64,000 nt of DNA from Hymenobacter sp. BT559 (GTDB taxonomy: Bacteria > Bacteroidota > Bacteroidia > Cytophagales > Hymenobacteraceae). Position numbers and translations under genes: made by a program. Below are positions 1-64,000 of this stretch, piece by piece; positions within the stretch are counted from its first letter, which is position 1; each line of letters opens with the position of its first letter. The DNA lies in contig NZ_JAGETY010000010.1 of the NCBI RefSeq assembly GCF_017571525.1, forward strand, positions 62,001 through 126,000. Direction: 5' to 3'. Below the pieces are notes generated by a model. The model was not told the DNA's origin. It saw only the letters and a list, made by a program, of their open reading frames with translations, and searched no databases.

Positions 1-2116
1 GGTAAAGCTGGGCCACTTCGGCGCCGTCGTACTGGCCAGTGTTCTGCACGGTCACGGTCACGTTGAGGCCTTCGCCGGGGCGAAGGCTGGCTTGGCTAAC
101 GGTCGGCTTGGAATACGTGAACGTGGTGTAGCTCAGGCCGAAACCGAACGGATACAGCGGGTCGTTGGGCACGTCGAGGTAGCGCGACTTATACTTGTCG
201 AGCAGCACGCCCGCGTAGGGACGGCCCGTGTTTTTGTGGTTATAGTAAATGGGCACCTGGCCCACCGACTGCGGGAAGGTCATCGTCAGCTTGCCGCTCG
301 GGTTATACACGCCGAACAGCGCATCGGCCACCGCGTTGCCGGCCTGGGTGCCGCCAAACCACGTTTCCAGAATGGCATCGGCGTTCTGGCTTTCCCAGGG
401 CAGCGTCAGCGGGCGGCCATTCACCAGCACCACCACGAGGCGCTTGCCGGTGGCTTTCAGCGCCTTAAGCAAGTCGAGCTGGCGGCCGGGCAGGCCGATG
501 TCGGCGCGGCTGGCGGCTTCGCCGGTCATGCCCTGGCTTTCGCCCACCACGGCTACTACTACGTCGGCCCCTTGGGCGGCCTGCACGGCTTCGGCAATGG
601 TAGTTTCGGCGGGGCGCGGGTCGGTTTTGAGCTCGCCGCCGTGCTCGTTGAGGCGCTTAATCAGCTGGTCGTCGTCGGTTACGTTGCAGCCCTGGGCGTA
701 AGTCACGCGCACACCGGCGCCGCCCACGTTCTTGATTCCCTGCAAGATAGAGATGGCCTGCTTGCCATCGCCGGCGCCGCTCCAGTTGCCTATCATGTCG
801 CGGCTCCGGTCGGCTAGGGGTCCCACCACGGCAATGTTCAGCGTATTCTTGAGCGGTAGCGTCTGGCCCTCATTTTTGAGCAGCACCAGCGTGCGGCGCG
901 TGATGTCGCGGGCATCGGCCAGGAAAGCCGGCTTCATCATCGTGGCCTTGGCGCGGGCCTCGGTCACGCCGCGGTACGGGTCCTGAAAGAGGCCTAGCTT
1001 GTACTTGGCTTCGAGCACGCGGCGGCAGGCCTGGTCAATATCGGCCTGGCTCACGGTGCCTTCTTTGAGGTTGGTAGCGAGCTGCTTCAGGAAAACCTCG
1101 CCCACCATATCCATGTCTACGCCCGCCTTGAGGGCCAGCTCCGATACCTTTTTCTCGTCGCCCATGCCGTGGGCCTCCATCTCATTAATAGCGGTGTAGT
1201 CGGTAGCCACGAAGCCGGTGAAGCCCCACTGGTTGCGCAACAGGTCGGTGAGTAGCCACTTGTTAGCACTAGCCGGAATGCCGTTGATGTCATTGAACGA
1301 CGACATCACCGAGCCCACGCCAGCCGCCACGGCCGCCTTGTAGGGCGGCAGGTACTCGTTGTACATGCGCTGGCGGCTCATATCGGTGGTGTTGTAGTCG
1401 CGCCCGGCCTCCGCGGCGCCGTAGAGCGCAAAGTGCTTGAGGCAGGCCATCACGTTTTCGGGCCGAGTCAGGTCGTTGGTGGGGCCCTGGTAGCCGTGCA
1501 CCATCGCCTCGGCAATGCGCGAGCCCAGGTAGGGGTCTTCGCCGGCGCCCTCGGCCACGCGGCCCCAGCGCGGGTCGCGGGCAATGTCCACCATCGGCGA
1601 ATACACCCAGTTGATGCCATCGGCCGACGACTCTTCGGCCGCGATGCGGGCGCTGCGCTCCATTGCGTCGAGGTCCCAGCTGGCGGCTAGCCCCAGCGGA
1701 ATCGGGAAAATGGTGCGGTGCCCGTGAATGACGTCGTAGCCCAGGATGAGCGGGATATGCAGCCGCGATTCCTTGATGGCAAGGGCTTGCAGCTTGCGGG
1801 CGGCTACTGGCGTGTAGGTGTTCAGCACGCCGCCCACCAAGCCTTTTTTGATGTTGGCGTCCACGTCCTTGCTCACCACCGGGCCGGTCACGTCGAAGCC
1901 GACCGACACCAGATTAAGCTGCCCGATTTTTTCTTCGAGCGTCATCTTCTGCATCAGGCTCGCCACGAACTGCTGCATATTATCGGCCGGGGTAGTGGCA
2001 GCGGGCAAGGGGGTTTTGGCTTTGGCCTTGGGCTTTGTTTGGGCCTGCGCCTGGGGGCCGCCTAGGCCCAGGGCCAGCAGCAGGGCGGCCTTGAAAAGCG
2101 ATTTTTGGTGCTTCAT
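1..2116 (-). CDS. GH3 beta-glucosidase, BglX-like (3' end outside the window)
   Basis: Read on the minus strand from ATG at 2116, this frame stays open to the window edge (705 codons), so the C-terminus is missing. Residues 1-25 are a signal peptide ending in an AQAQ-type site. The GH3 N-terminal barrel follows, with DPRWGR and CLKHFALYG motifs and the nucleophile motif GFVATDY, nucleophile Asp306. The last visible residues (LNVTVTVQNTGQYDG) match the FN3-like domain that ends BglX-type enzymes, so little is lost. GH3 enzymes remove glucose from the non-reducing end of oligosaccharides. Next to GH144 genes and SusCD it most likely hydrolyses sophoro-oligosaccharides in the periplasm. That specificity is inferred from context. 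Confidence 0.9.
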   Translation of the reverse strand, partial: MKHQKSLFKAALLLALGLGGPQAQAQTKPKAKAKTPLPAATTPADNMQQFVASLMQKMTLEEKIGQLNLVSVGFDVTGPVVSKDVDANIKKGLVGGVLNTYTPVAARKLQALAIKESRLHIPLILGYDVIHGHRTIFPIPLGLAASWDLDAMERSARIAAEESSADGINWVYSPMVDIARDPRWGRVAEGAGEDPYLGSRIAEAMVHGYQGPTNDLTRPENVMACLKHFALYGAAEAGRDYNTTDMSRQRMYNEYLPPYKAAVAAGVGSVMSSFNDINGIPASANKWLLTDLLRNQWGFTGFVATDYTAINEMEAHGMGDEKKVSELALKAGVDMDMVGEVFLKQLATNLKEGTVSQADIDQACRRVLEAKYKLGLFQDPYRGVTEARAKATMMKPAFLADARDITRRTLVLLKNEGQTLPLKNTLNIAVVGPLADRSRDMIGNWSGAGDGKQAISILQGIKNVGGAGVRVTYAQGCNVTDDDQLIKRLNEHGGELKTDPRPAETTIAEAVQAAQGADVVVAVVGESQGMTGEAASRADIGLPGRQLDLLKALKATGKRLVVVLVNGRPLTLPWESQNADAILETWFGGTQAGNAVADALFGVYNPSGKLTMTFPQSVGQVPIYYNHKNTGRPYAGVLLDKYKSRYLDVPNDPLYPFGFGLSYTTFTYSKPTVSQASLRPGEGLNVTVTVQNTGQYDGAEVAQLY

Positions 2117-2398
2117 GGAAGGGTAGGAAGAAATAATAATGCAGCAAGGTAAAATGCGGGCTGCCTCGCCCGAAACCGCGCCGGCCAACCAGCCGCCGGC
2201 CGGCGAAAGCCGCTCAGGCACTTAGCGGCCCGGCGCGTGTGTCCTAGCTGCGGGGCGCCGGCGAGGGCTCCCCGGTAGCAGCCGTGGCAGCCGGGGCAGC
2301 GTGTGCCCTAGCCGGTAGCCGGGGCCAGCTGGCGAGGTCTTAAAAATATTTTGCGTAAAAAATGGCCGCTAGCCCCAGTGCGGCTGGGCTTGGCGGCC
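2117..2398. other. Intergenic gap in the leftward PUL arm, possible promoter
   Basis: This is 282 bases without a convincing gene, between the GH43 stop and the GH3 start. On the minus strand, 2151-2144 reads TACCTTGC. That is a two-mismatch version of the Bacteroidota -7 box TAnnTTTG, 28-35 bases before the GH3 ATG, with no clear -33 TTTG. A short AT-rich stretch lies at 2340-2353. The gap suggests the GH3 gene has its own promoter. Confidence 0.3.
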
Positions 2399-4168
2399 TC
2401 ATTCGGCTTTGCTCACGGCCGTGCGGCTCGACACGCCGTTTTCGTTGATGGCCTCAATGGTGAAGTAATACGGCAGGTCCTTGTCCATGCCTTTGAAATA
2501 ATACTCGTTGGCCTCGTGCACCATAATGCAGCTGTAGAGCTTGTCGGGGGCTAGGCCGGTATAGATGTTGTAGGCGTAGGCACCATCTACCGGGGCCCAG
2601 CGCAGCCAGGCGCTGCGCTTGTCGGTGGCCGTGCGCAGCACCACAAAGTCCTTCACCGCTGCCGGCCGCGCGCCGCTGCCCAGCCCAAACACCCGCAGCC
2701 CGCTGAGGGCAAACTTGCCGGTGGGCATGTGCACGTTTTCGAGCTTGAGGTAGCGTGTGCGTAGCGGCGTTTTCAGCGCCAGATAGTCGTGCGGCACGTC
2801 GGTTTTATTGCGACTTTTATCCACGAGCAGCTGCCACTTTTTGCCGTCGAGCGAGTGGTAGAGCCGGTACTGATGATACAGTCCCGGCTGCCGGCCCAGG
2901 AATTTGGGGTTCACGTCCTGGTCGGCGTAGTTGAGTTGCACGGCCCGCACGGTGCACACGCTGCCCAGGTCGGTCTGGAAATACTCGCCGGGGCTAGCCG
3001 AGGCGGCGCTCCAATAGGTCTTGATGCTTTCGTCCACGGCCAGGTTGGGCACGTGCCCGCCGAGCGTGCTCGACGCCTGCACCGGCCGGCCGTAGTTGAG
3101 CAGCATCCAGCCCGTAAACTGGCTCTGCTGGTGGTCGCTAGGGCCAGTGGGCAGGTAGTGCGGGTAGTCGCCCCAGGCCGTGTTGGTGTAGAGTGTGCCC
3201 TGCGCATCGAAGCCCGCCGGCCACAACCCCAGTCGCCGCTCGAAGTTGTTTTTGACGTTAATCACCATTGTGGAGGTGTGCCACCAGTTGCCCCACTTGT
3301 CCTGAAACGTATTGCCGTGCCCGGCGCCCCGGATGAAGCCGCCTGGCTTGTACGAAAACGGGTTGTGCGGCTGCGGCGTCCAGGGGCCTAGCGGGTGGTC
3401 GCTCACCTGCACGCCATCGGCGTAGCCGCTGAATTCGGTGCCCGGCGCGCCGTATTGCAAGTAGTACTTTCCCTGGTATTTAGTCATCCAGGCGCCTTCC
3501 ATAAACGGGCCCAGAAAGGTGTTGTCCAAGTATTCGCCGAAGCGCTGCCAGCCGAAGCGCGTATCATCGAGCTTGAACATGGCTTGTGGCTGGCCGATGG
3601 GCTGAAACGTCTTGCGGCTCAGCTGCTGGCCGTAGAGCGGGTATTCGTTCGAGCTGCCCCAGTAGAGGTAGAGCTTGCCATCGGTGTCGAGAAACAAATC
3701 GGGGTCCCAGGCCGCTACGGGAAAGTTTTCGACAGCTTTCTGCCACTGGTTGGCGCGCGGATTGGTACTCATCCAGAGGGCAAAATTGGGGTTGTGGCTG
3801 GAGCCGATAACGAGCAGCGTGTCGTGCAGCGCCACCACGGCCGGCGCGCACAAGTCGTCCAGCACCTTGTTCTCCGGCTTTAAAAACGAGCGCTCCAGAA
3901 AGTGCCAGCTTGCCAGGTCGTCGCTCCACCAGTAGCCCCGCTGGTTGGTTGAGAATAAATAGTATTTCCCCTGGAAAAGCGTAATGACTGGGTCGGCCGT
4001 AGCGCGGTGCCGCCCGGCGGTCGAAAACTCCGGAAATGGCGTGTAGCCGTAGTCCAGGTTGAGCGGGTTGCAGTAAGTAGGGTGGAGTGGGCTAGCGGGC
4101 TGCGCCTGCCCCAGCAGCGGCCCTAGCAGCAGAAAGAACAGTCTGAACCACGGATTCGACGGATTCAT
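2399..4168 (-). CDS. GH43-family glycoside hydrolase with discoidin (F5/8C) and FN3 domains
   Basis: A 589-residue secreted enzyme. Residues 1-22 form a signal peptide (hydrophobic FFLLLGPLLG, then QAQ). The GH43 five-bladed propeller occupies about 35-340, with the expected acids visible: Asp59 in ATADPVI, Asp155 in AAWDPDLF and Glu224 in MEGAW. Residues ~350-495 look like a discoidin/CBM32 module (YWSAASASPGEYFQTDLGS), and ~500-589 like FN3. GH43 members attack arabinans, xylans or galactans, so the partner substrate is unclear in a GH144/GH3 locus. It may trim side chains, or its specificity may be new. The first ten codons lie in an inverted repeat (4141-4165, repeated inverted at 4353-4377). 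Confidence 0.85.
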   Translation of the reverse strand: MNPSNPWFRLFFLLLGPLLGQAQPASPLHPTYCNPLNLDYGYTPFPEFSTAGRHRATADPVITLFQGKYYLFSTNQRGYWWSDDLASWHFLERSFLKPENKVLDDLCAPAVVALHDTLLVIGSSHNPNFALWMSTNPRANQWQKAVENFPVAAWDPDLFLDTDGKLYLYWGSSNEYPLYGQQLSRKTFQPIGQPQAMFKLDDTRFGWQRFGEYLDNTFLGPFMEGAWMTKYQGKYYLQYGAPGTEFSGYADGVQVSDHPLGPWTPQPHNPFSYKPGGFIRGAGHGNTFQDKWGNWWHTSTMVINVKNNFERRLGLWPAGFDAQGTLYTNTAWGDYPHYLPTGPSDHQQSQFTGWMLLNYGRPVQASSTLGGHVPNLAVDESIKTYWSAASASPGEYFQTDLGSVCTVRAVQLNYADQDVNPKFLGRQPGLYHQYRLYHSLDGKKWQLLVDKSRNKTDVPHDYLALKTPLRTRYLKLENVHMPTGKFALSGLRVFGLGSGARPAAVKDFVVLRTATDKRSAWLRWAPVDGAYAYNIYTGLAPDKLYSCIMVHEANEYYFKGMDKDLPYYFTIEAINENGVSSRTAVSKAE

Positions 4169-4377
4169 CGGATTTTTCGGAGTTTGTGGGCGTTCGCTTG
4201 CGCTAGCCTCAGCCGCTAGCGGTGAGGCTAGCGCAAGCGGGGATGAAATTGCTAAGCCAAATAAATCGTAAGTGGCTAAGCAAGAAGGATAAACAAGTAA
4301 GCCCCGGGAGCTAGCGGCAATGCGCCGTCCACAAAATCCGACAAAGCCGAAAAATCCGTCGAATCCGTGGTTCAGAC
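4141..4377. repeat. Inverted-repeat element with central 45-nt hairpin, overlapping the GH43 start
   Basis: Positions 4141-4165 and 4353-4377 are perfect inverted copies of 25 bases; the flanks match more loosely for another ~25 bases. In the centre, 4195-4211 pairs perfectly with 4223-4239 (17 bp) around a loop that is itself the palindrome CCGCTAGCGG. The right arm touches the stop codon of the upstream GH144 gene. The left arm encodes the MNPSNPWFRL start of the GH43 protein. It looks like a small dispersed palindromic element. The hairpin may also act as a processing or attenuation structure within the leftward transcript. Confidence 0.75.
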
Positions 4378-5733
4378 TTATTTCAAGTAAGGGCTGGCAA
4401 ACCCCAGCTTCTTCAGACCGCGCTGCGCTTCGGGGCTGCTCATGAATAATTTCCAGAGCAGGCCCGAGCGATGGTTTTCCATCATCACCACTATCGGCCC
4501 CTGGTCGATGGCCAGGTGCGACTTGGCCACCCAGTCGTGCTGCTCGCTAAAGCCATCCACGAAGCCGTATTCGCTCCATATCTTATCCCCCAGGTCCTCA
4601 TAGAAGTGCCGCATGGCCAGCATCGACTCGGCCGGCGCGTAGGGCAGGGCCGAGAGCGCCGCCGTGGGCGAAATCACGCCTAGGTCCTCGGTAGGGGAGT
4701 GGGCCGCGTAGCCCTGCCAGCTATCGCTGGCCGTGAGGCCCCAGCAGTTGGGGCCATAGCCTTTTTGCTTCTTCGGGTTGGCCACGCAGTAGTCGTGGTT
4801 GATGCGGGTGTGGGCCTGGTTTTGCTGCCAGTAGTCGGCGTGCGCATCCTTGAGGCCGTGCGGGTCGAGGCCCATAAACGAGTAGTGCGAAAAGAACAGC
4901 GGCCCGCCCAGTTCGGGGCCTAGCGGCAGGGTAGTGCCGAGGTAGGTCTTGCCGTTCACGTACTCGGGGCCGGTGGCCCAGCCCTGGTCATACACTTGCT
5001 TCTCAATGCCGTAGCGCGGCGAGGCGGCGGCCAGCACGTAGGTGATGAGGCACTCGTTCCAGCCATGAATCTGGTGGTTCATGCTCCAGCCGTTGTTGGG
5101 ACTCCAGTGCCAGTACAGCACATTCTGGCCCTGCGTAAACCAGTTCCACTCCACGCCCTCCCACATCCAGAGAATTTTGTTGCGCAAATTCTGCTCGTCG
5201 GGCGTGTCTTTGGTGAAGTATTGCCGGGCGCACAGCAGCCCTTCGTAGAGAAAGGAAGTTTCCACAATATCAGCCCCGTCGTCCTTGATACCGAAGCGGA
5301 TAGTGTGGCCAGTGTCGCCATTCAGCCAGTGCGGAAACGCGCCGTGGTACATGTCGGCCTTCCACAGAAAGTTGACAATCTTATTAATGCGCGCGGCCGC
5401 CTGTGGCCGGGTTATCCAGCCGCGCTCGGCGGCCACGATAATGGCCATGATGCCGAAGCCCGTGCCACCGGTCGTCACCACCTCGTTGCCGTAGTCGAAG
5501 GCCACGTTGCTGCGCTCGCGCGCCATGCCCGATACCGGGTGCCCGAAGGCCCAGAAGTACTGAAACGTCTGGCGCTGCACCTGGTCGAGCAGCTGCTCGT
5601 CGGAAAGGTGGCGCGGGCGCTGGCGGGCATCAAACTTGGCGGCCGGGGCGGGGGCAGGGCGTTTGGCGGGCTGCGCCAGCACTACTGCCGTGGGCAGCAA
5701 CAGGCTGCCCAACAGGCAAGTTAAGAGCTTCAT
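4378..5733 (-). CDS. GH144-type endo-beta-1,2-glucanase (PF10091 'glycoamylase' fold)
   Basis: A 451-residue protein with a signal-peptidase-I leader (MKLLTCLLGSLLLPTAVVLA, then QP). The body carries the landmarks of the glucoamylase-like (alpha/alpha)6 family: FGHPVSGMARERS, VVTTGGTGFG, WEGVEW, LYWHWSP, HYSFMGLDP, GLTASDSW, ISPTAALSALPY and AIDQGPI. Biochemically studied members (GH144) cut linear beta-1,2-glucan to sophoro-oligosaccharides. It shares all these landmarks with the lipoprotein at 10664-12310. Lacking a lipobox, this copy is probably periplasmic. It is the first gene of the leftward arm and diverges from susC across a 293-base region. Confidence 0.85.
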   Translation of the reverse strand: MKLLTCLLGSLLLPTAVVLAQPAKRPAPAPAAKFDARQRPRHLSDEQLLDQVQRQTFQYFWAFGHPVSGMARERSNVAFDYGNEVVTTGGTGFGIMAIIVAAERGWITRPQAAARINKIVNFLWKADMYHGAFPHWLNGDTGHTIRFGIKDDGADIVETSFLYEGLLCARQYFTKDTPDEQNLRNKILWMWEGVEWNWFTQGQNVLYWHWSPNNGWSMNHQIHGWNECLITYVLAAASPRYGIEKQVYDQGWATGPEYVNGKTYLGTTLPLGPELGGPLFFSHYSFMGLDPHGLKDAHADYWQQNQAHTRINHDYCVANPKKQKGYGPNCWGLTASDSWQGYAAHSPTEDLGVISPTAALSALPYAPAESMLAMRHFYEDLGDKIWSEYGFVDGFSEQHDWVAKSHLAIDQGPIVVMMENHRSGLLWKLFMSSPEAQRGLKKLGFASPYLK

Positions 5734-6026
5734 GGGGTGGGTGGGCGAAAGAATACTGGAACGAAGGTAGATTTTTTTGGCTAGTTTTGAGGAGCGGCAA
5801 GCAGTTTGCGGCAGAAGCCACGGGCCGGTTTTCGCCCCGGCTGCATTAAAAGGTCAAGCCGCTTCAGTAAAAGCATATGAGGTATTTGGTTACCTTTCGC
5901 TTCGTGCAGTCAGATAGTTTGCCCCACCGCCTGGCGGCTATTGCAGCGGCCTAACGGCCGATAGTCGCAATGCTCCCGCCGGCTTTCTTGTTTACCCCTT
6001 TTCACTCTTCCCCCACCCGAGGTTAT
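5734..6026. promoter_or_regulatory. Divergent control region between the GH144 and susC arms
   Basis: This 293-base region separates the two PUL arms and should carry both promoters. On the minus strand, 5769-5762 reads TACCTTCG (7 of 8 to TAnnTTTG), 29-36 bases before the GH144 start. On the plus strand, TACCTTTC at 5891-5898 and TTTG at 5885-5888 are box-like but badly spaced. No regulator gene lies nearby in the window. Assignments are tentative. Confidence 0.35.
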
Positions 6027-9000
6027 ATGAAAATTTTACCCCTTTTGCGGCCGCATCGTCCTCGTGTAGGGCTGGCAACTGCCGTAGGGCTAGCCGTGGC
6101 ATTGCTGCCAGGCGCTACGCTGTCGGTGCAGGCAGCCAGCCTGAGTTTACAACAAGCGCCATCCCAAGCGGGCGTACCCATTACGGGCCGCATCGTGGAT
6201 GAAAAGGGCGAGCCCCTGCCCGGTGCCAACGTCATCGTCAAAGGCACGGCCAACGGCACGGCTACCAACGTCGATGGCCAGTACACCATCAATGCGCCGG
6301 CCGGTGCTACACTGGTGTTCTCCTTCGTGGGCTACCCGGCGCAGGAAGTGCCGCTCAACGGCCGCACCACGGTCGATGTCAAATTTGCTTCTCCGCAGTC
6401 CCAGACCCTCAACGACGTGGTGGTAGTGGGCTACGGCACGCAGGCCAAGCGTGAGGTAACCGGTGCCATTGCCCAGGTGAAGGGCGATGACCTGGTGAAC
6501 CAGGCTTCGCAAAACCCCATCAGCTCGATTCAGGGCAAGGTGGCGGGCGTGCAGATTACCAACTCCGGCACGCCGGGCGGCGCCCCGACGATTACCATCC
6601 GGGGCACGGGCTCCATCAGCGGGGCTAGCCCCCTCTACGTGGTCGATGGCACCATGCTGCCTGCCGGGGCCGACCTGAGCTTTCTGAACCAGGCCGATAT
6701 TGCCTCGCTCGAAGTGTTGAAAGACGCGGCCAGCGCCTCCATCTACGGGGTGCAGGCCGCCAACGGCGTCGTTATCGTGACCACCAAGCGCGGGCTGGCC
6801 GGCCGGCCCCGCATCAACTACAACGGCTTTGTGGGGGTGCAAACCACCACCAACAAGGTTAAGATGGCCAACGGAGAGCAGTACACCACGCTCTACAACG
6901 AGAAGAACATTCTTCAGGGTAACCCGGCTTCCAGCAACCTGCCAACCAGCGGCTACGCCTCGACCGACTGGTACAACCAGATTTCGCGCAATGCCCTCAC
7001 GCAAAACCACCAGCTGAGTGTATCGGGCGGCAGCGAGAAGATTTCGTACTCGTTCAGCGGTTCCTATCTCAAGCAGCAGGGCCTCATCAAGACCAACGAC
7101 TACGAGCGTATCACGGCCCGGCTCCAGACAGATTTCAGCCTCACCGACCACATCAAGGTGGGCTATAATGCGCTGCTGGCCAATACGACGTCGAACGACA
7201 TTCCCGGCAATATTTTCCAGCAGGCCTACGTGGCCCCGGCGGTGCTGCCGGTGTACCAGGCCAATGGCAACTACGGCGACCCTAGCCGCATTGGCCAGGG
7301 TGGCCTGGGCAGCTTCGCCAACCCGCAGGCGTCGCTCGACTATTACCACCAGCAAACCCGCGGGCAGTCGCTGATTGCCAACGCCTTTGCCTCGGTCAAC
7401 TTCCTGAAGTATTTCACCGTGCGCAGCAGCGTGGGCGTTAACTACCTCAGCAGCAAGTATTACAACTACCAGCCCAAGGATTCGCTCACGGCAACGCAAT
7501 ACACGCGCACCAGCCTGCTCACCCGTGGCAACCAGCTCACCAGCCAGCTGACCTGGGAAAATACGCTCACCTACGACCGGGCGTTTGGTGACCACCACCT
7601 CACGGTGCTGGCCGGTAGCACGGCCCTGAACTACCAGGTTGATAACGTGGTAGGCTCTATCAACGGCGTAACGGCCGTTAACAGCGACAACTACTACTTC
7701 AGCCTGGGCACGCCCGGCACGGCTACGCTCTCCAACCCCGGCCTCGATACCTACCGGGTGTTCTCGCTCTTTGGCCGGGTCAACTACGCCTACAAGGGCC
7801 GCTACCTGCTCACGGCCAGCATCCGGCGCGACGGGGCTAGCCAGTTTTCGACGCGCTACGGCAACTTCCCCTCGGTGGGCGCGGGCTGGGTTATCTCCGA
7901 CGAGTCGTTTATGGAAGGCAACCCGGTCTTCTCGTTCCTGAAATTGCGCGGCAGCTACGGCGTGCTGGGTAATAACCGGGTAGCCAACAACCGCACGATT
8001 TCGACGGTGACCATTGCCCCGGGCTACGGTGCGCCCATCGGTACTTCCTTCCAGACCGGGGGCAACCTGGTAACCCAAACGGCCCCCACGCTGAGCTGGG
8101 AAACCGCCCACGAGGCCGATGCCGGCCTCGAAATGCGCTTTCTCGACAACCGCCTCTCGGCCGAGCTGGACTACTACAACCGCCGCACCATCGACGCCGT
8201 GTTTCCGGTGCCGGTGCTCGCCGGGCCGGGCTATGCCAACAACACGGGCTACTACGCCAACAATGCCAACTTCCAGAACCAGGGCGTAGAAGCCGCCCTG
8301 CGCTGGAACTCGCAGGGTACCGGCGATTTCTCGTATAACATCGGCATAACTGGGGCTTACAACCAGAACAAAGTGCTGGCCACGGCCGGCGGGGCGCCGC
8401 TGTCGGCGGGTGCGCTGCCGGTGGCCGGCTACCTGTCGACCATCACGCAGGTGGGTGCGCCGCTAGGGGCCTTCTACGGCTACCAGGTGGCCGGGGTGTT
8501 TCAGAGCGATGCCGAGGCGGCCAAGTCGGCCCAGCCCGGTGCCCACGCCGGCGACCTGCGCTACCAGGACGTGAACGGCGACGGCGTAATCGACAACCGC
8601 GACTACGTAATGCTCGGCAACCCCAACCCGCGCCTCACCTATGGCCTGAATACCTACTTCCGCTACAAGGGCTTCGACCTGCAGGTTGATTTTCAGGGCG
8701 TAGCGGGTGTAGAGTTGCTCAATGCGCTGCGCGAAGTGCGCTACGGCAACGAAAACTACACCCAGGACTTCTACAACAACCGCTGGCATGGGGCCGGCAC
8801 CTCGAATAGCACGCCCTCGGCCAACCTGAGTGGCCGTAACCTCGACGTGAGCTCGTATTACATTGAAAGCGGGGATTATATCCGCCTGCGCAACGTTCAG
8901 CTAGGGTACAATCTCTCGAAGACGCTGGCTAATAACCTGCGGGTGCAGGGTGTGCGCATCTACGTGAACGCGCAGAACCCCGTGACCTGGACCAAATACA

Positions 9001-9107
9001 AGGGCTTCACGCCCGAAGTAGGCGGCACGCCCACCAACGCCGGCATCGACCTGAACGTGTACCCGATTGCGGCCACCTACAACTTCGGCATCAACGTTAA
9101 TTTCTAA
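6027..9107 (+). CDS. SusC-like TonB-dependent outer-membrane oligosaccharide transporter
   Basis: A 1026-residue protein starting at the ATG at 6027, which gives a normal signal peptide; an upstream in-frame start at 5970 adds an unlikely extension. After the leader comes a carboxypeptidase-regulatory-like domain (ITGRIVDEKGEPLPGANV, ~50-130), then the plug (VVVGYGTQAKREVTGA, SPLYVVDG, SIYGVQAANGVVIVTTK), then the 22-strand barrel. This is the standard SusC (SusC/RagA) layout and length. It should import oligosaccharides released at the cell surface, using TonB energy, together with the SusD lid encoded 19 bases downstream. Context predicts beta-1,2-glucan fragments as cargo. Confidence 0.95.
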   Translation: MKILPLLRPHRPRVGLATAVGLAVALLPGATLSVQAASLSLQQAPSQAGVPITGRIVDEKGEPLPGANVIVKGTANGTATNVDGQYTINAPAGATLVFSFVGYPAQEVPLNGRTTVDVKFASPQSQTLNDVVVVGYGTQAKREVTGAIAQVKGDDLVNQASQNPISSIQGKVAGVQITNSGTPGGAPTITIRGTGSISGASPLYVVDGTMLPAGADLSFLNQADIASLEVLKDAASASIYGVQAANGVVIVTTKRGLAGRPRINYNGFVGVQTTTNKVKMANGEQYTTLYNEKNILQGNPASSNLPTSGYASTDWYNQISRNALTQNHQLSVSGGSEKISYSFSGSYLKQQGLIKTNDYERITARLQTDFSLTDHIKVGYNALLANTTSNDIPGNIFQQAYVAPAVLPVYQANGNYGDPSRIGQGGLGSFANPQASLDYYHQQTRGQSLIANAFASVNFLKYFTVRSSVGVNYLSSKYYNYQPKDSLTATQYTRTSLLTRGNQLTSQLTWENTLTYDRAFGDHHLTVLAGSTALNYQVDNVVGSINGVTAVNSDNYYFSLGTPGTATLSNPGLDTYRVFSLFGRVNYAYKGRYLLTASIRRDGASQFSTRYGNFPSVGAGWVISDESFMEGNPVFSFLKLRGSYGVLGNNRVANNRTISTVTIAPGYGAPIGTSFQTGGNLVTQTAPTLSWETAHEADAGLEMRFLDNRLSAELDYYNRRTIDAVFPVPVLAGPGYANNTGYYANNANFQNQGVEAALRWNSQGTGDFSYNIGITGAYNQNKVLATAGGAPLSAGALPVAGYLSTITQVGAPLGAFYGYQVAGVFQSDAEAAKSAQPGAHAGDLRYQDVNGDGVIDNRDYVMLGNPNPRLTYGLNTYFRYKGFDLQVDFQGVAGVELLNALREVRYGNENYTQDFYNNRWHGAGTSNSTPSANLSGRNLDVSSYYIESGDYIRLRNVQLGYNLSKTLANNLRVQGVRIYVNAQNPVTWTKYKGFTPEVGGTPTNAGIDLNVYPIAATYNFGINVNF

Positions 9108-9126
9108 GCGCTACGCTATCCCACCC

Positions 9127-10593
9127 ATGAAAAATTACCCGTTTCTTAATCCGCTCCGGGGCCGGGCGGTGCCAGTGCTGGCGGCGGCTGTGCTGGCGCT
9201 AGCCTCCTCGTGCACCAAGTACCTCGACGTGGCGCCGCTCGCCCAGCCGGTGGCCACTTCCTTCTTCCAGAATGCCAACGATGCGGCCGTGGCCAGTATC
9301 TCGACCTACGGCAAGCTGCGCGAGTGGAACCTGGTGGCCTTCAACTGGCTGGCCGTGACCACGCTCACGTCGGACGACGCCGAGAAGGGCAGCGTATCGG
9401 GCGATGCCGAGTTTCTGAACAACTTCACGTTCTTTCGGGTAACGCCCACCGACGGCCCGCTGGAAGGCTTCTGGACCGGGCAGTACCAGGAAATTCTGCT
9501 CTGCAACCAGGTCATTCAGAACGTGCCCGGCATCAACATGGATGCCAACCTCAAGGCCCGCTACGTGGCCGAGGCGCAGTTTTTGCGCGCGCTCATGTAC
9601 TTCAACCTGGTGCGGGCGTTTGGCGATGTGCCGCTCTACACCAAGCCGCCCGTCACGCCCGACGAGCTGAACCTGGCTCGTACGCCCAAAGACCAAGTGT
9701 ATGCTTTCCTGGTGAGCGAGCTGACGGCCGCCGCGGCCATCCTGCCCGCCACTTACACCAGCGCCGACGTGGGCCGCGCCACCAAGGGCGCTGCGCTCGC
9801 CCTGCTGTCTAAGGTGCAGCTATACCAGAAAAACTGGGCCGCCGCGCTCGCTGCTTCTGACCAGGTAATTGGGCTAGGGTACTCGCTGGCCCCCGACTAC
9901 TACAAGATGTTCCGCATCGCCGGTGAAAACGGGCCGGAGTCGATTTTTGAAATTCAGGCTTCGGCCGTGACGGGTAACTGCGACGCCTCCAACTCGCAGT
10001 GGGCCCAGGTACAGGGCGTGCGCAACCAGTTTGGCTGGGGCTTCTTTATTCCGTCGGCTAGCCTCGATGCGGCCTTCGAAGCCGGCGACAAGCGCAAAAT
10101 GGCCACCATCCTTTACCCCGGCGAAACCACCCCGGAGGGCGACGTGATAACGACCAGCGCGCCCAACCCGCGCTACAACGCCAAGGCCTACGTGCCCAAT
10201 GCCGTGCCCTACACCTGCAACTACGGCGACTCGCAAAACCTGCGCGTGCTGCGTCTGGGTGAGGTATTGCTCATCAACGCCGAAGCCGCCAACGAGCTAG
10301 GCCAGACGGCCAAAGCCCTCACCGATGTGAACCTGGTGCGCGTGCGCGCCGGGCTAGCCCCCTTGGCCAGTGGCCTATCGCAGGATGCCATGCGCCAGGC
10401 CATCTGGAAAGAGCGCCGCGTGGAGCTGGCGCTGGAGTACGGCGACCGCTACTTTGACCTGGTGCGCCAGGGCCGGGCAGCGCAGGTGCTGGCCTCCAAG
10501 GGCTTCGTGGCGGGTAAAAACGAAGTGCTGCCCATTCCGCTCAACGAGATTACCCTGAGCGGGGGCAAGCTGACCCAGAACCCCGGCTACTAG
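9127..10593 (+). CDS. SusD/RagB-like surface glycan-binding lipoprotein
   Basis: A 488-residue protein. The ATG at 9127 gives a lipoprotein signal with lipobox LASSC, followed by TKYLDVAPL, typical of SusD. The TPR-rich SusD fold shows in EAQFLRALMYFNLVRAFGDVPL and, near the C-terminus, in IWKERRVELALEYGDRYFDLVRQG (quoted here as family hallmarks: AQFLRALMYFNL and RRVELALEYGDRYFDL). It forms the lid over the SusC barrel and captures glycan at the surface. It starts 19 bases after susC, so the two are co-transcribed, and it ends at a strong terminator (10608-10644). Confidence 0.93.
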   Translation: MKNYPFLNPLRGRAVPVLAAAVLALASSCTKYLDVAPLAQPVATSFFQNANDAAVASISTYGKLREWNLVAFNWLAVTTLTSDDAEKGSVSGDAEFLNNFTFFRVTPTDGPLEGFWTGQYQEILLCNQVIQNVPGINMDANLKARYVAEAQFLRALMYFNLVRAFGDVPLYTKPPVTPDELNLARTPKDQVYAFLVSELTAAAAILPATYTSADVGRATKGAALALLSKVQLYQKNWAAALAASDQVIGLGYSLAPDYYKMFRIAGENGPESIFEIQASAVTGNCDASNSQWAQVQGVRNQFGWGFFIPSASLDAAFEAGDKRKMATILYPGETTPEGDVITTSAPNPRYNAKAYVPNAVPYTCNYGDSQNLRVLRLGEVLLINAEAANELGQTAKALTDVNLVRVRAGLAPLASGLSQDAMRQAIWKERRVELALEYGDRYFDLVRQGRAAQVLASKGFVAGKNEVLPIPLNEITLSGGKLTQNPGY

Positions 10594-10607
10594 CCCATTG
10601 CCCACGT

Positions 10608-10644
10608 AAAAGCCTGGGACTCGGCCCGCGAGTCCCAGGCTTTT
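10608..10644 (+). terminator. Strong hairpin terminator after susD, just before the second GH144 gene
   Basis: A perfect 16-bp stem (10608-10623 with 10629-10644) encloses a 5-nt GCCCG loop and ends in TTTT. It begins 15 bases after the susD stop and ends 19 bases before the next ATG. It could lower expression of the downstream enzyme relative to SusCD, or stabilise the susCD mRNA. Confidence 0.8.
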
Positions 10645-10663
10645 GCATTCCCACCCATTCCTA

Positions 10664-12310
10664 ATGTTCATCGCTCGATTTTTGCGCCTGGCCGGGCTAG
10701 GGGCCAGCTTGCTGCTGGCCGCCTGCCACAAGTCTGTCGACTCCCCCGCGCCGGTAACGCCCACCCCGACGCCGACGCCCACTGCGCCCACCGTGGCCGA
10801 CCCCACCGCCGACCGTGCCCTGCTCGACAAAGTGCAGCAAGCCACGCTAGCCTACTTCTGGGACTTTGGGCACCCGGCCAGCGGCATGGCCCGCGAGCGC
10901 AGCACCTCGGGCGATGTGGTGACGACTGGCGGCACGGGCTTTGGGGTGCAGGCGCTGGTGGTGGGGGCTAGCCGCGGCTGGCTGACCCGCGACCAGGCCG
11001 TGGCCCGCACCCAGAAAATCTGCGATTTCCTCAAGCAGGCCAACCGTTTTCACGGGGCCTGGCCGCACTGGCTCAATGGCAGCAGCGGCGCGGTCATCCC
11101 CTTCAGTGCGCAGGATAATGGTGGCGACCTGGTCGAGACGTCTTACCTACTGAACGGCCTGCTGGTGGCTCGCGCCTACTACGATGGCAGTGGTGCCGCC
11201 GAAACGGCGTTGCGCCAGAGCATTACGCAGCTCTGGGAAGGTGTGGAGTGGGACTGGTACGCCAGCCGCGGCGATGGCCTGCTGTACTGGCACTGGAGCC
11301 CGCAGTACCAGTGGGCCATGAATATGCCCATCCGGGGCTGGAACGAAGCGCTGATAACCTACGTGCTGGCGCTGGGGTCGCCCACGCACCCCATTGCGCC
11401 GGCCGTGTACAAAGCCACCTGGATAAGCAACGGCTTTGGCACGCCGACGGGCTACGAGGGCTACCAACTGCCGCTAGGCCCGGCCTACGGCGGGCCGCTG
11501 TTTTTTGCGCATTACTCGTTTCTGAGCCTCGACCCGCGCCAGATGCAGGACCAGTATGCCAACTACTGGCTGCAGAACGTGACTCATACGCTTATCAACC
11601 GCAGCTACTGCCTCTACACCGCCCCCAAGGCCTACGGCTACTACACCAGCCTGTGGGGCCTCACCGCTTCCGACGACCCCAGCGGCTATAAGGCGCACCA
11701 GCCAACCGACGATAACGGCACCGTATCGCCCACGGCGGCCCTGTCGTCGTTTCCCTACACGCCCTTCTACGCCATGCAGGCTTTGCGCAACTACTATGGC
11801 GCGCTCGGGGCGCAGCTGACAGGCACCTATGGCCCGCGCGACGGCTACAACCCCTCGCGCAACTGGGTGGGGCAGGATTTTCTGGCCATTGACCAGGGTC
11901 CGATTATCGACATGATTGAGAACTACCGCAGTGGCCTGCTGTGGCAGCTAGGGGCTAAAATCCCGGAGCTGCAAGCCGGCCTGCGGCAAGCCGGCATCGC
12001 GCCCCCGGCCTACGCCACAGGCTTTGTGCTCGATGTGCCCGAGGCCAAAAGCGGCCGATACGACATGCTCAAGCACCCCGACCGCAACAGCTACCAGCTC
12101 GACGTGACCCTAGCCACGGCCGGCAACTACACCCTGACGCTCGAAACGCCCACGGGTGCCGTTGTGGAAACCCCTTGGAGCAACCAGGCGCAGGCTGCGG
12201 GGCTAGCCACTGTGGGGCTCGGTGCCGCCGCGCCCACCGGCGACTACGTGGTGCGCCTAGTCGGTCCTGCTGGCTCGGTTCCGGTTACGCTGCCAGTTAC
12301 ACTGCGCTAA
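10664..12310 (+). CDS. GH144-type lipoprotein (second endo-beta-1,2-glucanase)
   Basis: A 548-residue protein. The ATG at 10664 gives a lipoprotein signal with lipobox LLAAC and then a Pro/Thr linker (PTPTPTPTAPT). The catalytic body (~45-450) parallels the paralogue at 4378-5733: FGHPASGMARERS, VVTTGGTGFG, WEGVEWDW, LYWHWSP, HYSFLSLDP, GLTASDD, VSPTAALSSFPY, AIDQGPI. A C-terminal beta-rich extension of about 100 residues (NYTLTLETPTGAVV) is absent from the paralogue and may be a small sandwich or binding module. Lipidation and its place after SusCD suggest a surface endo-enzyme making the first cuts. It ends 26 bases before a convergent gene. Confidence 0.85.
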   Translation: MFIARFLRLAGLGASLLLAACHKSVDSPAPVTPTPTPTPTAPTVADPTADRALLDKVQQATLAYFWDFGHPASGMARERSTSGDVVTTGGTGFGVQALVVGASRGWLTRDQAVARTQKICDFLKQANRFHGAWPHWLNGSSGAVIPFSAQDNGGDLVETSYLLNGLLVARAYYDGSGAAETALRQSITQLWEGVEWDWYASRGDGLLYWHWSPQYQWAMNMPIRGWNEALITYVLALGSPTHPIAPAVYKATWISNGFGTPTGYEGYQLPLGPAYGGPLFFAHYSFLSLDPRQMQDQYANYWLQNVTHTLINRSYCLYTAPKAYGYYTSLWGLTASDDPSGYKAHQPTDDNGTVSPTAALSSFPYTPFYAMQALRNYYGALGAQLTGTYGPRDGYNPSRNWVGQDFLAIDQGPIIDMIENYRSGLLWQLGAKIPELQAGLRQAGIAPPAYATGFVLDVPEAKSGRYDMLKHPDRNSYQLDVTLATAGNYTLTLETPTGAVVETPWSNQAQAAGLATVGLGAAAPTGDYVVRLVGPAGSVPVTLPVTLR

Positions 12311-12336
12311 GTCAGCGGCCTACTCGCCGCTGGGGC

Positions 12337-14076
12337 TCATTCTACGAGCAGGCGCCCAGTTGCCGTGGCCGGGCCAGTCTGAATGTTTAGGAAATAAACG
12401 CCCGGCACCAAGCCCGTTAGCGGCAGTTCGTAAGCCAGGCTCGCAGACGAGCGTGCGACGTGGAAAACCTGCACGACCCGGCCTAGCGCATCGGTGAGCG
12501 TGAGCGTAGCCACCGTGGCTCCGGCTGCCCCGGCCCACTGCACGTGCGTGCTGGCGTGGGCGGGGTTGGGAGCTATACGCATGCCGGTGGGCCACCCGGC
12601 CGCTAGGGTAGCCAGCGGGCCGCCCTCGGCGAGAGAAGCCAGAAACGCCGTAATACTACCGCTGGGAGTGAGGAGTGCCTGACCACCGAAAGTGGCGGCG
12701 GGGCTGAGAAAATCGCCGGCCACGTACACCATGGAGCCGCTCACGGCCACAGCAGCGGCCCGGTCGAGGCTGGTACCGCCTGCTCGCTGCGCCCAGGCAA
12801 AATCACCGGTGTTGGTGAGCTTGGCAACGTAGATATCAAGGCTGTTGGCGGTGGTAAGCAGTGTGTTGCCAAAGCTGGCAGTGGTAGTGCCGGGCACATT
12901 GCCGCCAAAGGCGCCCGCCACATATACGCCCGTGCTGCCCACCGCCAGGGCATTGCCGTAGTCGTCGCCGGGCCCGCCGGCCCGCCGGGCCCAGCCAAAG
13001 GTGCCGGTGCCGCCAGCCTCTATCAGCTGCGCCACAAACACGTCGTAGTACAAGCCGCTGGTCCCGGCATTGGCGAGCGTAGTGCCCCCGAAGCGAGCCG
13101 CCGCGCTCTGAAACTCCCCGGCCACGTAGATGCTGGCCCCATCGGTGGCCACGGCATTAGCGCGGTCGTCGCCGGTGCCGCCCGCTCGCTGCGCCCAGTC
13201 GAAAGTATCGCCCGTCGCGCCGCCCGTCAGCTTAGCCACGAAGACATCGAAGCTGCCGTCGGGGTTGCTGTTGGCCAGGCGAGCGGCGCCGAAGTCAGCT
13301 ACCGCGCTGGCAAAGTTGCCAGTCGTATAAAGGGCTTGCGCGGTGGCTGCTAGGCCAGTCGCGTAGTCCTCGGCCGGCCCACCCGCCCGCTGGGCCCAGG
13401 CAAAGCGCAGCGCGCCACCGCTAGCCCCCACGCTCGCCACGAAGGCATCGGTACTGCCGGCGCTGCGCAGGCTGGTGCTGCCAAAGGCGGCCTGCCCGCC
13501 AAAGCCGCCGGCCAGGTAGAGCCCGGAGCCGTTCACTGCCAGGCTGGTAGCATAGTCATCGGCCAAGCCACCCGCTCGCTGGGCCCCCGTAAAAGTGCCA
13601 GCCGCACTAGCCTCCGTGAGGCTGGCCACAAAAACATCGCGGGTGCCCGCCAGGCTGGTGCTGTCGGCATTGCGCAGCACCTGGGGCCCCACGCGCACCT
13701 GGCGGCTGGTGAACCAACCGGCTATGTACACAGTGGTGCCGCTGACAGCAATGGCCGTTGCCACATCGGCGCCGGGGCCGCCCGCCTGCTGCACCCATAA
13801 GAATTGCTGTGCGCTACTGCTCCACTTGGCCACAAATACGTCGCGCTGGCCATCGCTCGTGGTATTAAGCAGCGTGGTACTCCCTAGGCTAATGGGTCCG
13901 GCAAAGCTGCCAGCTACGTACACATTACCCTGAGCATCAGCCACAGTGGCCGAAATGGTTGAGTAAGCTCCGCTAGGAGTGCCCGCCGCTACGGCCTGCT
14001 GCCAGGCCGGCGCTTGGGCCCAGGCAGCCGAATTAAACAGCGTAAATAATAAAGGAAATAGTAGGGCGATTCGCAT
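12337..14076 (-). CDS. Secreted seven-repeat beta-propeller (SBBP-like) protein with T9SS sorting domain
   Basis: A 579-residue protein from the ATG at 14076, which opens directly into a signal peptide (MRIALLFPLLFTLFNSAAWA); an upstream in-frame start is unlikely. About seven repeats of ~60-70 residues follow, each with a WAQRAGG.DDYA phrase and a YVAGxFxxxxxFG phrase, as in SBBP/NHL-like propellers. Seven repeats fit a seven-bladed propeller. Residues ~500-579 are a type A T9SS C-terminal domain (APNPAHAS, LTDALGRVV, LVPGVYFLNI). The protein is probably exported by the type IX system and attached or released at the surface. Its ligand is unknown. Confidence 0.85.
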   Translation of the reverse strand: MRIALLFPLLFTLFNSAAWAQAPAWQQAVAAGTPSGAYSTISATVADAQGNVYVAGSFAGPISLGSTTLLNTTSDGQRDVFVAKWSSSAQQFLWVQQAGGPGADVATAIAVSGTTVYIAGWFTSRQVRVGPQVLRNADSTSLAGTRDVFVASLTEASAAGTFTGAQRAGGLADDYATSLAVNGSGLYLAGGFGGQAAFGSTSLRSAGSTDAFVASVGASGGALRFAWAQRAGGPAEDYATGLAATAQALYTTGNFASAVADFGAARLANSNPDGSFDVFVAKLTGGATGDTFDWAQRAGGTGDDRANAVATDGASIYVAGEFQSAAARFGGTTLANAGTSGLYYDVFVAQLIEAGGTGTFGWARRAGGPGDDYGNALAVGSTGVYVAGAFGGNVPGTTTASFGNTLLTTANSLDIYVAKLTNTGDFAWAQRAGGTSLDRAAAVAVSGSMVYVAGDFLSPAATFGGQALLTPSGSITAFLASLAEGGPLATLAAGWPTGMRIAPNPAHASTHVQWAGAAGATVATLTLTDALGRVVQVFHVARSSASLAYELPLTGLVPGVYFLNIQTGPATATGRLLVE

Positions 14077-14110
14077 ACACTCCAAAAAATAAACGGCTGC
14101 AAAATATAGG

Positions 14111-14135
14111 CGCGACGCAGGCAGCCTGCGTCGCG
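14111..14135. repeat. Perfect 11-bp hairpin in the divergent region before the OmpA gene
   Basis: CGCGACGCAGG at 14111-14121 pairs perfectly with 14125-14135 across a 3-base loop. It lies between the divergent starts at 14076 and 14298 and has no T-tract, so it is not an obvious terminator. A role as an operator or mRNA leader structure is speculative. Confidence 0.5.
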
Positions 14136-14297
14136 GAATACGCCCGTGTAGCTGTTGTATATAGAATTGATGGGGTTTGAAAGACAAGTATTTACGAAGT
14201 AATGCTAGGCCTTGGCTTACCCTAGTAGCAACTTCTGCGTAAGAAGGGCCACCTAGCTGGTTAACCACCCATTTTTTTAACCATCCACCTTCTATTT

Positions 14298-15929
14298 ATG
14301 AGTGATTTTTCTCCCATTCTTCGGAGACTGCTCCCCGGCGCACTGCTGGTGGCGGCTGGCCTGAGCGCTACCACAGCGCAGGCCCAAACTCCCGACCGCA
14401 AAACGGCTATCGGCGTCAATCTCAGCTACCTGCAATACCAGGGCAACCTGGGTGGCGACTTCGGTGTGATGCACTTCCCGCTACAAGTAGGGGTAGGGGC
14501 CCATATCACCCGCTACCTCTCGCCTACGTTCGACCTGAGCTTGCTGGGCAACTACCAGAAGTACCGCTTCACCGCTGATGCAGCGCCGCGCAACGAGTTT
14601 AACGCCAAAATTGCCATGTTTGACCTCGGCCTGAAGCTGAAGTTCAACAACGGTAAGTTTATCAAGGAGGACGCCTTCATTCAGCCTTACCTGATGGGTG
14701 GGGGTGGTTTTTTTGTGGCTAACAGCGAAGGCAACTACCTCACCTTCAATCCTAATCTGACCGCTACGCCTGGCCGCTTCTTCAACCAGGTGCGCCGCCC
14801 CGAGGTATTTGGGCAGGCCGGCCTGCGCTTTCGGCTGTCGCCCGCCGTGGGCCTCGATGTGACGGCTAGCCAGCACTACGCCTTCACCGGCGATGGCATT
14901 GACATCGATAATTCGAGCAGCGGCAAATACTATGACCGCTTCTTGGTCTATGGCGTGGGCCTTACTGCCGCCCTCGGCAAAGCCAAGGATACGGACGGCG
15001 ACGGCGTGCCCGACCGCAAAGACAAGTGCCCCAACACGCCTACCGGCGTGAAGGTGGACGTGAACGGCTGCCCGCTTGACACGGACGGCGATGGCATACC
15101 TGACTACCAGGACAAGTGCCCCGATGTGAAAGGCCTGGCCGCCCTGCAAGGCTGCCCCGATGCGGATGGCGACGGCGTAGCCGATGCCGACGACAAGTGC
15201 CCCAATACCCCGGCCGGCGTAAAAGTGGACGCTAGCGGTTGCCCGCTCGATGCTGATGGCGACGGTGTTCCGGATTACCTCGACAAGTGCCCCGGCACGC
15301 CCAGCGGCGTGAAAGTGGATGCCAACGGCTGCCCGCTTGATACGGACGGCGACGGGGTGCCCGACTACCAGGACCGCTGCCCCGACCGCGCCGGCCCGGC
15401 CTCCAATAAAGGCTGCCCCGAGATTAAGGCCGAGGCCAAGAAAATCCTTAATGAGGCTACGAAGTACATCAACTTCGACTTCAACAAGGCCACGCTGAAG
15501 CCGAGTTCGTACACGCGCCTCAACCAGATGGTGCAGATTATGAACGACTACCCAGACTACTCGCTCAGCATTGCCGGCCACACCGACAACGTAGGTGACG
15601 AAAACTATAACCTGCGCCTGAGCTACGAGCGTGCTGCTGCCGCCCGTAAGTACATGCTCGAGCACGGCATCCCGGCCGAGCGCATTGAGGCTCGTGGCTA
15701 TGGCAAAACCAAGCCTATTGCCGACAACAAAACCAAAGCAGGTCAGGCCCTGAACCGCCGCGTGGACTTTGACCCCTACCTGACGGGCGAAACCAACGCC
15801 GCCGAAGCCAAGTACGGCCCCGCCCCGAGCATCTCGGAGCTAAAGGCCGAGGGCAAGAAGCTGCCTGGCAAGAAGACCACTGGCACCGGCGCGCGCCACA
15901 GCCGCAAGGCCCCCGCTAAGCGCAAGTAA
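14298..15929 (+). CDS. OmpA-family outer-membrane protein with thrombospondin type 3 repeats
   Basis: A 543-residue protein with a signal peptide (~1-30, ending TTAQAQ), an N-terminal barrel (~35-225), then five Asp-rich TSP3 calcium-binding repeats (DTDGDGVPDRKDKCP type, ~230-375), then an OmpA peptidoglycan-binding domain (~385-500; IAGHTDNVGDENYN, LNRRVDF). The C-terminal ~40 residues are Lys-rich (GKKLPGKKTTG). Such proteins tie the outer membrane to the cell wall. The ATG at 14298 is the natural start. A terminator follows at 15951. Confidence 0.92.
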   Translation: MSDFSPILRRLLPGALLVAAGLSATTAQAQTPDRKTAIGVNLSYLQYQGNLGGDFGVMHFPLQVGVGAHITRYLSPTFDLSLLGNYQKYRFTADAAPRNEFNAKIAMFDLGLKLKFNNGKFIKEDAFIQPYLMGGGGFFVANSEGNYLTFNPNLTATPGRFFNQVRRPEVFGQAGLRFRLSPAVGLDVTASQHYAFTGDGIDIDNSSSGKYYDRFLVYGVGLTAALGKAKDTDGDGVPDRKDKCPNTPTGVKVDVNGCPLDTDGDGIPDYQDKCPDVKGLAALQGCPDADGDGVADADDKCPNTPAGVKVDASGCPLDADGDGVPDYLDKCPGTPSGVKVDANGCPLDTDGDGVPDYQDRCPDRAGPASNKGCPEIKAEAKKILNEATKYINFDFNKATLKPSSYTRLNQMVQIMNDYPDYSLSIAGHTDNVGDENYNLRLSYERAAAARKYMLEHGIPAERIEARGYGKTKPIADNKTKAGQALNRRVDFDPYLTGETNAAEAKYGPAPSISELKAEGKKLPGKKTTGTGARHSRKAPAKRK

Positions 15930-15950
15930 GCGCCCCTAGCTCTGGTCAGT

Positions 15951-15987
15951 AAAAAGGCAGGCTCCATTCCGGAGCCTGCCTTTTTTT
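15951..15987 (+). terminator. Rho-independent terminator after the OmpA gene
   Basis: A 15-bp stem (15951-15965 with 15971-15985) around ATTCC, followed by a T-run to 15987 and starting 22 bases after the stop codon. Confidence 0.88.
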
Positions 15988-16047
15988 GGTTAACCCTATC
16001 TTTCTAAAAGGAGTACAGCTAGTAAACTCTCTTACAATCTGTGCGCT

Positions 16048-17592
16048 ATGAAAACTCTCTACACCTTGTGCCTGCTGCTGGGGCTAGCCAGCGGCTTGCG
16101 CTACCCAGCCTATGGGCAGGCGCCTACTTGCACTACTGGTCGCTACGCCAGCAACGTCTTTGCGGATGTGACCAAAAGCACGGGCATTGTATATGGCCAG
16201 AATTCGGTGGTCAACTACAATTATGGCTTTAGCCCGCCTACTACTTCGCTGGTAACACTGGCGCTCGATTTTTATGAGCCTAGCGGCGATGTGCTTGCAC
16301 AGCGACCATTAATAATCTTCGCGTTTGGTGGGTCGTTCATCAATGGGCAGCGCACCGACATGGACGACCTGTGCCAGGCTTTCGCCAGAAAAGGCTACGC
16401 GACGGCCACCATCGACTACCGGCGAATTCCTGCTAATAGCGTGCTAACGGTGTTTGGCAGCCCGGCCCTGCTGGCCGACGAAATAGTGCGGGCTAGCAGT
16501 GATATGAAGGCGGCCGTACGCTTTTTTCGCGCCAACGCCGCTACCTACCGCATCGACCCAGCCAAAATTATCGTGGCGGGCTACTCGGCTGGCGCCATCA
16601 CGGCGCTGCAAACGGCTTACATCGATAGCGAAACCGAAGACCCCACCTTCACTGCCGCTTATCAGAACAACGGTGGCCTCGAAGGCAATACCGACCTGCC
16701 GGCCCCTAATAGCTCGCTGCCCAGCTACAATGCCCGTAACCTGGCCGGCACCTTTAGCCTGGCCGGTGGCGTGGCCACGCTGAGCGTAATCAGTGCCGGC
16801 AACCCGCCCATTTTCAGTGCCCACGGCGACGCCGATACCACGGTGCCCTATGGCGACGGCTATATTTTTGGAATTTCCAGCTACCCCTTCCACGGCAGTG
16901 GGGTCATTCACCCTCAGGCTACCAGTGTAGGTATTGTCAATCAGCTCTATACCCTAGTCGGAGGCACTCACACCAGCATCCGTCAAGAGCCCAACGTGAC
17001 GGCCATCAATACGGCGGCAGCGGCTTTTTTTCAGAGTCTGATTTGCGCGGCGCCGTTGCCGGTGGGGCTAGTCAGCTTTACGGGGCAGCTCGATGTAGGG
17101 GCTTCGTGCGCGGCTACGCTGGCCTGGCGCACGGCCAGCGAGCTAAACAGCCAGGCCTACGAAGTGCAGGCTTCGGCCGATGGGCAGGCGTTTGCCCCGC
17201 TTGGCACCCTAGCCAGCCGCAACAGCCCCACCGGCGCGGCTTATACCTACCGCATCGGCTCGTTGGGGGGTATGCAATACTTTCGCTTGAAGATGAGGGA
17301 CTTTGGGGGTGCCTATACCTATAGTCCCACCGTGGTCCTTACCTCGCCCTGTACCACTGGCCCGCTGCGGCTAGCCCCCAACCCGGCCCACGACCAAGTG
17401 TGGGCCAGTGGCTTGCCGGCTGGCACTGTGCGACTGCTACTCTACAATACCACGGGGCAGTGCGTAGCCCAGGTGCCGGCCGAAAAAGAAGCATCCCTCA
17501 ACCTGGCGGGTCTGCCGCCAGGAGTGTATTTACTTAGAGCCGTGGGTGAAAATGGGGCTGCACAAGGCAGCGCTCGGCTAGTAAAAGAGTAA
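16048..17592 (+). CDS. Secreted alpha/beta-hydrolase (esterase-like) with T9SS sorting domain
   Basis: A 514-residue protein with a signal peptide (ends PAYGQ, ~24). The hydrolase core (~50-330) has an oxyanion-type FAFGGSF, the nucleophile elbow GYSAG (Ser ~180), a probable acid in HGDADTTVPYG (~260) and a probable His in GGTHTSI (~310). This resembles carboxylesterase/BD-FAE-like enzymes acting on ester-linked substituents. A linker (~335-430) leads to a type A T9SS domain (LAPNPAHDQV, LYNTTGQCV, LPPGVYLLRA). The protein is therefore likely secreted or surface-attached. The substrate cannot be read from the sequence. Confidence 0.82.
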   Translation: MKTLYTLCLLLGLASGLRYPAYGQAPTCTTGRYASNVFADVTKSTGIVYGQNSVVNYNYGFSPPTTSLVTLALDFYEPSGDVLAQRPLIIFAFGGSFINGQRTDMDDLCQAFARKGYATATIDYRRIPANSVLTVFGSPALLADEIVRASSDMKAAVRFFRANAATYRIDPAKIIVAGYSAGAITALQTAYIDSETEDPTFTAAYQNNGGLEGNTDLPAPNSSLPSYNARNLAGTFSLAGGVATLSVISAGNPPIFSAHGDADTTVPYGDGYIFGISSYPFHGSGVIHPQATSVGIVNQLYTLVGGTHTSIRQEPNVTAINTAAAAFFQSLICAAPLPVGLVSFTGQLDVGASCAATLAWRTASELNSQAYEVQASADGQAFAPLGTLASRNSPTGAAYTYRIGSLGGMQYFRLKMRDFGGAYTYSPTVVLTSPCTTGPLRLAPNPAHDQVWASGLPAGTVRLLLYNTTGQCVAQVPAEKEASLNLAGLPPGVYLLRAVGENGAAQGSARLVKE

Positions 17593-17687
17593 TGGCCGGG
17601 CGGGCCACGCAACTATTGCGTTGCGTAGCAGTAAAATGAAGGAATTCTGAGCCGTGACTGAAGGCGGTTTCTCCCTATTCTAGTTCC

Positions 17688-19082
17688 ATGTTCTATTTAC
17701 GTTATACCGCGCTGCTCCCGGCGCTGGGCCTGCTGGCTGCGTGCAGCAGCGGCCCCAGCAAAGAAGAAAAGCAGCAGGCGCAAGCCGACAATCCGGCCCA
17801 AACCATTACCACGCCCAAAGCCGAAACGGTGCACCTGCCGGCCCCCTATACTACCAAATCGGTGACGCATCGGGTCGATGTCATTGACTGGCCGGCTGGC
17901 AAAACGCCCACGGCGCCGGCCGGTTTCACCGTAAGCGAATTTGCCGGCAACCTCGAAAGCCCGCGCTGGGCCTACGTGGCGCCCAACGGCGATGTGCTGG
18001 TGGCCGAGGCGGCTACCTTACCCAAGGGCACCAAAAAGCAGATTGCCGCCACGCTGCACCTCGACAAGTCGCGCTCCTTGCAGCGCACCAGCGCCAACCG
18101 CATTACGCTCTTTCGCGACACCAACGGCGACGGCCGGCCCGATCTGCGCACGGTGTTTATGAGCGGCCTCAACCAGCCCTTCGGCATGCTCGTGCTGGGT
18201 ACCGCTTTTTACGTGGCCAATACCGACGGCGTGCTGAAGTTTCCGTACCAGCCGGGCGCTACCAGCATCACGGCCAAGGGCCAGAAAATACTGGACCTGC
18301 CCGAAGGCGGCTACAACAACCACTGGACCCGCAACCTGTACCCGAGCGCCGACGGCAAGAAGATTTTGGTCACCGTGGGTTCGGGCTCAAACGTGATGGA
18401 GCACGGCCCCGCCAACGAGCTGCGCCGCGCTAATATTCTCGAAATCAACCTCGACGGCACGGGCGAAAAAGTATACGCCAGTGGCCTGCGCAACCCCATC
18501 GGCCTGGCCTGGAACCCCGTGACCAAAGCCCTCTGGGCCGCCGTAAACGAGCGCGATGAGCTGGGCGACGAGCTGGTGCCCGACTACATCACGAGCGTAA
18601 AGCAAGGCGGCTTCTACGGCTGGCCCTACGCGTATTATGGCCCGAATGAAGACCCGCGCCGCAAAGGCGAGCGCCCCGACCTTGTGCAAAAAGCCATTGT
18701 GCCCGACGTGCCTATGGGCCCGCACGTGGCCGCGCTAGGCCTCACTTTCTACGACAAAAAGGCCTTCCCCGCCAAGTATCAGAACGGTGCCTTTGTGGGC
18801 GAGCACGGCTCCTGGAACCGCACGGCCTACTCGGGCTACCAGGTGGCCTTTGTGCCCTTTCAGGATGGCAAGCCAGCCGGCAAGCCCGAGCCTTTCCTGA
18901 CGGGCTTTTTGGTAGGCGATGGCTCGGACAAGGCCTACGGCCGCCCCGTGGGCGTGGTAACGCTGCCCGACGGCGCCCTGCTCGTGACCGACGATGCCGG
19001 CAACAAGCTCTGGCGCGTGAGCGCCACGAAGGCAGCCGCTGCAACTGCTGCCCCAACCAGCCCTAGCGTGGCTAGCCGGTAG
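17688..19082 (+). CDS. Sorbosone/glucose dehydrogenase-like PQQ-type beta-propeller lipoprotein
   Basis: A 464-residue protein with lipobox LLAAC (Cys ~19) and a charged linker, then a six-bladed GSDH/sorbosone-dehydrogenase fold (~70-445). Landmarks are SPRWAYVAPNGDVLVAE, GYNNHWTRNL, GLRNPIGLAWNP, VGEHGSWNR and RPVGVVTLPDGALLVTDD. Relatives oxidise sugars or aldoses with PQQ, but many Bacteroidota members are uncharacterised and the real substrate is unknown. Lipidation suggests a membrane-anchored periplasmic or surface location. The gene stands alone with its own terminator. Confidence 0.82.
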   Translation: MFYLRYTALLPALGLLAACSSGPSKEEKQQAQADNPAQTITTPKAETVHLPAPYTTKSVTHRVDVIDWPAGKTPTAPAGFTVSEFAGNLESPRWAYVAPNGDVLVAEAATLPKGTKKQIAATLHLDKSRSLQRTSANRITLFRDTNGDGRPDLRTVFMSGLNQPFGMLVLGTAFYVANTDGVLKFPYQPGATSITAKGQKILDLPEGGYNNHWTRNLYPSADGKKILVTVGSGSNVMEHGPANELRRANILEINLDGTGEKVYASGLRNPIGLAWNPVTKALWAAVNERDELGDELVPDYITSVKQGGFYGWPYAYYGPNEDPRRKGERPDLVQKAIVPDVPMGPHVAALGLTFYDKKAFPAKYQNGAFVGEHGSWNRTAYSGYQVAFVPFQDGKPAGKPEPFLTGFLVGDGSDKAYGRPVGVVTLPDGALLVTDDAGNKLWRVSATKAAAATAAPTSPSVASR

Positions 19083-19097
19083 CGAGCTACACCATAT

Positions 19098-19144
19098 AGC
19101 AAAAGCCCCCACGCCGAGCCTATCGAAGCGTGGGGGCTTTTGCT
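19098..19144. terminator. Terminator after the sorbosone-dehydrogenase-like gene, usable on both strands
   Basis: A perfect 16-bp stem (19098-19113 with 19129-19144) contains a GCCCCC/GGGGGC core and A-/T-rich ends. It lies between convergent genes ending at 19082 and 19179, so it may serve both. Confidence 0.82.
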
Positions 19145-19178
19145 GCTAGTGGCTATTCAACTGCTATTGGGGTGCTTA

Positions 19179-19904
19179 CTACCCGCCTAGCAAGGTTCTC
19201 ATTTCTTGCGCATTGGGGATGGCCGAGCCGCCGATGTCGTTATTGAAGTAGAGGTAGGCCTGCGTTACGCCGGGCTCGGTGGCTACCTCGGCGGCGATGC
19301 GCTGCAGGAAGTCGCTGGGGTAGGGCGAGGCGTAGAGGTCGGGCACCCCGTGAAAGCGGTAGTAGAATGTGGGCGCGGTAGTCACCACGGTATCGGGCAG
19401 CAGCGGGTGGCTCTGGCCGCTAAACGTGACGTCGCGCTGCTGCAGGGCTTCGTATACTTCGTCGCGCCACCAGCTAGGGTGCCTGAATTCGAGCACGTTG
19501 ACAAAAGCCGGGTCGAGGCAGTCGAGGATACGGGTGAGGCGCTCGGCGTCGTAGCCCATACGCGGCGGCAGCTGAAATAAAATGGGCCCTAGCTTTTCGA
19601 GCAAGCCCTTGCTAGTGGTGTCGTAAAAGTCGCCCAGCAGCTGCCCTACGTTGTGAAACTGCTTGTAGTGGGTTATCAGCTTGGGCGCTTTTACGGCAAA
19701 CTGAAAGTCGGGCGGACTTTGGGCATACCAGTTTTCGAGAAAGGAAAGCTGCGGAAATCGGTAGAACGTGACGTTGAGCTCAAGCGTGCGGAAATGCTGG
19801 CTGTAAAACTCAAACCAGCGCCGCATGGGCAGCTTTTCGGGGTAGAAAACGCCGCGCCAGTGCCGGTAGTGGTACCCCGAGCAGCCAATGTGATACGTGG
19901 GCAT
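19179..19904 (-). CDS. DUF72 (YecE-like) protein, copy 1
   Basis: A 241-residue cytosolic protein with the DUF72 signature: MPTYHIGCSGYHYRHWRGVFYP at the start (GCSGYHYRHWRGVFYP motif), LELNVTFYRFP, FAVKAPKLITH, GPILFQLPP, LEFRHPSW, YYRFHG and YLYFNND. The family adopts a TIM-barrel-like fold and its biochemical role is unestablished. A second copy lies at 22543-23295. It has its own start and no obvious operon partner. Confidence 0.9.
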   Translation of the reverse strand: MPTYHIGCSGYHYRHWRGVFYPEKLPMRRWFEFYSQHFRTLELNVTFYRFPQLSFLENWYAQSPPDFQFAVKAPKLITHYKQFHNVGQLLGDFYDTTSKGLLEKLGPILFQLPPRMGYDAERLTRILDCLDPAFVNVLEFRHPSWWRDEVYEALQQRDVTFSGQSHPLLPDTVVTTAPTFYYRFHGVPDLYASPYPSDFLQRIAAEVATEPGVTQAYLYFNNDIGGSAIPNAQEMRTLLGG

Positions 19905-19942
19905 AAAGTACTAGGAGCTTGCAGCTAAAGAATAAAACCGTT

Positions 19943-20040
19943 TGTCATGCTTATCTGGCGTCTGCTTGCGAAGCATCTTCTCACCCTGTAGCCAGTCATT
20001 GGGACGTGACTAGATGCTTCCTTCGTCAGCATCACAGACG
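19943..20040. repeat. Degenerate copy of the GTCATGCT palindromic repeat
   Basis: The left part contains GTCATGCT and GCGAAGCATCTT; the right part contains AGATGCTTCC and CAGCATCACAG in inverted order. It matches the better-preserved palindromes at 21601, 32014, 34067 and 58084 but has decayed. It lies between divergent genes. Confidence 0.55.
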
Positions 20041-20111
20041 TGACTTATGCCGAGATTGTTAGCCAGAACCGACCTTAGCCCATCCACAGAAATTCTACGC
20101 CCCTGGCAACC

Positions 20112-21581
20112 ATGAAACAAAACTTACTTCTTCGGCCGCTCCTTGCTGGCCTGCTGAGCGCGTGGCTGGCTTCGCCGGCCCTGGCACAGGCGCCGCCCAG
20201 CGCTAGCCCCACTCCGCCGCCCACTTTCACCCCGGCCGTTAAGGAATTCATCAAAGTGAGTGCGCCCGTGGTGGCGCTCACCGATGCCAAGGTTATCGAC
20301 GGCACGGGCCGCCCGGCGCTGCTGCACCAAACGGTGCTGTTGCGCAACGGCCGCATCGAGCAGCTAGGGCCTAGCAAAAAAGTGAAGGTGCCGGCCGGCG
20401 CCGAGGTCGTGAATTGCGCCGGTAAAACCCTGATTCCGGGGCTAGTGATGCTGCACGAGCACCTCTACTACACCATGCCGGCGGGCGGGCTTTTCAACAT
20501 CGCCCAGATGCCCTATTCGTTTCCGCGCCTCTACCTGGCGGGCGGGGCCACCACCATCCGCACCGCGGGCAGCATCGAGCCGCAGACCGACTTGGCTATT
20601 CAGCGTCTCATCGGCGAGGGCAAATTCATTGGCCCCGACATGGACGTGACTGCCCCCTATATGGAGGAGCCCGGCATGGATATTCCGGCCCTGAACACCG
20701 TGCATGGCCCCGCCGATGCCGCCGCCAGCACCAAGTTTTGGGCCGATAAGGGCTGCACCTCCTTCAAAATGTACATGCACGCCACCCGCGCCGACCTAGC
20801 CGCCGTGGTGCGCGAGGCCCACGCCCGCCAGCTCAAAGTGACGGGTCACCTCTGTGCCATTACCTACCGCGAGGCCGCCGAAATCGGCATCGACAACCTC
20901 GAGCACGGCTTTATGGCCAGCTCCGATTTTGCGCCCGGCCGCGTGGCCGATGCCTGCGACTATCCAGTGGCCCGCCAGGGCCTGCTGCGCCAGCCAGCCA
21001 ACAGCCCGGCCGTGACCGACCTTATCAAGTATCTGATTAGTAAAAAAGTAGCACTCACGTCTACGCTGCCCGTGTTCGAGCCCTACACCGGCCGCGAGGT
21101 GGTGCTGGGCGGCGGGCTTGATGCGCTCATTCCGCAGCTGCAAGAGCGCGAAACCAAAACCTGGCAGGCCAGCCAGGGCAAGGACTCGGCCAGCGTGGCG
21201 CTTTTCAAAAAGGAGCAAGGCTGGGAAAAGCAGTTTTTTGATGCCGGCGGCCTGCTGGTAGCCGGCACCGACCCCACCGGGGCGGGCCGCACCATTGCGG
21301 GCTACGCCAACCGCCGCGAAATCGAGCTGCTGGTGGAGGGCGGCTTCACGCCGCTGCAAGCCATCCAGATTTGCACTCTGAACGGCGCTAAGTACCTCGG
21401 CCGCGACCGCGAAATCGGCACCATCGAAGCTGGCAAGCAAGCCGACTTAGTGCTGGTAAACGGCGACCCGGAAAAGGATATCCGCCAGCTGCGCCAGATG
21501 GAAATTGTATTCAAGCACGGTATCGGTTTCGACTCGCCCAAACTATTCGAGTCGATGAAAGGGAAGGTGGGATTGAACTAA
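20112..21581 (+). CDS. Secreted amidohydrolase (imidazolonepropionase-like)
   Basis: A 489-residue protein with a signal peptide (to ~26, SPALAQ). The amidohydrolase superfamily pattern is visible: a small beta-sandwich (VVALTDAKVIDGTG, VLLRNGRIEQLG), the first metal site in GLVMLHEHLYY (His-x-His), a candidate carbamylated Lys in TSFKMYMHATR, His residues in KVTGHLCA and NLEHGF, and a late Asp in LVAGTDPTG. The end has ADLVLVNGDPEKDI. Relatives hydrolyse cyclic amides, dipeptides or similar compounds. The substrate is unknown. A palindromic repeat follows the stop and could terminate transcription. Confidence 0.85.
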   Translation: MKQNLLLRPLLAGLLSAWLASPALAQAPPSASPTPPPTFTPAVKEFIKVSAPVVALTDAKVIDGTGRPALLHQTVLLRNGRIEQLGPSKKVKVPAGAEVVNCAGKTLIPGLVMLHEHLYYTMPAGGLFNIAQMPYSFPRLYLAGGATTIRTAGSIEPQTDLAIQRLIGEGKFIGPDMDVTAPYMEEPGMDIPALNTVHGPADAAASTKFWADKGCTSFKMYMHATRADLAAVVREAHARQLKVTGHLCAITYREAAEIGIDNLEHGFMASSDFAPGRVADACDYPVARQGLLRQPANSPAVTDLIKYLISKKVALTSTLPVFEPYTGREVVLGGGLDALIPQLQERETKTWQASQGKDSASVALFKKEQGWEKQFFDAGGLLVAGTDPTGAGRTIAGYANRREIELLVEGGFTPLQAIQICTLNGAKYLGRDREIGTIEAGKQADLVLVNGDPEKDIRQLRQMEIVFKHGIGFDSPKLFESMKGKVGLN

Positions 21582-21600
21582 ATCATTTAAAGCCAATAAC

Positions 21601-21693
21601 AAAGACCGTCCTGCTGAGCTTGCCGAAGCATCTATACCGCGCCGTTCAATGGTACGGTAGAGATGCTTCGGCAAGCTCAGCAGGACGGTCTTT
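21601..21693. repeat. Perfect 33-bp palindromic repeat (type A)
   Basis: Positions 21601-21633 and 21661-21693 are exact inverted copies. The core reads CTGCTGAGCTTG then CCGAAGCATCT, and the inner loop carries TACCG/CGGTA. It lies between convergent genes 20112-21581 and 21721-22398 and ends in TTTT, so it can form a bidirectional terminator-like hairpin. Confidence 0.9.
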
Positions 21694-21720
21694 TGGGCTT
21701 CATTGCATAAAAAAAGTGCC

Positions 21721-22398
21721 CTACCCAGTTGGGAGCGTGGCTTCGTAGCTATCGGCAAATTTGAAATCTTCCAGCCAGTAGTCTGAGCTAATGATGTCGT
21801 AGACCACGCTGGTGTCCGTTTGCTCGCTAGGGGTGAGCTGCCACAAAATCGACGTTGCTTCGGGAAAATCGCCGCCCGCCAGCTGGTCGCTGAACAAGCG
21901 GTGCAGCAGGGTGCGGTCCGACAGGCCCGGCGCCAGCAGGCGCAGCAGCGTGGCGGCCGGCTCCTGGTCGAGCACGGCCAGGTCGGCGGGGCTAGCGGCC
22001 GTGAGCTTCACCTTAAACTCGACGGCCTGCGGGTGCGGAAACTTGCCGTTGTAAGCTTCATACAACAGCTGTGTAGCGTTGAAAAAGCCCTGGTGCAGCG
22101 CGAAATTGGGGTTTTCTTCCCACAGCTTCTCGGTTTGCAGCTGGTGGGCCAGCTGGTCGAGCTGGCCTTTGGTGAGGTCGTCGGGGAAAAGATAGCCTAG
22201 CACGACTTCAGCAGCCTCGGCGGGTTCGAGGTCGGTGAGCGCCAGCTGGGTCATTTCCTTCAGCTCAGCCGGGGCAATGGCTTCTGGGTTTTCGTAGTCC
22301 AGCTTCGTGAGCAGGGCTAAGTAATCGGCTGACTGCCAGGCATTGGGTAGCGAAGCAAGGTGCTGGAAGGAGAGGCGTTCGACTGTGAATGTGGGCAT
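21721..22398 (-). CDS. Hypothetical cytosolic helical protein
   Basis: A 225-residue acidic protein, read from the ATG at 22398; a TTG four codons upstream is less likely. It has no signal peptide or transmembrane segment. It is rich in Leu, Ala and Glu with predicted helices throughout (LKEMTQLALTDLEPAEAAEVV). I do not recognise a family. It lies between the type A palindrome and the second DUF72 gene, on the same strand as that gene and SelO. Confidence 0.7.
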   Translation of the reverse strand: MPTFTVERLSFQHLASLPNAWQSADYLALLTKLDYENPEAIAPAELKEMTQLALTDLEPAEAAEVVLGYLFPDDLTKGQLDQLAHQLQTEKLWEENPNFALHQGFFNATQLLYEAYNGKFPHPQAVEFKVKLTAASPADLAVLDQEPAATLLRLLAPGLSDRTLLHRLFSDQLAGGDFPEATSILWQLTPSEQTDTSVVYDIISSDYWLEDFKFADSYEATLPTG

Positions 22399-22542
22399 CG
22401 GGAATAGCAAAGCGGTGATTGGTCACCGGCCCCGTTTACGCAGCCTGCCGGCAACTAACTGAATAGCCGCCGTGAATTTCCTTCGCCATCACTTACTCGA
22501 GAGCAACTCAACTTCTAAAACAGCTGCTTGCTGGCGAATGGG

Positions 22543-23295
22543 TTACGTTGGGGTATTGTGCAGCAGCGCCTGCATCTGCCGGGCGTTGTGCACGCCCACG
22601 CCGCCGATGCCATTGTTGAAGTACAGATACACCTGCTGCACGTGCGGCGCGGCCTTTACTTCGTCCGCAATCCGGGCCAGAAACTCCTCGCTATACGACG
22701 ACTTATAGAGCTCGGGCACGCCGTGAAAACGGTAGTAAAGCACTGGCGTGTTGGCCACTACCTCATCGGGCAGCTCCAGCGGGGGCGGGTAGCTCTGGCC
22801 CACAAACATGATGCCGTGGCGCGTAAGCAGCCGCTGCGGCTCGGCTTCCCACCAGCTAGGGTGCCGAAACTCGACCACGTTGGTAAAGGCAGGGTCGAGG
22901 CTATCGACGAGGCGCTGGGCCAGCTCGTCGCTGTATTCGGCCTTGGGCGGCAGCTGAAAAAGCACCGGCCCGAGCTTGTCGCGCAGGCCCTCGCGCACGG
23001 TGCCGTAAAAATCGGCCAGAATGGGCTGCGCGTCGGCATTGAACTTCTTGTAGTGCGTCACCATGCGCGGCGCCTTCACCGAAAACTGATAGCCGGCCGG
23101 ACTTTGGTCGTACCATGTTTCGAAGGCCTTGAGCGTCGGCATTCGGTAAAAGGTAACGTTGAGCTCCAAGGTGTTGAACTGCGAGCAGTAGTAAGCCAGC
23201 CACTTGCGCGGCGGCAACTCGGGTGGGTAAAACACGCCTTTCCAATCGCGAAACGAAAAGCCAGAGCATCCGATGTGGTAGGTGGGAGCGGGCAT
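22543..23295 (-). CDS. DUF72 (YecE-like) protein, copy 2
   Basis: A 250-residue protein with the same signature as copy 1 (YHIGCSGFSFRDWKGVFYP, LELNVTFYRMP, FSVKAPRMVTHYKKF, GPVLFQLPP, EFRHPSWW, YYRFHGVPELY, YLYFNNGIGG). The start at 23295 gives MPAPTYHIGCSG, the usual family N-terminus. It lies 12 bases downstream of the SelO gene on the same strand, so the two are probably co-transcribed. The biochemical role of the family is unknown. Confidence 0.9.
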   Translation of the reverse strand: MPAPTYHIGCSGFSFRDWKGVFYPPELPPRKWLAYYCSQFNTLELNVTFYRMPTLKAFETWYDQSPAGYQFSVKAPRMVTHYKKFNADAQPILADFYGTVREGLRDKLGPVLFQLPPKAEYSDELAQRLVDSLDPAFTNVVEFRHPSWWEAEPQRLLTRHGIMFVGQSYPPPLELPDEVVANTPVLYYRFHGVPELYKSSYSEEFLARIADEVKAAPHVQQVYLYFNNGIGGVGVHNARQMQALLHNTPT

Positions 23296-23307
23296 AGGAT
23301 AGAGAAG

Positions 23308-24912
23308 CTATGAGCTGCACGAGAGCGTAGCGCTGCCGGGCTTGTCGCGGGCCCACTCGGGGCGCTGGCGCTTGGCGGCTAGGGTCTCATACGCTGGGTG
23401 CTCGTCAAAAGGCGTTTTCAACACCTCAAACAGTGTGTTGAGCGGCAGCAGGTCGCCGGTTTCGGCGGCTTCAATGGCACGCTGGGCCAGGTAGTTGCGC
23501 AGCACATACTTCGGGTTGGCGGCTAGCATACCGGTGCGAATAGCCTCGGGGTCAGCCGTTTCCTGGCGCAGGCGCTGGGCGTAGCGGGCTAGCCAGTCGA
23601 GCAGGGCCTGGTCTTCGGCGGGCGCGGCTTCGTAGGCAGCCTGAGCGAGCAGGCCGCGAAACAACGCTTCCTCGTCGGCGGAAGAGCCAGTCAGCAGACC
23701 TGGGACCAGGTGCGACAGCTGCCGGAAAAAGATGGTCATATCAACCTGCGGGCCGGCCAAGGCCTCGGGCAGCGCCTCCGTAAGGGCGCGGTCGGCGGCA
23801 GGCTCCTTGGGCGTGAGGCCGAGTTTGCGTAGCAGCAGCTCGTGCTGGGTAGTGGCCAGTGTATGAGCGTAGAGGTCGAGGCTGGGGCGTAGGGCCTGCA
23901 CATCGGCCACTAGGGGGCCTAGCGCCTGGGCCAGGGCCATGAGGTTCCACAGGCCCACGCGCGGCTGCTGGCCAAAGGCGTAGCGCCTTGAGTTAAAATC
24001 GGTGGTGTTGGGCGTCCAGTCGGGGTCGTAGGGCTCAAGCCAGCCGTAGGGGCCGTAGTCGATGGTGAGGCCCAGAATGGACATATTATCGGTGTTGAGC
24101 ACACCGTGCACGAAGCCCACCGTCATCCAGTGCGCTACCAGCACGGCGGTGCGCCGCGCCACCTCGGCAAACCACTGCTCATACACCGCCGGCGAGGGCT
24201 CGCCCAGCTCGGGGTAGTGATGGCGAATGGTGTAGTCGGCCAAGGCCCGCAGGTTGTCCATTTCGCCGCTGGCTGCCATCAGCTGAAAGTTGCCGAAGCG
24301 AATGAACGTGGGCGCTACCCTGGCCACAATGGCGCCCGGCTCGGGGGCGGGGTGGCCGTCGTAAAACATGTCGCGCACCACCTCGGCGCCCGTGCTCACC
24401 AGGCTCAGGGCGCGGGTGGTGGGCAGGCCCAGGTGGTGCATAGCCTCGCTGCACAAAAACTCGCGCAGCGACGAGCGCAGCACCGCCCGGCCATCGGCCC
24501 GGCGCGAGTAGGGCGTGGGGCCGGCGCCCTTCAGCTGGATTTCCCAGCGGCGGCCATCCACGGCCGGTACCTGGCCTAGCGAGATAGCCCGGCCATCGCC
24601 GAGCTGCCCGGCCCAGTTGCCAAACTGGTGCCCGCCGTAGCGCGCCGCAAAGGGCTTCATGCTGGGGGTGAGAATGTTGCCGGCCAGGATATTGAGCGCC
24701 GCGCTGCGCTCGGATGGCCGGGCTAGGCCTAGTAATTCGCCCAGCTCATCGGACCAGGCCAGCAGGCGTGGCGCGGGCACGGGCGTGGGGCGCACCCGCG
24801 AGTAGCAGTAGCCCGGCACCTGGCGCGAGCCACTAGGGCCGGCCTCCTCGCCGCGCAGCTCTTCTACAAAAGGATTTTCAAACGTGACTTCGTCGAGCGG
24901 TAGGGTAGGCAT
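23308..24912 (-). CDS. selO: SelO/YdiU-type protein adenylyltransferase (AMPylase)
   Basis: A 534-residue protein from the ATG at 24912; an in-frame start at 24981 only adds a non-conserved leader. The pseudokinase SelO hallmarks are present: YGGHQFGNWAGQLGDGRA, QLKGAGPTPYSRRADGRAVL, FVHGVLNTDNMSILG with DYGPYGW, and the C-terminal tail SCSS. In many SelO proteins the Cys of that tail is selenocysteine; here an ordinary Cys codon is used. SelO transfers AMP to protein Ser/Thr/Tyr residues and is linked to redox stress. It is probably co-transcribed with the DUF72 gene 12 bases downstream. Confidence 0.93.
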   Translation of the reverse strand: MPTLPLDEVTFENPFVEELRGEEAGPSGSRQVPGYCYSRVRPTPVPAPRLLAWSDELGELLGLARPSERSAALNILAGNILTPSMKPFAARYGGHQFGNWAGQLGDGRAISLGQVPAVDGRRWEIQLKGAGPTPYSRRADGRAVLRSSLREFLCSEAMHHLGLPTTRALSLVSTGAEVVRDMFYDGHPAPEPGAIVARVAPTFIRFGNFQLMAASGEMDNLRALADYTIRHHYPELGEPSPAVYEQWFAEVARRTAVLVAHWMTVGFVHGVLNTDNMSILGLTIDYGPYGWLEPYDPDWTPNTTDFNSRRYAFGQQPRVGLWNLMALAQALGPLVADVQALRPSLDLYAHTLATTQHELLLRKLGLTPKEPAADRALTEALPEALAGPQVDMTIFFRQLSHLVPGLLTGSSADEEALFRGLLAQAAYEAAPAEDQALLDWLARYAQRLRQETADPEAIRTGMLAANPKYVLRNYLAQRAIEAAETGDLLPLNTLFEVLKTPFDEHPAYETLAAKRQRPEWARDKPGSATLSCSS

Positions 24913-25114
24913 AGTAGTAGGGGCTAGGGCCGCAGCGGGCGTACCTGCTTCGCAAACGCGGGGCCGGCCGCCATGTTTCAAGTTTGGAGCCGTCGCCCGT
25001 GCCCTGTAAAAAGCTAAGCTGGGCTAGGGCGTCCTAAACGGTTCTGCCAGTATCACGTATAGTAGCGGGCTGCGGCTAACCCGCCGCTTTTTTTCACTAG
25101 CCTTTTCCCCTGTC

Positions 25115-25384
25115 ATGAAACTCCCCCTGCTTTTAGCTGCCGCCCTGGCCTTCACTACCAGCGCCGCCCTGGCTCAAACTGTAGCCCCCGGCACCGCACC
25201 CGGCGCCCAAACCGGCAACCCTTCTAATATGCCGAGCGCCGGCACCACTACCGACCAGACCACGAACACCAGTGGCCGCATGGATAATATGTCGGGCATG
25301 AGCCACAACGATAAGAAAATGATGCGCAAAAGCCGCAAAATGAAGTCGTCGGATGGCTCAATGAAAGCCAAAACAAAGATGTAA
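25115..25384 (+). CDS. Small secreted Met/Lys-rich protein, copy 1
   Basis: An 89-residue product with a clear signal peptide (MKLPLLLAAALAFTTSAALA, then QT). A low-complexity Gly/Thr/Asn stretch and a Met/Lys-rich tail (MSGMSHNDKKMMRKSRKMK) follow. No family is recognised. The protein at 28516-28782 has the same plan: leader, AQT, low-complexity middle, GM-S/T-H-x-DKK, then a DGSM ending. The Met and His richness hints at metal binding, but this is speculative. It is followed by a terminator. Confidence 0.7.
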   Translation: MKLPLLLAAALAFTTSAALAQTVAPGTAPGAQTGNPSNMPSAGTTTDQTTNTSGRMDNMSGMSHNDKKMMRKSRKMKSSDGSMKAKTKM

Positions 25385-25423
25385 GAAACGCTGCTAGCCC
25401 CGGCTAGCTGGTTTGATGTTACC

Positions 25424-25456
25424 AAAGAAGCCCTTGTTGTCAGCAAGGGCTTCTTT
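25424..25456 (+). terminator. Terminator-like hairpin after the small secreted gene
   Basis: A 13-bp perfect stem (25424-25436 with 25444-25456) encloses TTGTCAG; the right arm ends in CTTCTTT. It starts 40 bases after the stop and ends 36 bases before the next ATG. Confidence 0.7.
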
Positions 25457-25492
25457 GTTGGGTTGAGTTGCTACCACGCTTTTATTCCGTTA

Positions 25493-26434
25493 ATGTCCAC
25501 TGCTGCTTCCACCACGTCCGCCGGCCATTCGGTTGCCGAGCCACTTACCATAGCCCTGGCCGGCGCCACCGGCGACCTGGGCCACCGCATTGGGCTAGCC
25601 CTGCTAGACCGGGGCGCGCGGCTGCGCGCCTTGGTGCGCCCCGCCAGCGCCGCCAAGCCAGAAATTACGGCGCTACGCGAACGCGGTGCCGCTATCGTCG
25701 AGGTTGATTTCAACAATGCGGCAGCCCTGGCTAGGGCCTTCGCGGGTGCCGACTGTGTGGTGTCGGCGCTCTCGGGCCTGCGCGACGTGATAGTAGATGC
25801 GCAAACACAGCTGCTCAATGCCGCCGTGGCGGCCGGCGTGCCGCGCTTTATTCCGTCCGATTATTCCATCGACTACACCAAGCTGCCCGAGGGTTCGAAC
25901 CGCAACCTGGACCTGCGCCGCGAGTTTGGCCGCCGGCTCGACCAGGCATCCATCCAGGCCACCTCGGTGCTCAACGGCATGTTTACGGACCTGCTGACTG
26001 GTCAGGCGCCGGTTATTCTGTTCAAAATCAAGCGGGTGCTCTACTGGGGCTCGGCCGACCAGCCGCTCGATTTCACCACCATTGCCGACACGGCCGCCTT
26101 CACCGCCGCCGCGGCCCTCGACCCCACCACGCCGCGCTACCTCCGCGTGGCCGGCGAAGTAGCCACCGTGCGCGACTTGCAAGCGGCCGCTGCCGCCACC
26201 ACAGGCCAGCGTTTCGGCCGCTTGCGCGCCGGCGGCTTGTGGCTGCTCAAGCTGATGAGCCGCATAGCGCGGCGCCTGGCTCCGGCGCCCAAAGAAGTAT
26301 TTCCACCGTGGCAGGGCATGCAGTACCTGCACAATATGTTCACCGGCTTGCCCAAGTTTTCGTCGCTCGATAACGACCGGTATCCTGACCTCAAGTGGAC
26401 GACGGTGCGCGAAGTGCTGGCAACGCGGAAGTAG
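25493..26434 (+). CDS. NmrA/isoflavone-reductase-like NAD(P)-binding protein
   Basis: A 313-residue protein from the ATG at 25493. A Rossmann fold starts with IALAGATGDLGHRIG (GxxGxxG type), followed by LRALVRP (an Arg suggesting NADPH), GADCVVSALSG and FIPSDYSIDYTKLP. This fits the NmrA/PCBER branch of atypical short-chain dehydrogenases. Members reduce phenylpropanoids or act as redox-sensing regulators. No reaction can be assigned. It stands alone between a terminator and a palindromic repeat. Confidence 0.82.
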   Translation: MSTAASTTSAGHSVAEPLTIALAGATGDLGHRIGLALLDRGARLRALVRPASAAKPEITALRERGAAIVEVDFNNAAALARAFAGADCVVSALSGLRDVIVDAQTQLLNAAVAAGVPRFIPSDYSIDYTKLPEGSNRNLDLRREFGRRLDQASIQATSVLNGMFTDLLTGQAPVILFKIKRVLYWGSADQPLDFTTIADTAAFTAAAALDPTTPRYLRVAGEVATVRDLQAAAAATTGQRFGRLRAGGLWLLKLMSRIARRLAPAPKEVFPPWQGMQYLHNMFTGLPKFSSLDNDRYPDLKWTTVREVLATRK

Positions 26435-26458
26435 GGTAGGAGGGATAATCAAAAAAAT

Positions 26459-26552
26459 AAGGCCGTCATGCTGCGCTTACCGAAGCATCTCTACTGCGCC
26501 GTTCGGATAACGTTCGGTAGAGCTGCTTCGGCAAGCGCAGCAGGACGGCCTT
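26459..26552. repeat. Type A palindromic repeat with several arm changes
   Basis: Arms 26459-26494 and 26517-26552 are inverted copies with a few mismatches (GGCCGTC, TGCGCTT, GAAGC). The loop includes CGTTCGG. It lies 24 bases after the NmrA-like gene and just before the convergent end of the TPP-enzyme gene, again between converging genes. Confidence 0.85.
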
Positions 26553-26570
26553 AATTTACTTCGCAAACTC

Positions 26571-28367
26571 CTACAGCCCCGGAATCACATCGAGCAGGCT
26601 GTGGCCCTTGGTAGCCACGGCCTCGCGATACTGATTTTTAATCACGTTTTTGATGATTTCGCTGGTGTCGCGCTCGCCGCGGGCCAGGGCCTTGGCAAAC
26701 TCAATGGCCTGCGTGGTGCTCACTTTGCCCGGCATGGCGGGCTCATTGGGGTCCACGATGCAATCCACTACTACCGGGCCGTCGTGGGCCAGCGCCTGGC
26801 GGATAACGTGCTCGGCGTCTTTGGTTTCGGTCAGGGTAAAACCCGTGGCACCGCAGGCATCAGTAAATTTGGCGAAGTCGATGGGCTGGAGGTCTACGCC
26901 AAATTCGGGGTTGCCTTCCATCACAATCTGCTCCCACTTTATCTGGCCATAAGCGCGGTTGCTGAATACAAACACCTTGATAGGCAGCTTGTAGCGCACG
27001 GCGGTGGCCAGCTCGCCCATTAGCATCGTAAAGCCGCCATCGCCCACTAGGGCCACCACCGGCCGGCCGGGGTGCGCCACCGACGCCGCAATGGCGTAGG
27101 GCAGGCCGGCGGCCATGGTAGCGAGCAGCCCCGAGGTCGAAAACAGCATGTGTTCCTGCATCTGAATGTAGCGGGCGGCCCAAGTTGTGTTGTTGCCGCA
27201 GTCGCAGGTCACGATGGTGTTTTCGGCCAGCAAGGGGCTCAGCGTGAGCGGTACGGTTTGGGGCTTCATGGGGCTCGCCTCCTGGCTGCCGCGCTCGTGC
27301 AGCAGCTCGCGCCACGACTTCATGCGGTCCTGCGCTTTCTCTAAGAACTCGCGGTCGTCTTTGCGCTGCAGCAGCGGCAGCAGGGCTTGCAGCACGGCGC
27401 GGCTGTCGCCGAGCAGGCCCACTTCTACGGGCGTGCGCAGCCCGATGTGGCTGGCATCGAGGTCTATCTGCACGGTGCGCGCCTGGCCCGGCTTGGGGTA
27501 ATAATCGAGGTAGGGGAAGTGCGAGCCCACGATAATGAGCGTGTCGCACTCTTCCATAGCATCTTGCGAAGGCGCCGTGCCCAGCAGCCCGATGCCGCCG
27601 GTGGTGTAGGGCGAGTCGTCGGGCACTACGCCCTTGCCCAGCAGCGCCTTCAGGATGGGGCCACCCACCGTTTCGGCCAGCTGCACCACTTCGGTGCGGG
27701 CGTTGAGGGCGCCCCGGCCAGCGAGAATGGTCACCTTTTTGCCCGCATTGATAACGTCGGCGGCCTTTTGCAGCTGCGCCTGGCTAGGGACCACATCGTA
27801 GCTCACGGGCGTGGGGCTGGTGTGGTGCTCCACGTTCATCTGCGACACCTTGTCGTTGCTGGTCGTCCACTCCTGCAAGTCCTTGGGGAAGGAGAGGTGG
27901 GCTACCGTGCGCTGGCTGAGCGCCGTGCGAATGGCTTGGTCCGTAATGCTTTCGACGTGCTCAGGGCCCATCACACGCTCGTTGCAGGCGGCCACATCGG
28001 CAAATACTTTTACCAGGTCCACATCCTGCTGCCAGTAAGTACCGCTGAGGTCGTGGGCCGCGCTGCCCGTGATGGCCAGCACCGGCTGCCCGTCGTACTT
28101 GGCATCGTAGAGGCCGTTGAGCAGGTGAATGCCGCCCGGCCCGCCCGTAGCCAGGCACACCCCGAGCTTGCCCGTAAACTTGGCGTAGCCGCAGGCCATG
28201 AAGGCGGCCGATTCTTCGTGGCGCACCAGCACCACTTTCAGCTTGTCCTGGTGCGTGCGTAGCGATTCATAGAGGCCATTAATGCCATCGCCGGGTAGGC
28301 TGAAAATGGTATCGACGCCCCAGGCCAGTAGTCGTTCGACCAGGAGGTCGGCTCCGGTTTTTGCCAT
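26571..28367 (-). CDS. Thiamine-diphosphate enzyme of the pyruvate oxidase / PoxB group
   Basis: A 598-residue protein. The N-terminal PYR domain has the TPP-activating Glu in VRHEESAAFMACGYAK, the middle domain binds nucleotide or FAD (KVTILAGRGALNA), and the C-terminal PP domain has VALVGDGGFTMLMGELATA. Length and motifs match pyruvate:quinone oxidoreductase (PoxB) and related acetolactate-synthase-like enzymes. It probably decarboxylates pyruvate to acetate with transfer of electrons to FAD and then quinone. The usual NN after GDG is replaced by SNRAYGQ. The divergent neighbour is a small secreted-protein gene. Confidence 0.85.
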   Translation of the reverse strand: MAKTGADLLVERLLAWGVDTIFSLPGDGINGLYESLRTHQDKLKVVLVRHEESAAFMACGYAKFTGKLGVCLATGGPGGIHLLNGLYDAKYDGQPVLAITGSAAHDLSGTYWQQDVDLVKVFADVAACNERVMGPEHVESITDQAIRTALSQRTVAHLSFPKDLQEWTTSNDKVSQMNVEHHTSPTPVSYDVVPSQAQLQKAADVINAGKKVTILAGRGALNARTEVVQLAETVGGPILKALLGKGVVPDDSPYTTGGIGLLGTAPSQDAMEECDTLIIVGSHFPYLDYYPKPGQARTVQIDLDASHIGLRTPVEVGLLGDSRAVLQALLPLLQRKDDREFLEKAQDRMKSWRELLHERGSQEASPMKPQTVPLTLSPLLAENTIVTCDCGNNTTWAARYIQMQEHMLFSTSGLLATMAAGLPYAIAASVAHPGRPVVALVGDGGFTMLMGELATAVRYKLPIKVFVFSNRAYGQIKWEQIVMEGNPEFGVDLQPIDFAKFTDACGATGFTLTETKDAEHVIRQALAHDGPVVVDCIVDPNEPAMPGKVSTTQAIEFAKALARGERDTSEIIKNVIKNQYREAVATKGHSLLDVIPGL

Positions 28368-28515
28368 GAGAGAGGGAGAATTGGAAATCGTGAGAAGTAC
28401 TGATTTGCTTTACGTGGCCGGGCTGGCTAGGGTATATAGCCAGTTGCCAATTACAAATTCGGGCTGCCTGCGTAAGCGGCAATGACTTCGCCTTCCCCAG
28501 TTTTCAACTTTGCTT

Positions 28516-28782
28516 ATGCACCTCCCAACCCTGAAACGCCCCCTGCTACTAGCCGCCTGCCTGCTGACTATCGGCACCGCCCTGGCCCAAACTGCCGTGC
28601 CCGCCAACGTGCCGGGTGCCCTGCCCGTGGCGCCACCCGATGCGTCCAGCGCCGGCGGCCCGCGTGCCCACCGCCGCACCGGGCAAGTGCCCGGCATGAC
28701 CCACCGCGACAAAAAGCGGCTGCGTACCCTCACCAAAGTGCCCGCCAACCCCGATGGCTCCATGCGAATGCCACCCAAGTAA
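28516..28782 (+). CDS. Small secreted basic protein, copy 2
   Basis: An 88-residue protein from the ATG at 28516 with a signal peptide (LLLAACLLTIGTALA, then QT). The mature part is Pro/Ala/Gly-rich and basic (PGMTHRDKKRLRTL) and ends DGSMRMPPK. It resembles the 25115-25384 product in plan and in the GMxHxDKK and DGSM phrases, so the two are probably diverged paralogues. Function unknown. Confidence 0.7.
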   Translation: MHLPTLKRPLLLAACLLTIGTALAQTAVPANVPGALPVAPPDASSAGGPRAHRRTGQVPGMTHRDKKRLRTLTKVPANPDGSMRMPPK

Positions 28783-28885
28783 GCCGGTAGTTCGGGCCTG
28801 CAAAGTTGGCCAAAGTAGCGCTCAGCTTAGTCGTAAGTGCTTGCGCAGACGGCCTTGTGCTGGTTGGCGCCGCCGCTAGAGCCGC

Positions 28886-29806
28886 CTACGACAACGCCTG
28901 GGGCGGAGGCGAGCCCGAGCCAGCCGGCCGGGTACGGTCGCTGGGCAGGGGCACAAACTCGTGGTTGTCGGTGGGGGGCAGCGCAATGCGGCCGGCTTGC
29001 CAGTCGGCCTTGGCCTGCTCGATGCGCTCGCGGCGCGACGACACGAAATTCCACCAGATAAAGCGCTCGCCCAGCGGCTCGCCCCCTAGCAGCATCAGGG
29101 TGCTGGGCTCGCGGGCCACCAGCACCGGGTCGAGGCCCGGGGTGAACACCAGCAGCTGGCCCGGCGTGTATACCTGGCCGCTCACCTCCACGCTGCCCTT
29201 GGCCACGTAGGCGCCGCGCTCGGGGTAGCCGCGCGGCAGCCCAAAGCGCGCCCCGGCTTGCAGCACCACGTGCACATAAAACAGCGGCGAGTGCGTTTCG
29301 ACGCTGTTTTTCAGTCCGTAGGCGTCGCCCGCAATCAGCCGCATCCACACGCCGGTATCGGTGAAGATGGGCAGCTCGCCGGGCTGGTAGTTGCGGAAGG
29401 TGGGCGCCTGCTCTTCATCGGCCTCGGGCAGGGCTACCCAAGTTTGCAGCATTTCGAGGGCGCCGCCCGCCAGGGCCGCCGGGTCCTCAAACCGCTCGGA
29501 ATGGGAGATGCCCGAGCCAGCCGTCATCCAGTTTACCTCGCCGGGCCGAATAATCTGCTCCACACCCAGGCTGTCGCGGTGCGTCACCTGCCCGCCAAAC
29601 AAGTAGCTCACCGTGCTCAGCCCGATGTGCGGGTGCGGCAGCACATCGAGGCTGGCCAGCTGCGTGGGCGCTACCTGCACTGGCCCGGCGTGGTCCATAA
29701 AAATAAAGGGGCCTAGCATGCGCCGCAGCCGGTAGGGCAGGATGCGTTTCACGGCAAACCCCGGTGCCAAGGCGGCCGGGCGGGCATCAATAACGAGGTC
29801 GAGCAT
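28886..29806 (-). CDS. Pirin-family bicupin protein
   Basis: A 306-residue protein. The N-terminal cupin has the pirin signature (RRMLGPFIFMDHAGP, DVLPHPHIGLSTVSYLFGG with metal-binding His residues, GVEQIIRPGEVNWMTAG, ISHSER). A C-terminal cupin follows (~180-290; GEPLGERFIWWNFVSS). Pirins are iron-binding; some are quercetinases and others modulate metabolic enzymes. No partner is encoded next door. On the minus strand, TTTG at 29861-29858 and TACATTTA at 29839-29832, 18 bases apart, form a possible promoter. Confidence 0.9.
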   Translation of the reverse strand: MLDLVIDARPAALAPGFAVKRILPYRLRRMLGPFIFMDHAGPVQVAPTQLASLDVLPHPHIGLSTVSYLFGGQVTHRDSLGVEQIIRPGEVNWMTAGSGISHSERFEDPAALAGGALEMLQTWVALPEADEEQAPTFRNYQPGELPIFTDTGVWMRLIAGDAYGLKNSVETHSPLFYVHVVLQAGARFGLPRGYPERGAYVAKGSVEVSGQVYTPGQLLVFTPGLDPVLVAREPSTLMLLGGEPLGERFIWWNFVSSRRERIEQAKADWQAGRIALPPTDNHEFVPLPSDRTRPAGSGSPPPQALS

Positions 29807-29831
29807 AAACGTAAGCGTAGGGCTAGGCTGC

Positions 29832-29861
29832 TAAATGTAGGGAATCGCGCAAAAAGGCAAA
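29832..29861 (-). promoter_or_regulatory. Possible Bacteroidota-type promoter for the pirin gene
   Basis: On the minus strand, TTTG (29861-29858) is followed after 18 bases by TACATTTA (29839-29832), one mismatch from TAnnTTTG, about 26 bases upstream of the pirin ATG. Confidence 0.35.
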
Positions 29862-29939
29862 TGGCTTAACATATGCTTTGTAATGCAAAGTTCTTTTGCT
29901 TTCTTTGCGCCACTTTCACTTTTCACCTCCCTCACGACC

Positions 29940-30503
29940 ATGACCCTAGCTAAAAGCCTTATGGGAGTAGCGCTTGCCACGGCGCTGCTGTTGCTGATTC
30001 CCTTGGTGGCCATGCAGTTTACTACCGAAGTGGTATGGACGCTTTCCGATTTCGTAGTAGCCGGCGCGCTGCTTTTTGGGGCGGGCCTCACGTTTACCCT
30101 GCTGGCGCGGCTGGGCAATAATCGCCCTTACCGGCTGGCGATGGGCGTGGCGGTGGCGGCCGGGCTGCTGCTGGTGTGGGCCAACCTGGCCGTGGGGCTG
30201 ATAGGCAACGAGCACAGCCCCGCCAACCTGCTGTTTGGCAGCGTGTTGGTAGTAGCGCTCGGCGGGGCGTTTGCGGCGCGGTTCCGGCCGCTGGGCATGT
30301 CGCGCGCCATGTTTGCGGCAGCGCTTACCTACGTCACGGTTGCGGCTATTGCGCTGTCTAGCTGGCCGCCCGCCGCTGCCACCGCCGAGCCGTCGGCGAA
30401 CCTGCCCAATATGCTGGTTGGCAATGGAGTATTTGCCGCGCTGTGGGTGGTTTCGGGCTGGCTGTTTCGGCGGGCTGGTAGTGCCGGCCCGCAACTGGTT
30501 TAG
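29940..30503 (+). CDS. Hypothetical multi-pass membrane protein
   Basis: A 187-residue protein from the ATG at 29940; an upstream in-frame start at 29883 is less likely. Five or six hydrophobic helices are visible, for example MGVALATALLLLIPLVAM, FVVAGALLFGAGLTFTLLA, AVAAGLLLVWANLAVGLIG, LLFGSVLVVALGGAFA, FAAALTYVTVAAIALSSW and NGVFAALWVVSGWLF. No charged catalytic motif or known family is evident. It may be a small integral inner-membrane protein of the DoxX-like size class. Its gene diverges from the pirin gene. Confidence 0.7.
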   Translation: MTLAKSLMGVALATALLLLIPLVAMQFTTEVVWTLSDFVVAGALLFGAGLTFTLLARLGNNRPYRLAMGVAVAAGLLLVWANLAVGLIGNEHSPANLLFGSVLVVALGGAFAARFRPLGMSRAMFAAALTYVTVAAIALSSWPPAAATAEPSANLPNMLVGNGVFAALWVVSGWLFRRAGSAGPQLV

Positions 30504-30531
30504 CAGCCTGCGCTAGCCCTTGGCGCCCGTA

Positions 30532-30966
30532 TTAAGGCTTGCGAATGTGGATAGACTGGCCCACTAGCTTCCACTGTCCGTCAATCTTTTCCAGCAGCCG
30601 CAACTCGTAGGAGTAGGTTTTTTGCCCATCCTTGGCGGTCGATTCTTCGTCGTGGCTGACCCAGGCCGTAGTGCCTGCCACGTGCATCTTGTAGTTGGAG
30701 TTGACGGCGGCCCCGCCCTGCCCCATGGAGGGGGAGGGCGCTATCATCAGGGCCGGTGGAATATCCAGGGCCTTGCCATCGCCAGTCGAAACCAGCACGC
30801 GGCTGTAGGGCTGAATGTGCCAGCATGCGGCGTGGCCCGCTACGTCGCCGGCGCGCCAGGTAGCCGATTCTTTTTCCAGCAGCTGCTTAATGGCAGCGGT
30901 ATCGTCCATGGGCTGGCTACAGCCGGTTAGTACGCAGCTGGCAAGCAGCCCGAGCAGCAATTTCAT
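30532..30966 (-). CDS. NTF2-like (DUF4440-type) lipoprotein
   Basis: A 144-residue protein from the ATG at 30966, which gives a lipoprotein signal with lipobox VLTGC. The rest resembles SnoaL/DUF4440 NTF2-like domains: an early helix (AAIKQLLEKESATWRAGDVAG), a central Ala/Pro segment and C-terminal strands (TYSYELRLLEKIDGQWKLVGQSIH). These domains serve as small binding or catalytic cups. No function can be assigned. It converges with the membrane-protein gene. Confidence 0.72.
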   Translation of the reverse strand: MKLLLGLLASCVLTGCSQPMDDTAAIKQLLEKESATWRAGDVAGHAACWHIQPYSRVLVSTGDGKALDIPPALMIAPSPSMGQGGAAVNSNYKMHVAGTTAWVSHDEESTAKDGQKTYSYELRLLEKIDGQWKLVGQSIHIRKP

Positions 30967-31231
30967 ACGGGTGGGTTGGGGAAAGTTGGTCAGGGCAAGC
31001 AGCCTGGTCAGCAAGATAGCGCGGCCGCGTTAGGGGTAGATAAGCAAGAGCTTGCCGCTAGCCCTCCGCCGCACGGCAGGAGCAGGGTAACCTCCTCCGT
31101 AAGAATAAGGAGGAGTAAGAGGCGGGTATTTGGGCACAGTGCCAGTAAAACAATCCGCTCCGGCGGATGGTCTTAGCACGGGCCGCATTTGCAGAAAAGC
31201 GGCTCCTCAACATCTGCTCATCTATCTCCCT

Positions 31232-31954
31232 ATGCACATTGGAATCATTGGCGCTGGCCACATCGGCAGCGCTCTCGCCGTTCGGCTCACCAGCCTCGGC
31301 CACTCAGTAGCTATTGCGAACTCCCGCAGCCCCGAAACCTTGACGGACTTGGCCCAAAAAACCGGCGCTACGCCCGTAACGGCCAAAGAAGCAGTCCGCG
31401 ATGCCGACCTCATTGTGGTGACTATTCCGCTGAAAAGCATCCCCGACCTGCCCAAAGACCTTTTTGAGGGCGTGCCCGCTGATGTGCCGATTATCGACAC
31501 CAGCAACTATTATCCCTTGCTGCGCGATGGCCAACTCCCCGAGCTGGAAAGCGGTGACCTCACCGAGAGCGAGTGGGTGCAGCAGCACCTAGGCCGCCCA
31601 GTGCTGAAGGTGTTCAACAACATCTTCGCTGCCAACCTCCAAAACAACGGCAAGCCCGCCGGTACGCCCGGCCGCATCGCGCTACTGGTAGCCGGCGACG
31701 ATGCCGCTGCTAAGCAGAAGGCAATGAAGCTAGTAGAAGAGCTAGGCTTCGACGCCGTGGATGGTGGCAGCCTGCACGAGTCGTGGCGCCAGCAGCCGGG
31801 CTCGCCCTTGTACTGCACCGATTTGTCGGCCGATGAAGTGAAGAAGGACCTCGCCAACCTGGGCACCCAGCGCACGCCCGAGCAGCACGCTGAATTTCTG
31901 GCCAACCAGGCCGCATCGGAAAAGCAATTGCAGGCGCAGGGCGTTAAGCTCTAA
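31232..31954 (+). CDS. NAD(P)-binding oxidoreductase of the F420:NADP-reductase-like family
   Basis: A 240-residue protein from the ATG at 31232, where MHIGIIGAGHIGSALA forms a GxGxxG-type Rossmann start. ANSRSPETL, a basic loop, suggests NADPH. The middle has ADLIVVTIPLKSI and PIIDTSNYYP, followed by KVFNNIFAANL. It matches the PF03807 family often named 'NADPH-dependent F420 reductase'. Bacteroidota are not known to make F420, so a different partner is likely. A palindromic repeat follows the stop. Confidence 0.82.
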   Translation: MHIGIIGAGHIGSALAVRLTSLGHSVAIANSRSPETLTDLAQKTGATPVTAKEAVRDADLIVVTIPLKSIPDLPKDLFEGVPADVPIIDTSNYYPLLRDGQLPELESGDLTESEWVQQHLGRPVLKVFNNIFAANLQNNGKPAGTPGRIALLVAGDDAAAKQKAMKLVEELGFDAVDGGSLHESWRQQPGSPLYCTDLSADEVKKDLANLGTQRTPEQHAEFLANQAASEKQLQAQGVKL

Positions 31955-32013
31955 GAGACGACATACGTGGGCTAGCCAACGGATTGGTCCTTAGGTTAAA
32001 AAAGCAAGCGTTC

Positions 32014-32102
32014 GTCATGCTGAACGCAGTGAAGCATCTCTACTGCATCGTTGGGCAAAACCAGACGGTGCGGTAGAGATGCTTCATTGCGTTCAGCATG
32101 AC
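32014..32102. repeat. Type A palindromic repeat (GTCATGCTGAAC variant)
   Basis: Arms 32014-32043 and 32073-32102 are inverted copies of 30 bases with one or two mismatches. They contain GTCATGCTGAAC and GAAGCATCTCTAC. The repeat lies between the convergent genes ending at 31954 and 32149. Confidence 0.9.
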
Positions 32103-32148
32103 AGCCGTTTGCAAGTTCGTAGTTAGGAGGCCATCCTATTGCTAGCCT

Positions 32149-32859
32149 TTACCAAGGCAAAATGCCGTCGGCAGAGGACATCGTGCCAGTAGGTCCCTCA
32201 GTCGGTAGCAGGGCCAGCCGAATGGCTTCCGCCGCGCCCTGCGCGGGCGTATCGGTGCCTTCAAAGCCGTTGAGGTCGGTGGCGGTGTAGCCGGGCGCGG
32301 CCGAGTTTACCTTGATGCCTGTGTCGCGCAGCTCGAAGGCTAGCTGCACGGTAAGCATGTTCAGCGCGGCTTTCGAGGCCGAGTACCCGAGCAATGCCCA
32401 GTCGTGTTGCCCCACGATGGTGAGCGAGCCTAGCGGACTCGACACGTTGACGATGCGCCCCGCCGCGGCCTGCTTCACCAGCGGCAAAAACGCCTGGGTC
32501 ACGGCCAGCGTGCCCAGGAAATTGGTTTGGAGCGCTTGCTCTACACTGCGCACGTCAGCATTGACGGGCGAGCCGTCGCCGGGCACATTGATGGCCGCAT
32601 TGTTGACCAGGATGTCGAGGTGGCCTTCTTCGCGTTGCAACTGCGCCGCTGCGGCGGCTAGGGTAGCTTGGTTGCTTAGGTCTACTTCGAGAAAGCGAAC
32701 GTCGCCTTCGGCGGACAGCTCGACTACGGCTTGCTGGCCTTTGGCGGCCTCGCGGGCCCCTAGGTACACCCGGCAGCCCGCTTGCAGTAGCCCCCGCACT
32801 ATTTCGAAGCCGATGCCTTTGTTGCCACCAGTGACCAGCGCTATTTTCTGATTTGCCAT
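32149..32859 (-). CDS. Short-chain dehydrogenase/reductase
   Basis: A 236-residue classical SDR: TGGNKGIG cofactor motif near the N-terminus, DILVNNAAI, Ser140 in IVNVSS, and the catalytic Tyr159-x-x-x-Lys163 in GYSASKAA. The GAREAAKGQ loop has an Arg that usually selects NADPH. The C-terminus (ADGILPW) resembles carbonyl-reductase-like plant and bacterial members. It probably reduces a carbonyl substrate. An AraC gene lies upstream on the same strand and may regulate it. Confidence 0.9.
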   Translation of the reverse strand: MANQKIALVTGGNKGIGFEIVRGLLQAGCRVYLGAREAAKGQQAVVELSAEGDVRFLEVDLSNQATLAAAAAQLQREEGHLDILVNNAAINVPGDGSPVNADVRSVEQALQTNFLGTLAVTQAFLPLVKQAAAGRIVNVSSPLGSLTIVGQHDWALLGYSASKAALNMLTVQLAFELRDTGIKVNSAAPGYTATDLNGFEGTDTPAQGAAEAIRLALLPTEGPTGTMSSADGILPW

Positions 32860-33004
32860 GTTGCCTGTGGGTTTGGCCTCCTAGGGGATGGAGGCGAGTA
32901 AGTACCCCACAAAGGTCCGGGCTGTAGGAAAGGGGTAAACTTCGCCAGTCAACCCATCGGTTTTAGATTTCAAACATATTGGTGTAGGTTTGAAATTGCT
33001 GCAC

Positions 33005-33078
33005 AGTAGCGCGGACTTTCAGTCCGCGAGTGCATAAGCTTATTACCCATAACTCGCGGACTAAAAGTCCGCACTACT
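33005..33078. repeat. Type B palindromic repeat (GCGGACT/AGTCCGC)
   Basis: Arms 33005-33030 and 33053-33078 are inverted copies of 26 bases with two mismatches. Each arm contains its own smaller palindrome (GCGGACT and AGTCCGC), giving a nested hairpin. It lies between the AraC gene stop and the SDR start, both leftward. A larger relative is at 54615-54753. Confidence 0.85.
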
Positions 33079-33083
33079 TACCG

Positions 33084-34019
33084 CTATACCCCAAACACCG
33101 CCAGCCGCCGGAAATCCCCCGGCGTTTGGCTGGCGTGGCGCTTGAAAAAGGTGCAGAAGTGCGCCACATCGGCAAAGCCCAGGCTATCGGCAATTTCCGA
33201 AACGCTCCAGGCGGTTTGCTTCAGCAAGAGCTTGGCTTCCTGCGCCAGGCGGCGGCTGAGGAGGGCGGTGGTGGTGTGGCCGGTCGTCTCCTTCAGCACG
33301 CGGTTGAGGTGGTTGACGTGCACGGCTAGTTGGTCGGCGTAGTCGGTGGCGGTGCGCAGGCGCAGCGGCGGCTGCGGGCTCTGGCGCGGAAACTGCCGCT
33401 CTAGCAACTCCGTGAATTGGGTGGCCACGCGGGCGGCGGCGCTGTGCGTAGCCAGCGGGATGGGGGCCGGCTGTAGCTTCTGCACCAGGTGAATCAGCTC
33501 CCAGAGGTAGGTGCGCAGCAGGTCGTGCTTGTAGGCGTAGCCCGACGAAAGCTCGCGCGCCATCTTCTCAAAAATAGCTTCGAGCGCCACGCAGTCGGCC
33601 GCGGCCACGTCCCACACCGGGTAGGCGCCAGGCTGAAAAATCGGCAGCTCCGCCAGCAGCACCCCGGTGCGGGCGGGCAGCAGAAAGGCATCGTCGAAGA
33701 GGCAGCTATAGCCCGCAAAATCTTCGGTGAGCGGCAGCCACCGGTAGGGCACGCGCGGCGTCACCAGAAATAAGGTAGTATCGCCGACGTGCGGGGCCTG
33801 GTCGGCACACTCCACTTGGCTGCGCCCGCGGCAGAGCGTGATTTTGTAGTAGTCGCGCCGGTTAAACGTCATCGGGGGCGTCCCGCGCAGCTCCGCCAAC
33901 GGGAACACGTTGAAATGCCCCACGCCTTGTCCCATATCCGGCGGTGGCACCACGCCAGCTGCGGATTCAGGACCTGGGGCCAGCGCCTCGTAAAAGGTGG
34001 CTAGGGTATTCGGTTTCAT
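33084..34019 (-). CDS. AraC-family transcriptional regulator
   Basis: A 311-residue protein from the ATG at 34019. An N-terminal cupin-like sensor (~40-160; RRDYYKITLCRGRSQVE, DTTLFLVTPRVPYRW) is followed by a C-terminal AraC/XylS helix-turn-helix pair (~210-311; YADQLAVHVNHLNRVLKE, SVSEIADSLGFADVAHFC, FFKRHASQTPGDFRR). The likely target is the SDR gene downstream on the same strand. The inducer is unknown. It begins just downstream of a type A palindrome. Confidence 0.88.
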   Translation of the reverse strand: MKPNTLATFYEALAPGPESAAGVVPPPDMGQGVGHFNVFPLAELRGTPPMTFNRRDYYKITLCRGRSQVECADQAPHVGDTTLFLVTPRVPYRWLPLTEDFAGYSCLFDDAFLLPARTGVLLAELPIFQPGAYPVWDVAAADCVALEAIFEKMARELSSGYAYKHDLLRTYLWELIHLVQKLQPAPIPLATHSAAARVATQFTELLERQFPRQSPQPPLRLRTATDYADQLAVHVNHLNRVLKETTGHTTTALLSRRLAQEAKLLLKQTAWSVSEIADSLGFADVAHFCTFFKRHASQTPGDFRRLAVFGV

Positions 34020-34066
34020 AGGGGCAAGTGTACGAAGTGCGCGGGCGAGTAGGTGACCCATTCAGC

Positions 34067-34156
34067 GTCTGTCATGCTGAGCTTGTCGAAGCATCTCTAC
34101 CGAACGATACCCTAGCGGTGCGGTAGAGATGCTTCGACAAGCTCAGCATGACAGAC
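34067..34156. repeat. Perfect 36-bp type A palindromic repeat
   Basis: Positions 34067-34102 and 34121-34156 are exact inverted copies containing GTCATGCTGAGC and GAAGCATCTCTACCG. They lie between the divergent AraC gene and the toxin-antitoxin genes. This is the best-preserved copy in the window. Confidence 0.92.
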
Positions 34157-34249
34157 TTTAGTTAAGCTGGCTCGGGAAAGGAACTAAGCCAACGGCTCGT
34201 AGTTTTGGAAATATGGAAGTAGCAGCACGCACCCTTTATTAAAACCAGT

Positions 34250-34489
34250 ATGCCAACCACTCTCATCTTAGAACCTGCTAATGATACCGACCTGCACTTG
34301 CTGTTAAGCTTGGCGCAGCGCCTGGGTGTAAAAGCTACTGCTTCCCCAGCAGCTACCCTGTCGCTAGAGGAACGGGAGCGTCGCTTTCTGGCCCTGTTCG
34401 GCGCTTGGCAATCTGACGAAACTGGCGACGAAATCAACCAGATGCTGCAAGCATCCCGCCAGAGCAATCGCCCCGACGTAGAACTATGA
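34250..34489 (+). CDS. Antitoxin of a VapBC-type pair
   Basis: A 79-residue acidic protein whose start codon at 34250 and 4-base ATGA overlap with the PIN-domain gene mark it as the antitoxin. The N-terminus (TTLILEPANDTDLHLLLSLAQRLGV) and the Glu/Arg-rich middle suggest a short DNA-binding part followed by a toxin-wrapping tail. The fold class is not certain. VapB-type antitoxins bind their own promoter and neutralise the RNase. Upstream is a palindromic repeat and no further gene. Confidence 0.8.
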   Translation: MPTTLILEPANDTDLHLLLSLAQRLGVKATASPAATLSLEERERRFLALFGAWQSDETGDEINQMLQASRQSNRPDVEL

Positions 34490-34905
34490 GTGCTGGCTAC
34501 TTGCTCGATACCAACATCTGCGTACACTTTCTGCGCGGCGAGCACCAGCTCCAAGCCAGATTTGCCGCGCTCGGTTTAGCGCAGTGTTTCGTGTCCGAAA
34601 TAACTGTGGCCGAGTTGCTATTCGGGGCCGCTAATAGTGCACCCGTTTGGCAGGCTCGCCAGCGGCAGCAAGTAGCCGAGTTTCAGGCATTGTTTGCCGA
34701 ACAAGTACTCCCTATCGGCCCCGCGCTGGCCATATTCGCCGAGCAAAAAGCCGCTCTGCGCCGCATTGGGCGGCCGATAGATGATTTTGATATTCTGATT
34801 GGGAGCACGGCGCTGGCTCACGGTCTTACCCTCGTCACGCGCAACACTCGGCACTTCACTAACTTTTCTAATCTGGTGCTGGAGAACTGGATAGACCAGC
34901 CTTAG
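34486..34905 (+). CDS. vapC: PIN-domain RNase toxin (VapC-like)
   Basis: A 139-residue protein with the PIN-domain acids in place: Asp8 in LLDTNICVHFLRG, Glu43 in VAELLFG, and Asp99/Asp102 in RPIDDFDILIG, followed by TLVTRNTRHF. VapC toxins are Mg2+-dependent RNases that cut specific RNA sites, often initiator tRNA or rRNA. It overlaps the antitoxin by 4 bases (ATGA), so translation is coupled. A tail of a similar toxin lies immediately downstream (34922-35029). Confidence 0.92.
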   Translation: MSAGYLLDTNICVHFLRGEHQLQARFAALGLAQCFVSEITVAELLFGAANSAPVWQARQRQQVAEFQALFAEQVLPIGPALAIFAEQKAALRRIGRPIDDFDILIGSTALAHGLTLVTRNTRHFTNFSNLVLENWIDQP

Positions 34906-34921
34906 CTTACAATGCAAACTC

Positions 34922-35029
34922 GACATGCTGATTGGCAGCGCGGCGGTAGCGCACGGCTGCACGCTGGTGACGCGCAATACCCGCTACTTTGCCGATATGG
35001 TTGGTATCGTGTTGGAAGATTGGGTGTAG
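34922..35029 (+). pseudogene. 3' remnant of a second PIN-domain toxin
   Basis: One frame from 34922 to the stop at 35027 encodes DMLIGSAAVAHGC, then TLVTRNTRYFADM, then GIVLEDWV. This is a clear counterpart of the last third of the intact VapC (DILIGSTALAHGL, TLVTRNTRHF, LVLENWI). The upstream two-thirds and any antitoxin are missing. It is probably the leftover of a tandem or replaced vapBC pair. Confidence 0.8.
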
Positions 35030-35103
35030 GAGTATGAGGATGGGCAGCAGGCGGGGTAGTTGTTCTGCTGTAGCTTACTACTATGTGGTGGCGGTAATAT
35101 TAG

Positions 35104-35643
35104 TTGCAAGCCGGCGTCAGTTACAATAATTTCACTCCTTATCAAATCGCCAAAGTGGCTACTCGACCCAAACTAGCTTGTCTGCTATTCTTCTGCACAT
35201 CATTTGCGCCTATCGACGGCCGATATTGGGCTGCGGGTGAGGCGTTAATCAAAAATTTACGTGCGCAGTCCCCCGCCTTTGAGGGGGTTGCAATGCGTGA
35301 CTATACTTATAAAGACCTTGACAACGATAACGTCTATGAAATTATAGAAACAGTAAATAAGCTAGAAGAAGGCGCTCCCGGGTGGCTCAATAGCGAAATT
35401 TCCCCAGCCTTCGATTTACATAGAGTATACAATTACAAAGCAGGGAAATTTCAGAAGGATTACCGGCCATTTGCTGAGTATGTAGAGCAGCGTATAGAGT
35501 TTTATAAATTCTGGAAAAGACAAATCCAAAATTCCTCTCTATTATCAGAGGATTCACAAGAATTAGTAAAGGCCAATAAGCAGACCTTTATCAAAGAGTT
35601 AGACCGGCTTATTGCTGCAATGGAAGGCGTGAAGAATAAATGA
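35104..35643 (+). CDS. AT-rich orphan gene, hypothetical
   Basis: Up to 179 residues from a TTG at 35104. A GTG at 35155 may be the true start, because it opens into a short hydrophobic leader (ATRPKLACLLFFCTSFA). The body is Lys/Tyr/Glu-rich and apparently helical (RPFAEYVEQRIEFYKFW, SQELVKANKQTFIKELDRL). No family is recognised. Base composition and codon use (many ATA, TTA and AAA codons) differ sharply from the GC-rich neighbours, suggesting recent acquisition, as does its place beside a toxin-antitoxin locus. Confidence 0.6.
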   Translation: MQAGVSYNNFTPYQIAKVATRPKLACLLFFCTSFAPIDGRYWAAGEALIKNLRAQSPAFEGVAMRDYTYKDLDNDNVYEIIETVNKLEEGAPGWLNSEISPAFDLHRVYNYKAGKFQKDYRPFAEYVEQRIEFYKFWKRQIQNSSLLSEDSQELVKANKQTFIKELDRLIAAMEGVKNK

Positions 35644-35683
35644 TACTGCTAAAATGTCCATTTGATACATTATTTGAAATGCA

Positions 35684-35716
35684 TTTGTAGTCAAAAAGTC
35701 CGATTCCCTACTTCTG
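35684..35716 (+). promoter_or_regulatory. Possible clpB promoter
   Basis: TTTG at 35684-35687 is followed after 21 bases by TACTTCTG (35709-35716), one mismatch from TAnnTTTG. It lies ~70 bases upstream of the clpB ATG. No CIRCE inverted repeat was seen. Confidence 0.3.
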
Positions 35717-35785
35717 CACCTCGTTTGCTAGTACCCTCGTACAATCTTCTTAACCCGAAGCACCTACCGAGAACTAAGCAAACCA

Positions 35786-38395
<2,610 letters not shown>

Positions 38396-38406
38396 TAGAG
38401 GTAATT

Positions 38407-38454
38407 TATACAAAAAAGCCCCGCTAGCCTAGGTTAGCGGGGCTTTTTTGTATA
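38407..38454. terminator. Bidirectional terminator between clpB and the methyltransferase gene
   Basis: Two 20-base arms (38407-38426 and 38435-38454) pair perfectly with a GC core (GCCCCGCTA) and A6/T6 flanks on both sides. They serve the convergent genes ending at 38395 and 38464. Confidence 0.92.
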
Positions 38455-38463
38455 AACCTGGTG

Positions 38464-39312
38464 TCAGCGTTTCTCCGCTACCAGCACCAGCGAGCCAAAC
38501 GGCAGGCTGATTTTTCCATCTACCGCTAGGGGCTCCAATTTGGTAAATAGCGCCGACTTGATAGCGGCGCGGGTATCGTCGGTGGCCTGGCTCATGGCGG
38601 TCACTACGGGGGCGGCTACTTCCATCATATTTTGCCAGTATCCCTCGGGGCCGTCAAAGGTGACAGTGCCTTGTACCTCTTTCTCGCTGATAGTTTGGAA
38701 GCCAGCTTGGGTGAGCAGGCCGGCCAGCATGCCGGGCTGGGCGCAGCGAAACATGCCAGTGGCGCCCGGTGCGGGAGTGGGGAGCGTAAGGTGCGCGCCC
38801 ATGGTGCCCATCATAGTGCCTATCCAGGGGTTGTGAGGCGGGGCCGACCACACGCAGGTGGCTAGCCGGCCGCCGGGCTTTAGCACCCGGTACATTTCCT
38901 GGGCGGCGAGCAGCATATCGGGGAAAAACATGAAGCCCATGCGGCAGCTGATAGCATCGAAGCTTTGGTCGGCAAAGGGAAGCGCACAGACATCACCAGC
39001 TACTGCTTCGTAATTGGGGAGGGCTTGCTGGGCGGCTTTTTCGCGGGCTACTGCCAGCATGCCTTCCGAGAGGTCGAAGCCAGTGACGTGGCCGCGGGGG
39101 GCTAGCCGAGCGATGGATAGGCCGGGCTCGCCGGTGCCGGTGGCTACATCCAGCACGTGGTCAGTTTCCTTGATTTGGAGCGCGTCGATAATCTCCTGGC
39201 CCATCGGGCGCATAAAGTTCATGGTCCAAGTGTCCCACTTCTTCCAGCCGGGCGAAAACTTGTCCCAGGTTTGCTGTTGCTGGTCGCGGATTTGTGTAAG
39301 GGCGGCTTCCAT
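38464..39312 (-). CDS. Class I SAM-dependent methyltransferase (UbiE-like)
   Basis: A 282-residue protein from the ATG at 39312. The SAM-binding motif I is VLDVATGTGEPGLS, with an acidic loop in VTGFDLSEGML, then AVAGDVCALPFADQSFD and the late motif VLKPGGRLA. It resembles the ubiquinone/menaquinone methyltransferase branch (Methyltransf_11/25), but the genome context gives no substrate. The C-terminus (LPFGSLVLVAEK) is typical of the family. Confidence 0.85.
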   Translation of the reverse strand: MEAALTQIRDQQQQTWDKFSPGWKKWDTWTMNFMRPMGQEIIDALQIKETDHVLDVATGTGEPGLSIARLAPRGHVTGFDLSEGMLAVAREKAAQQALPNYEAVAGDVCALPFADQSFDAISCRMGFMFFPDMLLAAQEMYRVLKPGGRLATCVWSAPPHNPWIGTMMGTMGAHLTLPTPAPGATGMFRCAQPGMLAGLLTQAGFQTISEKEVQGTVTFDGPEGYWQNMMEVAAPVVTAMSQATDDTRAAIKSALFTKLEPLAVDGKISLPFGSLVLVAEKR

Positions 39313-39576
39313 AGTCAAAACGTTGAGTAGAAAAATGGAGTGAATTCCGGCAAGTATTTCTGCAAAAAGTAACGCAGCACTAGCAATGTGGCGGCTAGCC
39401 CCCCGTAGGGAGCGCCTAACGGCTAAGGGGGTATGGGGAAGCTGAAAAATACGAGTAATTAACTGATAGTCAAAATAGACAGGTGGCGCAAAGGCATTGG
39501 TAGGTGCTGGTGCAGGGCCGGCCAGTGCGCAGCGGCTGCCATGGTAGCCAGGCCAGGCACATGGAGTTTAAAGCAA
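39313..39576. other. Intergenic gap, no gene seen
   Basis: About 264 bases between the methyltransferase start (39312) and the terminator of the next leftward gene. It is moderately AT-rich near the methyltransferase and includes repeated GCTAGC-type words. Nothing more can be supported. Confidence 0.4.
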
Positions 39577-39607
39577 AAGCCCCGCTAGCGGTGGGCTAGC
39601 GGGGCTT
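39577..39607 (-). terminator. Terminator after the duplicated-domain gene
   Basis: A perfect 13-bp stem (39577-39589 with 39595-39607) around GGTGG. On the minus strand it is followed by a T-rich stretch and lies 5 bases past the end of the gene 39612-40511. Confidence 0.82.
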
Positions 39608-39611
39608 ACTA

Positions 39612-40511
39612 TTAGTCTAATGGCTGCAGGTCCTTCTTTTTGATTCGCTGTCGAATCTTTTTTGGCAGCGGCTTGCCGGAGCGGTACGCGTTTTCAATCT
39701 CGCTCTCGCGCGCTTCGTTATAGGTTACCAGATTGGTTACGCCGATAGCAACCGGTGCAGCGACGAAACCGCCAAGCAGAATAGCTAGGCTGCCGCCGTC
39801 CACTTTGTCGCCGTCGATGTTCGGGCTGGCGAGGGCGCGCGTCATGGATAGGATGCCAGCAAGGCCAAGGTAGTTCCATCTTTTGCCACCGGTACGGCGC
39901 CGCTCAAACAGGCGGTTGATAGCCCGCAGCGTATCGGCGTGCGCGACTTCCGCTAGCTGGGCCGCCGTAAGGCCCACGGTCGAGGCTGCGGGGCGGATGT
40001 CGGGGGCCGACAGCGGGTCGTAATCGGATGGCAAGCCACGCAGCGGGGCAAAATTGCCGCGCAAACGCCGCGACACACTTGTACGCAAGTGCCCGGTGGC
40101 CGCTAACTCGCGGAGCACCTGCCGCTCGCGGCCGGGCCGGAACTGAATGCGTTTGTTCAACCCAATGAGTAGGAAGGCCGACCCGGCGACTACGCCCGGT
40201 GTCCACACACCGGCACTGGTAGTTTGCAGGGCTGGCAGGGTAGAGGCCAGGATGCTAGCCGTACCAAAGCCCAGCCAACCAGCCCCGCCGCCGCGCCGGC
40301 TCTTAAACAGCTTGCGAATGGCGCGGGCAGTATCGGCGCGGGTAAGGTTGGGGAGCGGGGCCGGCGTTGCTACCCTTGCGGAAGGCGTAGGGGGGCTAGC
40401 CGGAAGGGGTTGCGCCCGCTCGCTGCCGGGCTGGGCGGTGACGGAGGTTTGGGCGGCCGCCGGGCGCAGGGTGAAGGCGAGCAGCAGCAGTAACAGTAGT
40501 TTTTTACCCAT
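39612..40511 (-). CDS. Hypothetical secreted or membrane protein with internal duplication
   Basis: A 299-residue protein from the ATG at 40511. A signal peptide (MGKKLLLLLLLAFTLRPAAA) and a Pro/Ala/Ser-rich linker (~25-55) lead to two related halves. The first (~59-155) begins ADTARAIRKLFKSRR; the second (~192-299) begins ADTLRAINRLFERRR. Each then has a Gly-rich hydrophobic stretch (WLGFGTASILAST / NYLGLAGILSMTR), a second hydrophobic segment and a basic tail. This points to an ancestral tandem duplication, each unit with two membrane-associated hairpins. No family was recognised and the function is unknown. Confidence 0.75.
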   Translation of the reverse strand: MGKKLLLLLLLAFTLRPAAAQTSVTAQPGSERAQPLPASPPTPSARVATPAPLPNLTRADTARAIRKLFKSRRGGGAGWLGFGTASILASTLPALQTTSAGVWTPGVVAGSAFLLIGLNKRIQFRPGRERQVLRELAATGHLRTSVSRRLRGNFAPLRGLPSDYDPLSAPDIRPAASTVGLTAAQLAEVAHADTLRAINRLFERRRTGGKRWNYLGLAGILSMTRALASPNIDGDKVDGGSLAILLGGFVAAPVAIGVTNLVTYNEARESEIENAYRSGKPLPKKIRQRIKKKDLQPLD

Positions 40512-40879
40512 TGACAAATGGTGTAGATTTGAAAAAAGCGGTACGAATATACAGGCATTAAGCTCCGCACTGAGGTTGAGCTAGCGCCGGCGCAAGAGGC
40601 GAAGTAGCTGCCCGCCTATAGTTGCTGGCTAGCCCTGCCTGGGGCGGGCAGAAAAGCAGAGGGCCTTCCGACAGCCAGAAATTGCGTAGCTCAGCCACAT
40701 CAAAAACCACGAGCAGGCTGCTGGGTAGCAGCTCGGCTAGCCACCAATTATTTGGTTGAAAAACAGTGAATAGAATGAGCGTCGAAAGATTTCAGTAATT
40801 TTTTGTAAGTTGACGGCAACCATTCGACGCGGTGCCCCGAGTTCCTTGGCAGCTAGTAGTCACTTTTTAGCCTGTGGTT
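40512..40879. promoter_or_regulatory. 368-base divergent region upstream of the ECF sigma gene
   Basis: No gene is visible. It separates the leftward gene 39612-40511 from the sigma-factor operon. Near the sigma gene an 8-bp inverted pair, GCGTCGAA at 40779-40786 and TTCGACGC at 40823-40830, frames an AT-rich core containing TAATTTTTTG. This could be an ECF-type promoter or operator region. No good match to the housekeeping TTTG/TAnnTTTG pair was found. Confidence 0.35.
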
Positions 40880-41476
40880 ATGCCTACTCCTACTCCTGCC
40901 CAGCTTAGCGACCTGCTTGCCGGCTGCCGGGCATTGGACCGGGCTAGCCAGCGCGCGCTCTACCAGCAGTACTACGGCTTTGGCTTCGCCATTTGCCAGC
41001 GCTACCTCACCGACCGCGATGCGGCGCTGGAAGCCGTGAACGACGGCTTTCTCAAGATTTTTCAGGAGCTGCCGCGCTTCGATGCCACCCGCTACGCCGA
41101 CCTGGCAGGCTCGCTGCGCGGCTGGATGCACCGCATTATGGTGCGCACGGCCATCGACCACTTTCGGGCCGAGCACCGGCATTCGCTGCACGCCGGCCTC
41201 GATGAGGTGGGGGAGGCGCACGCCGAGGCCAGCGCCGCCACACCGCTCGATGCCCTGTCGTTTGACGAGCTGCTGCGCCTGGTGGGGCAGCTCTCGCCGG
41301 CCTGCCGGGCGGTGTTCAACCTCTACGCCATCGACGGCTACACGCACGAGGAAATAGCCGAGCAGCTCAGCATCTCGGTAGGTACGTCCAAGTCTAACCT
41401 GTTCAAAGCCAGAGCCTCTCTCAAACAATTTCTTAAGTTAGAAAAGCATCATGCCTACGCCCACTATGTCAGATGA
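40880..41476 (+). CDS. ECF-type RNA polymerase sigma factor
   Basis: A 198-residue protein from the ATG at 40880. Region 2 (~20-100) includes QYYGFGFAICQRYLTDRDAALE and, with a -10-binding segment, MHRIMVRTAIDHFRAEHR. Region 4 (~140-190) has LSPACRAVFNLYAIDGYTHEEIAEQL and the helix-turn-helix SVGTSKSNLFKARASLK. ECF sigmas are held by a partner and released by envelope signals. Its 3' end overlaps the next gene by 26 bases (11 if the next gene starts at its second ATG), so the pair is translationally coupled. Confidence 0.9.
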   Translation: MPTPTPAQLSDLLAGCRALDRASQRALYQQYYGFGFAICQRYLTDRDAALEAVNDGFLKIFQELPRFDATRYADLAGSLRGWMHRIMVRTAIDHFRAEHRHSLHAGLDEVGEAHAEASAATPLDALSFDELLRLVGQLSPACRAVFNLYAIDGYTHEEIAEQLSISVGTSKSNLFKARASLKQFLKLEKHHAYAHYVR

Positions 41477-43097
41477 AGAGCTAGACTCGGTCTTTCGGCG
41501 CGTGGCAAATGAGTACTCGCCCGAAGTGCCCCCGCCCGGCGCCTGGGAGCGCCTGGACAGTCAGTTGGCCACCACTGCTACCACCCAGCAGCTGCGTGGC
41601 AAGGTGCTGCGTGCCTTCGGAGCCGAGGTAGCCACCCTAGCCGTATTGGTATGGCTGGGCTGCCAGCTACTGCCGGAGAATCAGCTCGCCCGGTTGCCGG
41701 AAGCCAAATTACCCGCTGCCACTACCCGGCTCGCGGCCACCGAAGCGAGCCGCCCCCGGCTCGCCGCTTCAACTGTATCCGCTAGCCCCGCTACCACGTC
41801 GGTGGGCGGTAGCTCAGCTGCAGTAGCCAGGCCTGATAAGCTATTGGCCAGCGTTTCTACCACTGCCGCGCAAGCCAGCGTGAGCCTGGCTGCCGAGGCT
41901 ACGCCCGAGCCGACGGCGCTGGTTAGCGCTACCGCCAAGCGAGTGGGGCAGCGCCGACTAGCCGCTGGCCTGGCAACCGCCCCGGCTAGCCCTGCCGGGC
42001 CAATGGTGGCAACAGGTGATAAGGCCAGTCGCACATTATCAACTGCTGCAGCGCTTGGCAAAGCCCGGCGTGCTGCGCCAGCGGTAGCAGTTTTTGCTGC
42101 GGCTAGCCCTACTGCGTCGGCTACTCCGAGTGCTGCTGTTGCCAGCGCTTCTTTAGCAGCTGCTGAAGCGCCTGGTGGGGCCAAGCATCGTCAGCACGCG
42201 AAGGCCGCGCGCAACCAGGCGCTGCCAGGTGCTGTGCCTGGCGGCGGGCCTGCTCGCCAGGCGCGCCGCGCGACTGGGCTTGTGGCAAGTAGCTATTTGC
42301 CTGCTCCTAACACTAAAAAGACAGCGAAGAGCCAAGCAGGCGAGGCCGAGAGCCTGCCAGTGGCCAGGCTAGCCGAAGCCTCAATGGGCAGCCGCGCGGC
42401 GTGGCTATCGCTGGCCACTTACCCGCTGCCCGACTCGCTAGGGGGGGTGGCGCGCCTGCTGCCGGCCGACACGACGAAGGAGCAGAAGCCTCCGGCGCTG
42501 CGGCCGCCTTACCGGCTGGTGCTGGGGCTGCTGGGCGCGCCAGCCTTTAGCGCGGTGCGCACGCCCCAAACGGCCCAATTGGGTGGCGACTACGGCCTCA
42601 CGCTCGAATACCTGCTCACGCCGCGTCTGCGGGTGCGGGCCGGGCTCATCAGCAGCCGCAAGCGCTACTACGCGGCTAGCTCCGACTACGAGGCGCCCGC
42701 GAACTGGCAGTGGTTTCCGGGCAATTATGAGCTGGATGCCAACTGCCGCATCACCGAGATTCCGCTTGATGTGCGCTTCGACGTGCTGCGCCGACCCACT
42801 TACGCCGTGTTTACCAGCGTGGGAATTAACTCGCTGCTGATGCGCAACGAGCAATACAGCTACGACTGGACCATGAACGGCCAGACCTTCACCAAAACGG
42901 CGCAGGTAGTCAATGGCTCCAATCACTTCCTGGGCGTGCTCAACCTGTCGGTGGGTGTCGAGCGGCCCATCGGCGGGCGTTGGTCGGCTCAGGTCGAGCC
43001 TTTCTGGCAGCTTCCGCTCGGCGGGGTAGGGGCCGGCAAGGTGCACCTGAGCAGCGCTGGCGCGGCGTTCTCCCTCAAATTTGGCCTGATACGGTAG
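41451..43097 (+). CDS. Putative anti-sigma head / outer-membrane beta-barrel fusion
   Basis: A 548-residue protein; ATGs at 41451 or 41466. Residues ~6-50 (DEELDSVFRRVANEYSPEV, then PPPGAWERLDSQL) carry the short acidic 'P-x-x-AW-x-x-L' N-terminus seen in proteins encoded after ECF sigmas in Bacteroidota. One hydrophobic helix follows (~55-74, FGAEVATLAVLVWLGCQLL). A ~230-residue Ala/Ser/Thr/Pro-rich, low-complexity linker leads to an outer-membrane barrel (~345-548; YRLVLGLLGAP, YGLTLEYLLTPRLRVRAGLI, LGVLNLSVGVERPIGGRWS). The layout could span both membranes and hold the sigma factor. That function is inference. Confidence 0.7.
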   Translation: MPTPTMSDEELDSVFRRVANEYSPEVPPPGAWERLDSQLATTATTQQLRGKVLRAFGAEVATLAVLVWLGCQLLPENQLARLPEAKLPAATTRLAATEASRPRLAASTVSASPATTSVGGSSAAVARPDKLLASVSTTAAQASVSLAAEATPEPTALVSATAKRVGQRRLAAGLATAPASPAGPMVATGDKASRTLSTAAALGKARRAAPAVAVFAAASPTASATPSAAVASASLAAAEAPGGAKHRQHAKAARNQALPGAVPGGGPARQARRATGLVASSYLPAPNTKKTAKSQAGEAESLPVARLAEASMGSRAAWLSLATYPLPDSLGGVARLLPADTTKEQKPPALRPPYRLVLGLLGAPAFSAVRTPQTAQLGGDYGLTLEYLLTPRLRVRAGLISSRKRYYAASSDYEAPANWQWFPGNYELDANCRITEIPLDVRFDVLRRPTYAVFTSVGINSLLMRNEQYSYDWTMNGQTFTKTAQVVNGSNHFLGVLNLSVGVERPIGGRWSAQVEPFWQLPLGGVGAGKVHLSSAGAAFSLKFGLIR

Positions 43098-43152
43098 CCG
43101 GACGCGGCTGCTAGGGCGCGGGCAGGCGCCTTCTCTACTGCCCACTCGCGGG

Positions 43153-43168
43153 CCCGGTGCGCACCGGG
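43153..43168. promoter_or_regulatory. Perfect 16-base palindrome upstream of the PF03640 gene
   Basis: CCCGGTGCGCACCGGG reads the same on both strands with no spacer. It lies 55 bases after the barrel gene stop and 82 bases before the next ATG. It could be an operator or a small hairpin. It lies inside the sigma-operon spacer. Confidence 0.4.
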
Positions 43169-43249
43169 TTCGGCACCTGGCTGCGCCTCTGCGGGGGCTA
43201 GCGGCCGACACTTACTTCTCTTTTCATCAACGCTTTACCAAACATCGTC

Positions 43250-44122
43250 ATGCTTGGACACTCTCTCTATGCCCGGCCGGTTCGCTGGCTGGCTGGTGCC
43301 ACCGCGCTCGTGGTGGGCACATTGCTAGGCCTTGGTGCCTGCCAAAAAAAGGACGATAGCACCACCCCGGCCCCGGCGGCGCCCACGCCCACCATTCAGC
43401 TCATGCCCAATGCCGTGGTGGGGCCGCACCTCGCCGACTCGGTGGGCAACACGGTCTATTTATTCTCCCGCGACCTGGCGGGCACCAACAACTGCACCGG
43501 CGGCTGCGCCAGCGTGTGGCCCATCTTCTACACCTCGCACCTGGTGGTAGGTAATGGGCTGGATGCGAAAGACTTTGCTACCATTACTACGAGCACCGGC
43601 CAGCGCCAGACCACCTACAAAGGCTGGCCCATGTACTACTACGCCCCGGCCGATGCCAGCGGGCAGTTTGTGCGCGAAAAGCCCGGCCAGGTAACCGGCG
43701 ACAACGTGGGCGGCGTGTGGTACACCATGCGCCCCGACTACAGCCTGCTGCTGGCCCGCACCAGCGTCACGAACAAGACGACCAACTTAGCTGCAACTAA
43801 GACGTTCCTGATTGATAGCCAAGGTCGTACGCTCTACACCTTCGCCAAAGACCAGACCAGCCCCAGCACCCAGGCTACCAACTGCACCGGGGGGTGCGCC
43901 ACCGTGTGGCCCGTGTATGGCGGGGCGCCCGCCGTGCTGCCTTCGGGCCTGAAAAGCAGTGACTTCGGTACCCTGGCCCGCACCGACGGGACCAATGGCT
44001 ACCCTAGCCAGCAAACGACTTACAAGGGCCTGCCGCTCTACTACTACGCCCCCGATGGCGGCACCCGCAATAAGGTGGAGGGCGATGGCGTGGGCAACGT
44101 GTGGTCGGTGGCCGCGCCGTGA
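43250..44122 (+). CDS. Two-repeat 'secreted repeat' (PF03640, COG4315) lipoprotein
   Basis: A 290-residue lipoprotein (lipobox GLGAC, ~Cys31) with two PF03640-like repeats (~50-165 and ~175-290). Each has a strand pair (NTVYLFSRD / RTLYTFAKD), the paired-Cys phrase NCTGGCAxVWP, a TTYKGxPxYYYAPD segment and a closing GD-x-GVW/GNVW. PF03640 proteins are often found near cytochromes and electron-transfer genes, but their function is unproven. The two Cys of each repeat could form disulfides. It is the third gene of the sigma-led block. Confidence 0.85.
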   Translation: MLGHSLYARPVRWLAGATALVVGTLLGLGACQKKDDSTTPAPAAPTPTIQLMPNAVVGPHLADSVGNTVYLFSRDLAGTNNCTGGCASVWPIFYTSHLVVGNGLDAKDFATITTSTGQRQTTYKGWPMYYYAPADASGQFVREKPGQVTGDNVGGVWYTMRPDYSLLLARTSVTNKTTNLAATKTFLIDSQGRTLYTFAKDQTSPSTQATNCTGGCATVWPVYGGAPAVLPSGLKSSDFGTLARTDGTNGYPSQQTTYKGLPLYYYAPDGGTRNKVEGDGVGNVWSVAAP

Positions 44123-44198
44123 GCAGCCGGGCCGGCCTAGCCCGCGCCCGGCTTCGGCTGGCCGCGGGCAATCTCTTTCATTTTAACGCATCAAGTAT

Positions 44199-44573
44199 AT
44201 GGTCATCAAGCTACTGACCCTGGCCAGCGCCGCGCTGCTGCTCGGGGCTTGCGCCTCGCAAAATGGCGAAGACCTGCTGGCTAGCGGGGGCGTGCCCACT
44301 CCGGCCTGCGACACCTCGCACGTCACGTATGCCGGCACGGTGGCGCCTATCCTGCAGCAATGCAGCGGCTGCCACGGCGGTAGTCAGCCCTCGGCCGGCT
44401 TTGCCGTGGGCAGCTATGCCCAGGTAAGCACCAAGGCCGCTAATGGCCAGCTGCTCGGCACCCTCAACCACGACGCCGGCTACTCGCCCATGCCCAAGGG
44501 CGGGGCCAAGCTCTCCGATTGCGACCTCGCCAAGCTGCGCCAGTGGGTGGCGGCCGGCGCGCCCAACAATTAA
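44199..44573 (+). CDS. Mono-haem c-type cytochrome lipoprotein
   Basis: A 124-residue protein: lipobox LLLGAC (Cys18), then one haem-binding CSGCH (Cys55-x-x-Cys58-His59) and a likely axial Met98 in YSPMPKGG. The C-terminal helix LAKLRQWVAAGAPNN is typical of small class-I/YHS-like cytochromes that end multi-haem or oxidase modules. It would carry electrons at a membrane surface in the periplasm or outside. It lies 76 bases after the PF03640 gene and 10 bases before the YceI gene. Confidence 0.9.
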   Translation: MVIKLLTLASAALLLGACASQNGEDLLASGGVPTPACDTSHVTYAGTVAPILQQCSGCHGGSQPSAGFAVGSYAQVSTKAANGQLLGTLNHDAGYSPMPKGGAKLSDCDLAKLRQWVAAGAPNN

Positions 44574-44583
44574 CCTCTTTGCC

Positions 44584-45150
44584 ATGCAACAGCTACAGCT
44601 TGTATGGGTGGTACTGCTGGGGTGGCTGGCTGCCGCCCCAGCCCAGTCGCCCACCCGTTTTTTTACCCGTACGGGCACCATCCGCTTTTTCTCGGCTACG
44701 CCGGTCGAAGACATTGCTGCTACCAACCAGCGGGTGGCGGCGGCCGTGGATGTGACCACCGGCCAGCTGGCTTTCACGGTGCCCATGCAGGAGTTTCAGT
44801 TTCCGAAAAAGCTGATGCAGACCCACTTCAACGAAAACTACGTGGAGTCGGAGAAGTACCCGAAGGCCTTGTTTGCGGGGCAGTTGGTGGGCTTTCAAGC
44901 CGCAGCCCTTGACCAAGGCGGGCCACAGCCGGCTGTGGCCGAGGGCGACCTCACCATTCACGGCGTGAAGCGGCACGTGCGGGTGCCCGGCACGCTCGAA
45001 AAACAAGGCAACCGCCTGCTGGTCAACGCCAAGTTTGCGGTCGAAACGGCCGATTACAACATTGAGATTCCGCTGCTGGTGCGCGGCCACATCGCCAAAA
45101 CCGTGGACGTGACCGTGGCCCTGGCCTGCGACCCGCTGCCGCAGCCCTAA
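44584..45150 (+). CDS. YceI-family lipid-binding-like protein
   Basis: A 188-residue protein from the ATG at 44584, which opens into a signal peptide (MQQLQLVWVVLLGWLAAAPAQ). The YceI lipocalin-like fold shows in GTIRFFSATPVEDI, AFTVPMQEFQFPKKLMQTHFNENY, YPKALFAGQL, GDLTIHGVKRHVRVPG and the closing strands. YceI proteins hold isoprenoids or amides in a hydrophobic cavity in the periplasm. Its 10-base gap after the cytochrome gene and 16-base gap before the DUF5777 gene imply one operon. Confidence 0.9.
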   Translation: MQQLQLVWVVLLGWLAAAPAQSPTRFFTRTGTIRFFSATPVEDIAATNQRVAAAVDVTTGQLAFTVPMQEFQFPKKLMQTHFNENYVESEKYPKALFAGQLVGFQAAALDQGGPQPAVAEGDLTIHGVKRHVRVPGTLEKQGNRLLVNAKFAVETADYNIEIPLLVRGHIAKTVDVTVALACDPLPQP

Positions 45151-45166
45151 TCCTTTCTGCTCTCTT

Positions 45167-46069
45167 ATGAAAAGAATTTTTACCCTTGCGCGGCTGGCCC
45201 TGGGGCTGGCCGCTGTGCTCGTGCCGGGTCTAGCCCGCGCCCAGGACTTAATGCAGCAACTCAACAAGTTGTCGGCCGACAGTCTGCGGCTCAGCCTCGT
45301 GCAGGCCACCTTCAAAGGCACGCGCGTCATCAACGGGCAGTCGATAGAGACGCCGGGCGCGGGCACGCTGGTGTTTCTGATTTCGCACCGCTTTGGCGCG
45401 CTCAATAGCGGGGCCTACAACTTCTTCGGCCTCGACCAGGCCACTATTCGGCTAGGGCTCGAATACGGCATTACCGACCGGCTAGCTGTGGGCGTGGGCC
45501 GCAGCTCGATGGAAAAGACCTTCGACGGCTTTGCCAAGTACCGGCTGCTGCGCCAAAGCACCGGCGCCGGGGCCATGCCCCTATCGGTGACGCTGCTGGC
45601 CACCACAGCCCTCACCTCGCTGGAGTTTCAGCCGCAGTCTGAGCGCACGGGCGTTTCGCGCCTCACCTACACCTACCAGGCGCTGCTGGCCCGCAAGTTC
45701 AGCCCCAGCCTTTCGGTGCAGCTCATGCCTACGCTCGTGCACCGCAACTACGTTGACTTGCGCCGCGACCAGAACAATGTGTATGCCGTGGGCGCGGCCG
45801 CCCGCCAGAAGCTCACCAAGCGCTTTGCCCTTACCGGCGAATACTACTACCTGCTGCCCGGCGCCACCGCCGACAATTTTCGCAACTCGCTGGCCCTGGG
45901 TTTCGACATCGAAACCGGCGGCCACGTCTTTCAGCTGCACGTCACCAACTCGCCCGGCATGATTGAGAAGTTCTTCATTCCCCAAACCACGGGCAACTTC
46001 TTCAAGGGCGATATCTTTTTTGGCTTCAACATCTCACGCGCCTTCCAGCTCGGCGGCCGCCGGCCCTAA
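45167..46069 (+). CDS. DUF5777-family outer-membrane beta-barrel
   Basis: A 300-residue protein with a signal peptide (to ~25, GLARAQ) and alternating hydrophobic strands through to the C-terminus (YNFFGLDQATIRLGLEYGI, RLAVGVGRSSMEKTFDGFAK, HVFQLHVTNSPGMIEKFF, FFGFNISRAFQLG). These phrases are characteristic of DUF5777 barrels. It is the last gene of the sigma-led block and probably provides the outer-membrane partner of the cytochrome/YceI proteins. Its specific role is unknown. Confidence 0.87.
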   Translation: MKRIFTLARLALGLAAVLVPGLARAQDLMQQLNKLSADSLRLSLVQATFKGTRVINGQSIETPGAGTLVFLISHRFGALNSGAYNFFGLDQATIRLGLEYGITDRLAVGVGRSSMEKTFDGFAKYRLLRQSTGAGAMPLSVTLLATTALTSLEFQPQSERTGVSRLTYTYQALLARKFSPSLSVQLMPTLVHRNYVDLRRDQNNVYAVGAAARQKLTKRFALTGEYYYLLPGATADNFRNSLALGFDIETGGHVFQLHVTNSPGMIEKFFIPQTTGNFFKGDIFFGFNISRAFQLGGRRP

Positions 46070-46270
46070 GTGAAGAACGGATTAAGCGGTGTTCTAGCCG
46101 CGTTGGTCGATGTGAATCAGGGGGAAATTATGTAAGTTATTGATTGGCAATAAGTTGCTTAAAAGTGAGCAAAAGCGCAAAAGCAGCCCTGGCACAGCGA
46201 TTGAATTGGAAGGGGCAGACGCGTCGCTCTTTACTCCTTCTTTTTTCAATCCTTTCCAACCCCCTTCGCC

Positions 46271-46537
46271 ATGAAAGCCTCCCTCTTTTCGTTCGTTGCC
46301 GCCGCTGCCCTCTTCGTTACTACTGCCGCTTCGGCCGCCACTCCCTTCGACCACGACCACGGCCGCGACTTGCGCCGGATGTCGCCCCGCGAACGCGCTC
46401 GCTACGAGCAGCAGATGCGCTTCGAGCAAGCCCAGCGTGAGCGCGATATGCAGCTAGCCCGTGAGCGGGCCCGCTGGGAAGCCCAACACCGCCACGGCCC
46501 GTCGTATGGCTACGGTTACGGCTACGGCCGCCGCTAG
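46271..46537 (+). CDS. Small secreted Arg-rich protein with YGYGYG tail
   Basis: An 88-residue protein: signal peptide (to ~22, AASAA), then HDHGRDLRR and an Arg/Glu/Gln-rich helix (ERARYEQQMRFEQAQRERD), closing with HRHGPSYGYGYGYGRR. The helix resembles charged, surface-exposed helices of Bacteroidota envelope proteins, and the tail is low-complexity. The family is not recognised. A terminator follows. Confidence 0.7.
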   Translation: MKASLFSFVAAAALFVTTAASAATPFDHDHGRDLRRMSPRERARYEQQMRFEQAQRERDMQLARERARWEAQHRHGPSYGYGYGYGRR

Positions 46538-46555
46538 GCCTCCTGCCAGCTAGTG

Positions 46556-46593
46556 AAGAGCCCTGAGTCTCCCCGGCGAGATTCAGGGCTCTT
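46556..46593 (+). terminator. Terminator after the small Arg-rich gene
   Basis: A 15-bp stem (46556-46570 with 46579-46593) with one G-T pair around CCCCGGCG; the right arm ends in CTCTT followed by T. Confidence 0.75.
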
Positions 46594-46748
46594 TGTGCGT
46601 TTGGGGTACTACCTGGCAGCGGTGGCTAGGGTGCGCGGCGCGGTGTGGGTTGGCAACGATTGCGTAAATAAAGGCTTGCAGGCGGGCGGTAACTGCTCCG
46701 CCTCAGGAGGATATTCGAGGCATTCCCGCCCATTTTTCTTCCTGATTT

Positions 46749-48167
46749 ATGCCCGCACATACTACCCGCGTGGTGCCTGGCCTCCGGGTGAGCCTGGTAC
46801 TATTCCTGCTGCTGGCGTGCAGCGCCCGGCTGCTCGCTTATAACCTGACCGTGGCCCAGGACGGCAGCGGCGACTACCGCACCATTCAGGCGGCCGTGGC
46901 CGCAGTGCCGGATGGCCGCACGGCGGTATTCACCGTCTACATCAAGGACGGAATCTATAGCGAGAAAGTGACGGTGCCGGCCACCAAGCCCTTTGTGCAG
47001 CTGGTGGGCCAGAGCGTGGCCAATACCATCCTGACCTGGCACGACGACAACAAGACTCCCGACGGCAAGGGCGGTACGCTGGGCACCGGCGGCTCGGGCA
47101 GCATCGTGGTGAATGCCACCGACTTCTCGGCCCTCAATATGACGTTTGCCAATTCCTTCGGCAATGGCTCGCAGGCCGTCGCCGTGAGCCTATATGCTGA
47201 CCGGGGGGCGTTTAAAAACTGCCGCTTCATGGGCAACCAGGACACGCTGCTGACTTATGAGCGCAACGGTGAGGTGTCGCGCCACTACTTCCGCGACTGC
47301 TACATCGACGGCAATGTGGACTTCATTTTTGGCAACGCCATCGCCATTTTCGACAACTGCACCATCTACGCCAAGGCCAGGATGGGCAACGCAACGACTT
47401 CATACATCACGGCGGCCAACACCCCGGCCATGCAAACCTACGGCTACCTGTTTCGCAATGCCAGGCTGCCCGACAATGGCACCACGCCCTACTACCTGGG
47501 CCGGCCCTGGCAGAATGCCGCCCGGTTTTCGGAGGCCGCCGGCACGCTGGCCCACAACAAAGTGGTGTTTCTGCACGCCCGGCTAGGCCCCCAGGTGCTG
47601 CCGACCGGCTGGGCCACCTGGGACGCGGGCACCGACGTAACGAAAATTACAAACGCCGAATTTGACTCCCGGGATTTCAACGGGCGCCCCGTAAGCGTTC
47701 GGCAGCGCGTGGGCTGGTCGCGGCAGCTAGCCCCCGCCGATACCCTGGTGTACACCCTGGCCACGCTGTTTGGCCTTGGCACGGGCACGGCCAGCCGCAC
47801 GGGTACACCGGTGCCGACGGCCTGGAATCCGACGGCGCTCGGAGCCGAGTTTGGCACGTACCGGGCACCCGACATTGCTGTGGCCAACCTGCAAGCCTCG
47901 CTAGGCCCTGGCAAGGTTACCATCGAGTGGAACAGCAGCTGGGCAATGGCCGGCATCACCTACGAGGTGCAGTGCGCGCTTGATAACGTGCACTTTGTGC
48001 GGGTAAGCCGCCAGACGGCCCGCACCGATGCGCAGTACAACTTCACGGCCACCGATGCGCTGCCGGCCGCGGGCACAAGCTGCTACTACCGCGTGGTAGC
48101 CACCAAAAAGGGCCTAGCCCCGCACACCACGCCCAGCGTGCTGGTGGCAATGCCGGCCCGGCCGTAG
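46749..48167 (+). CDS. Pectinesterase (CE8) with C-terminal FN3-like domain
   Basis: A 472-residue protein with an N-terminal hydrophobic leader ending LLLACSARLLA; the LLAC could serve as a lipobox, so the anchor type is open. The right-handed beta-helix CE8 domain (~35-340) carries the family acids and Arg: FGNGSQAVAVS, GNQDTLL, NVDFIFGNA, LGRPW. An FN3-like region (~385-472) follows (VTIEWNSSWAMAGITYEVQC). It removes methyl esters from homogalacturonan, probably at the cell surface. No pectin lyase or other pectin genes are in the window. Confidence 0.9.
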   Translation: MPAHTTRVVPGLRVSLVLFLLLACSARLLAYNLTVAQDGSGDYRTIQAAVAAVPDGRTAVFTVYIKDGIYSEKVTVPATKPFVQLVGQSVANTILTWHDDNKTPDGKGGTLGTGGSGSIVVNATDFSALNMTFANSFGNGSQAVAVSLYADRGAFKNCRFMGNQDTLLTYERNGEVSRHYFRDCYIDGNVDFIFGNAIAIFDNCTIYAKARMGNATTSYITAANTPAMQTYGYLFRNARLPDNGTTPYYLGRPWQNAARFSEAAGTLAHNKVVFLHARLGPQVLPTGWATWDAGTDVTKITNAEFDSRDFNGRPVSVRQRVGWSRQLAPADTLVYTLATLFGLGTGTASRTGTPVPTAWNPTALGAEFGTYRAPDIAVANLQASLGPGKVTIEWNSSWAMAGITYEVQCALDNVHFVRVSRQTARTDAQYNFTATDALPAAGTSCYYRVVATKKGLAPHTTPSVLVAMPARP

Positions 48168-48220
48168 GCGCGGGCGCAGCCCCCTAGCCTTTAGCGCGGT
48201 GCGCCGTTTCTTTGCGGCCG

Positions 48221-48829
48221 ATGTCGCTTTTCACAACCTACCTTCAGCTAGGGTTCCTGCACATTTGCAGTTGGCAGGCCACCGACCACCTCACGTTTTT
48301 GCTAGCGCTGTGCGCCCCCTACGTGCTGGCCGACTGGCGCCGGGTGGTGGCCCTGGTTACGAGCTTCACAGTGGGCCATTCCATCACGCTGGCCCTGGCC
48401 ACGCTGGGCGTGGTAGGGGTGAATGCGCCCATTATTGAGGCCCTGATTCCGGTCACTATCATCCTCACCGCGCTAGTCAATATGAAGCAGGCTGGCCCGG
48501 CGCTGGACCGCCGCTCGCGTCGCGACACATCTGTGCTGTGGGCGGCACCCAATGCCCTGGCCGCCACGTTTGGCCTCATCCACGGCTTGGGGTTTTCTAA
48601 TTATCTGCGGGCCTTGCTAGGGGCCAAAAGCCGGCCGGTAGTTGAGTTGCTGTCTTTTAATCTAGGCGTGGAGCTGGGGCAGCTGCTGGTGGTAAGCGTG
48701 GTGCTGCTGCTGGGCTTTGTGCTGCTGCGCGTGGTGGGCGTGGCCCGGCGCGACTGGGTGCTGGTAGTAAGCGGCGCGGCGCTAGGGGTGGCCACGCTGC
48801 TCTTGCTGCAAATGAGCACTGCCGGTTAA
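48221..48829 (+). CDS. HupE/UreJ-family membrane protein
   Basis: A 202-residue protein from the ATG at 48221, with six or seven hydrophobic helices. The family motif GFLHICSWQATDHLTFLLAL (His and Asp-His in the first helix) and a second AATFGLIHGLGFS are present. Such proteins are associated with nickel/cobalt uptake or hydrogenase and urease maturation, but many Bacteroidota members are single genes of unknown role. No hydrogenase or urease genes lie nearby. It follows the pectinesterase by 53 bases. Confidence 0.82.
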   Translation: MSLFTTYLQLGFLHICSWQATDHLTFLLALCAPYVLADWRRVVALVTSFTVGHSITLALATLGVVGVNAPIIEALIPVTIILTALVNMKQAGPALDRRSRRDTSVLWAAPNALAATFGLIHGLGFSNYLRALLGAKSRPVVELLSFNLGVELGQLLVVSVVLLLGFVLLRVVGVARRDWVLVVSGAALGVATLLLLQMSTAG

Positions 48830-48882
48830 GGATAACAAGCCAAACGCCATCCCCTTCGGGCAGTTGCCAGCAGCGCCCCTGG

Positions 48883-49737
48883 CTAGCGTTGGGCAGCAGG
48901 TGGCGCGTGCTGGCGTAGAAATGTGCTTACCTCGTGCGCAAAGGCGGGAGTCTGGGCAGTGGTATTGTGCACGCCGGGCACTCGCTGCACGGTGGCGGCC
49001 GGCAGCAGGCGCGCCAGCGCCTCGGCCGAGCCATTGTCGTGGTCGTCGAGTCCGGAAATAACCAGCACTGGCACCGCTACCTTGGCTAGCGCGGCCGCTG
49101 AAGTGCTGGGCTGAGCCTGTTGCTGCCAGGCCAGGATTTGGCGGTCGAAGCCGCGCTGCCGCACATACGCCAAAAAGCCAGCCAGCTCCTGGCTGGTGGT
49201 GTCACCTTTCAGGGCTTTGTAGAAAGCCAGGCGCCGGGGCCAGTTGGGGTTGGTAAAGCCCTCGCCCATGCCGCCGAGCACGGCCGCCGTCACGCGCGGG
49301 TCGAGCACCAGCACGCGCGCCGCAATGATGGAGCCCCGCGAGTAGCCCACCACCTGGTAGTGCCGCAGGCCCAGGGCAGTAGCTAGGGCCTGCACGTCGC
49401 GCGCTTCGGCGTCGTGCTCGTAGCCGGCCAGGCTCGTGGGTTTGGCCGATTGGCCATTGCCGCGCAGGTCCAGCGCCACTACGCGGAAGCCCTGGGCTAG
49501 CAGCTCGCGGTAGAGGGGCGTGGCGGTCCACATGGCCAGGGTGTTTGTGAAGCCGTGGAGCAGCAGCACCGTCGCTCCCTGGCCCTGGGCTACGTAGTGA
49601 ATTTTGGCGCCATCGAAAGACGTGAAAAAGGCATCGGTGGGCGGGGCGGCGGGCAGGGTCTGGGCCGATGAAAAGCCGGCGGGCGCACCTAGCAGCAGCC
49701 AGCAGCCCAGCCAGCGCAGGAGAGAAGATAACTCCAT
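48883..49737 (-). CDS. Secreted alpha/beta-hydrolase
   Basis: A 284-residue protein from the ATG at 49737. A signal peptide (to ~26, FSSAQ) precedes an alpha/beta-hydrolase fold with VLLLHGFTNT (oxyanion), the nucleophile in GYSRG (Ser133), the acid in SGLDDHDNGS (Asp231/Asp232) and His257 in VPGVHNT. The substrate is unknown; the LRGNGQSAKP phrase is common in esterases and lactonases. It converges with the HupE-like gene and diverges from the M1 peptidase gene. Confidence 0.85.
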   Translation of the reverse strand: MELSSLLRWLGCWLLLGAPAGFSSAQTLPAAPPTDAFFTSFDGAKIHYVAQGQGATVLLLHGFTNTLAMWTATPLYRELLAQGFRVVALDLRGNGQSAKPTSLAGYEHDAEARDVQALATALGLRHYQVVGYSRGSIIAARVLVLDPRVTAAVLGGMGEGFTNPNWPRRLAFYKALKGDTTSQELAGFLAYVRQRGFDRQILAWQQQAQPSTSAAALAKVAVPVLVISGLDDHDNGSAEALARLLPAATVQRVPGVHNTTAQTPAFAHEVSTFLRQHAPPAAQR

Positions 49738-49902
49738 GGGAAGTAAACGGATAAGGGATGCCAGGCGCCGGGCCGCTCGGCTAGGGCCGCCACAGCGGTT
49801 GAAGATACTGGGGGCAGCAGCCGCAAAACAACTAGCCCGCCGCCGCAACCTCCGGCTTATCTTCGCCGCCTTTAGTAGTTGTTTCTCATTTAATCTTCGT
49901 TT

Positions 49903-52266
49903 ATGCGCATTTCGCTACTGGCCGCCGGGCTAGGGCTGCTGTTGGCGCCGGCAATCGGCCGGGCCCAGACCACCAACTCGGGCACTGATAAATTTGAGCA
50001 GCTCGGCACCGAGCTGCCCACTCCTAATGAATACCGCACCGCCAGCGGCGCGCCCGGCCCCCGCTACTGGCAGCAGCGCGCCGACTACAACATCCGCGTG
50101 AGCCTCGACGATGCCAAGCAGGCCATCACGGGCTCGGAGACTATTACATATACCAACCTCTCGCCCGATGTGCTGCCCTACCTGTGGGTGCAGCTCGACC
50201 AGAATATTCTGGCTAAGAACTCGATAACCTATGCTACACAGGTTGGGCAGGTGAGTAACGGCCGCCTCTCCTTTCAGGAGCTTGACAACCAAATGGCTGC
50301 CGCCGAATTTGACGGTGGCTACAAAATCGCGGCCGTGACCGATGCCAGCGGCAAAGCACTACGCTACACCATCAACCACACCATGATGCGCGTGGACCTG
50401 CCCACCGCGCTGCGGCCGGGCCAGAAGGTGAGCTTTGGCGTGAAGTGGAGCTACAACATCAGCGACCAGCTCAAAATCAACGAGCGCAGCGGCTACGAGT
50501 ACTTCCCCGAGGATAAGAACTACCTCTACGAAATGGCGCAGTTTTACCCGCGCATGGCCGTGTACTCCGACGCCACGGGCTGGCAGAACAAGCAGTTCCT
50601 AGGCAACGGCGAGTTTACGCTGCCCTTCGGCGACTACCGCGTGAGCATCACCGCGCCGGCCGACCACGTGGTGGGTGCCACCGGCACGCTCCAAAACCCC
50701 GACCAGGTGCTCACCAGCGCCCAGCGCCAGCGGCTAGCCTCGGCCAAGAACGCCAAGAAGCCGGTGCTCATCGTGACCCAGGCCGAAGCCACCCAAGCCG
50801 AAGGCAAGCGGGCTAGCGGCACCAAAACCTGGACGTTCGCCGCCAAAAACGTGCGCGACTTTGCCTGGGCCAGCTCGCGCAAATTCATCTGGGATGCCAT
50901 GGGCATTTCGCAGAATGGCGTGCCGGTAATGTGCATGAGCTACTATCCCAAGGAAGGCAACCCGCTGTGGGGCCAGTACTCGACTGAGGTGGTAGCCCAC
51001 ACCATCAAGACCTATTCGAAGCACACCATCCCCTATGCTTACCCGGTAGCCATCTCTGTTCACGGGCCGGTGGGCGGCATGGAGTACCCCATGATTTGCT
51101 TTAACGGCGGCCGCCCCGAGAAAGACGGCACCTATTCGGCCGACCGGAAATACGGGATGATTTCGGTGATTATCCACGAAGTGGGCCACAACTTCTTCCC
51201 GATGATTGTGAACTCGGACGAGCGCCAGTGGACCTGGATGGACGAGGGCCTGAACACCTTCTGCCAGTACCTCACCGAGCAGGAGTGGGAGCGCAACTAC
51301 CCGAGCCGCCGCGGCGAGCCGCGCGACATCGTGGCCTACATGCGCACCGACAAGAGCCTGCAAACCCCGATTATGACCAACTCGGAGTCGGTATTGCAGT
51401 TTGGCAACAATGCTTACGGCAAGCCCGCCACGGCCCTCAACATCCTGCGCGAGACGGTAATGGGCCGCGAGCTATTTGATTATGCCTTCAAAACCTACGC
51501 CCAGCGCTGGGCCTACAAGCACCCGCAGCCAGCCGACTTCTTCCGCACCATGGAAGACGCCTCGGCTGTGGACCTCGACTGGTTCTGGCGCGGCTGGTTC
51601 TACGGCACCGAGCGTTGCGACATCTCGCTCGAAGGCGTGAAGTACTTCCGTCCCAGCAGCAAGAACCCCAGCGTGGAAAGCAAGCGCATGCTAACCGAGC
51701 GCCAGGCCCAGCTGCCGAGCCTCTCGGCCCAGCGCAATGCTACTGACCTCAAAACCACCGCCGTAGAAGACAAGCCGGAGCTAAAGGACTTTTACAACAG
51801 CTACGACCCGCTGACCGTGACCGACGCCGACCAGCAGCGCTACAACCAGTACCTCACCACCCTGAGCCCCGAGCAGCAGCAGCGCCTCAACGGCAACCTG
51901 AACCTCTACGAGCTGAGCCTGCGCAACGTGGGCGGCCTCGTAATGCCCGTGGTGCTGCAAATGACCTACGACGACGGCAGCACCGACACCCAGACCATTC
52001 CGGCCGAAATCTGGCGCAAGAACAATGAGCAGGTAACCAAGCTCATCATCTCGCCCAAAAACGTGGTGTCGTTCGTCATCGACCCCTTGCAGCAAACTGC
52101 CGATACCGACCTGAGCAACAACGCCTACCCGCGCCAGCCGGTGGCCTCGCGCTTCGACCTGTTCCAGGCCGGGCAGGTGGGCAACAACGCCCCGCAGGCT
52201 AACCCCATGCAAAACGCCAAGAAAATGCCGCTTGAGAAGCGCGAAGACAAGCCAAACCCGCAGTAG
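49903..52266 (+). CDS. M1-family metallopeptidase (aminopeptidase N-like), secreted
   Basis: A 787-residue protein with a signal peptide (to ~22, AIGRAQT). An N-terminal beta-domain (~30-300) precedes the zinc catalytic domain, with HEVGH (His425-Glu426...His429) and Glu448 in the second half of the HEXXH-18-E pattern. The exopeptidase GxMEN loop has no exact match; GGMEYPM (~residues 389-395) is the probable counterpart. C-terminal ~250 residues are helical and beta-mixed with a Gln-rich tail. Such enzymes trim peptides in the periplasm. Terminator downstream. Confidence 0.9.
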   Translation: MRISLLAAGLGLLLAPAIGRAQTTNSGTDKFEQLGTELPTPNEYRTASGAPGPRYWQQRADYNIRVSLDDAKQAITGSETITYTNLSPDVLPYLWVQLDQNILAKNSITYATQVGQVSNGRLSFQELDNQMAAAEFDGGYKIAAVTDASGKALRYTINHTMMRVDLPTALRPGQKVSFGVKWSYNISDQLKINERSGYEYFPEDKNYLYEMAQFYPRMAVYSDATGWQNKQFLGNGEFTLPFGDYRVSITAPADHVVGATGTLQNPDQVLTSAQRQRLASAKNAKKPVLIVTQAEATQAEGKRASGTKTWTFAAKNVRDFAWASSRKFIWDAMGISQNGVPVMCMSYYPKEGNPLWGQYSTEVVAHTIKTYSKHTIPYAYPVAISVHGPVGGMEYPMICFNGGRPEKDGTYSADRKYGMISVIIHEVGHNFFPMIVNSDERQWTWMDEGLNTFCQYLTEQEWERNYPSRRGEPRDIVAYMRTDKSLQTPIMTNSESVLQFGNNAYGKPATALNILRETVMGRELFDYAFKTYAQRWAYKHPQPADFFRTMEDASAVDLDWFWRGWFYGTERCDISLEGVKYFRPSSKNPSVESKRMLTERQAQLPSLSAQRNATDLKTTAVEDKPELKDFYNSYDPLTVTDADQQRYNQYLTTLSPEQQQRLNGNLNLYELSLRNVGGLVMPVVLQMTYDDGSTDTQTIPAEIWRKNNEQVTKLIISPKNVVSFVIDPLQQTADTDLSNNAYPRQPVASRFDLFQAGQVGNNAPQANPMQNAKKMPLEKREDKPNPQ

Positions 52267-52286
52267 GGGAGCGGCTAGTTGAATGT

Positions 52287-52320
52287 AAAAGCGCCTGCCG
52301 GTATCGGCAGGCGCTTTTTT
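52287..52320 (+). terminator. Terminator after the M1 peptidase gene
   Basis: A perfect 14-bp stem (52287-52300 with 52305-52318) around GTAT, with AAAAGCGCC/GGCGCTTTT ends and a T-run to 52320, 20 bases after the stop. Confidence 0.9.
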
Positions 52321-52359
52321 GTGGGCTACCTAGGCCGTACGTTTCTTGCGCTCCCGATT

Positions 52360-53232
52360 ATGAAGCCCACCACCCTGCCCGTACTGCCGCTAGCCGCCTT
52401 TCCGGCGCCCGAAACCGAGCCCGCCGCCCGCCGGCCCTACTACGTGCAGCGCCTCGAAACCCACGCGGCCCGGTTTCCGGGTGTGAGCGCGCCGCATACC
52501 CACGACTTCTATCTGCTGCTTTATATTACGCAGGGAGGTGGCACGCATACCATTGACTTGCAGGCGTATGAGCTGCGCCCGGGGGCGCTGTTCTTTCTGG
52601 CGCCGGGGCAGGTGCACGGCTGGGAATTGAGCCCCGACGCAGCCGGCTACATCGTGTTTTTTGAGGCTGGGTTCTACCAGCGGCGCTATCCGGCCAGCCG
52701 CCTGCAGAGCTACCCGTTTTTCGACCCTAGCCACCTGCCGGTGTGCTACCTGGCGCCGGCCGATAATGCCTTGGCGCCCCTGCTCGGCCAGCTCTGGGCC
52801 GAAACCGGCCCGCCCGCTACCCCCGACGATGAGGTGGTGGCCGCCTACCTGTTTCTGCTGCTGGAGCTCGCCGCCCGGCACTATCCCGAGGTGCCCGCCC
52901 CCGGGGCTGCGCTGGCCCGCCAGCAAGTGCGCGAGTTCAGCAGCTTGCTCAATCAGCACTTTCGGGAGCAGAAGACGGTGGCGTTTTATGCAGAGCAGCT
53001 GAATGTTACGCCCAACCACCTCACGGCTATTTGCCAGCGTGTGGTGGGGCACCCGGCCCGCGACCTTATCCTGGCCCGCGTAATGGCCGAAGCCCAGCGG
53101 CAGCTCCACCATTCGGCCGACTCGGTGGCCCAGCTAGCCCAGGCCCTCGGCTACGACGATGCCTCATACTTCAGCCGGGCCTTCAAAAAACACGTAGGAT
53201 TAACGCCCGAAGCCTTCCGGCGGCAGCGTTGA
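52360..53232 (+). CDS. AraC-family transcriptional regulator
   Basis: A 290-residue protein from the ATG at 52360. An N-terminal cupin (~25-120; HTHDFYLLLYITQGGGTHTI, LRPGALFFLAPGQVH) probably senses a ligand. The C-terminal AraC pair of helix-turn-helix motifs (~185-290) is clear: VAFYAEQLNVTPNHLTAICQ, SVAQLAQALGYDDASYFSRA and FKKHVGLTPEAFRR. The target is unknown. It follows a terminator and precedes the DUF983 gene, which appears to have its own promoter. Confidence 0.9.
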   Translation: MKPTTLPVLPLAAFPAPETEPAARRPYYVQRLETHAARFPGVSAPHTHDFYLLLYITQGGGTHTIDLQAYELRPGALFFLAPGQVHGWELSPDAAGYIVFFEAGFYQRRYPASRLQSYPFFDPSHLPVCYLAPADNALAPLLGQLWAETGPPATPDDEVVAAYLFLLLELAARHYPEVPAPGAALARQQVREFSSLLNQHFREQKTVAFYAEQLNVTPNHLTAICQRVVGHPARDLILARVMAEAQRQLHHSADSVAQLAQALGYDDASYFSRAFKKHVGLTPEAFRRQR

Positions 53233-53263
53233 TTTGTGCGGTTTTTGCCCGCACGCGGCTCTG

Positions 53264-53292
53264 TTGGCGGGCTAGGGGCGCTGGTACCTTTG
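53264..53292 (+). promoter_or_regulatory. Candidate Bacteroidota-type promoter for the DUF983 gene
   Basis: TACCTTTG at 53285-53292 fits TAnnTTTG exactly. A weaker -33 word (TTG at 53264-53266) lies 18 bases upstream. It is 31-38 bases before the ATG at 53323. Confidence 0.45.
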
Positions 53293-53322
53293 CCAGGTCA
53301 TTCAGCGTTTCGCTTTTGCCTT

Positions 53323-53745
53323 ATGTCTACTGTCATGTCTGCCGCCGCTGCCCCCATTGAATCGTCCTCGCTCGCGCTGCTGGCTTTGCGCTGCCCGCGC
53401 TGCCACCAGGGCAAGCTGTTTTCGCACTCTGCGCTCAACCTCACCAAGTTTACTGAAATGCCGGCCGAGTGTCCGGTGTGCAGCCAGACGTTTGAGCCCG
53501 AGCCGGGCTTCTACTTCGGCGCCATGTACATCAGCTTCGGCTTTGCGGTGGGCACGTTTGCCGTGGTAGGTATTTTGCTATATTACCTCTTCGACAACCC
53601 CGATACGTGGGTGTACGTGGCGGCGGTGGCTATCATCACCCTGCTCTCGACGCCGCTGGTGTTTCGCTACTCGCGGGCCATTATGCTGTATTTGTTTGGC
53701 GGCACGCGCTACGACCCAGCCTGGGCGGCGCGGCGCGCCCGCTAG
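53323..53745 (+). CDS. DUF983 family membrane protein with zinc-ribbon
   Basis: A 140-residue protein from the ATG at 53323. The N-terminal zinc-ribbon has paired CPRC and CPVC motifs (LRCPRCHQGKLF, ECPVCSQTFEPEPGF). Two hydrophobic helices follow (MYISFGFAVGTFAVVGILLY and VAAVAIITLLSTPLVF). This is the DUF983 plan; the function is unknown. It has its own promoter candidate and terminator, so it appears monocistronic. Confidence 0.87.
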   Translation: MSTVMSAAAAPIESSSLALLALRCPRCHQGKLFSHSALNLTKFTEMPAECPVCSQTFEPEPGFYFGAMYISFGFAVGTFAVVGILLYYLFDNPDTWVYVAAVAIITLLSTPLVFRYSRAIMLYLFGGTRYDPAWAARRAR

Positions 53746-53769
53746 CCTGCCTTTCAACTGCCAAAACCG

Positions 53770-53805
53770 AAATACCCACTGGCTTGCCGGTGGGTATTTT
53801 TTTAT
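53770..53805 (+). terminator. Terminator after the DUF983 gene
   Basis: A 14-bp stem (53770-53783 with 53786-53799, one G-T pair) over a TT loop, followed by a T-run to about 53803. Confidence 0.82.
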
Positions 53806-53975
53806 GGTAGCAGGAGTAGCGCCTAGGCCCTTAGCAGCTTAGCAAAAACTACGTTTGAGTTTAGGTAAAAACGCTGCCCGAACCTGAAGCGGGCACTAGC
53901 CAAATCGGTAAAAATCAGATAACAGCGCTTGCTATTTCTGCGTACTACGTAGCAGCCTTACCACGCGCTGCCCGT

Positions 53976-54614
53976 ATGCACTCCGATGACCAAACCCCCG
54001 ACGCGGCCAATGCTGCGTCGCAAGGCCCTTCGCGCCGTTCCTTCCTGAAGCAAACCGGCGGCTTGCTGGGCGTGGCCCTGGCGCCGCCCATCGCCAGCCA
54101 GGCCGAAGCCCTGGCCGATAAGCTGGCCCCCGCTAGCCCCATTCTGTCGGGCCAAATCAACGTTAGCCTCAACATCAACGGCCAAGCCAAGAACCTGCGC
54201 CTCGAGCCGCGCACCACGCTGCTCGACACCCTGCGCGAGCACCTCGACCTGACGGGCACTAAAAAAGGCTGCGACCACGGCCAGTGCGGGGCCTGCACCG
54301 TGCATATTGATGGCAAGCGCGTCAACTCCTGCCTCACCCTGGCTGTGATGGCGCAGGGCAAGCAAATCACCACCATCGAGGGGCTAGCGAAAGGCGAGGA
54401 GCTGCACCCCATGCAGGAGGCGTTCCTCAAGCACGATGGCTTTCAGTGCGGCTACTGCACGCCGGGTCAGATTATGAGCGGCGTGGCCTGCGTGAAAGAA
54501 GGCCACGCCACTACCGACGACCAGGCCCGCGAGTGGATGAGCGGCAACATCTGCCGTTGCGGCGCCTATCCCAATATTCTGGCTGCCGTGCGCGAAGTAG
54601 CAAACAAAGGATAA
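53976..54614 (+). CDS. [2Fe-2S] subunit of a periplasmic molybdenum hydroxylase (PaoA/YagT-like)
   Basis: A 212-residue protein with a Tat signal (SRRSFLKQTGGLLG, twin Arg). The N-terminal plant-type [2Fe-2S] domain has Cys in KGCDHGQCGACTVHIDG and NSCLTLAV; the C-terminal helical [2Fe-2S] domain has CGYCTPGQIMSG and GNICRCGAYPN. It passes electrons from the molybdopterin subunit to the FAD subunit. It probably carries the other two subunits through the Tat system, as in PaoABC. A palindromic repeat lies between it and the next gene. Confidence 0.93.
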   Translation: MHSDDQTPDAANAASQGPSRRSFLKQTGGLLGVALAPPIASQAEALADKLAPASPILSGQINVSLNINGQAKNLRLEPRTTLLDTLREHLDLTGTKKGCDHGQCGACTVHIDGKRVNSCLTLAVMAQGKQITTIEGLAKGEELHPMQEAFLKHDGFQCGYCTPGQIMSGVACVKEGHATTDDQAREWMSGNICRCGAYPNILAAVREVANKG

Positions 54615-54753
54615 AGTAGCGTGGACTCTGTAGTCCGCGCACGAGCGCAGCGAGTATCGACGCCCGCGCCCACTTCTACCAATTTTCTAACCTGCACGGC
54701 GCGGCTGCTGATACTCGCTGCGCTCGTGCGCGGACTACAAAGTCCATGCTACT
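54615..54753. repeat. Large type B palindrome inside the molybdenum hydroxylase operon
   Basis: Arms 54615-54658 and 54710-54753 are inverted copies of 44 bases with two mismatches. Each contains the nested AGTAGCGTGGACT and AGTCCGCGCACGAGC words shared with the smaller repeat at 33005-33078. It fills the 143-base gap between the [2Fe-2S] gene stop (54614) and the FAD-subunit ATG (54758), so it sits within the transcript. Confidence 0.88.
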
Positions 54754-54757
54754 GGCT

Positions 54758-55738
54758 ATGAACAACTTCGCCTACACTCAAGCCGCTTCGACCAAAGAAG
54801 CTACCGCCGCCAAGCAAGCCGACAAGCAGGCTGCCTTCATCGGCGGGGGCACCACGCTGCTCGACATCATGAAGGCCAATATCGAGCAGCATACCCTGCT
54901 GATTGATATCAACAGGCTCTCGCTGCTGGGCATCGAAAACGGGGCTAGCGGCCTGCGCATCGGCGCCCTGGAGCGCATGAGCGACGTGGGCGAGCACCCG
55001 CAGGTGGTGCAGAACTACCCCGTGATTTCGCAGTCGCTGCTGGCCTCGGCCTCGCCGCAGCTGCGCAACATGGCTAGCATGGGTGGCAACCTCCTGCAAA
55101 AGACGCGTTGCGGCTACTACCGCGACGTAGCGTTTCCGTGCAACAAGCGCGTGCCCGGCTCGGGGTGCCCCGCCCAAACCGGCGACAACCGCAACCTGGC
55201 CATCTTCGGCACCAGCCCGAGCTGCATCGCTACCCATGCCTCGGACCTGGCCGTGGCCCTGGTGGCCCTCGAAGCTAAGCTGACGCTCGAAAACCCGAAA
55301 GGCGCCACGCGCACCGTGCCGCTGGCCGATTTTTATAAGCTGCCCGGCAGCACGCCGCACATCGAAACGCACTTGCAGCCCGGCGAGCTTATTACGGCCA
55401 TTACGGTGCCGGCCGCAGCGCACGCCCGTAAGTCGCACTACCTCAAGGTACGCGACCGGGCCAGCTACGCCTACGCGCTGGTGTCGGCGGCCGTGGGCCT
55501 CGATGTGCAGGGCGGCACCATCCGCTCGGCTAGGGTGGCGCTGGGCGGCGTGGGCACCGTGCCCTGGCGCGTGCCCGCCGTGGAAAAGGCCCTGGTGGGC
55601 AAGGCGCCGACGGAAGACAACTTCCGCGCCGCCGCGGCGCTGGCCGTGCGCGATGCCTCGCCCCGCGAGCACAATAAATTCAAGGTCGAGCTGGCCCAGC
55701 GTACGCTGGTGCGGGCGCTACTAGAGGTCGTTGCTTAA
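54758..55738 (+). CDS. FAD-binding (molybdopterin dehydrogenase) subunit (PaoB/YagS-like)
   Basis: A 326-residue protein from the ATG at 54758. The FAD-binding phrases FIGGGTTLLDIMK and ASPQLRNMASMGGNLLQKTRC are clear. Between ~110 and 160 four Cys (TRCGYYRD, FPCNKR, GSGCPA, SPSCIATH) match the extra [4Fe-4S] insertion of PaoB-like subunits. It passes electrons from the [2Fe-2S] clusters to FAD and on to an acceptor. It starts 4 bases after a palindrome and ends 9 bases before the molybdopterin subunit gene. Confidence 0.92.
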   Translation: MNNFAYTQAASTKEATAAKQADKQAAFIGGGTTLLDIMKANIEQHTLLIDINRLSLLGIENGASGLRIGALERMSDVGEHPQVVQNYPVISQSLLASASPQLRNMASMGGNLLQKTRCGYYRDVAFPCNKRVPGSGCPAQTGDNRNLAIFGTSPSCIATHASDLAVALVALEAKLTLENPKGATRTVPLADFYKLPGSTPHIETHLQPGELITAITVPAAAHARKSHYLKVRDRASYAYALVSAAVGLDVQGGTIRSARVALGGVGTVPWRVPAVEKALVGKAPTEDNFRAAAALAVRDASPREHNKFKVELAQRTLVRALLEVVA

Positions 55739-55747
55739 GTACTGATT

Positions 55748-58078
55748 ATGGATTCTGAACCTCAATTCTTCGACCAGCCCGGGGGCTACGTTGGCCAGCC
55801 GCTGGTGCGGGTAGACGGGCGCGAAAAGGTGACCGGCAAGGCCAAATACTCGGCCGAGTTCCCGCTGCCGGGCCTCACCTATGGGGTGTTGGCCACAAGC
55901 CCCATTGCCAAGGGTAAAATCCAACGCATCGATACGTCGGCCGCTGCGCGCGAGCCGGGCGTCATTGCCGTGCTCACGCACCAAAACCTGCCCAAGCTGG
56001 CCAAGACGCCCAACGACCCACAGGGCAAAAAAGACATTGGCGCGCCGATGGGCTTTCTGCCCCTCACCAGCGACGAGATTTTTTACGCCGCCCAGCCCGT
56101 GGCAATAGTGGTGGCCGATACCCTCGACCATGCCCTGCACGCCGCCACGCTCGTGAAGGTGACCTACCAAGCTGCGCAACCCATCGCCAGCTTTCTCGAC
56201 CCGAAGGCCGAGCTATTTGACCCGCAAAAGGTGCAGGATGGCAAGCAGGACGGCCACACCCGCCGCGGCGACGCGAAAGGGGCCCTAGCCAGCTCGGCCA
56301 TTCAGCTCACGGCCACCTACAACCACCCCGTGTACAACCACAACCCCATGGAGCCAGGCTCAACCACGGCCCACTGGGAGGCGCCCGACCGCCTCACAGT
56401 GTACGAATCGACCCAGGGCGTAACGCGCACGCAGTCGGCCCTGACGGCCATGCTGGGCATTCCGCGCGAGCAGATTCGGGTGGTTACCAAGTACCTGGGT
56501 GGCGGCTTCGGGTGCAAGGGCTCGTGCTGGCCGCACACCATTCTCACCATTCAGGCGGCCAAAGCGGTAAACCGGCCGGTGCAGCTGATGCTCACGCGCA
56601 AGCAGCAGTTTACGAGCATGGGCCACCGCGAAGACCAGACCCAGACGGTGCAGCTCGGGGCCACGGCCGATGGCAAAATCACGTCGATAGTCCACACGAA
56701 GACCTCGACTACCTCGCCCTGGGACAACTACGCAGAGTCGAATTCCAAGATTCTGGACATGCTCTACGCCACGCCCAACTTTGAGGCGACGTACCAGCTG
56801 GCGCGGGCCAACGTGATGACCTCCACCTTTATGCGGGCGCCGGGCGAGGCGCCGGGTTCCTTTGCCATCGAGTGCTCGATGGATGATTTGGCCTACCGCA
56901 TCGGCGTTGACCCCATCGAAATACGGCTGCGTAATCACGCCGACCACGACTACAGCACCAACAAGCCTTGGAGTAGCAAAAGCCTGAAGCAGTGCTACGC
57001 TAGGGGTGCCGAGCTCTTTGGCTGGAGCAAGCGCAACCCCCGGCCCGGCGTCACCCGCGATGGCCGCTACCTGGTGGGCATGGGCATGGCCTCGGCGAGC
57101 TACCCGGTGCACAACTCGCAGGGCACGGCCCGCGCCCGCCTCTACGCCGACGGCCACGCCGTGGTGCAGAGCGGCGCCACCGACCTGGGCACCGGCACCT
57201 ACACCGTCATCACGCAGGTGGCAGCCGATGCGCTAGGCCTGCCGCCCGAAAAAATCCGCTTCGAGCTGGGCGATACCAACCTGCCCACGGCGCCCAACTC
57301 GGGTGGCTCGGTGGCGGCCGGCACGGTGTCGTCGTCGGTTTACATGGCCGCGCAGGATGTGTGGCAGAAGCTCATCAAGGTGGCAGTGGTCGATAAGAAG
57401 TCGCCGCTTTTCAAGGCCAAGCCCGAGGATGTGACGGTCGAAAAAGGCCGCTTGCAGCTCAAAAAGGACCCTAGCAAAGGTGAGAGATTCGCCGACCTGA
57501 TGAAGCGCGCCGAAATGACCGATGTCGAAGGCATGGGCCAGGGCAAATACGGCTCGGGCTACGAAACGGGCCGCTCGGGCAGCCCCGCCGGCCCCAACAA
57601 CAACACCGACACGGCCGGCGAGCACTCCATGCACTCGTTTGGCGCGCACTTCTGCGAGGTGCGGGTCGATATGGACCTGGGCACCATTCGGGTGAGTAAG
57701 TGGGTGAGCGTGATGGGCGCCGGCCGCATCCTGAACGCCCAAACGGCGCGCTCGCAGATTATCGGTGGCGCCATCTTCGGCATCGGCTCGGCGCTGATGG
57801 AAGAAACCATCCGCGACCCGCATTTCTCGCGCTACACCAACGCCGACCTGGCCAACTACCACGTGCCGGTGAATGCCGACATCCCCGACATGACCGTCGA
57901 GTTTGTAGAGGAAAATGACCCCTTCATCAACGCGATGGGCGTGAAGGGCATTGGCGAAATCTCGATGGTCGGCGTAGCCGCCGCCGTAGCCAATGCCGTG
58001 TACCACGCCACCGGCAAGCGCCTGCGCGACCTGCCCCTTACGCCCGATAAAGTGATGATGGCGGGGCTAGCCAGCTAA
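55748..58078 (+). CDS. Molybdopterin-binding (xanthine dehydrogenase family) large subunit (PaoC/YagR-like)
   Basis: A 776-residue protein of usual length. The molybdopterin-binding core is visible in YLGGGFGCKGSCWP, ESTQGVTRTQSAL, FMRAPGEAPGSFAIE and NSGGSVAAGTVSSS, and the C-terminal catalytic Glu in GVKGIGEISMVG. It has no signal peptide of its own and is expected to ride on the Tat-tagged [2Fe-2S] subunit. PaoABC of E. coli oxidises aromatic aldehydes; this one is likely similar, but the substrate is not proven. The gene starts 9 bases after paoB-like. Confidence 0.93.
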   Translation: MDSEPQFFDQPGGYVGQPLVRVDGREKVTGKAKYSAEFPLPGLTYGVLATSPIAKGKIQRIDTSAAAREPGVIAVLTHQNLPKLAKTPNDPQGKKDIGAPMGFLPLTSDEIFYAAQPVAIVVADTLDHALHAATLVKVTYQAAQPIASFLDPKAELFDPQKVQDGKQDGHTRRGDAKGALASSAIQLTATYNHPVYNHNPMEPGSTTAHWEAPDRLTVYESTQGVTRTQSALTAMLGIPREQIRVVTKYLGGGFGCKGSCWPHTILTIQAAKAVNRPVQLMLTRKQQFTSMGHREDQTQTVQLGATADGKITSIVHTKTSTTSPWDNYAESNSKILDMLYATPNFEATYQLARANVMTSTFMRAPGEAPGSFAIECSMDDLAYRIGVDPIEIRLRNHADHDYSTNKPWSSKSLKQCYARGAELFGWSKRNPRPGVTRDGRYLVGMGMASASYPVHNSQGTARARLYADGHAVVQSGATDLGTGTYTVITQVAADALGLPPEKIRFELGDTNLPTAPNSGGSVAAGTVSSSVYMAAQDVWQKLIKVAVVDKKSPLFKAKPEDVTVEKGRLQLKKDPSKGERFADLMKRAEMTDVEGMGQGKYGSGYETGRSGSPAGPNNNTDTAGEHSMHSFGAHFCEVRVDMDLGTIRVSKWVSVMGAGRILNAQTARSQIIGGAIFGIGSALMEETIRDPHFSRYTNADLANYHVPVNADIPDMTVEFVEENDPFINAMGVKGIGEISMVGVAAAVANAVYHATGKRLRDLPLTPDKVMMAGLAS

Positions 58079-58083
58079 GCCTA

Positions 58084-58215
58084 CTTACAGAACACAAAAG
58101 AACGTCATGCTGAGCTTGCCGAAGCATCTCTGCCACGCCATTAGGGTTAGTAATCCAACGATGCGGTAGAGATGCTTCGACAAGCTCAGCATGACGTTCT
58201 TTTGTGTTCTGTAAG
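58084..58215. repeat. Long type A palindrome between the hydroxylase operon and the MocA-like gene
   Basis: Arms 58084-58134 and 58165-58215 are inverted copies of 51 bases with a few mismatches. They include GTCATGCTGAGC and GAAGCATCTC, and the outermost ~20 bases (CTTACAGAACACAAAAGAAC) are perfect. The element starts 6 bases after the large-subunit stop and ends 24 bases before the next ATG at 58240. Confidence 0.92.
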
Positions 58216-58239
58216 CAATCAGTAATCAACAATCGACCT

Positions 58240-58842
58240 ATGCACAACGACCCCCTCGCTACCGTGGGCCTGTTGCTACTGGCCGCCGGCTCGTCGTCGC
58301 GGCTAGCCCGCCCCAAGCAGCTGCTTCCCTATAAAGGCCAAACGCTGCTGCGCCGCGCCGCCGAAGTAGCCGCCGCCAGCCCCTGCCGCCCGCTGGTGCT
58401 CGTGACCGGCGCCCTGCACGACGAACTGCTGCCCGAAATCGAGGGCCTGCCCTTCCACGTGGTGCGCAACGACAACTGGGCCGATGGCATGGGCGGCAGC
58501 ATCGCCGCCGGCCTGGCCGAGCTCGAAACCGCCGCCGAGGCTGCCAAAGTGGACGCAGTTATCGTCATGCTCTGCGACCAGCCGCTGCTCAGTGAAGAAG
58601 TTATTGGCCAGCTCATTGTGCAGTTTCAGGCCACTAGGCAGCCGGTAGTGGCCTCAGCCTACGCGGGCACCCAAGGCGTGCCGGCGCTGTTCAGTCGCGA
58701 AGTCTTCCCGCAGCTGCTGGCGCTGCGCGGTGCTAGCGGCGCCCGCGAACTGCTGCAGCAATATGCCCACCTGCCCACCGTGGACTTTCCTGGCGGCGCA
58801 ACTGATGTTGATACCGAGGCGCAATACGCCGCACTAGGGTAG
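58240..58842 (+). CDS. MocA-like nucleotidyltransferase (molybdenum cofactor cytidylyltransferase)
   Basis: A 200-residue protein from the ATG at 58240. The NTP-transferase phrases LLLLAAGSSSRLARPKQLLPYKG, PLVLVTGAL, DAVIVMLCDQPLL and GVPALFSREVFPQL are present (family motif AAGSSSRL and CDQPLL). MocA adds CMP to MPT to give the cytosine dinucleotide cofactor used by xanthine-oxidase-family enzymes, which fits the upstream PaoABC-like genes. No XdhC/PaoD-type chaperone lies in the window. A large palindrome separates it from the operon. Confidence 0.9.
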   Translation: MHNDPLATVGLLLLAAGSSSRLARPKQLLPYKGQTLLRRAAEVAAASPCRPLVLVTGALHDELLPEIEGLPFHVVRNDNWADGMGGSIAAGLAELETAAEAAKVDAVIVMLCDQPLLSEEVIGQLIVQFQATRQPVVASAYAGTQGVPALFSREVFPQLLALRGASGARELLQQYAHLPTVDFPGGATDVDTEAQYAALG

Positions 58843-58866
58843 CAGGAAACACTGATTTTAGAAGCA

Positions 58867-58909
58867 ACCCGGTGGCTGGCGGCTCAGTAGCAGCTGCCAG
58901 GCACCGGGT
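58867..58909 (-). terminator. Imperfect hairpin between convergent genes
   Basis: Arms 58867-58884 and 58892-58909 pair with about three mismatches (ACCCGGTG and CACCGGGT outer parts). It lies between the convergent genes ending at 58842 and 58926. No T-tract of good length is seen, so its terminator role is uncertain. Confidence 0.45.
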
Positions 58910-58925
58910 GCTATTATTTGCTCCG

Positions 58926-59819
58926 CTAGCTTCCCATAATAAGCTCGCGGCTCAGGCTCGCGCCCGCCAGGTTGCCGGCCGCTATGGCCAGGGCCAGCTG
59001 CGGCGGGGCCACGGCGCAGTCGCCGGCGGCGTACACGCCTGGCACCGTGGTGCGGTAGCTGGCATCGGTGCGAATGAGCACCTGCTCCGTGATTTCGCAA
59101 CCTAGTTGCTGGGGTAGCTCGCTGGCCTGCTGCCACGGCAGGCGGGCATACAGCACGGGCAGCGGCTGGGTGCGGCCATCGGCCAGGCGCAGGCCCGTGA
59201 GCTGGCCGCTGGTGTGCAGCAGCTCGGTCACGGGCGTTTCTACCACCCCAATGGCATGAGCTTGCAGCAGCGCGTGTACGTCGGGGCCGAAGGTGGCGGG
59301 GCCGTTGGTAAAGACGGTGAGCTCGCGCGACCAATTCAGCAGCATTTTTACGTGGTGCTCCACTTCGGGGCCATTATTCCAGATGCCGGTGGGCTGGTCG
59401 GCCACCTCGTAGCCGTGGCAAAACGGGCAGTGAATCACCGACTTTCCCCAGCACTCGGCAAACCCTGGCACGGGTGGCAGCTCATCGCGCAGGCCCGTGG
59501 CCAGCAGCAGCCTGCTCGCCACAAAAGTGCCATGGGCTGCAGTGGCTACTGCAAACGACCCATCCGGCCGCTTTTCGGCGGCGGTTGCCTGGGCTTCGAG
59601 CAATTGCACGGTGGGGTAGGCGGCTACCTGCTGGCGGGCGCGGGCGGCCAGGTCGGCCGGCGCGTCGCCGTCGTGCAGCAGCAGGTTGTGGGCGTGGGGC
59701 GTGAAGCGGTTGCGCGGGCGACCAGCATCAAGCACCAAAACCGAGCGCCGGGCGCGGCCCAGGGCCAGTGCCGCGCTCAGGCCCGCGTAGCTGCCGCCAA
59801 GAATAAGTACGTCAAGCAT
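58926..59819 (-). CDS. Thioredoxin-reductase-like NAD(P)/FAD oxidoreductase
   Basis: A 297-residue protein from the ATG at 59819; an in-frame start further up is unlikely. FAD-binding motif LILGGSYAGLSAALALG, a second dinucleotide-type region, a CPFC redox pair in HCPFCHGYEV, and the closing VYAAGDCAVAPPQLALAIAAG match the TrxR-like family. This family includes enzymes using other substrates (such as HypT-like or spore-coat-type members), so thioredoxin reduction is not certain. On the minus strand, TATATTTG (59874-59867) is an exact TAnnTTTG box ~48 bases upstream. Confidence 0.87.
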   Translation of the reverse strand: MLDVLILGGSYAGLSAALALGRARRSVLVLDAGRPRNRFTPHAHNLLLHDGDAPADLAARARQQVAAYPTVQLLEAQATAAEKRPDGSFAVATAAHGTFVASRLLLATGLRDELPPVPGFAECWGKSVIHCPFCHGYEVADQPTGIWNNGPEVEHHVKMLLNWSRELTVFTNGPATFGPDVHALLQAHAIGVVETPVTELLHTSGQLTGLRLADGRTQPLPVLYARLPWQQASELPQQLGCEITEQVLIRTDASYRTTVPGVYAAGDCAVAPPQLALAIAAGNLAGASLSRELIMGS

Positions 59820-59866
59820 GGAGGTGAAATAGAAGGGCGGCCAACGGCGTTGCCGGCGCGCTAGGT

Positions 59867-59900
59867 CAAATATAAGCCGATTTATTAAATTTTGAAACAA
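59867..59900 (-). promoter_or_regulatory. Possible promoter of the TrxR-like gene
   Basis: On the minus strand TATATTTG (59874-59867) matches TAnnTTTG exactly. A TTG at 59900-59898 lies 23 bases upstream, slightly far for a -33 box. The ATG is at 59819. Confidence 0.38.
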
Positions 59901-60001
59901 TGTTGCATTTTAAGAAATGACTTAACACTGTAAAATCATACCGTCTAGCTTGCCGGCTGCTACCTTCGGCTAGCCGTTCTCCCTTTGCTATTCTGAATTT
60001 T

Positions 60002-61435
60002 ATGCAGCCTACCGCTACTGCCACGCCGGCCGTTGAGAAAGACAACAAGCGCATTACTACTGGCTGGACTTTCTACGACTGGGCCAACTCGGTGTACCCG
60101 CTCGTCATTACCAGCTCGATTTTTCCCATTTACTGGGGCAGCGTTACCAAAGACATCAACCCAACCGATGTGGTTGATTTTCTAGGGTTTCAGGTGCCGG
60201 GCTCGTCGCTGCTGACCTACGCCATCTCGGCGTCGTTCCTGATTATCGCGCTCATCAGCCCGTTTTTGACGTCGCTGGCCGATTACTCGGGGCGCAAGAA
60301 GCTGTTTCTGCAAATCTTCTGCTACCTCGGCGCGGCGAGCTGCGCGGGGCTGGCGTACTTCACCAAGGGCACGCTCACGCTGAGCACGTTCATCTTCATC
60401 GCGGCCACGGTGGGCTTTAGCGGCAGCATTGTGTTCTACAATTCCTACCTGCCCGAAATCAGCTCCGAAGAGAAGTTCGACTCACTCTCGGCCAAGGGCT
60501 TTTCGATGGGCTACATCGGCTCGGTGCTGCTGCTGGTTATCTGCCTGGGCATCATTATGGGGCCTAGCATAGCGGGCGGACCGAAGGGCGTAGCGTTGTT
60601 TGGCATGAGCACCGGCGCGGCTACGCGGCTCAGCTTTCTGCTCACGGGGCTGTGGTGGGTGGGCTTCGCCCAAATTCCCTTTTTCACGCTGCCGCCCGAT
60701 ACCGGCCGCCCCGCCGATGCGCCCGCCTCTAAAGATGGCTGGCTGCTCAACGGCTTCCGCGAGCTCGGCAAAGTCTGGGACCAGCTCAAGCAGCTGCCCA
60801 ACCTCAAGCGCTTTTTGCTAGCCTATTTCACCTACAACATGGGCGTGCAAACGGTGATGTACGTGGCCACTATCTTCGGCGACAAGGTGTTGATGCTGGA
60901 TAGTACCTCGCTTATTGTCACCATCTTGCTGCTGCAAATCGTAGGCATTCTGGGCGCGTGGCTCTTTGCCAAGCTTTCGGAGCGCATCGGCAACACGCGC
61001 GCCCTGAGCTGGGCCGTCTTCATCTGGATGCTCATCTGCATCGCGGGTTACTACGTGCAAAAGGGCTGGAGCTTCTTTGCCCTGGCCGCCGTCATCGGCC
61101 TCACCATGGGCGCCGTGCAAAGCCTCTCGCGCAGCACCTATTCCAAGATTATTCCCGAAAATACGCCCAACTCGGCCGCCTTTTTTAGCTTCTTCGACGT
61201 GGTGGAGAAGCTGGGTATTGTTATCGGCACGCTCTCCTTTGGGCTGATTGGGCAGCTCACCGGCTCGATGCGCAATAGTATTCTTTCGCTCATCGTGTTC
61301 TTCATCTTCGGGCTAGGCTTCCTGCTCACGCTGCGCGGCAAAAAGCTGCGCGACGAGGCTACCTCCGGTAGTGCCACGCTGCCTCCGCCGCCCGCCTCGG
61401 CCGGCGCCGAAATGGGCCGCCCCCAAACCGTTTAG
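60002..61435 (+). CDS. MFS transporter of the UMF1 family
   Basis: A 477-residue protein with 12 likely helices. The UMF1 hallmark is the early FYDWANSVYPLVITSSIFPIYW; later phrases LADYSGRKKLFLQIFCYLGA and GAVQSLSRSTYSKIIPENTP fit as well. Fungal Atg22 belongs to this family and exports amino acids from the vacuole; bacterial members have no assigned substrate. The C-terminal ~25 residues are soluble and Pro-rich. It diverges from the TrxR-like gene across a 182-base gap. Confidence 0.87.
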   Translation: MQPTATATPAVEKDNKRITTGWTFYDWANSVYPLVITSSIFPIYWGSVTKDINPTDVVDFLGFQVPGSSLLTYAISASFLIIALISPFLTSLADYSGRKKLFLQIFCYLGAASCAGLAYFTKGTLTLSTFIFIAATVGFSGSIVFYNSYLPEISSEEKFDSLSAKGFSMGYIGSVLLLVICLGIIMGPSIAGGPKGVALFGMSTGAATRLSFLLTGLWWVGFAQIPFFTLPPDTGRPADAPASKDGWLLNGFRELGKVWDQLKQLPNLKRFLLAYFTYNMGVQTVMYVATIFGDKVLMLDSTSLIVTILLLQIVGILGAWLFAKLSERIGNTRALSWAVFIWMLICIAGYYVQKGWSFFALAAVIGLTMGAVQSLSRSTYSKIIPENTPNSAAFFSFFDVVEKLGIVIGTLSFGLIGQLTGSMRNSILSLIVFFIFGLGFLLTLRGKKLRDEATSGSATLPPPPASAGAEMGRPQTV

Positions 61436-61486
61436 CACTGCTCCAGTTAAACTGGCAACTTTCTTTCCTTACCTATCCACCCTCAC

Positions 61487-62005
61487 ATGCACACTTCTTC
61501 TTTTCAGCAGAATGTCCTCGAAGAGCTCGACCGCGAGCTCGCCGTGACGCGCAAAGTAATTGAGCGTATCCCCGACGACAAGTTTGATTTTCAGCCGCAT
61601 CCTAAGTCGATGAAGCTGGGCCAGCTCGGCTCGCACATCGTCAATTTGCTGAAGTTTAAGCAGCTTTTTGTCGAAGCCAATCAGCGGGATTTTCTCGACC
61701 AAAATGCTCCCAAGCCGCCGCCCAGCCCTACCACCACCGCCGAGCTGCTAACCCGCTTTGACCAGTTTAGTGAAGACCTGCGCCAGGCGCTACGCGAAAG
61801 CGACGACCAGAAGCTGACTGAAGGCTTTCAGCTGCGCCGCGGCGAGCAGGTGCTCATGGACCGGCCCAAAGGCGGTGCCCTGCGCATTATGGGCCTCAAC
61901 CACAGCATTCACCACCGCGGCCAGCTCACCGTGTACCTGCGCCTGCTCGATATTCCGGTGCCCGGCATCTACGGCATGAGTGCCGACGAGATGGGCGGGT
62001 TTTAA
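61487..62005 (+). CDS. DinB-family putative metal-dependent protein
   Basis: A 172-residue four-helix-bundle protein. DinB-type His positions are likely in LGQLGSHIVNL, in MGLNHSIHHRGQL, and with the second and third His in HHRGQLTVYLR. Members bind a metal and act as thiol-dependent S-transferases or damage-induced proteins. It lies 51 bases downstream of the UMF1 gene and may be co-transcribed. A type C palindrome follows its stop. Confidence 0.87.
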   Translation: MHTSSFQQNVLEELDRELAVTRKVIERIPDDKFDFQPHPKSMKLGQLGSHIVNLLKFKQLFVEANQRDFLDQNAPKPPPSPTTTAELLTRFDQFSEDLRQALRESDDQKLTEGFQLRRGEQVLMDRPKGGALRIMGLNHSIHHRGQLTVYLRLLDIPVPGIYGMSADEMGGF

Positions 62006-62007
62006 AG

Positions 62008-62133
62008 TTTGTCTCTCTGTCCTTGCGAGCGCAACAAAGTGAAGCGCGGCAATTTTTCCTTCACGCTAGGGTTATCGCCCAAACGAAAAGGAAGGATTGC
62101 CGCGCTTCACTGCGTTGTGCGCGCAAGACAAAT
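62008..62133. repeat. Type C palindromic repeat (TTGCGAGCG/GAAGCGCGGCAA)
   Basis: A left part (TTTGTC ... TTGCGAGCGCAACAAAGTG, AAGCGCGGCAAT, CCTTC) and a right part (GAAGGATTGCCGCGCTTCAC, then GCGCGCAAGACAAA) are inverted copies with several differences. The repeat lies between the converging DinB and YtcJ genes. It differs in sequence from types A and B. Confidence 0.8.
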
Positions 62134-62135
62134 GA

Positions 62136-63794
62136 TTATTTTCTGCCAAACACCTGCTTGCCGCCAATCCACGTCTGCTGCACAGGGGCATTGCGCAGCT
62201 GCTCTTTGGGGGCAGTGAGCAGGTCCGTTTTCAGCACCACGAAGTCGGCCAGCATGCCGGGTTTGATTTGGCCTTTGCGCTTCTCCTCGAAGGCGGCGTG
62301 GGCGGCCCAGGTGGTCATGCCGCGTAGGGCCTGCTCGCGGGTGAGGGCGTTGTTCATCTGGAAGCCGCCGCTAGGGTAGTTTTTGGCATCTTGCCGGGCC
62401 ACCGCCGCGTGGTAGCCATAGAGCGGGTTAATGTCCTCGACCGGGAAATCGGACCCTAGCGCCACCTGGCCGTATTGCTTCAGCAAATCCTGGTAGGCGT
62501 AGGCCGTTTGCAGGCGCTGGGGGCCTAGCCGCTCGCCAGCCCAATACATATCCGAAGTGGCGTGGGTGGGCTGCACCGAGGGCACAATGTGGTACTGGCC
62601 GAACTTTGGAATGTCTTGCTTGCTCACCACCTGCGCGTGCTCGATGCGCCAGCGCCGGTCGGGCTGGCCACCCAGCGCAGCCCCGTAGATGTCGAGCAGC
62701 AGCCGGTTGCTGGAGTCGCCGATGGCGTGGGTGTTCATCTGAAATTTCGTAGCCGCCAGCTCCTTGGCCAGTGCCCGGTAGTAGTCGGGGTGTTGGAGCA
62801 GGAAGCCCTTTTCGGCCGGCCGGTCGGTATAGGGGGCTAGCAGAGAGGCGCCCCGCGAGCCCAGCGCGCCATCGGCGTATACTTTGAAGGACGAGATAGT
62901 CAGATTATCGCTGAAAAATGGCCCTTTCGGCAGGTAATAGGCCTTATTCTCGGGCGTGGGGTTGAGCATGGCGTAGAGGCGCAGGTGCAGCTTGCCGGCC
63001 TTTTGCAGGCCGTCCATGCGGTCGATATCCTCTTTGTTGAGGCCAGCGTCGGCGAGGCTGGTGAGGCCCACGGCCAGGCAGTTTTGCTGGCCTTGCAGCA
63101 GGGCGGCTTCGGCCTCGGGGGCGCTGGGCTCGGGAATTTTGCCGGCTACCAGTTTCACCGCATTATCCACGAGCAGGCCGGTGAGGCGGCCCTGCGCGTC
63201 GCGCCCAATCACGCCGCCGCTGATGGGCGTGCGCGCCGTGACGCCCGCCAAGTCGAGGGCTTTCTGGTTGACCAGCGCCGCGTGGCCATCAACGCGGATG
63301 ATGAGCACCGGCACGTTCGGAAACAGCACGTCGAGCGTGTCTTTTGTAGGGAAGCGCTGGCCGGGCCAGTCGTTCTGGTCCCAGCCGCGGCCGGTGAGCC
63401 AGGCCGCGCCGGGTTGCTGCTGCCGGTGCTGCGTGAGGCGGCTCACCGTTTCGGCCCACGAGCTAGCCCCCACCAGGTTGGCCGAGCGCAGCCCTAGCGC
63501 ATAGCGGTAGAAGTGGCAGTGCGCATCATAAAACCCAGGATAGATAAACTGCCCGCCTGCATCCACCGTCTGCGCCGCCTGGTAGCGCCCCTGCAAGTCG
63601 GCCGTACTGCCCACTGCCACAAAGCGCCCCTCGCGCACGGCAAAAGCCTGCGCCTTGCTGAAAGCCGAGTCCACAGTATACACGGTAGCATTGGTTACCA
63701 GCAAGTCAACTGCCTCACGCCGAGGGTGACAGCTTGCTACCCCTAGCAATAGTACAAGTGAAAGGGCACTCCCGAGTTTATAAAATAAGCGCAT
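62136..63794 (-). CDS. YtcJ-like amidohydrolase lipoprotein
   Basis: A 552-residue protein with lipobox LGVASC (Cys ~22). The amidohydrolase superfamily pattern is clear: first metal site in YPGFYDAHCHFYR, GRGWDQNDWP, DGHAALVNQKALDLAG, FKVYADGALGSRGA (a Lys near the carbamylation position), NTHAIGDSSN, RIEHAQ and ALGSDFPVE. YtcJ-type members are N-acyl or N-substituted amide hydrolases, with formamide and cytosine relatives. The substrate is unknown. It may sit at the membrane. Confidence 0.87.
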   Translation of the reverse strand: MRLFYKLGSALSLVLLLGVASCHPRREAVDLLVTNATVYTVDSAFSKAQAFAVREGRFVAVGSTADLQGRYQAAQTVDAGGQFIYPGFYDAHCHFYRYALGLRSANLVGASSWAETVSRLTQHRQQQPGAAWLTGRGWDQNDWPGQRFPTKDTLDVLFPNVPVLIIRVDGHAALVNQKALDLAGVTARTPISGGVIGRDAQGRLTGLLVDNAVKLVAGKIPEPSAPEAEAALLQGQQNCLAVGLTSLADAGLNKEDIDRMDGLQKAGKLHLRLYAMLNPTPENKAYYLPKGPFFSDNLTISSFKVYADGALGSRGASLLAPYTDRPAEKGFLLQHPDYYRALAKELAATKFQMNTHAIGDSSNRLLLDIYGAALGGQPDRRWRIEHAQVVSKQDIPKFGQYHIVPSVQPTHATSDMYWAGERLGPQRLQTAYAYQDLLKQYGQVALGSDFPVEDINPLYGYHAAVARQDAKNYPSGGFQMNNALTREQALRGMTTWAAHAAFEEKRKGQIKPGMLADFVVLKTDLLTAPKEQLRNAPVQQTWIGGKQVFGRK

Positions 63795-63844
63795 GGTACA
63801 AAACGGTATGCAAAGTTCCGGCTAGAATATAGCAGACAAAACTA

Positions 63845-63870
63845 AGCCCGTTCTCACCAGAGAACGGGCT
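63845..63870 (-). terminator. Hairpin near the right edge
   Basis: AGCCCGTTCTC at 63845-63855 pairs perfectly with 63860-63870 over an ACCA loop. Only on the minus strand is it followed by T-rich sequence (TTAGTTTTGT), so it may end a leftward gene beyond the window edge. The rest of 63795-64000 shows no gene. Confidence 0.45.
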
Positions 63871-64000
63871 AGCTCAATCATCTAAAAATAAATCTCATCG
63901 TGTAGTCAGCCTGCTTTAGCGGGCGTATCTGCGTAATCCGTTAAAGCCGTTTGAAACGAAGTTCAGCGTAGCTAGTCTGCGGGCTATTCGAATTTCATGT

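Follow-up and report, generated by a model that had tools for sequence, protein, structure and literature searches.

A probable six-gene unit led by an ECF sigma factor

Positions 40880-46069 of the window (the whole 64,000-nucleotide stretch of Hymenobacter DNA that was analysed) carry six neighbouring genes that look like one operon. The sequence-only reading had listed these genes in this order, and open reading frames and Pfam matches bear this out; the exact order was seen in five further loci, of which three are from named Hymenobacter (L013, L017, L125, L126, and L134 in all) and two from same-genus genomes. The features are as follows.

40815..40842, plus strand: candidate ECF promoter, GGCAACC-N16-CGAGT (-35/-10 type), a motif upstream of the sigma gene
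40880..41476, plus strand: ECF sigma factor, Das-like (Pfam Sigma70_r2, r4_2, and ECF above cut-off)
41451..43097, plus strand: Dma-like anti-sigma protein (hydropathy, composition, alignment of 16 relatives)
43250..44122, plus strand: PF03640 lipoprotein (Pfam, alignment, acid count)
44199..44573, plus strand: monohaem c-type cytochrome lipoprotein (sequence; sub-threshold PF13442)
44584..45150, plus strand: YceI lipocalin-type protein, predicted periplasmic (PF04264 above cut-off)
45167..46069, plus strand: DUF5777 outer-membrane beta-barrel (PF19089, AlphaFold2 model)

The sigma gene, for which an alternative GTG start at 40874 is possible, overlaps the anti-sigma-like gene by 26 bases, and the gaps that follow are 152, 76, 10, and 16 bases in gene order. 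A promoter and terminator consensus scan placed no plus-strand terminator-like site in these four gaps; both plus-strand sites fall within the anti-sigma-like gene, and the five sites found in all are no excess over shuffles (mean 6.3). Folding of the two longer gaps gave unconvincing hairpins (z -1.8, with 7 of 200 shuffles as good, and z -1.1, with 25 of 200), and neither Rfam at gathering scores nor ARAGORN gave a match in the window.

A conserved core with an exchangeable electron carrier

Of the 296 Bacteroidota genomes sampled, 115 have DUF5777, as do 8 of 12 same-genus genomes. COX1, taken as a marker for a link to oxygen, was matched in 285 of the 296 genomes and so gives no power; none of the 11 genomes without a COX1 match has DUF5777. 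Gene neighbourhoods were compared at 196 DUF5777 loci; some of these are closely related, and at least one is a duplicate, since L016 and L131 seem to be a single record. The genome survey gave 148 DUF5777 places, of which 100, picked by hand, were taken in, and the 80 named loci, the top ones among the matches listed, are biased towards the window's relatives. Gene calling followed a plain longest-frame rule, profile searches were cut at E 1e-4, and the Pfam identities of gene clusters rest on one or a few representatives, with small clusters not all identified.

A YceI gene lies in the same directon in 163 of the 196 loci and a monohaem cytochrome gene in 157. There are 32 loci without YceI within 4.5 kb on the same strand, and 11 of the 164 with YceI have no recognised carrier, three of these being cut by a contig end; seven loci have neither. 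The earlier proposal that all six genes belong together stands for the cytochrome, YceI, and DUF5777 genes, which are kept in all eight same-genus genomes with DUF5777 and are thus not scattered in close relatives. It holds less well for the sigma and anti-sigma-like genes (5 of 8) and for PF03640 (2 of 8), which are patchy. Judged by gene content, the conserved core is cytochrome, YceI, and DUF5777 only.

Within this core, the carrier slot is exchangeable as judged from gene neighbourhoods, which is a new point: it holds a cytochrome, a Rieske protein, or a cupredoxin. Rieske proteins are encoded in 15 loci, and only one of these (L026) also has the cytochrome (Fisher p = 2e-10 for the exclusion over 141 untruncated YceI loci, uncorrected for relatedness). 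A cupredoxin cluster occurs in seven loci, three of them without a cytochrome; these counts use cluster membership, a profile count of 19 loci having been dropped because the profile also matches secretion tails. On a FastTree tree, the output of which warns of long branches, the carrier changes at least five times by parsimony. Other redox genes found nearby are a DOMON-like cluster in six loci, with a representative scoring below the Pfam cut-off, NrfD with Fe-S protein and cytochrome in six, and a dihaem cytochrome in four. Since Rieske or cupredoxin replaces the cytochrome, redox work is favoured over lipid handling, which narrows the earlier suggestion of a "redox or lipid-handling" complex towards its first half.

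Proteins of the redox genes

The window's cytochrome has a single CSGCH motif and a lipobox, and scores 21.8 bits against PF13442, below the cut-off of 27. The YceI protein matches PF04264 (57.6 bits, above cut-off), and a profile of eight YceI relatives finds 5ixh (BcnA) and 1y0g (Escherichia coli YceI) as the best solved structures, with BcnA the closest. DUF5777 matches PF19089 over its full length (316 bits, cut-off 23.1), and its AlphaFold2 model (pLDDT 90.8) is a barrel. The nearest solved folds are the KdgM and NanC porins and the FapF and COG4313 channels (Z 16-18); identity is 9-13% over the aligned parts, and the likeness shows no common function. The DUF5777 sequence has no CxxCH and the protein no redox centre of its own. 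We know of no function for the family, and found no paper naming DUF5777 in the open-access literature.

The remaining lipoprotein scores 112 bits against PF03640 (cut-off 24.4) in four stretches, which we interpret as two units in each of two halves; its match to the SCO0930 family lipoprotein (NF040526, 142.9 bits) lies below the NCBIfam threshold of 275 bits. Its mature start, C-QKKDD, contains K-(D/E)2, a lipoprotein export signal according to the accessible part of PMC5080379, so that the protein is probably surface-exposed. Alignment shows a conserved C-x3-C in the first half, and the Cys pair of the second half is lost in flavobacterial members; a metal or redox role was considered for PF03640 but not adopted. 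A structure model (pLDDT 77, from ten sequences) matched no solved fold. The protein is probably an optional accessory.

A putative membrane-spanning switch and its promoter

The sigma factor scores 58 bits against PF08281 and 42 bits against PF04542. Its partner has no Pfam or NCBIfam match at E 0.01. An N-terminal domain of approximately 45 residues is followed by one transmembrane helix at 56-74: the best 19-residue hydropathy window begins at residue 56, and in 33 of 34 relatives it begins at 47-122 (the exception, L156, is cut; some starts are called too early). Residues of about 80-340 consist of 62% Ala, Ser, Thr, Pro, and Val and align poorly, and by their composition would form a long disordered tether. 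The N-terminal stretch and a C-terminal region of approximately 200 residues (about 340-548) are conserved among 16 aligned relatives, both without a Pfam match. We read the latter as an outer-membrane barrel, and the sensor of the gene switch appears to span both cell membranes.

This layout resembles Dma, the dual membrane-spanning anti-sigma factors that are paired with ECF21 sigma factors (Das) in Bacteroides thetaiotaomicron. As described in the available portion of PMC13088901, Dma proteins likewise have an N-terminal domain, one transmembrane helix, a long tether, and a conserved C-terminal domain, and the ECF sigma gene overlaps the anti-sigma gene; the likeness is one of layout and not of sequence comparison. 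Unlike Dma1 and Dma2, which according to that portion act on vesicles, with Dma2 also acting on glycan loci, the pair described here sits with redox genes. The initial description of an "anti-sigma-like barrel" therefore fits the Dma class in layout, the barrel itself being a reading of the conserved C-terminal region, and a protein so arranged could report on the state of the outer membrane, as had been proposed.

Strong Dma-like matches lie within 5 kb of DUF5777 in 20 of 30 cases (about 0.14 expected), and three of the other ten adjoin a Rieske or cytochrome gene (L240, L244, and L246). The sigma factor was found in only 40 of the 196 DUF5777 loci, which places the switch outside the core. 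Where the pair is present, the best reading is that the module is under local Das/Dma-type control.

A looser form of the promoter, G[CT]AACC, 15-18 bases, and [CT]G[TA][AGC], lies upstream of the sigma gene in 27 of 33 loci with sigma and Dma-like genes (including the window, and leaving out L017, the sigma gene of which is missing from the gene list), compared to 1.8% in single-base shuffles. GCAACC-type elements show no excess within operons or in modules without sigma. The element is also present at 4 of 9 sigma genes that adjoin Dma-like genes away from DUF5777, which indicates that it belongs to the sigma/Dma-like pair and not to the module. We regard it as a candidate autoregulated promoter; its conservation and the linkage are what suggests that the sigma factor may drive the downstream genes. 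The strict form has one exact match in the window. In the genome it has four, versus 11 for a reversed-pattern control, which is no excess, and a regulon beyond the operon was rejected. One of the four precedes another ECF sigma gene.

A possible one-electron module of the outer membrane

We consider it somewhat more probable than the contrary that the six genes are an autoregulated operon whose products make up a small outer-membrane module for one-electron redox chemistry. In this scheme the Dma-like protein would sense a change at its outer-membrane end, upon which its cytoplasmic end would free the sigma factor to transcribe the entire operon from the GGCAACC promoter. The cytochrome, attached by its lipid anchor (Rieske or cupredoxin in other loci), would swap single electrons with a ligand bound to YceI, an isoprenoid quinone or something similar, with the DUF5777 barrel as the outer-membrane partner of both and PF03640 as an optional surface-exposed accessory. 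Counter-points are that DUF5777 is without a redox centre and nearest to ordinary channels, and that no cytochrome b561 was found by Pfam among the ten window proteins scanned.

The best reading by analogy is a YceI-based module that would work like BcnA/LcoA with other partners. The accessible text of PMC9113575 reports isoprenoids in most YceI structures and proposes lipid-radical detoxification for BcnA/LcoA in Burkholderia, a host of a phylum other than Bacteroidota; there too a YceI lipocalin is encoded together with an electron-transfer protein. In place of the cytochrome b561 linked to YceI in that system, the loci described here have a lipid-anchored cytochrome c, Rieske protein, or cupredoxin and an outer-membrane barrel. 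The most likely purpose, which we put forward tentatively, may be to hold an antioxidant bound to YceI in its reduced state, in which it would quench lipid radicals of the outer membrane.

The Gram-negative outer membrane lacks an energy source, and how it is protected or how electrons pass through it is poorly understood. DUF5777 mostly with YceI and a swappable carrier, joined in some lineages by a membrane-spanning switch, is a concrete and testable gene set, conserved across the phylum and apparently undescribed; among the open-access papers listed we found none on a YceI/cytochrome module in Bacteroidota or on PF03640, so that a description may have gone unseen. It is conceivable, though we would not call it probable, that Bacteroidota possess an outer-membrane redox machine of YceI, DUF5777, and an interchangeable carrier, reducing or oxidising lipid-borne or surface partners, and that in some lineages a sensor running from the outer membrane into the cytoplasm signals the condition of that membrane to its own sigma factor, so that the machine is made on demand. 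If true, the Dma class would gain a defined local target, and DUF5777 and PF03640 a first role.

Porin-cytochrome conduits and Cyc2 also pair a cytochrome with an outer-membrane barrel, and a light version of such conduits, with barrel and carriers conducting electrons through the outer membrane, either outward to an external partner or inward from it, is the strongest alternative, albeit an unlikely one. An acidic, export-signal-like start is found in 13 of 15 PF03640 proteins, compared to 47 of 150 other lipobox-like genes, and in 104 of 200 cytochromes. In addition, the L042 cupredoxin and L058 DOMON-like protein have type 9 secretion tails and are probably sent to the surface, and NrfD and Fe-S electron-transfer subunits are encoded at some DUF5777 loci. 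However, the NrfD loci form a separate DUF5777 branch without YceI, and an acidic start is rare in Rieske carriers (3 of 13). Unlike the conduits and Cyc2, the unit has one haem, a lipocalin, swappable carriers, and a small barrel encoded separately from the cytochrome (45167-46069 and 44199-44573, with no Cyc2-like fusion), and no multihaem cytochrome is present in the window.

Transport of a lipid or small molecule, in which DUF5777 would be the channel, YceI would carry a hydrophobic substrate, and that substrate would be oxidised or reduced by the redox protein, we judge improbable. The fold matches (KdgM, NanC, COG4313, and FadL-type channels) and the isoprenoids in YceI structures speak for it, but a slot that any of three unrelated one-electron carriers may fill suits electron supply better than one substrate, and no substrate enzyme is frequent among the identified neighbour clusters, the small ones being only partly identified.

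Slightly less probable still than transport, and less so than the one-electron module that we favour, is that the genes are neighbours only, with the sigma/Dma-like pair regulating something else (e.g., vesicles) and the redox genes controlled separately: the rarity of sigma at DUF5777 loci, the 152- and 76-base gaps before PF03640 and the cytochrome, the targets of Dma1 and Dma2 given in the available portion of PMC13088901, and the promoter-like element at sigma genes away from DUF5777 would fit this, but two-thirds of strong Dma-like matches are linked to DUF5777, redox genes adjoin some Dma-like genes without DUF5777 nearby, and the tree requires no fewer than 12 changes, as gains or losses, in whether a Dma-like gene is present.

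Gene order and conservation

The six genes that the sequence-only reading had grouped together are present as described, all on the + strand of the window (G000:C1:62001-126000, part of a 5.1-Mb draft genome). Among the matches listed, its DUF5777 protein comes nearest to Hymenobacter sequences, with 85% in the best segment to Hymenobacter sp. BT559, and we accordingly treat the source as Hymenobacter-like. The layout is:

40815-40842: promoter-like element (sequence pattern)
40880-46069, +: ECF sigma, Dma-like anti-sigma, PF03640 lipoprotein, cytochrome, YceI and DUF5777 (PF19089) genes

The genes overlap or are separated by short gaps, apart from 152 bases before the PF03640 gene and 76 bases before the cytochrome gene, and no terminator-like sites were found in the gaps on the + strand. 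The left-hand neighbour is divergent; to the right lie a short unlabelled gene and a pectinesterase. The same genome carries a second cytochrome-YceI-DUF5777 set (L015, G000:C29:164741-183740, at about 8971-11016), with no match seen nearby to the sigma, the anti-sigma-like protein or PF03640.

DUF5777 occurs in 8/12 genomes of the genus. The expected conservation of gene order holds there for cytochrome, YceI and DUF5777, adjacent in 8/8, but reaches the sigma and anti-sigma-like genes in only 5/8 and PF03640 in 2/8. The exact six-gene order recurs in five other loci (L013, L017, L125, L126 and L134). Across the phylum, DUF5777 was present in 115/296 sampled Bacteroidota genomes and 0/14 control genomes. 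We clustered the DUF5777 neighbours without labels (at most six genes on the same strand, separated by no more than 350 bases) in 196 loci besides the window, namely 16 from relatives, 100 of the 148 sampled-genome places and 80 named contigs, the best among the matches listed; clusters were identified by Pfam scans of representatives.

Same-strand clusters beside DUF5777 (loci of 196)
YceI: 163
Cytochrome: 157
tRNA_anti-like OB-fold protein: 66
ECF sigma: 39
Anti-sigma-like protein: 28 plus 2
PF03640: 15
Rieske: 15
Cupredoxin: 7
DOMON-like: 6 (representative 24.2, below the DOMON cut-off of 32.7)
NrfD: 6
Dihaem cytochrome: 4

YceI is missing within 4.5 kb on the DUF5777 strand in 32/196 loci. 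The small OB-fold protein (PF12869) has a hydrophobic N-terminus and often joins the module (e.g., L009:7296-7718). We conclude that the redox module is real, conserved and apparently undescribed, and that it stands behind a Dma-like switch in some lineages; every aspect of its activity is something we infer.

An exchangeable electron carrier

The main new point is that the carrier is exchanged. Rieske [2Fe-2S] proteins occupy the cytochrome's position, and in 14/15 Rieske loci the same strand lacks a cytochrome within 4.5 kb (L026 has both). Among 141 untruncated YceI loci, 117 have only a cytochrome, 12 only a Rieske protein, 1 both and 11 neither (Fisher p = 2e-10, relatedness ignored). Mapped on a FastTree tree of 197 DUF5777 proteins, for which the program warned of long branches, the carrier has switched at least five times. 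A plastocyanin-type protein occurs without a cytochrome in three loci (L100, L106 and L114) and alongside one in four more. Since three unrelated one-electron proteins fill one slot, we argue that electron transfer is the module's common task. Three observations speak against it: a recognised carrier is missing from 11/164 YceI loci, 3 of which are truncated at a contig edge; 32/196 loci lack YceI, as given above; and 7/196 loci have neither YceI nor a recognised carrier.

Two proteins adjoining DUF5777 carry type 9 secretion tails, a cupredoxin (L042:6276-6851) and a DOMON-like protein (L058:9149-9904); given these tails, both loci probably export their redox partner to the cell surface.

Possible roles: lipid protection or surface electron exchange

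The YceI profile, built from eight linked proteins, best matches the solved structures 5ixh and 1y0g, of which 5ixh is BcnA (PMC9113575). In Burkholderia, the YceI lipocalin BcnA and the cytochrome b561 LcoA are described as limiting lipid peroxidation; the study proposes that a quinone held by BcnA is returned to its reduced form by LcoA (PMC9113575). The module could serve a similar purpose at the outer membrane, drawing its electrons from different donors. No b561 was found among the ten window proteins scanned at the locus, and the module is therefore not a member of the BcnA/LcoA system. The main rival to lipid protection is electron exchange at the surface, favoured by the type 9 secretion tails and by lipoproteins with export-signal-like starts. 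At least two acids lie at +2 to +6 in 13/15 PF03640 lipoproteins versus 47/150 other lipobox-like genes of the same loci (p = 4e-5), in 104/200 cytochromes and in 3/13 Rieske proteins. The window PF03640 start, C-QKKDD, contains K-(D/E)2, described as the export signal of Capnocytophaga surface lipoproteins (PMC5080379).

For PF03640 itself, sequence comparison found no relative of solved structure, and the fold search gave no clear match. PF03640 lies within 5 kb of DUF5777 in 6/9 sampled genomes encoding both; 17/26 PF03640 genomes lack DUF5777 (14 of the 17 from one family), so PF03640 also exists independently. In one genome without DUF5777, it lies near a Haem_bd/cytochrome P460 fusion (L251:5968-8561), a further redox neighbour.

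The AlphaFold2 model of DUF5777 is a confident barrel (pLDDT 90.8) whose nearest solved folds, the KdgM, FapF, NanC and COG4313 channels, indicate an outer-membrane barrel and nothing more specific. A separate branch without YceI (L111:6486-11564, L034, L074, L078, L080 and L082) combines DUF5777 with a cytochrome-like lipoprotein, a 4Fe-4S protein and NrfD, perhaps another electron-transfer complex; L111 also encodes a second cytochrome and a small protein whose start contains RR. In four other YceI-less loci (L054, L057, L081 and L083), DUF5777 is accompanied by small cytochromes and a ~350-aa protein with two CxxCH motifs.

The Dma-like regulator and its promoter-like element

In the 548-aa anti-sigma-like protein, a conserved N-terminus of ~45 residues is followed by a single TM helix (56-74) and a long stretch rich in Ala, Ser and Thr; the C-terminal domain is again conserved. 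This order resembles the one described for Dma, namely anti-sigma domain, TM helix, disordered tether and beta-barrel (PMC13088901), and we call the protein Dma-like on the basis of that published layout. When 296 genomes were searched with a profile, 30 places scored at least 200 bits; 20 of these strong matches lie within 5 kb of DUF5777 (about 0.14 expected) and 5 near PF03640. Away from DUF5777, the pair adjoins a cytochrome in L244 and a Rieske gene in L246, faces PF03640 in L239, and in L240:4259-9294 lies in the order PF03640-sigma-Dma-like-Rieske-226 aa-YceI. The linkage is therefore not confined to DUF5777 but concerns redox genes; the remaining 6/10 such pairs have no PF03640, Rieske, cytochrome or YceI directly alongside. 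Inspected by eye, the 226-aa protein shows several histidine-containing hydrophobic stretches; a Pfam scan gave no match, and a b561-like role would be a guess.

The element G[CT]AACC, 15-18 bases, then [CT]G[TA][AGC] lies 5' of the sigma gene in 27/33 loci (single-base shuffles, 1.8%), the window included and L017 excluded, its sigma being absent from the gene list. Among the other six loci, two have it inside the called start, two have GGCAACC with no fitting second part, one has a weaker form and one has none. Neither upstream of inner genes (2/136) nor in sigma-less modules (6/367) did it exceed the chance frequency. It is also present before four of the nine sigma genes that adjoin a Dma-like gene but lie away from DUF5777, and therefore belongs to the sigma/Dma-like pair. 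This distribution fits a predicted single autoregulated operon promoter, a sequence pattern and not a mapped start. The strict form (GGCAACC-N16-CGAGT) has 4 matches genome-wide, fewer than the 11 of a reversed control. One strict copy precedes a different ECF sigma-like gene (L208:1500-2692, G000:C29:11590), through a shared promoter type, cross-talk or chance.
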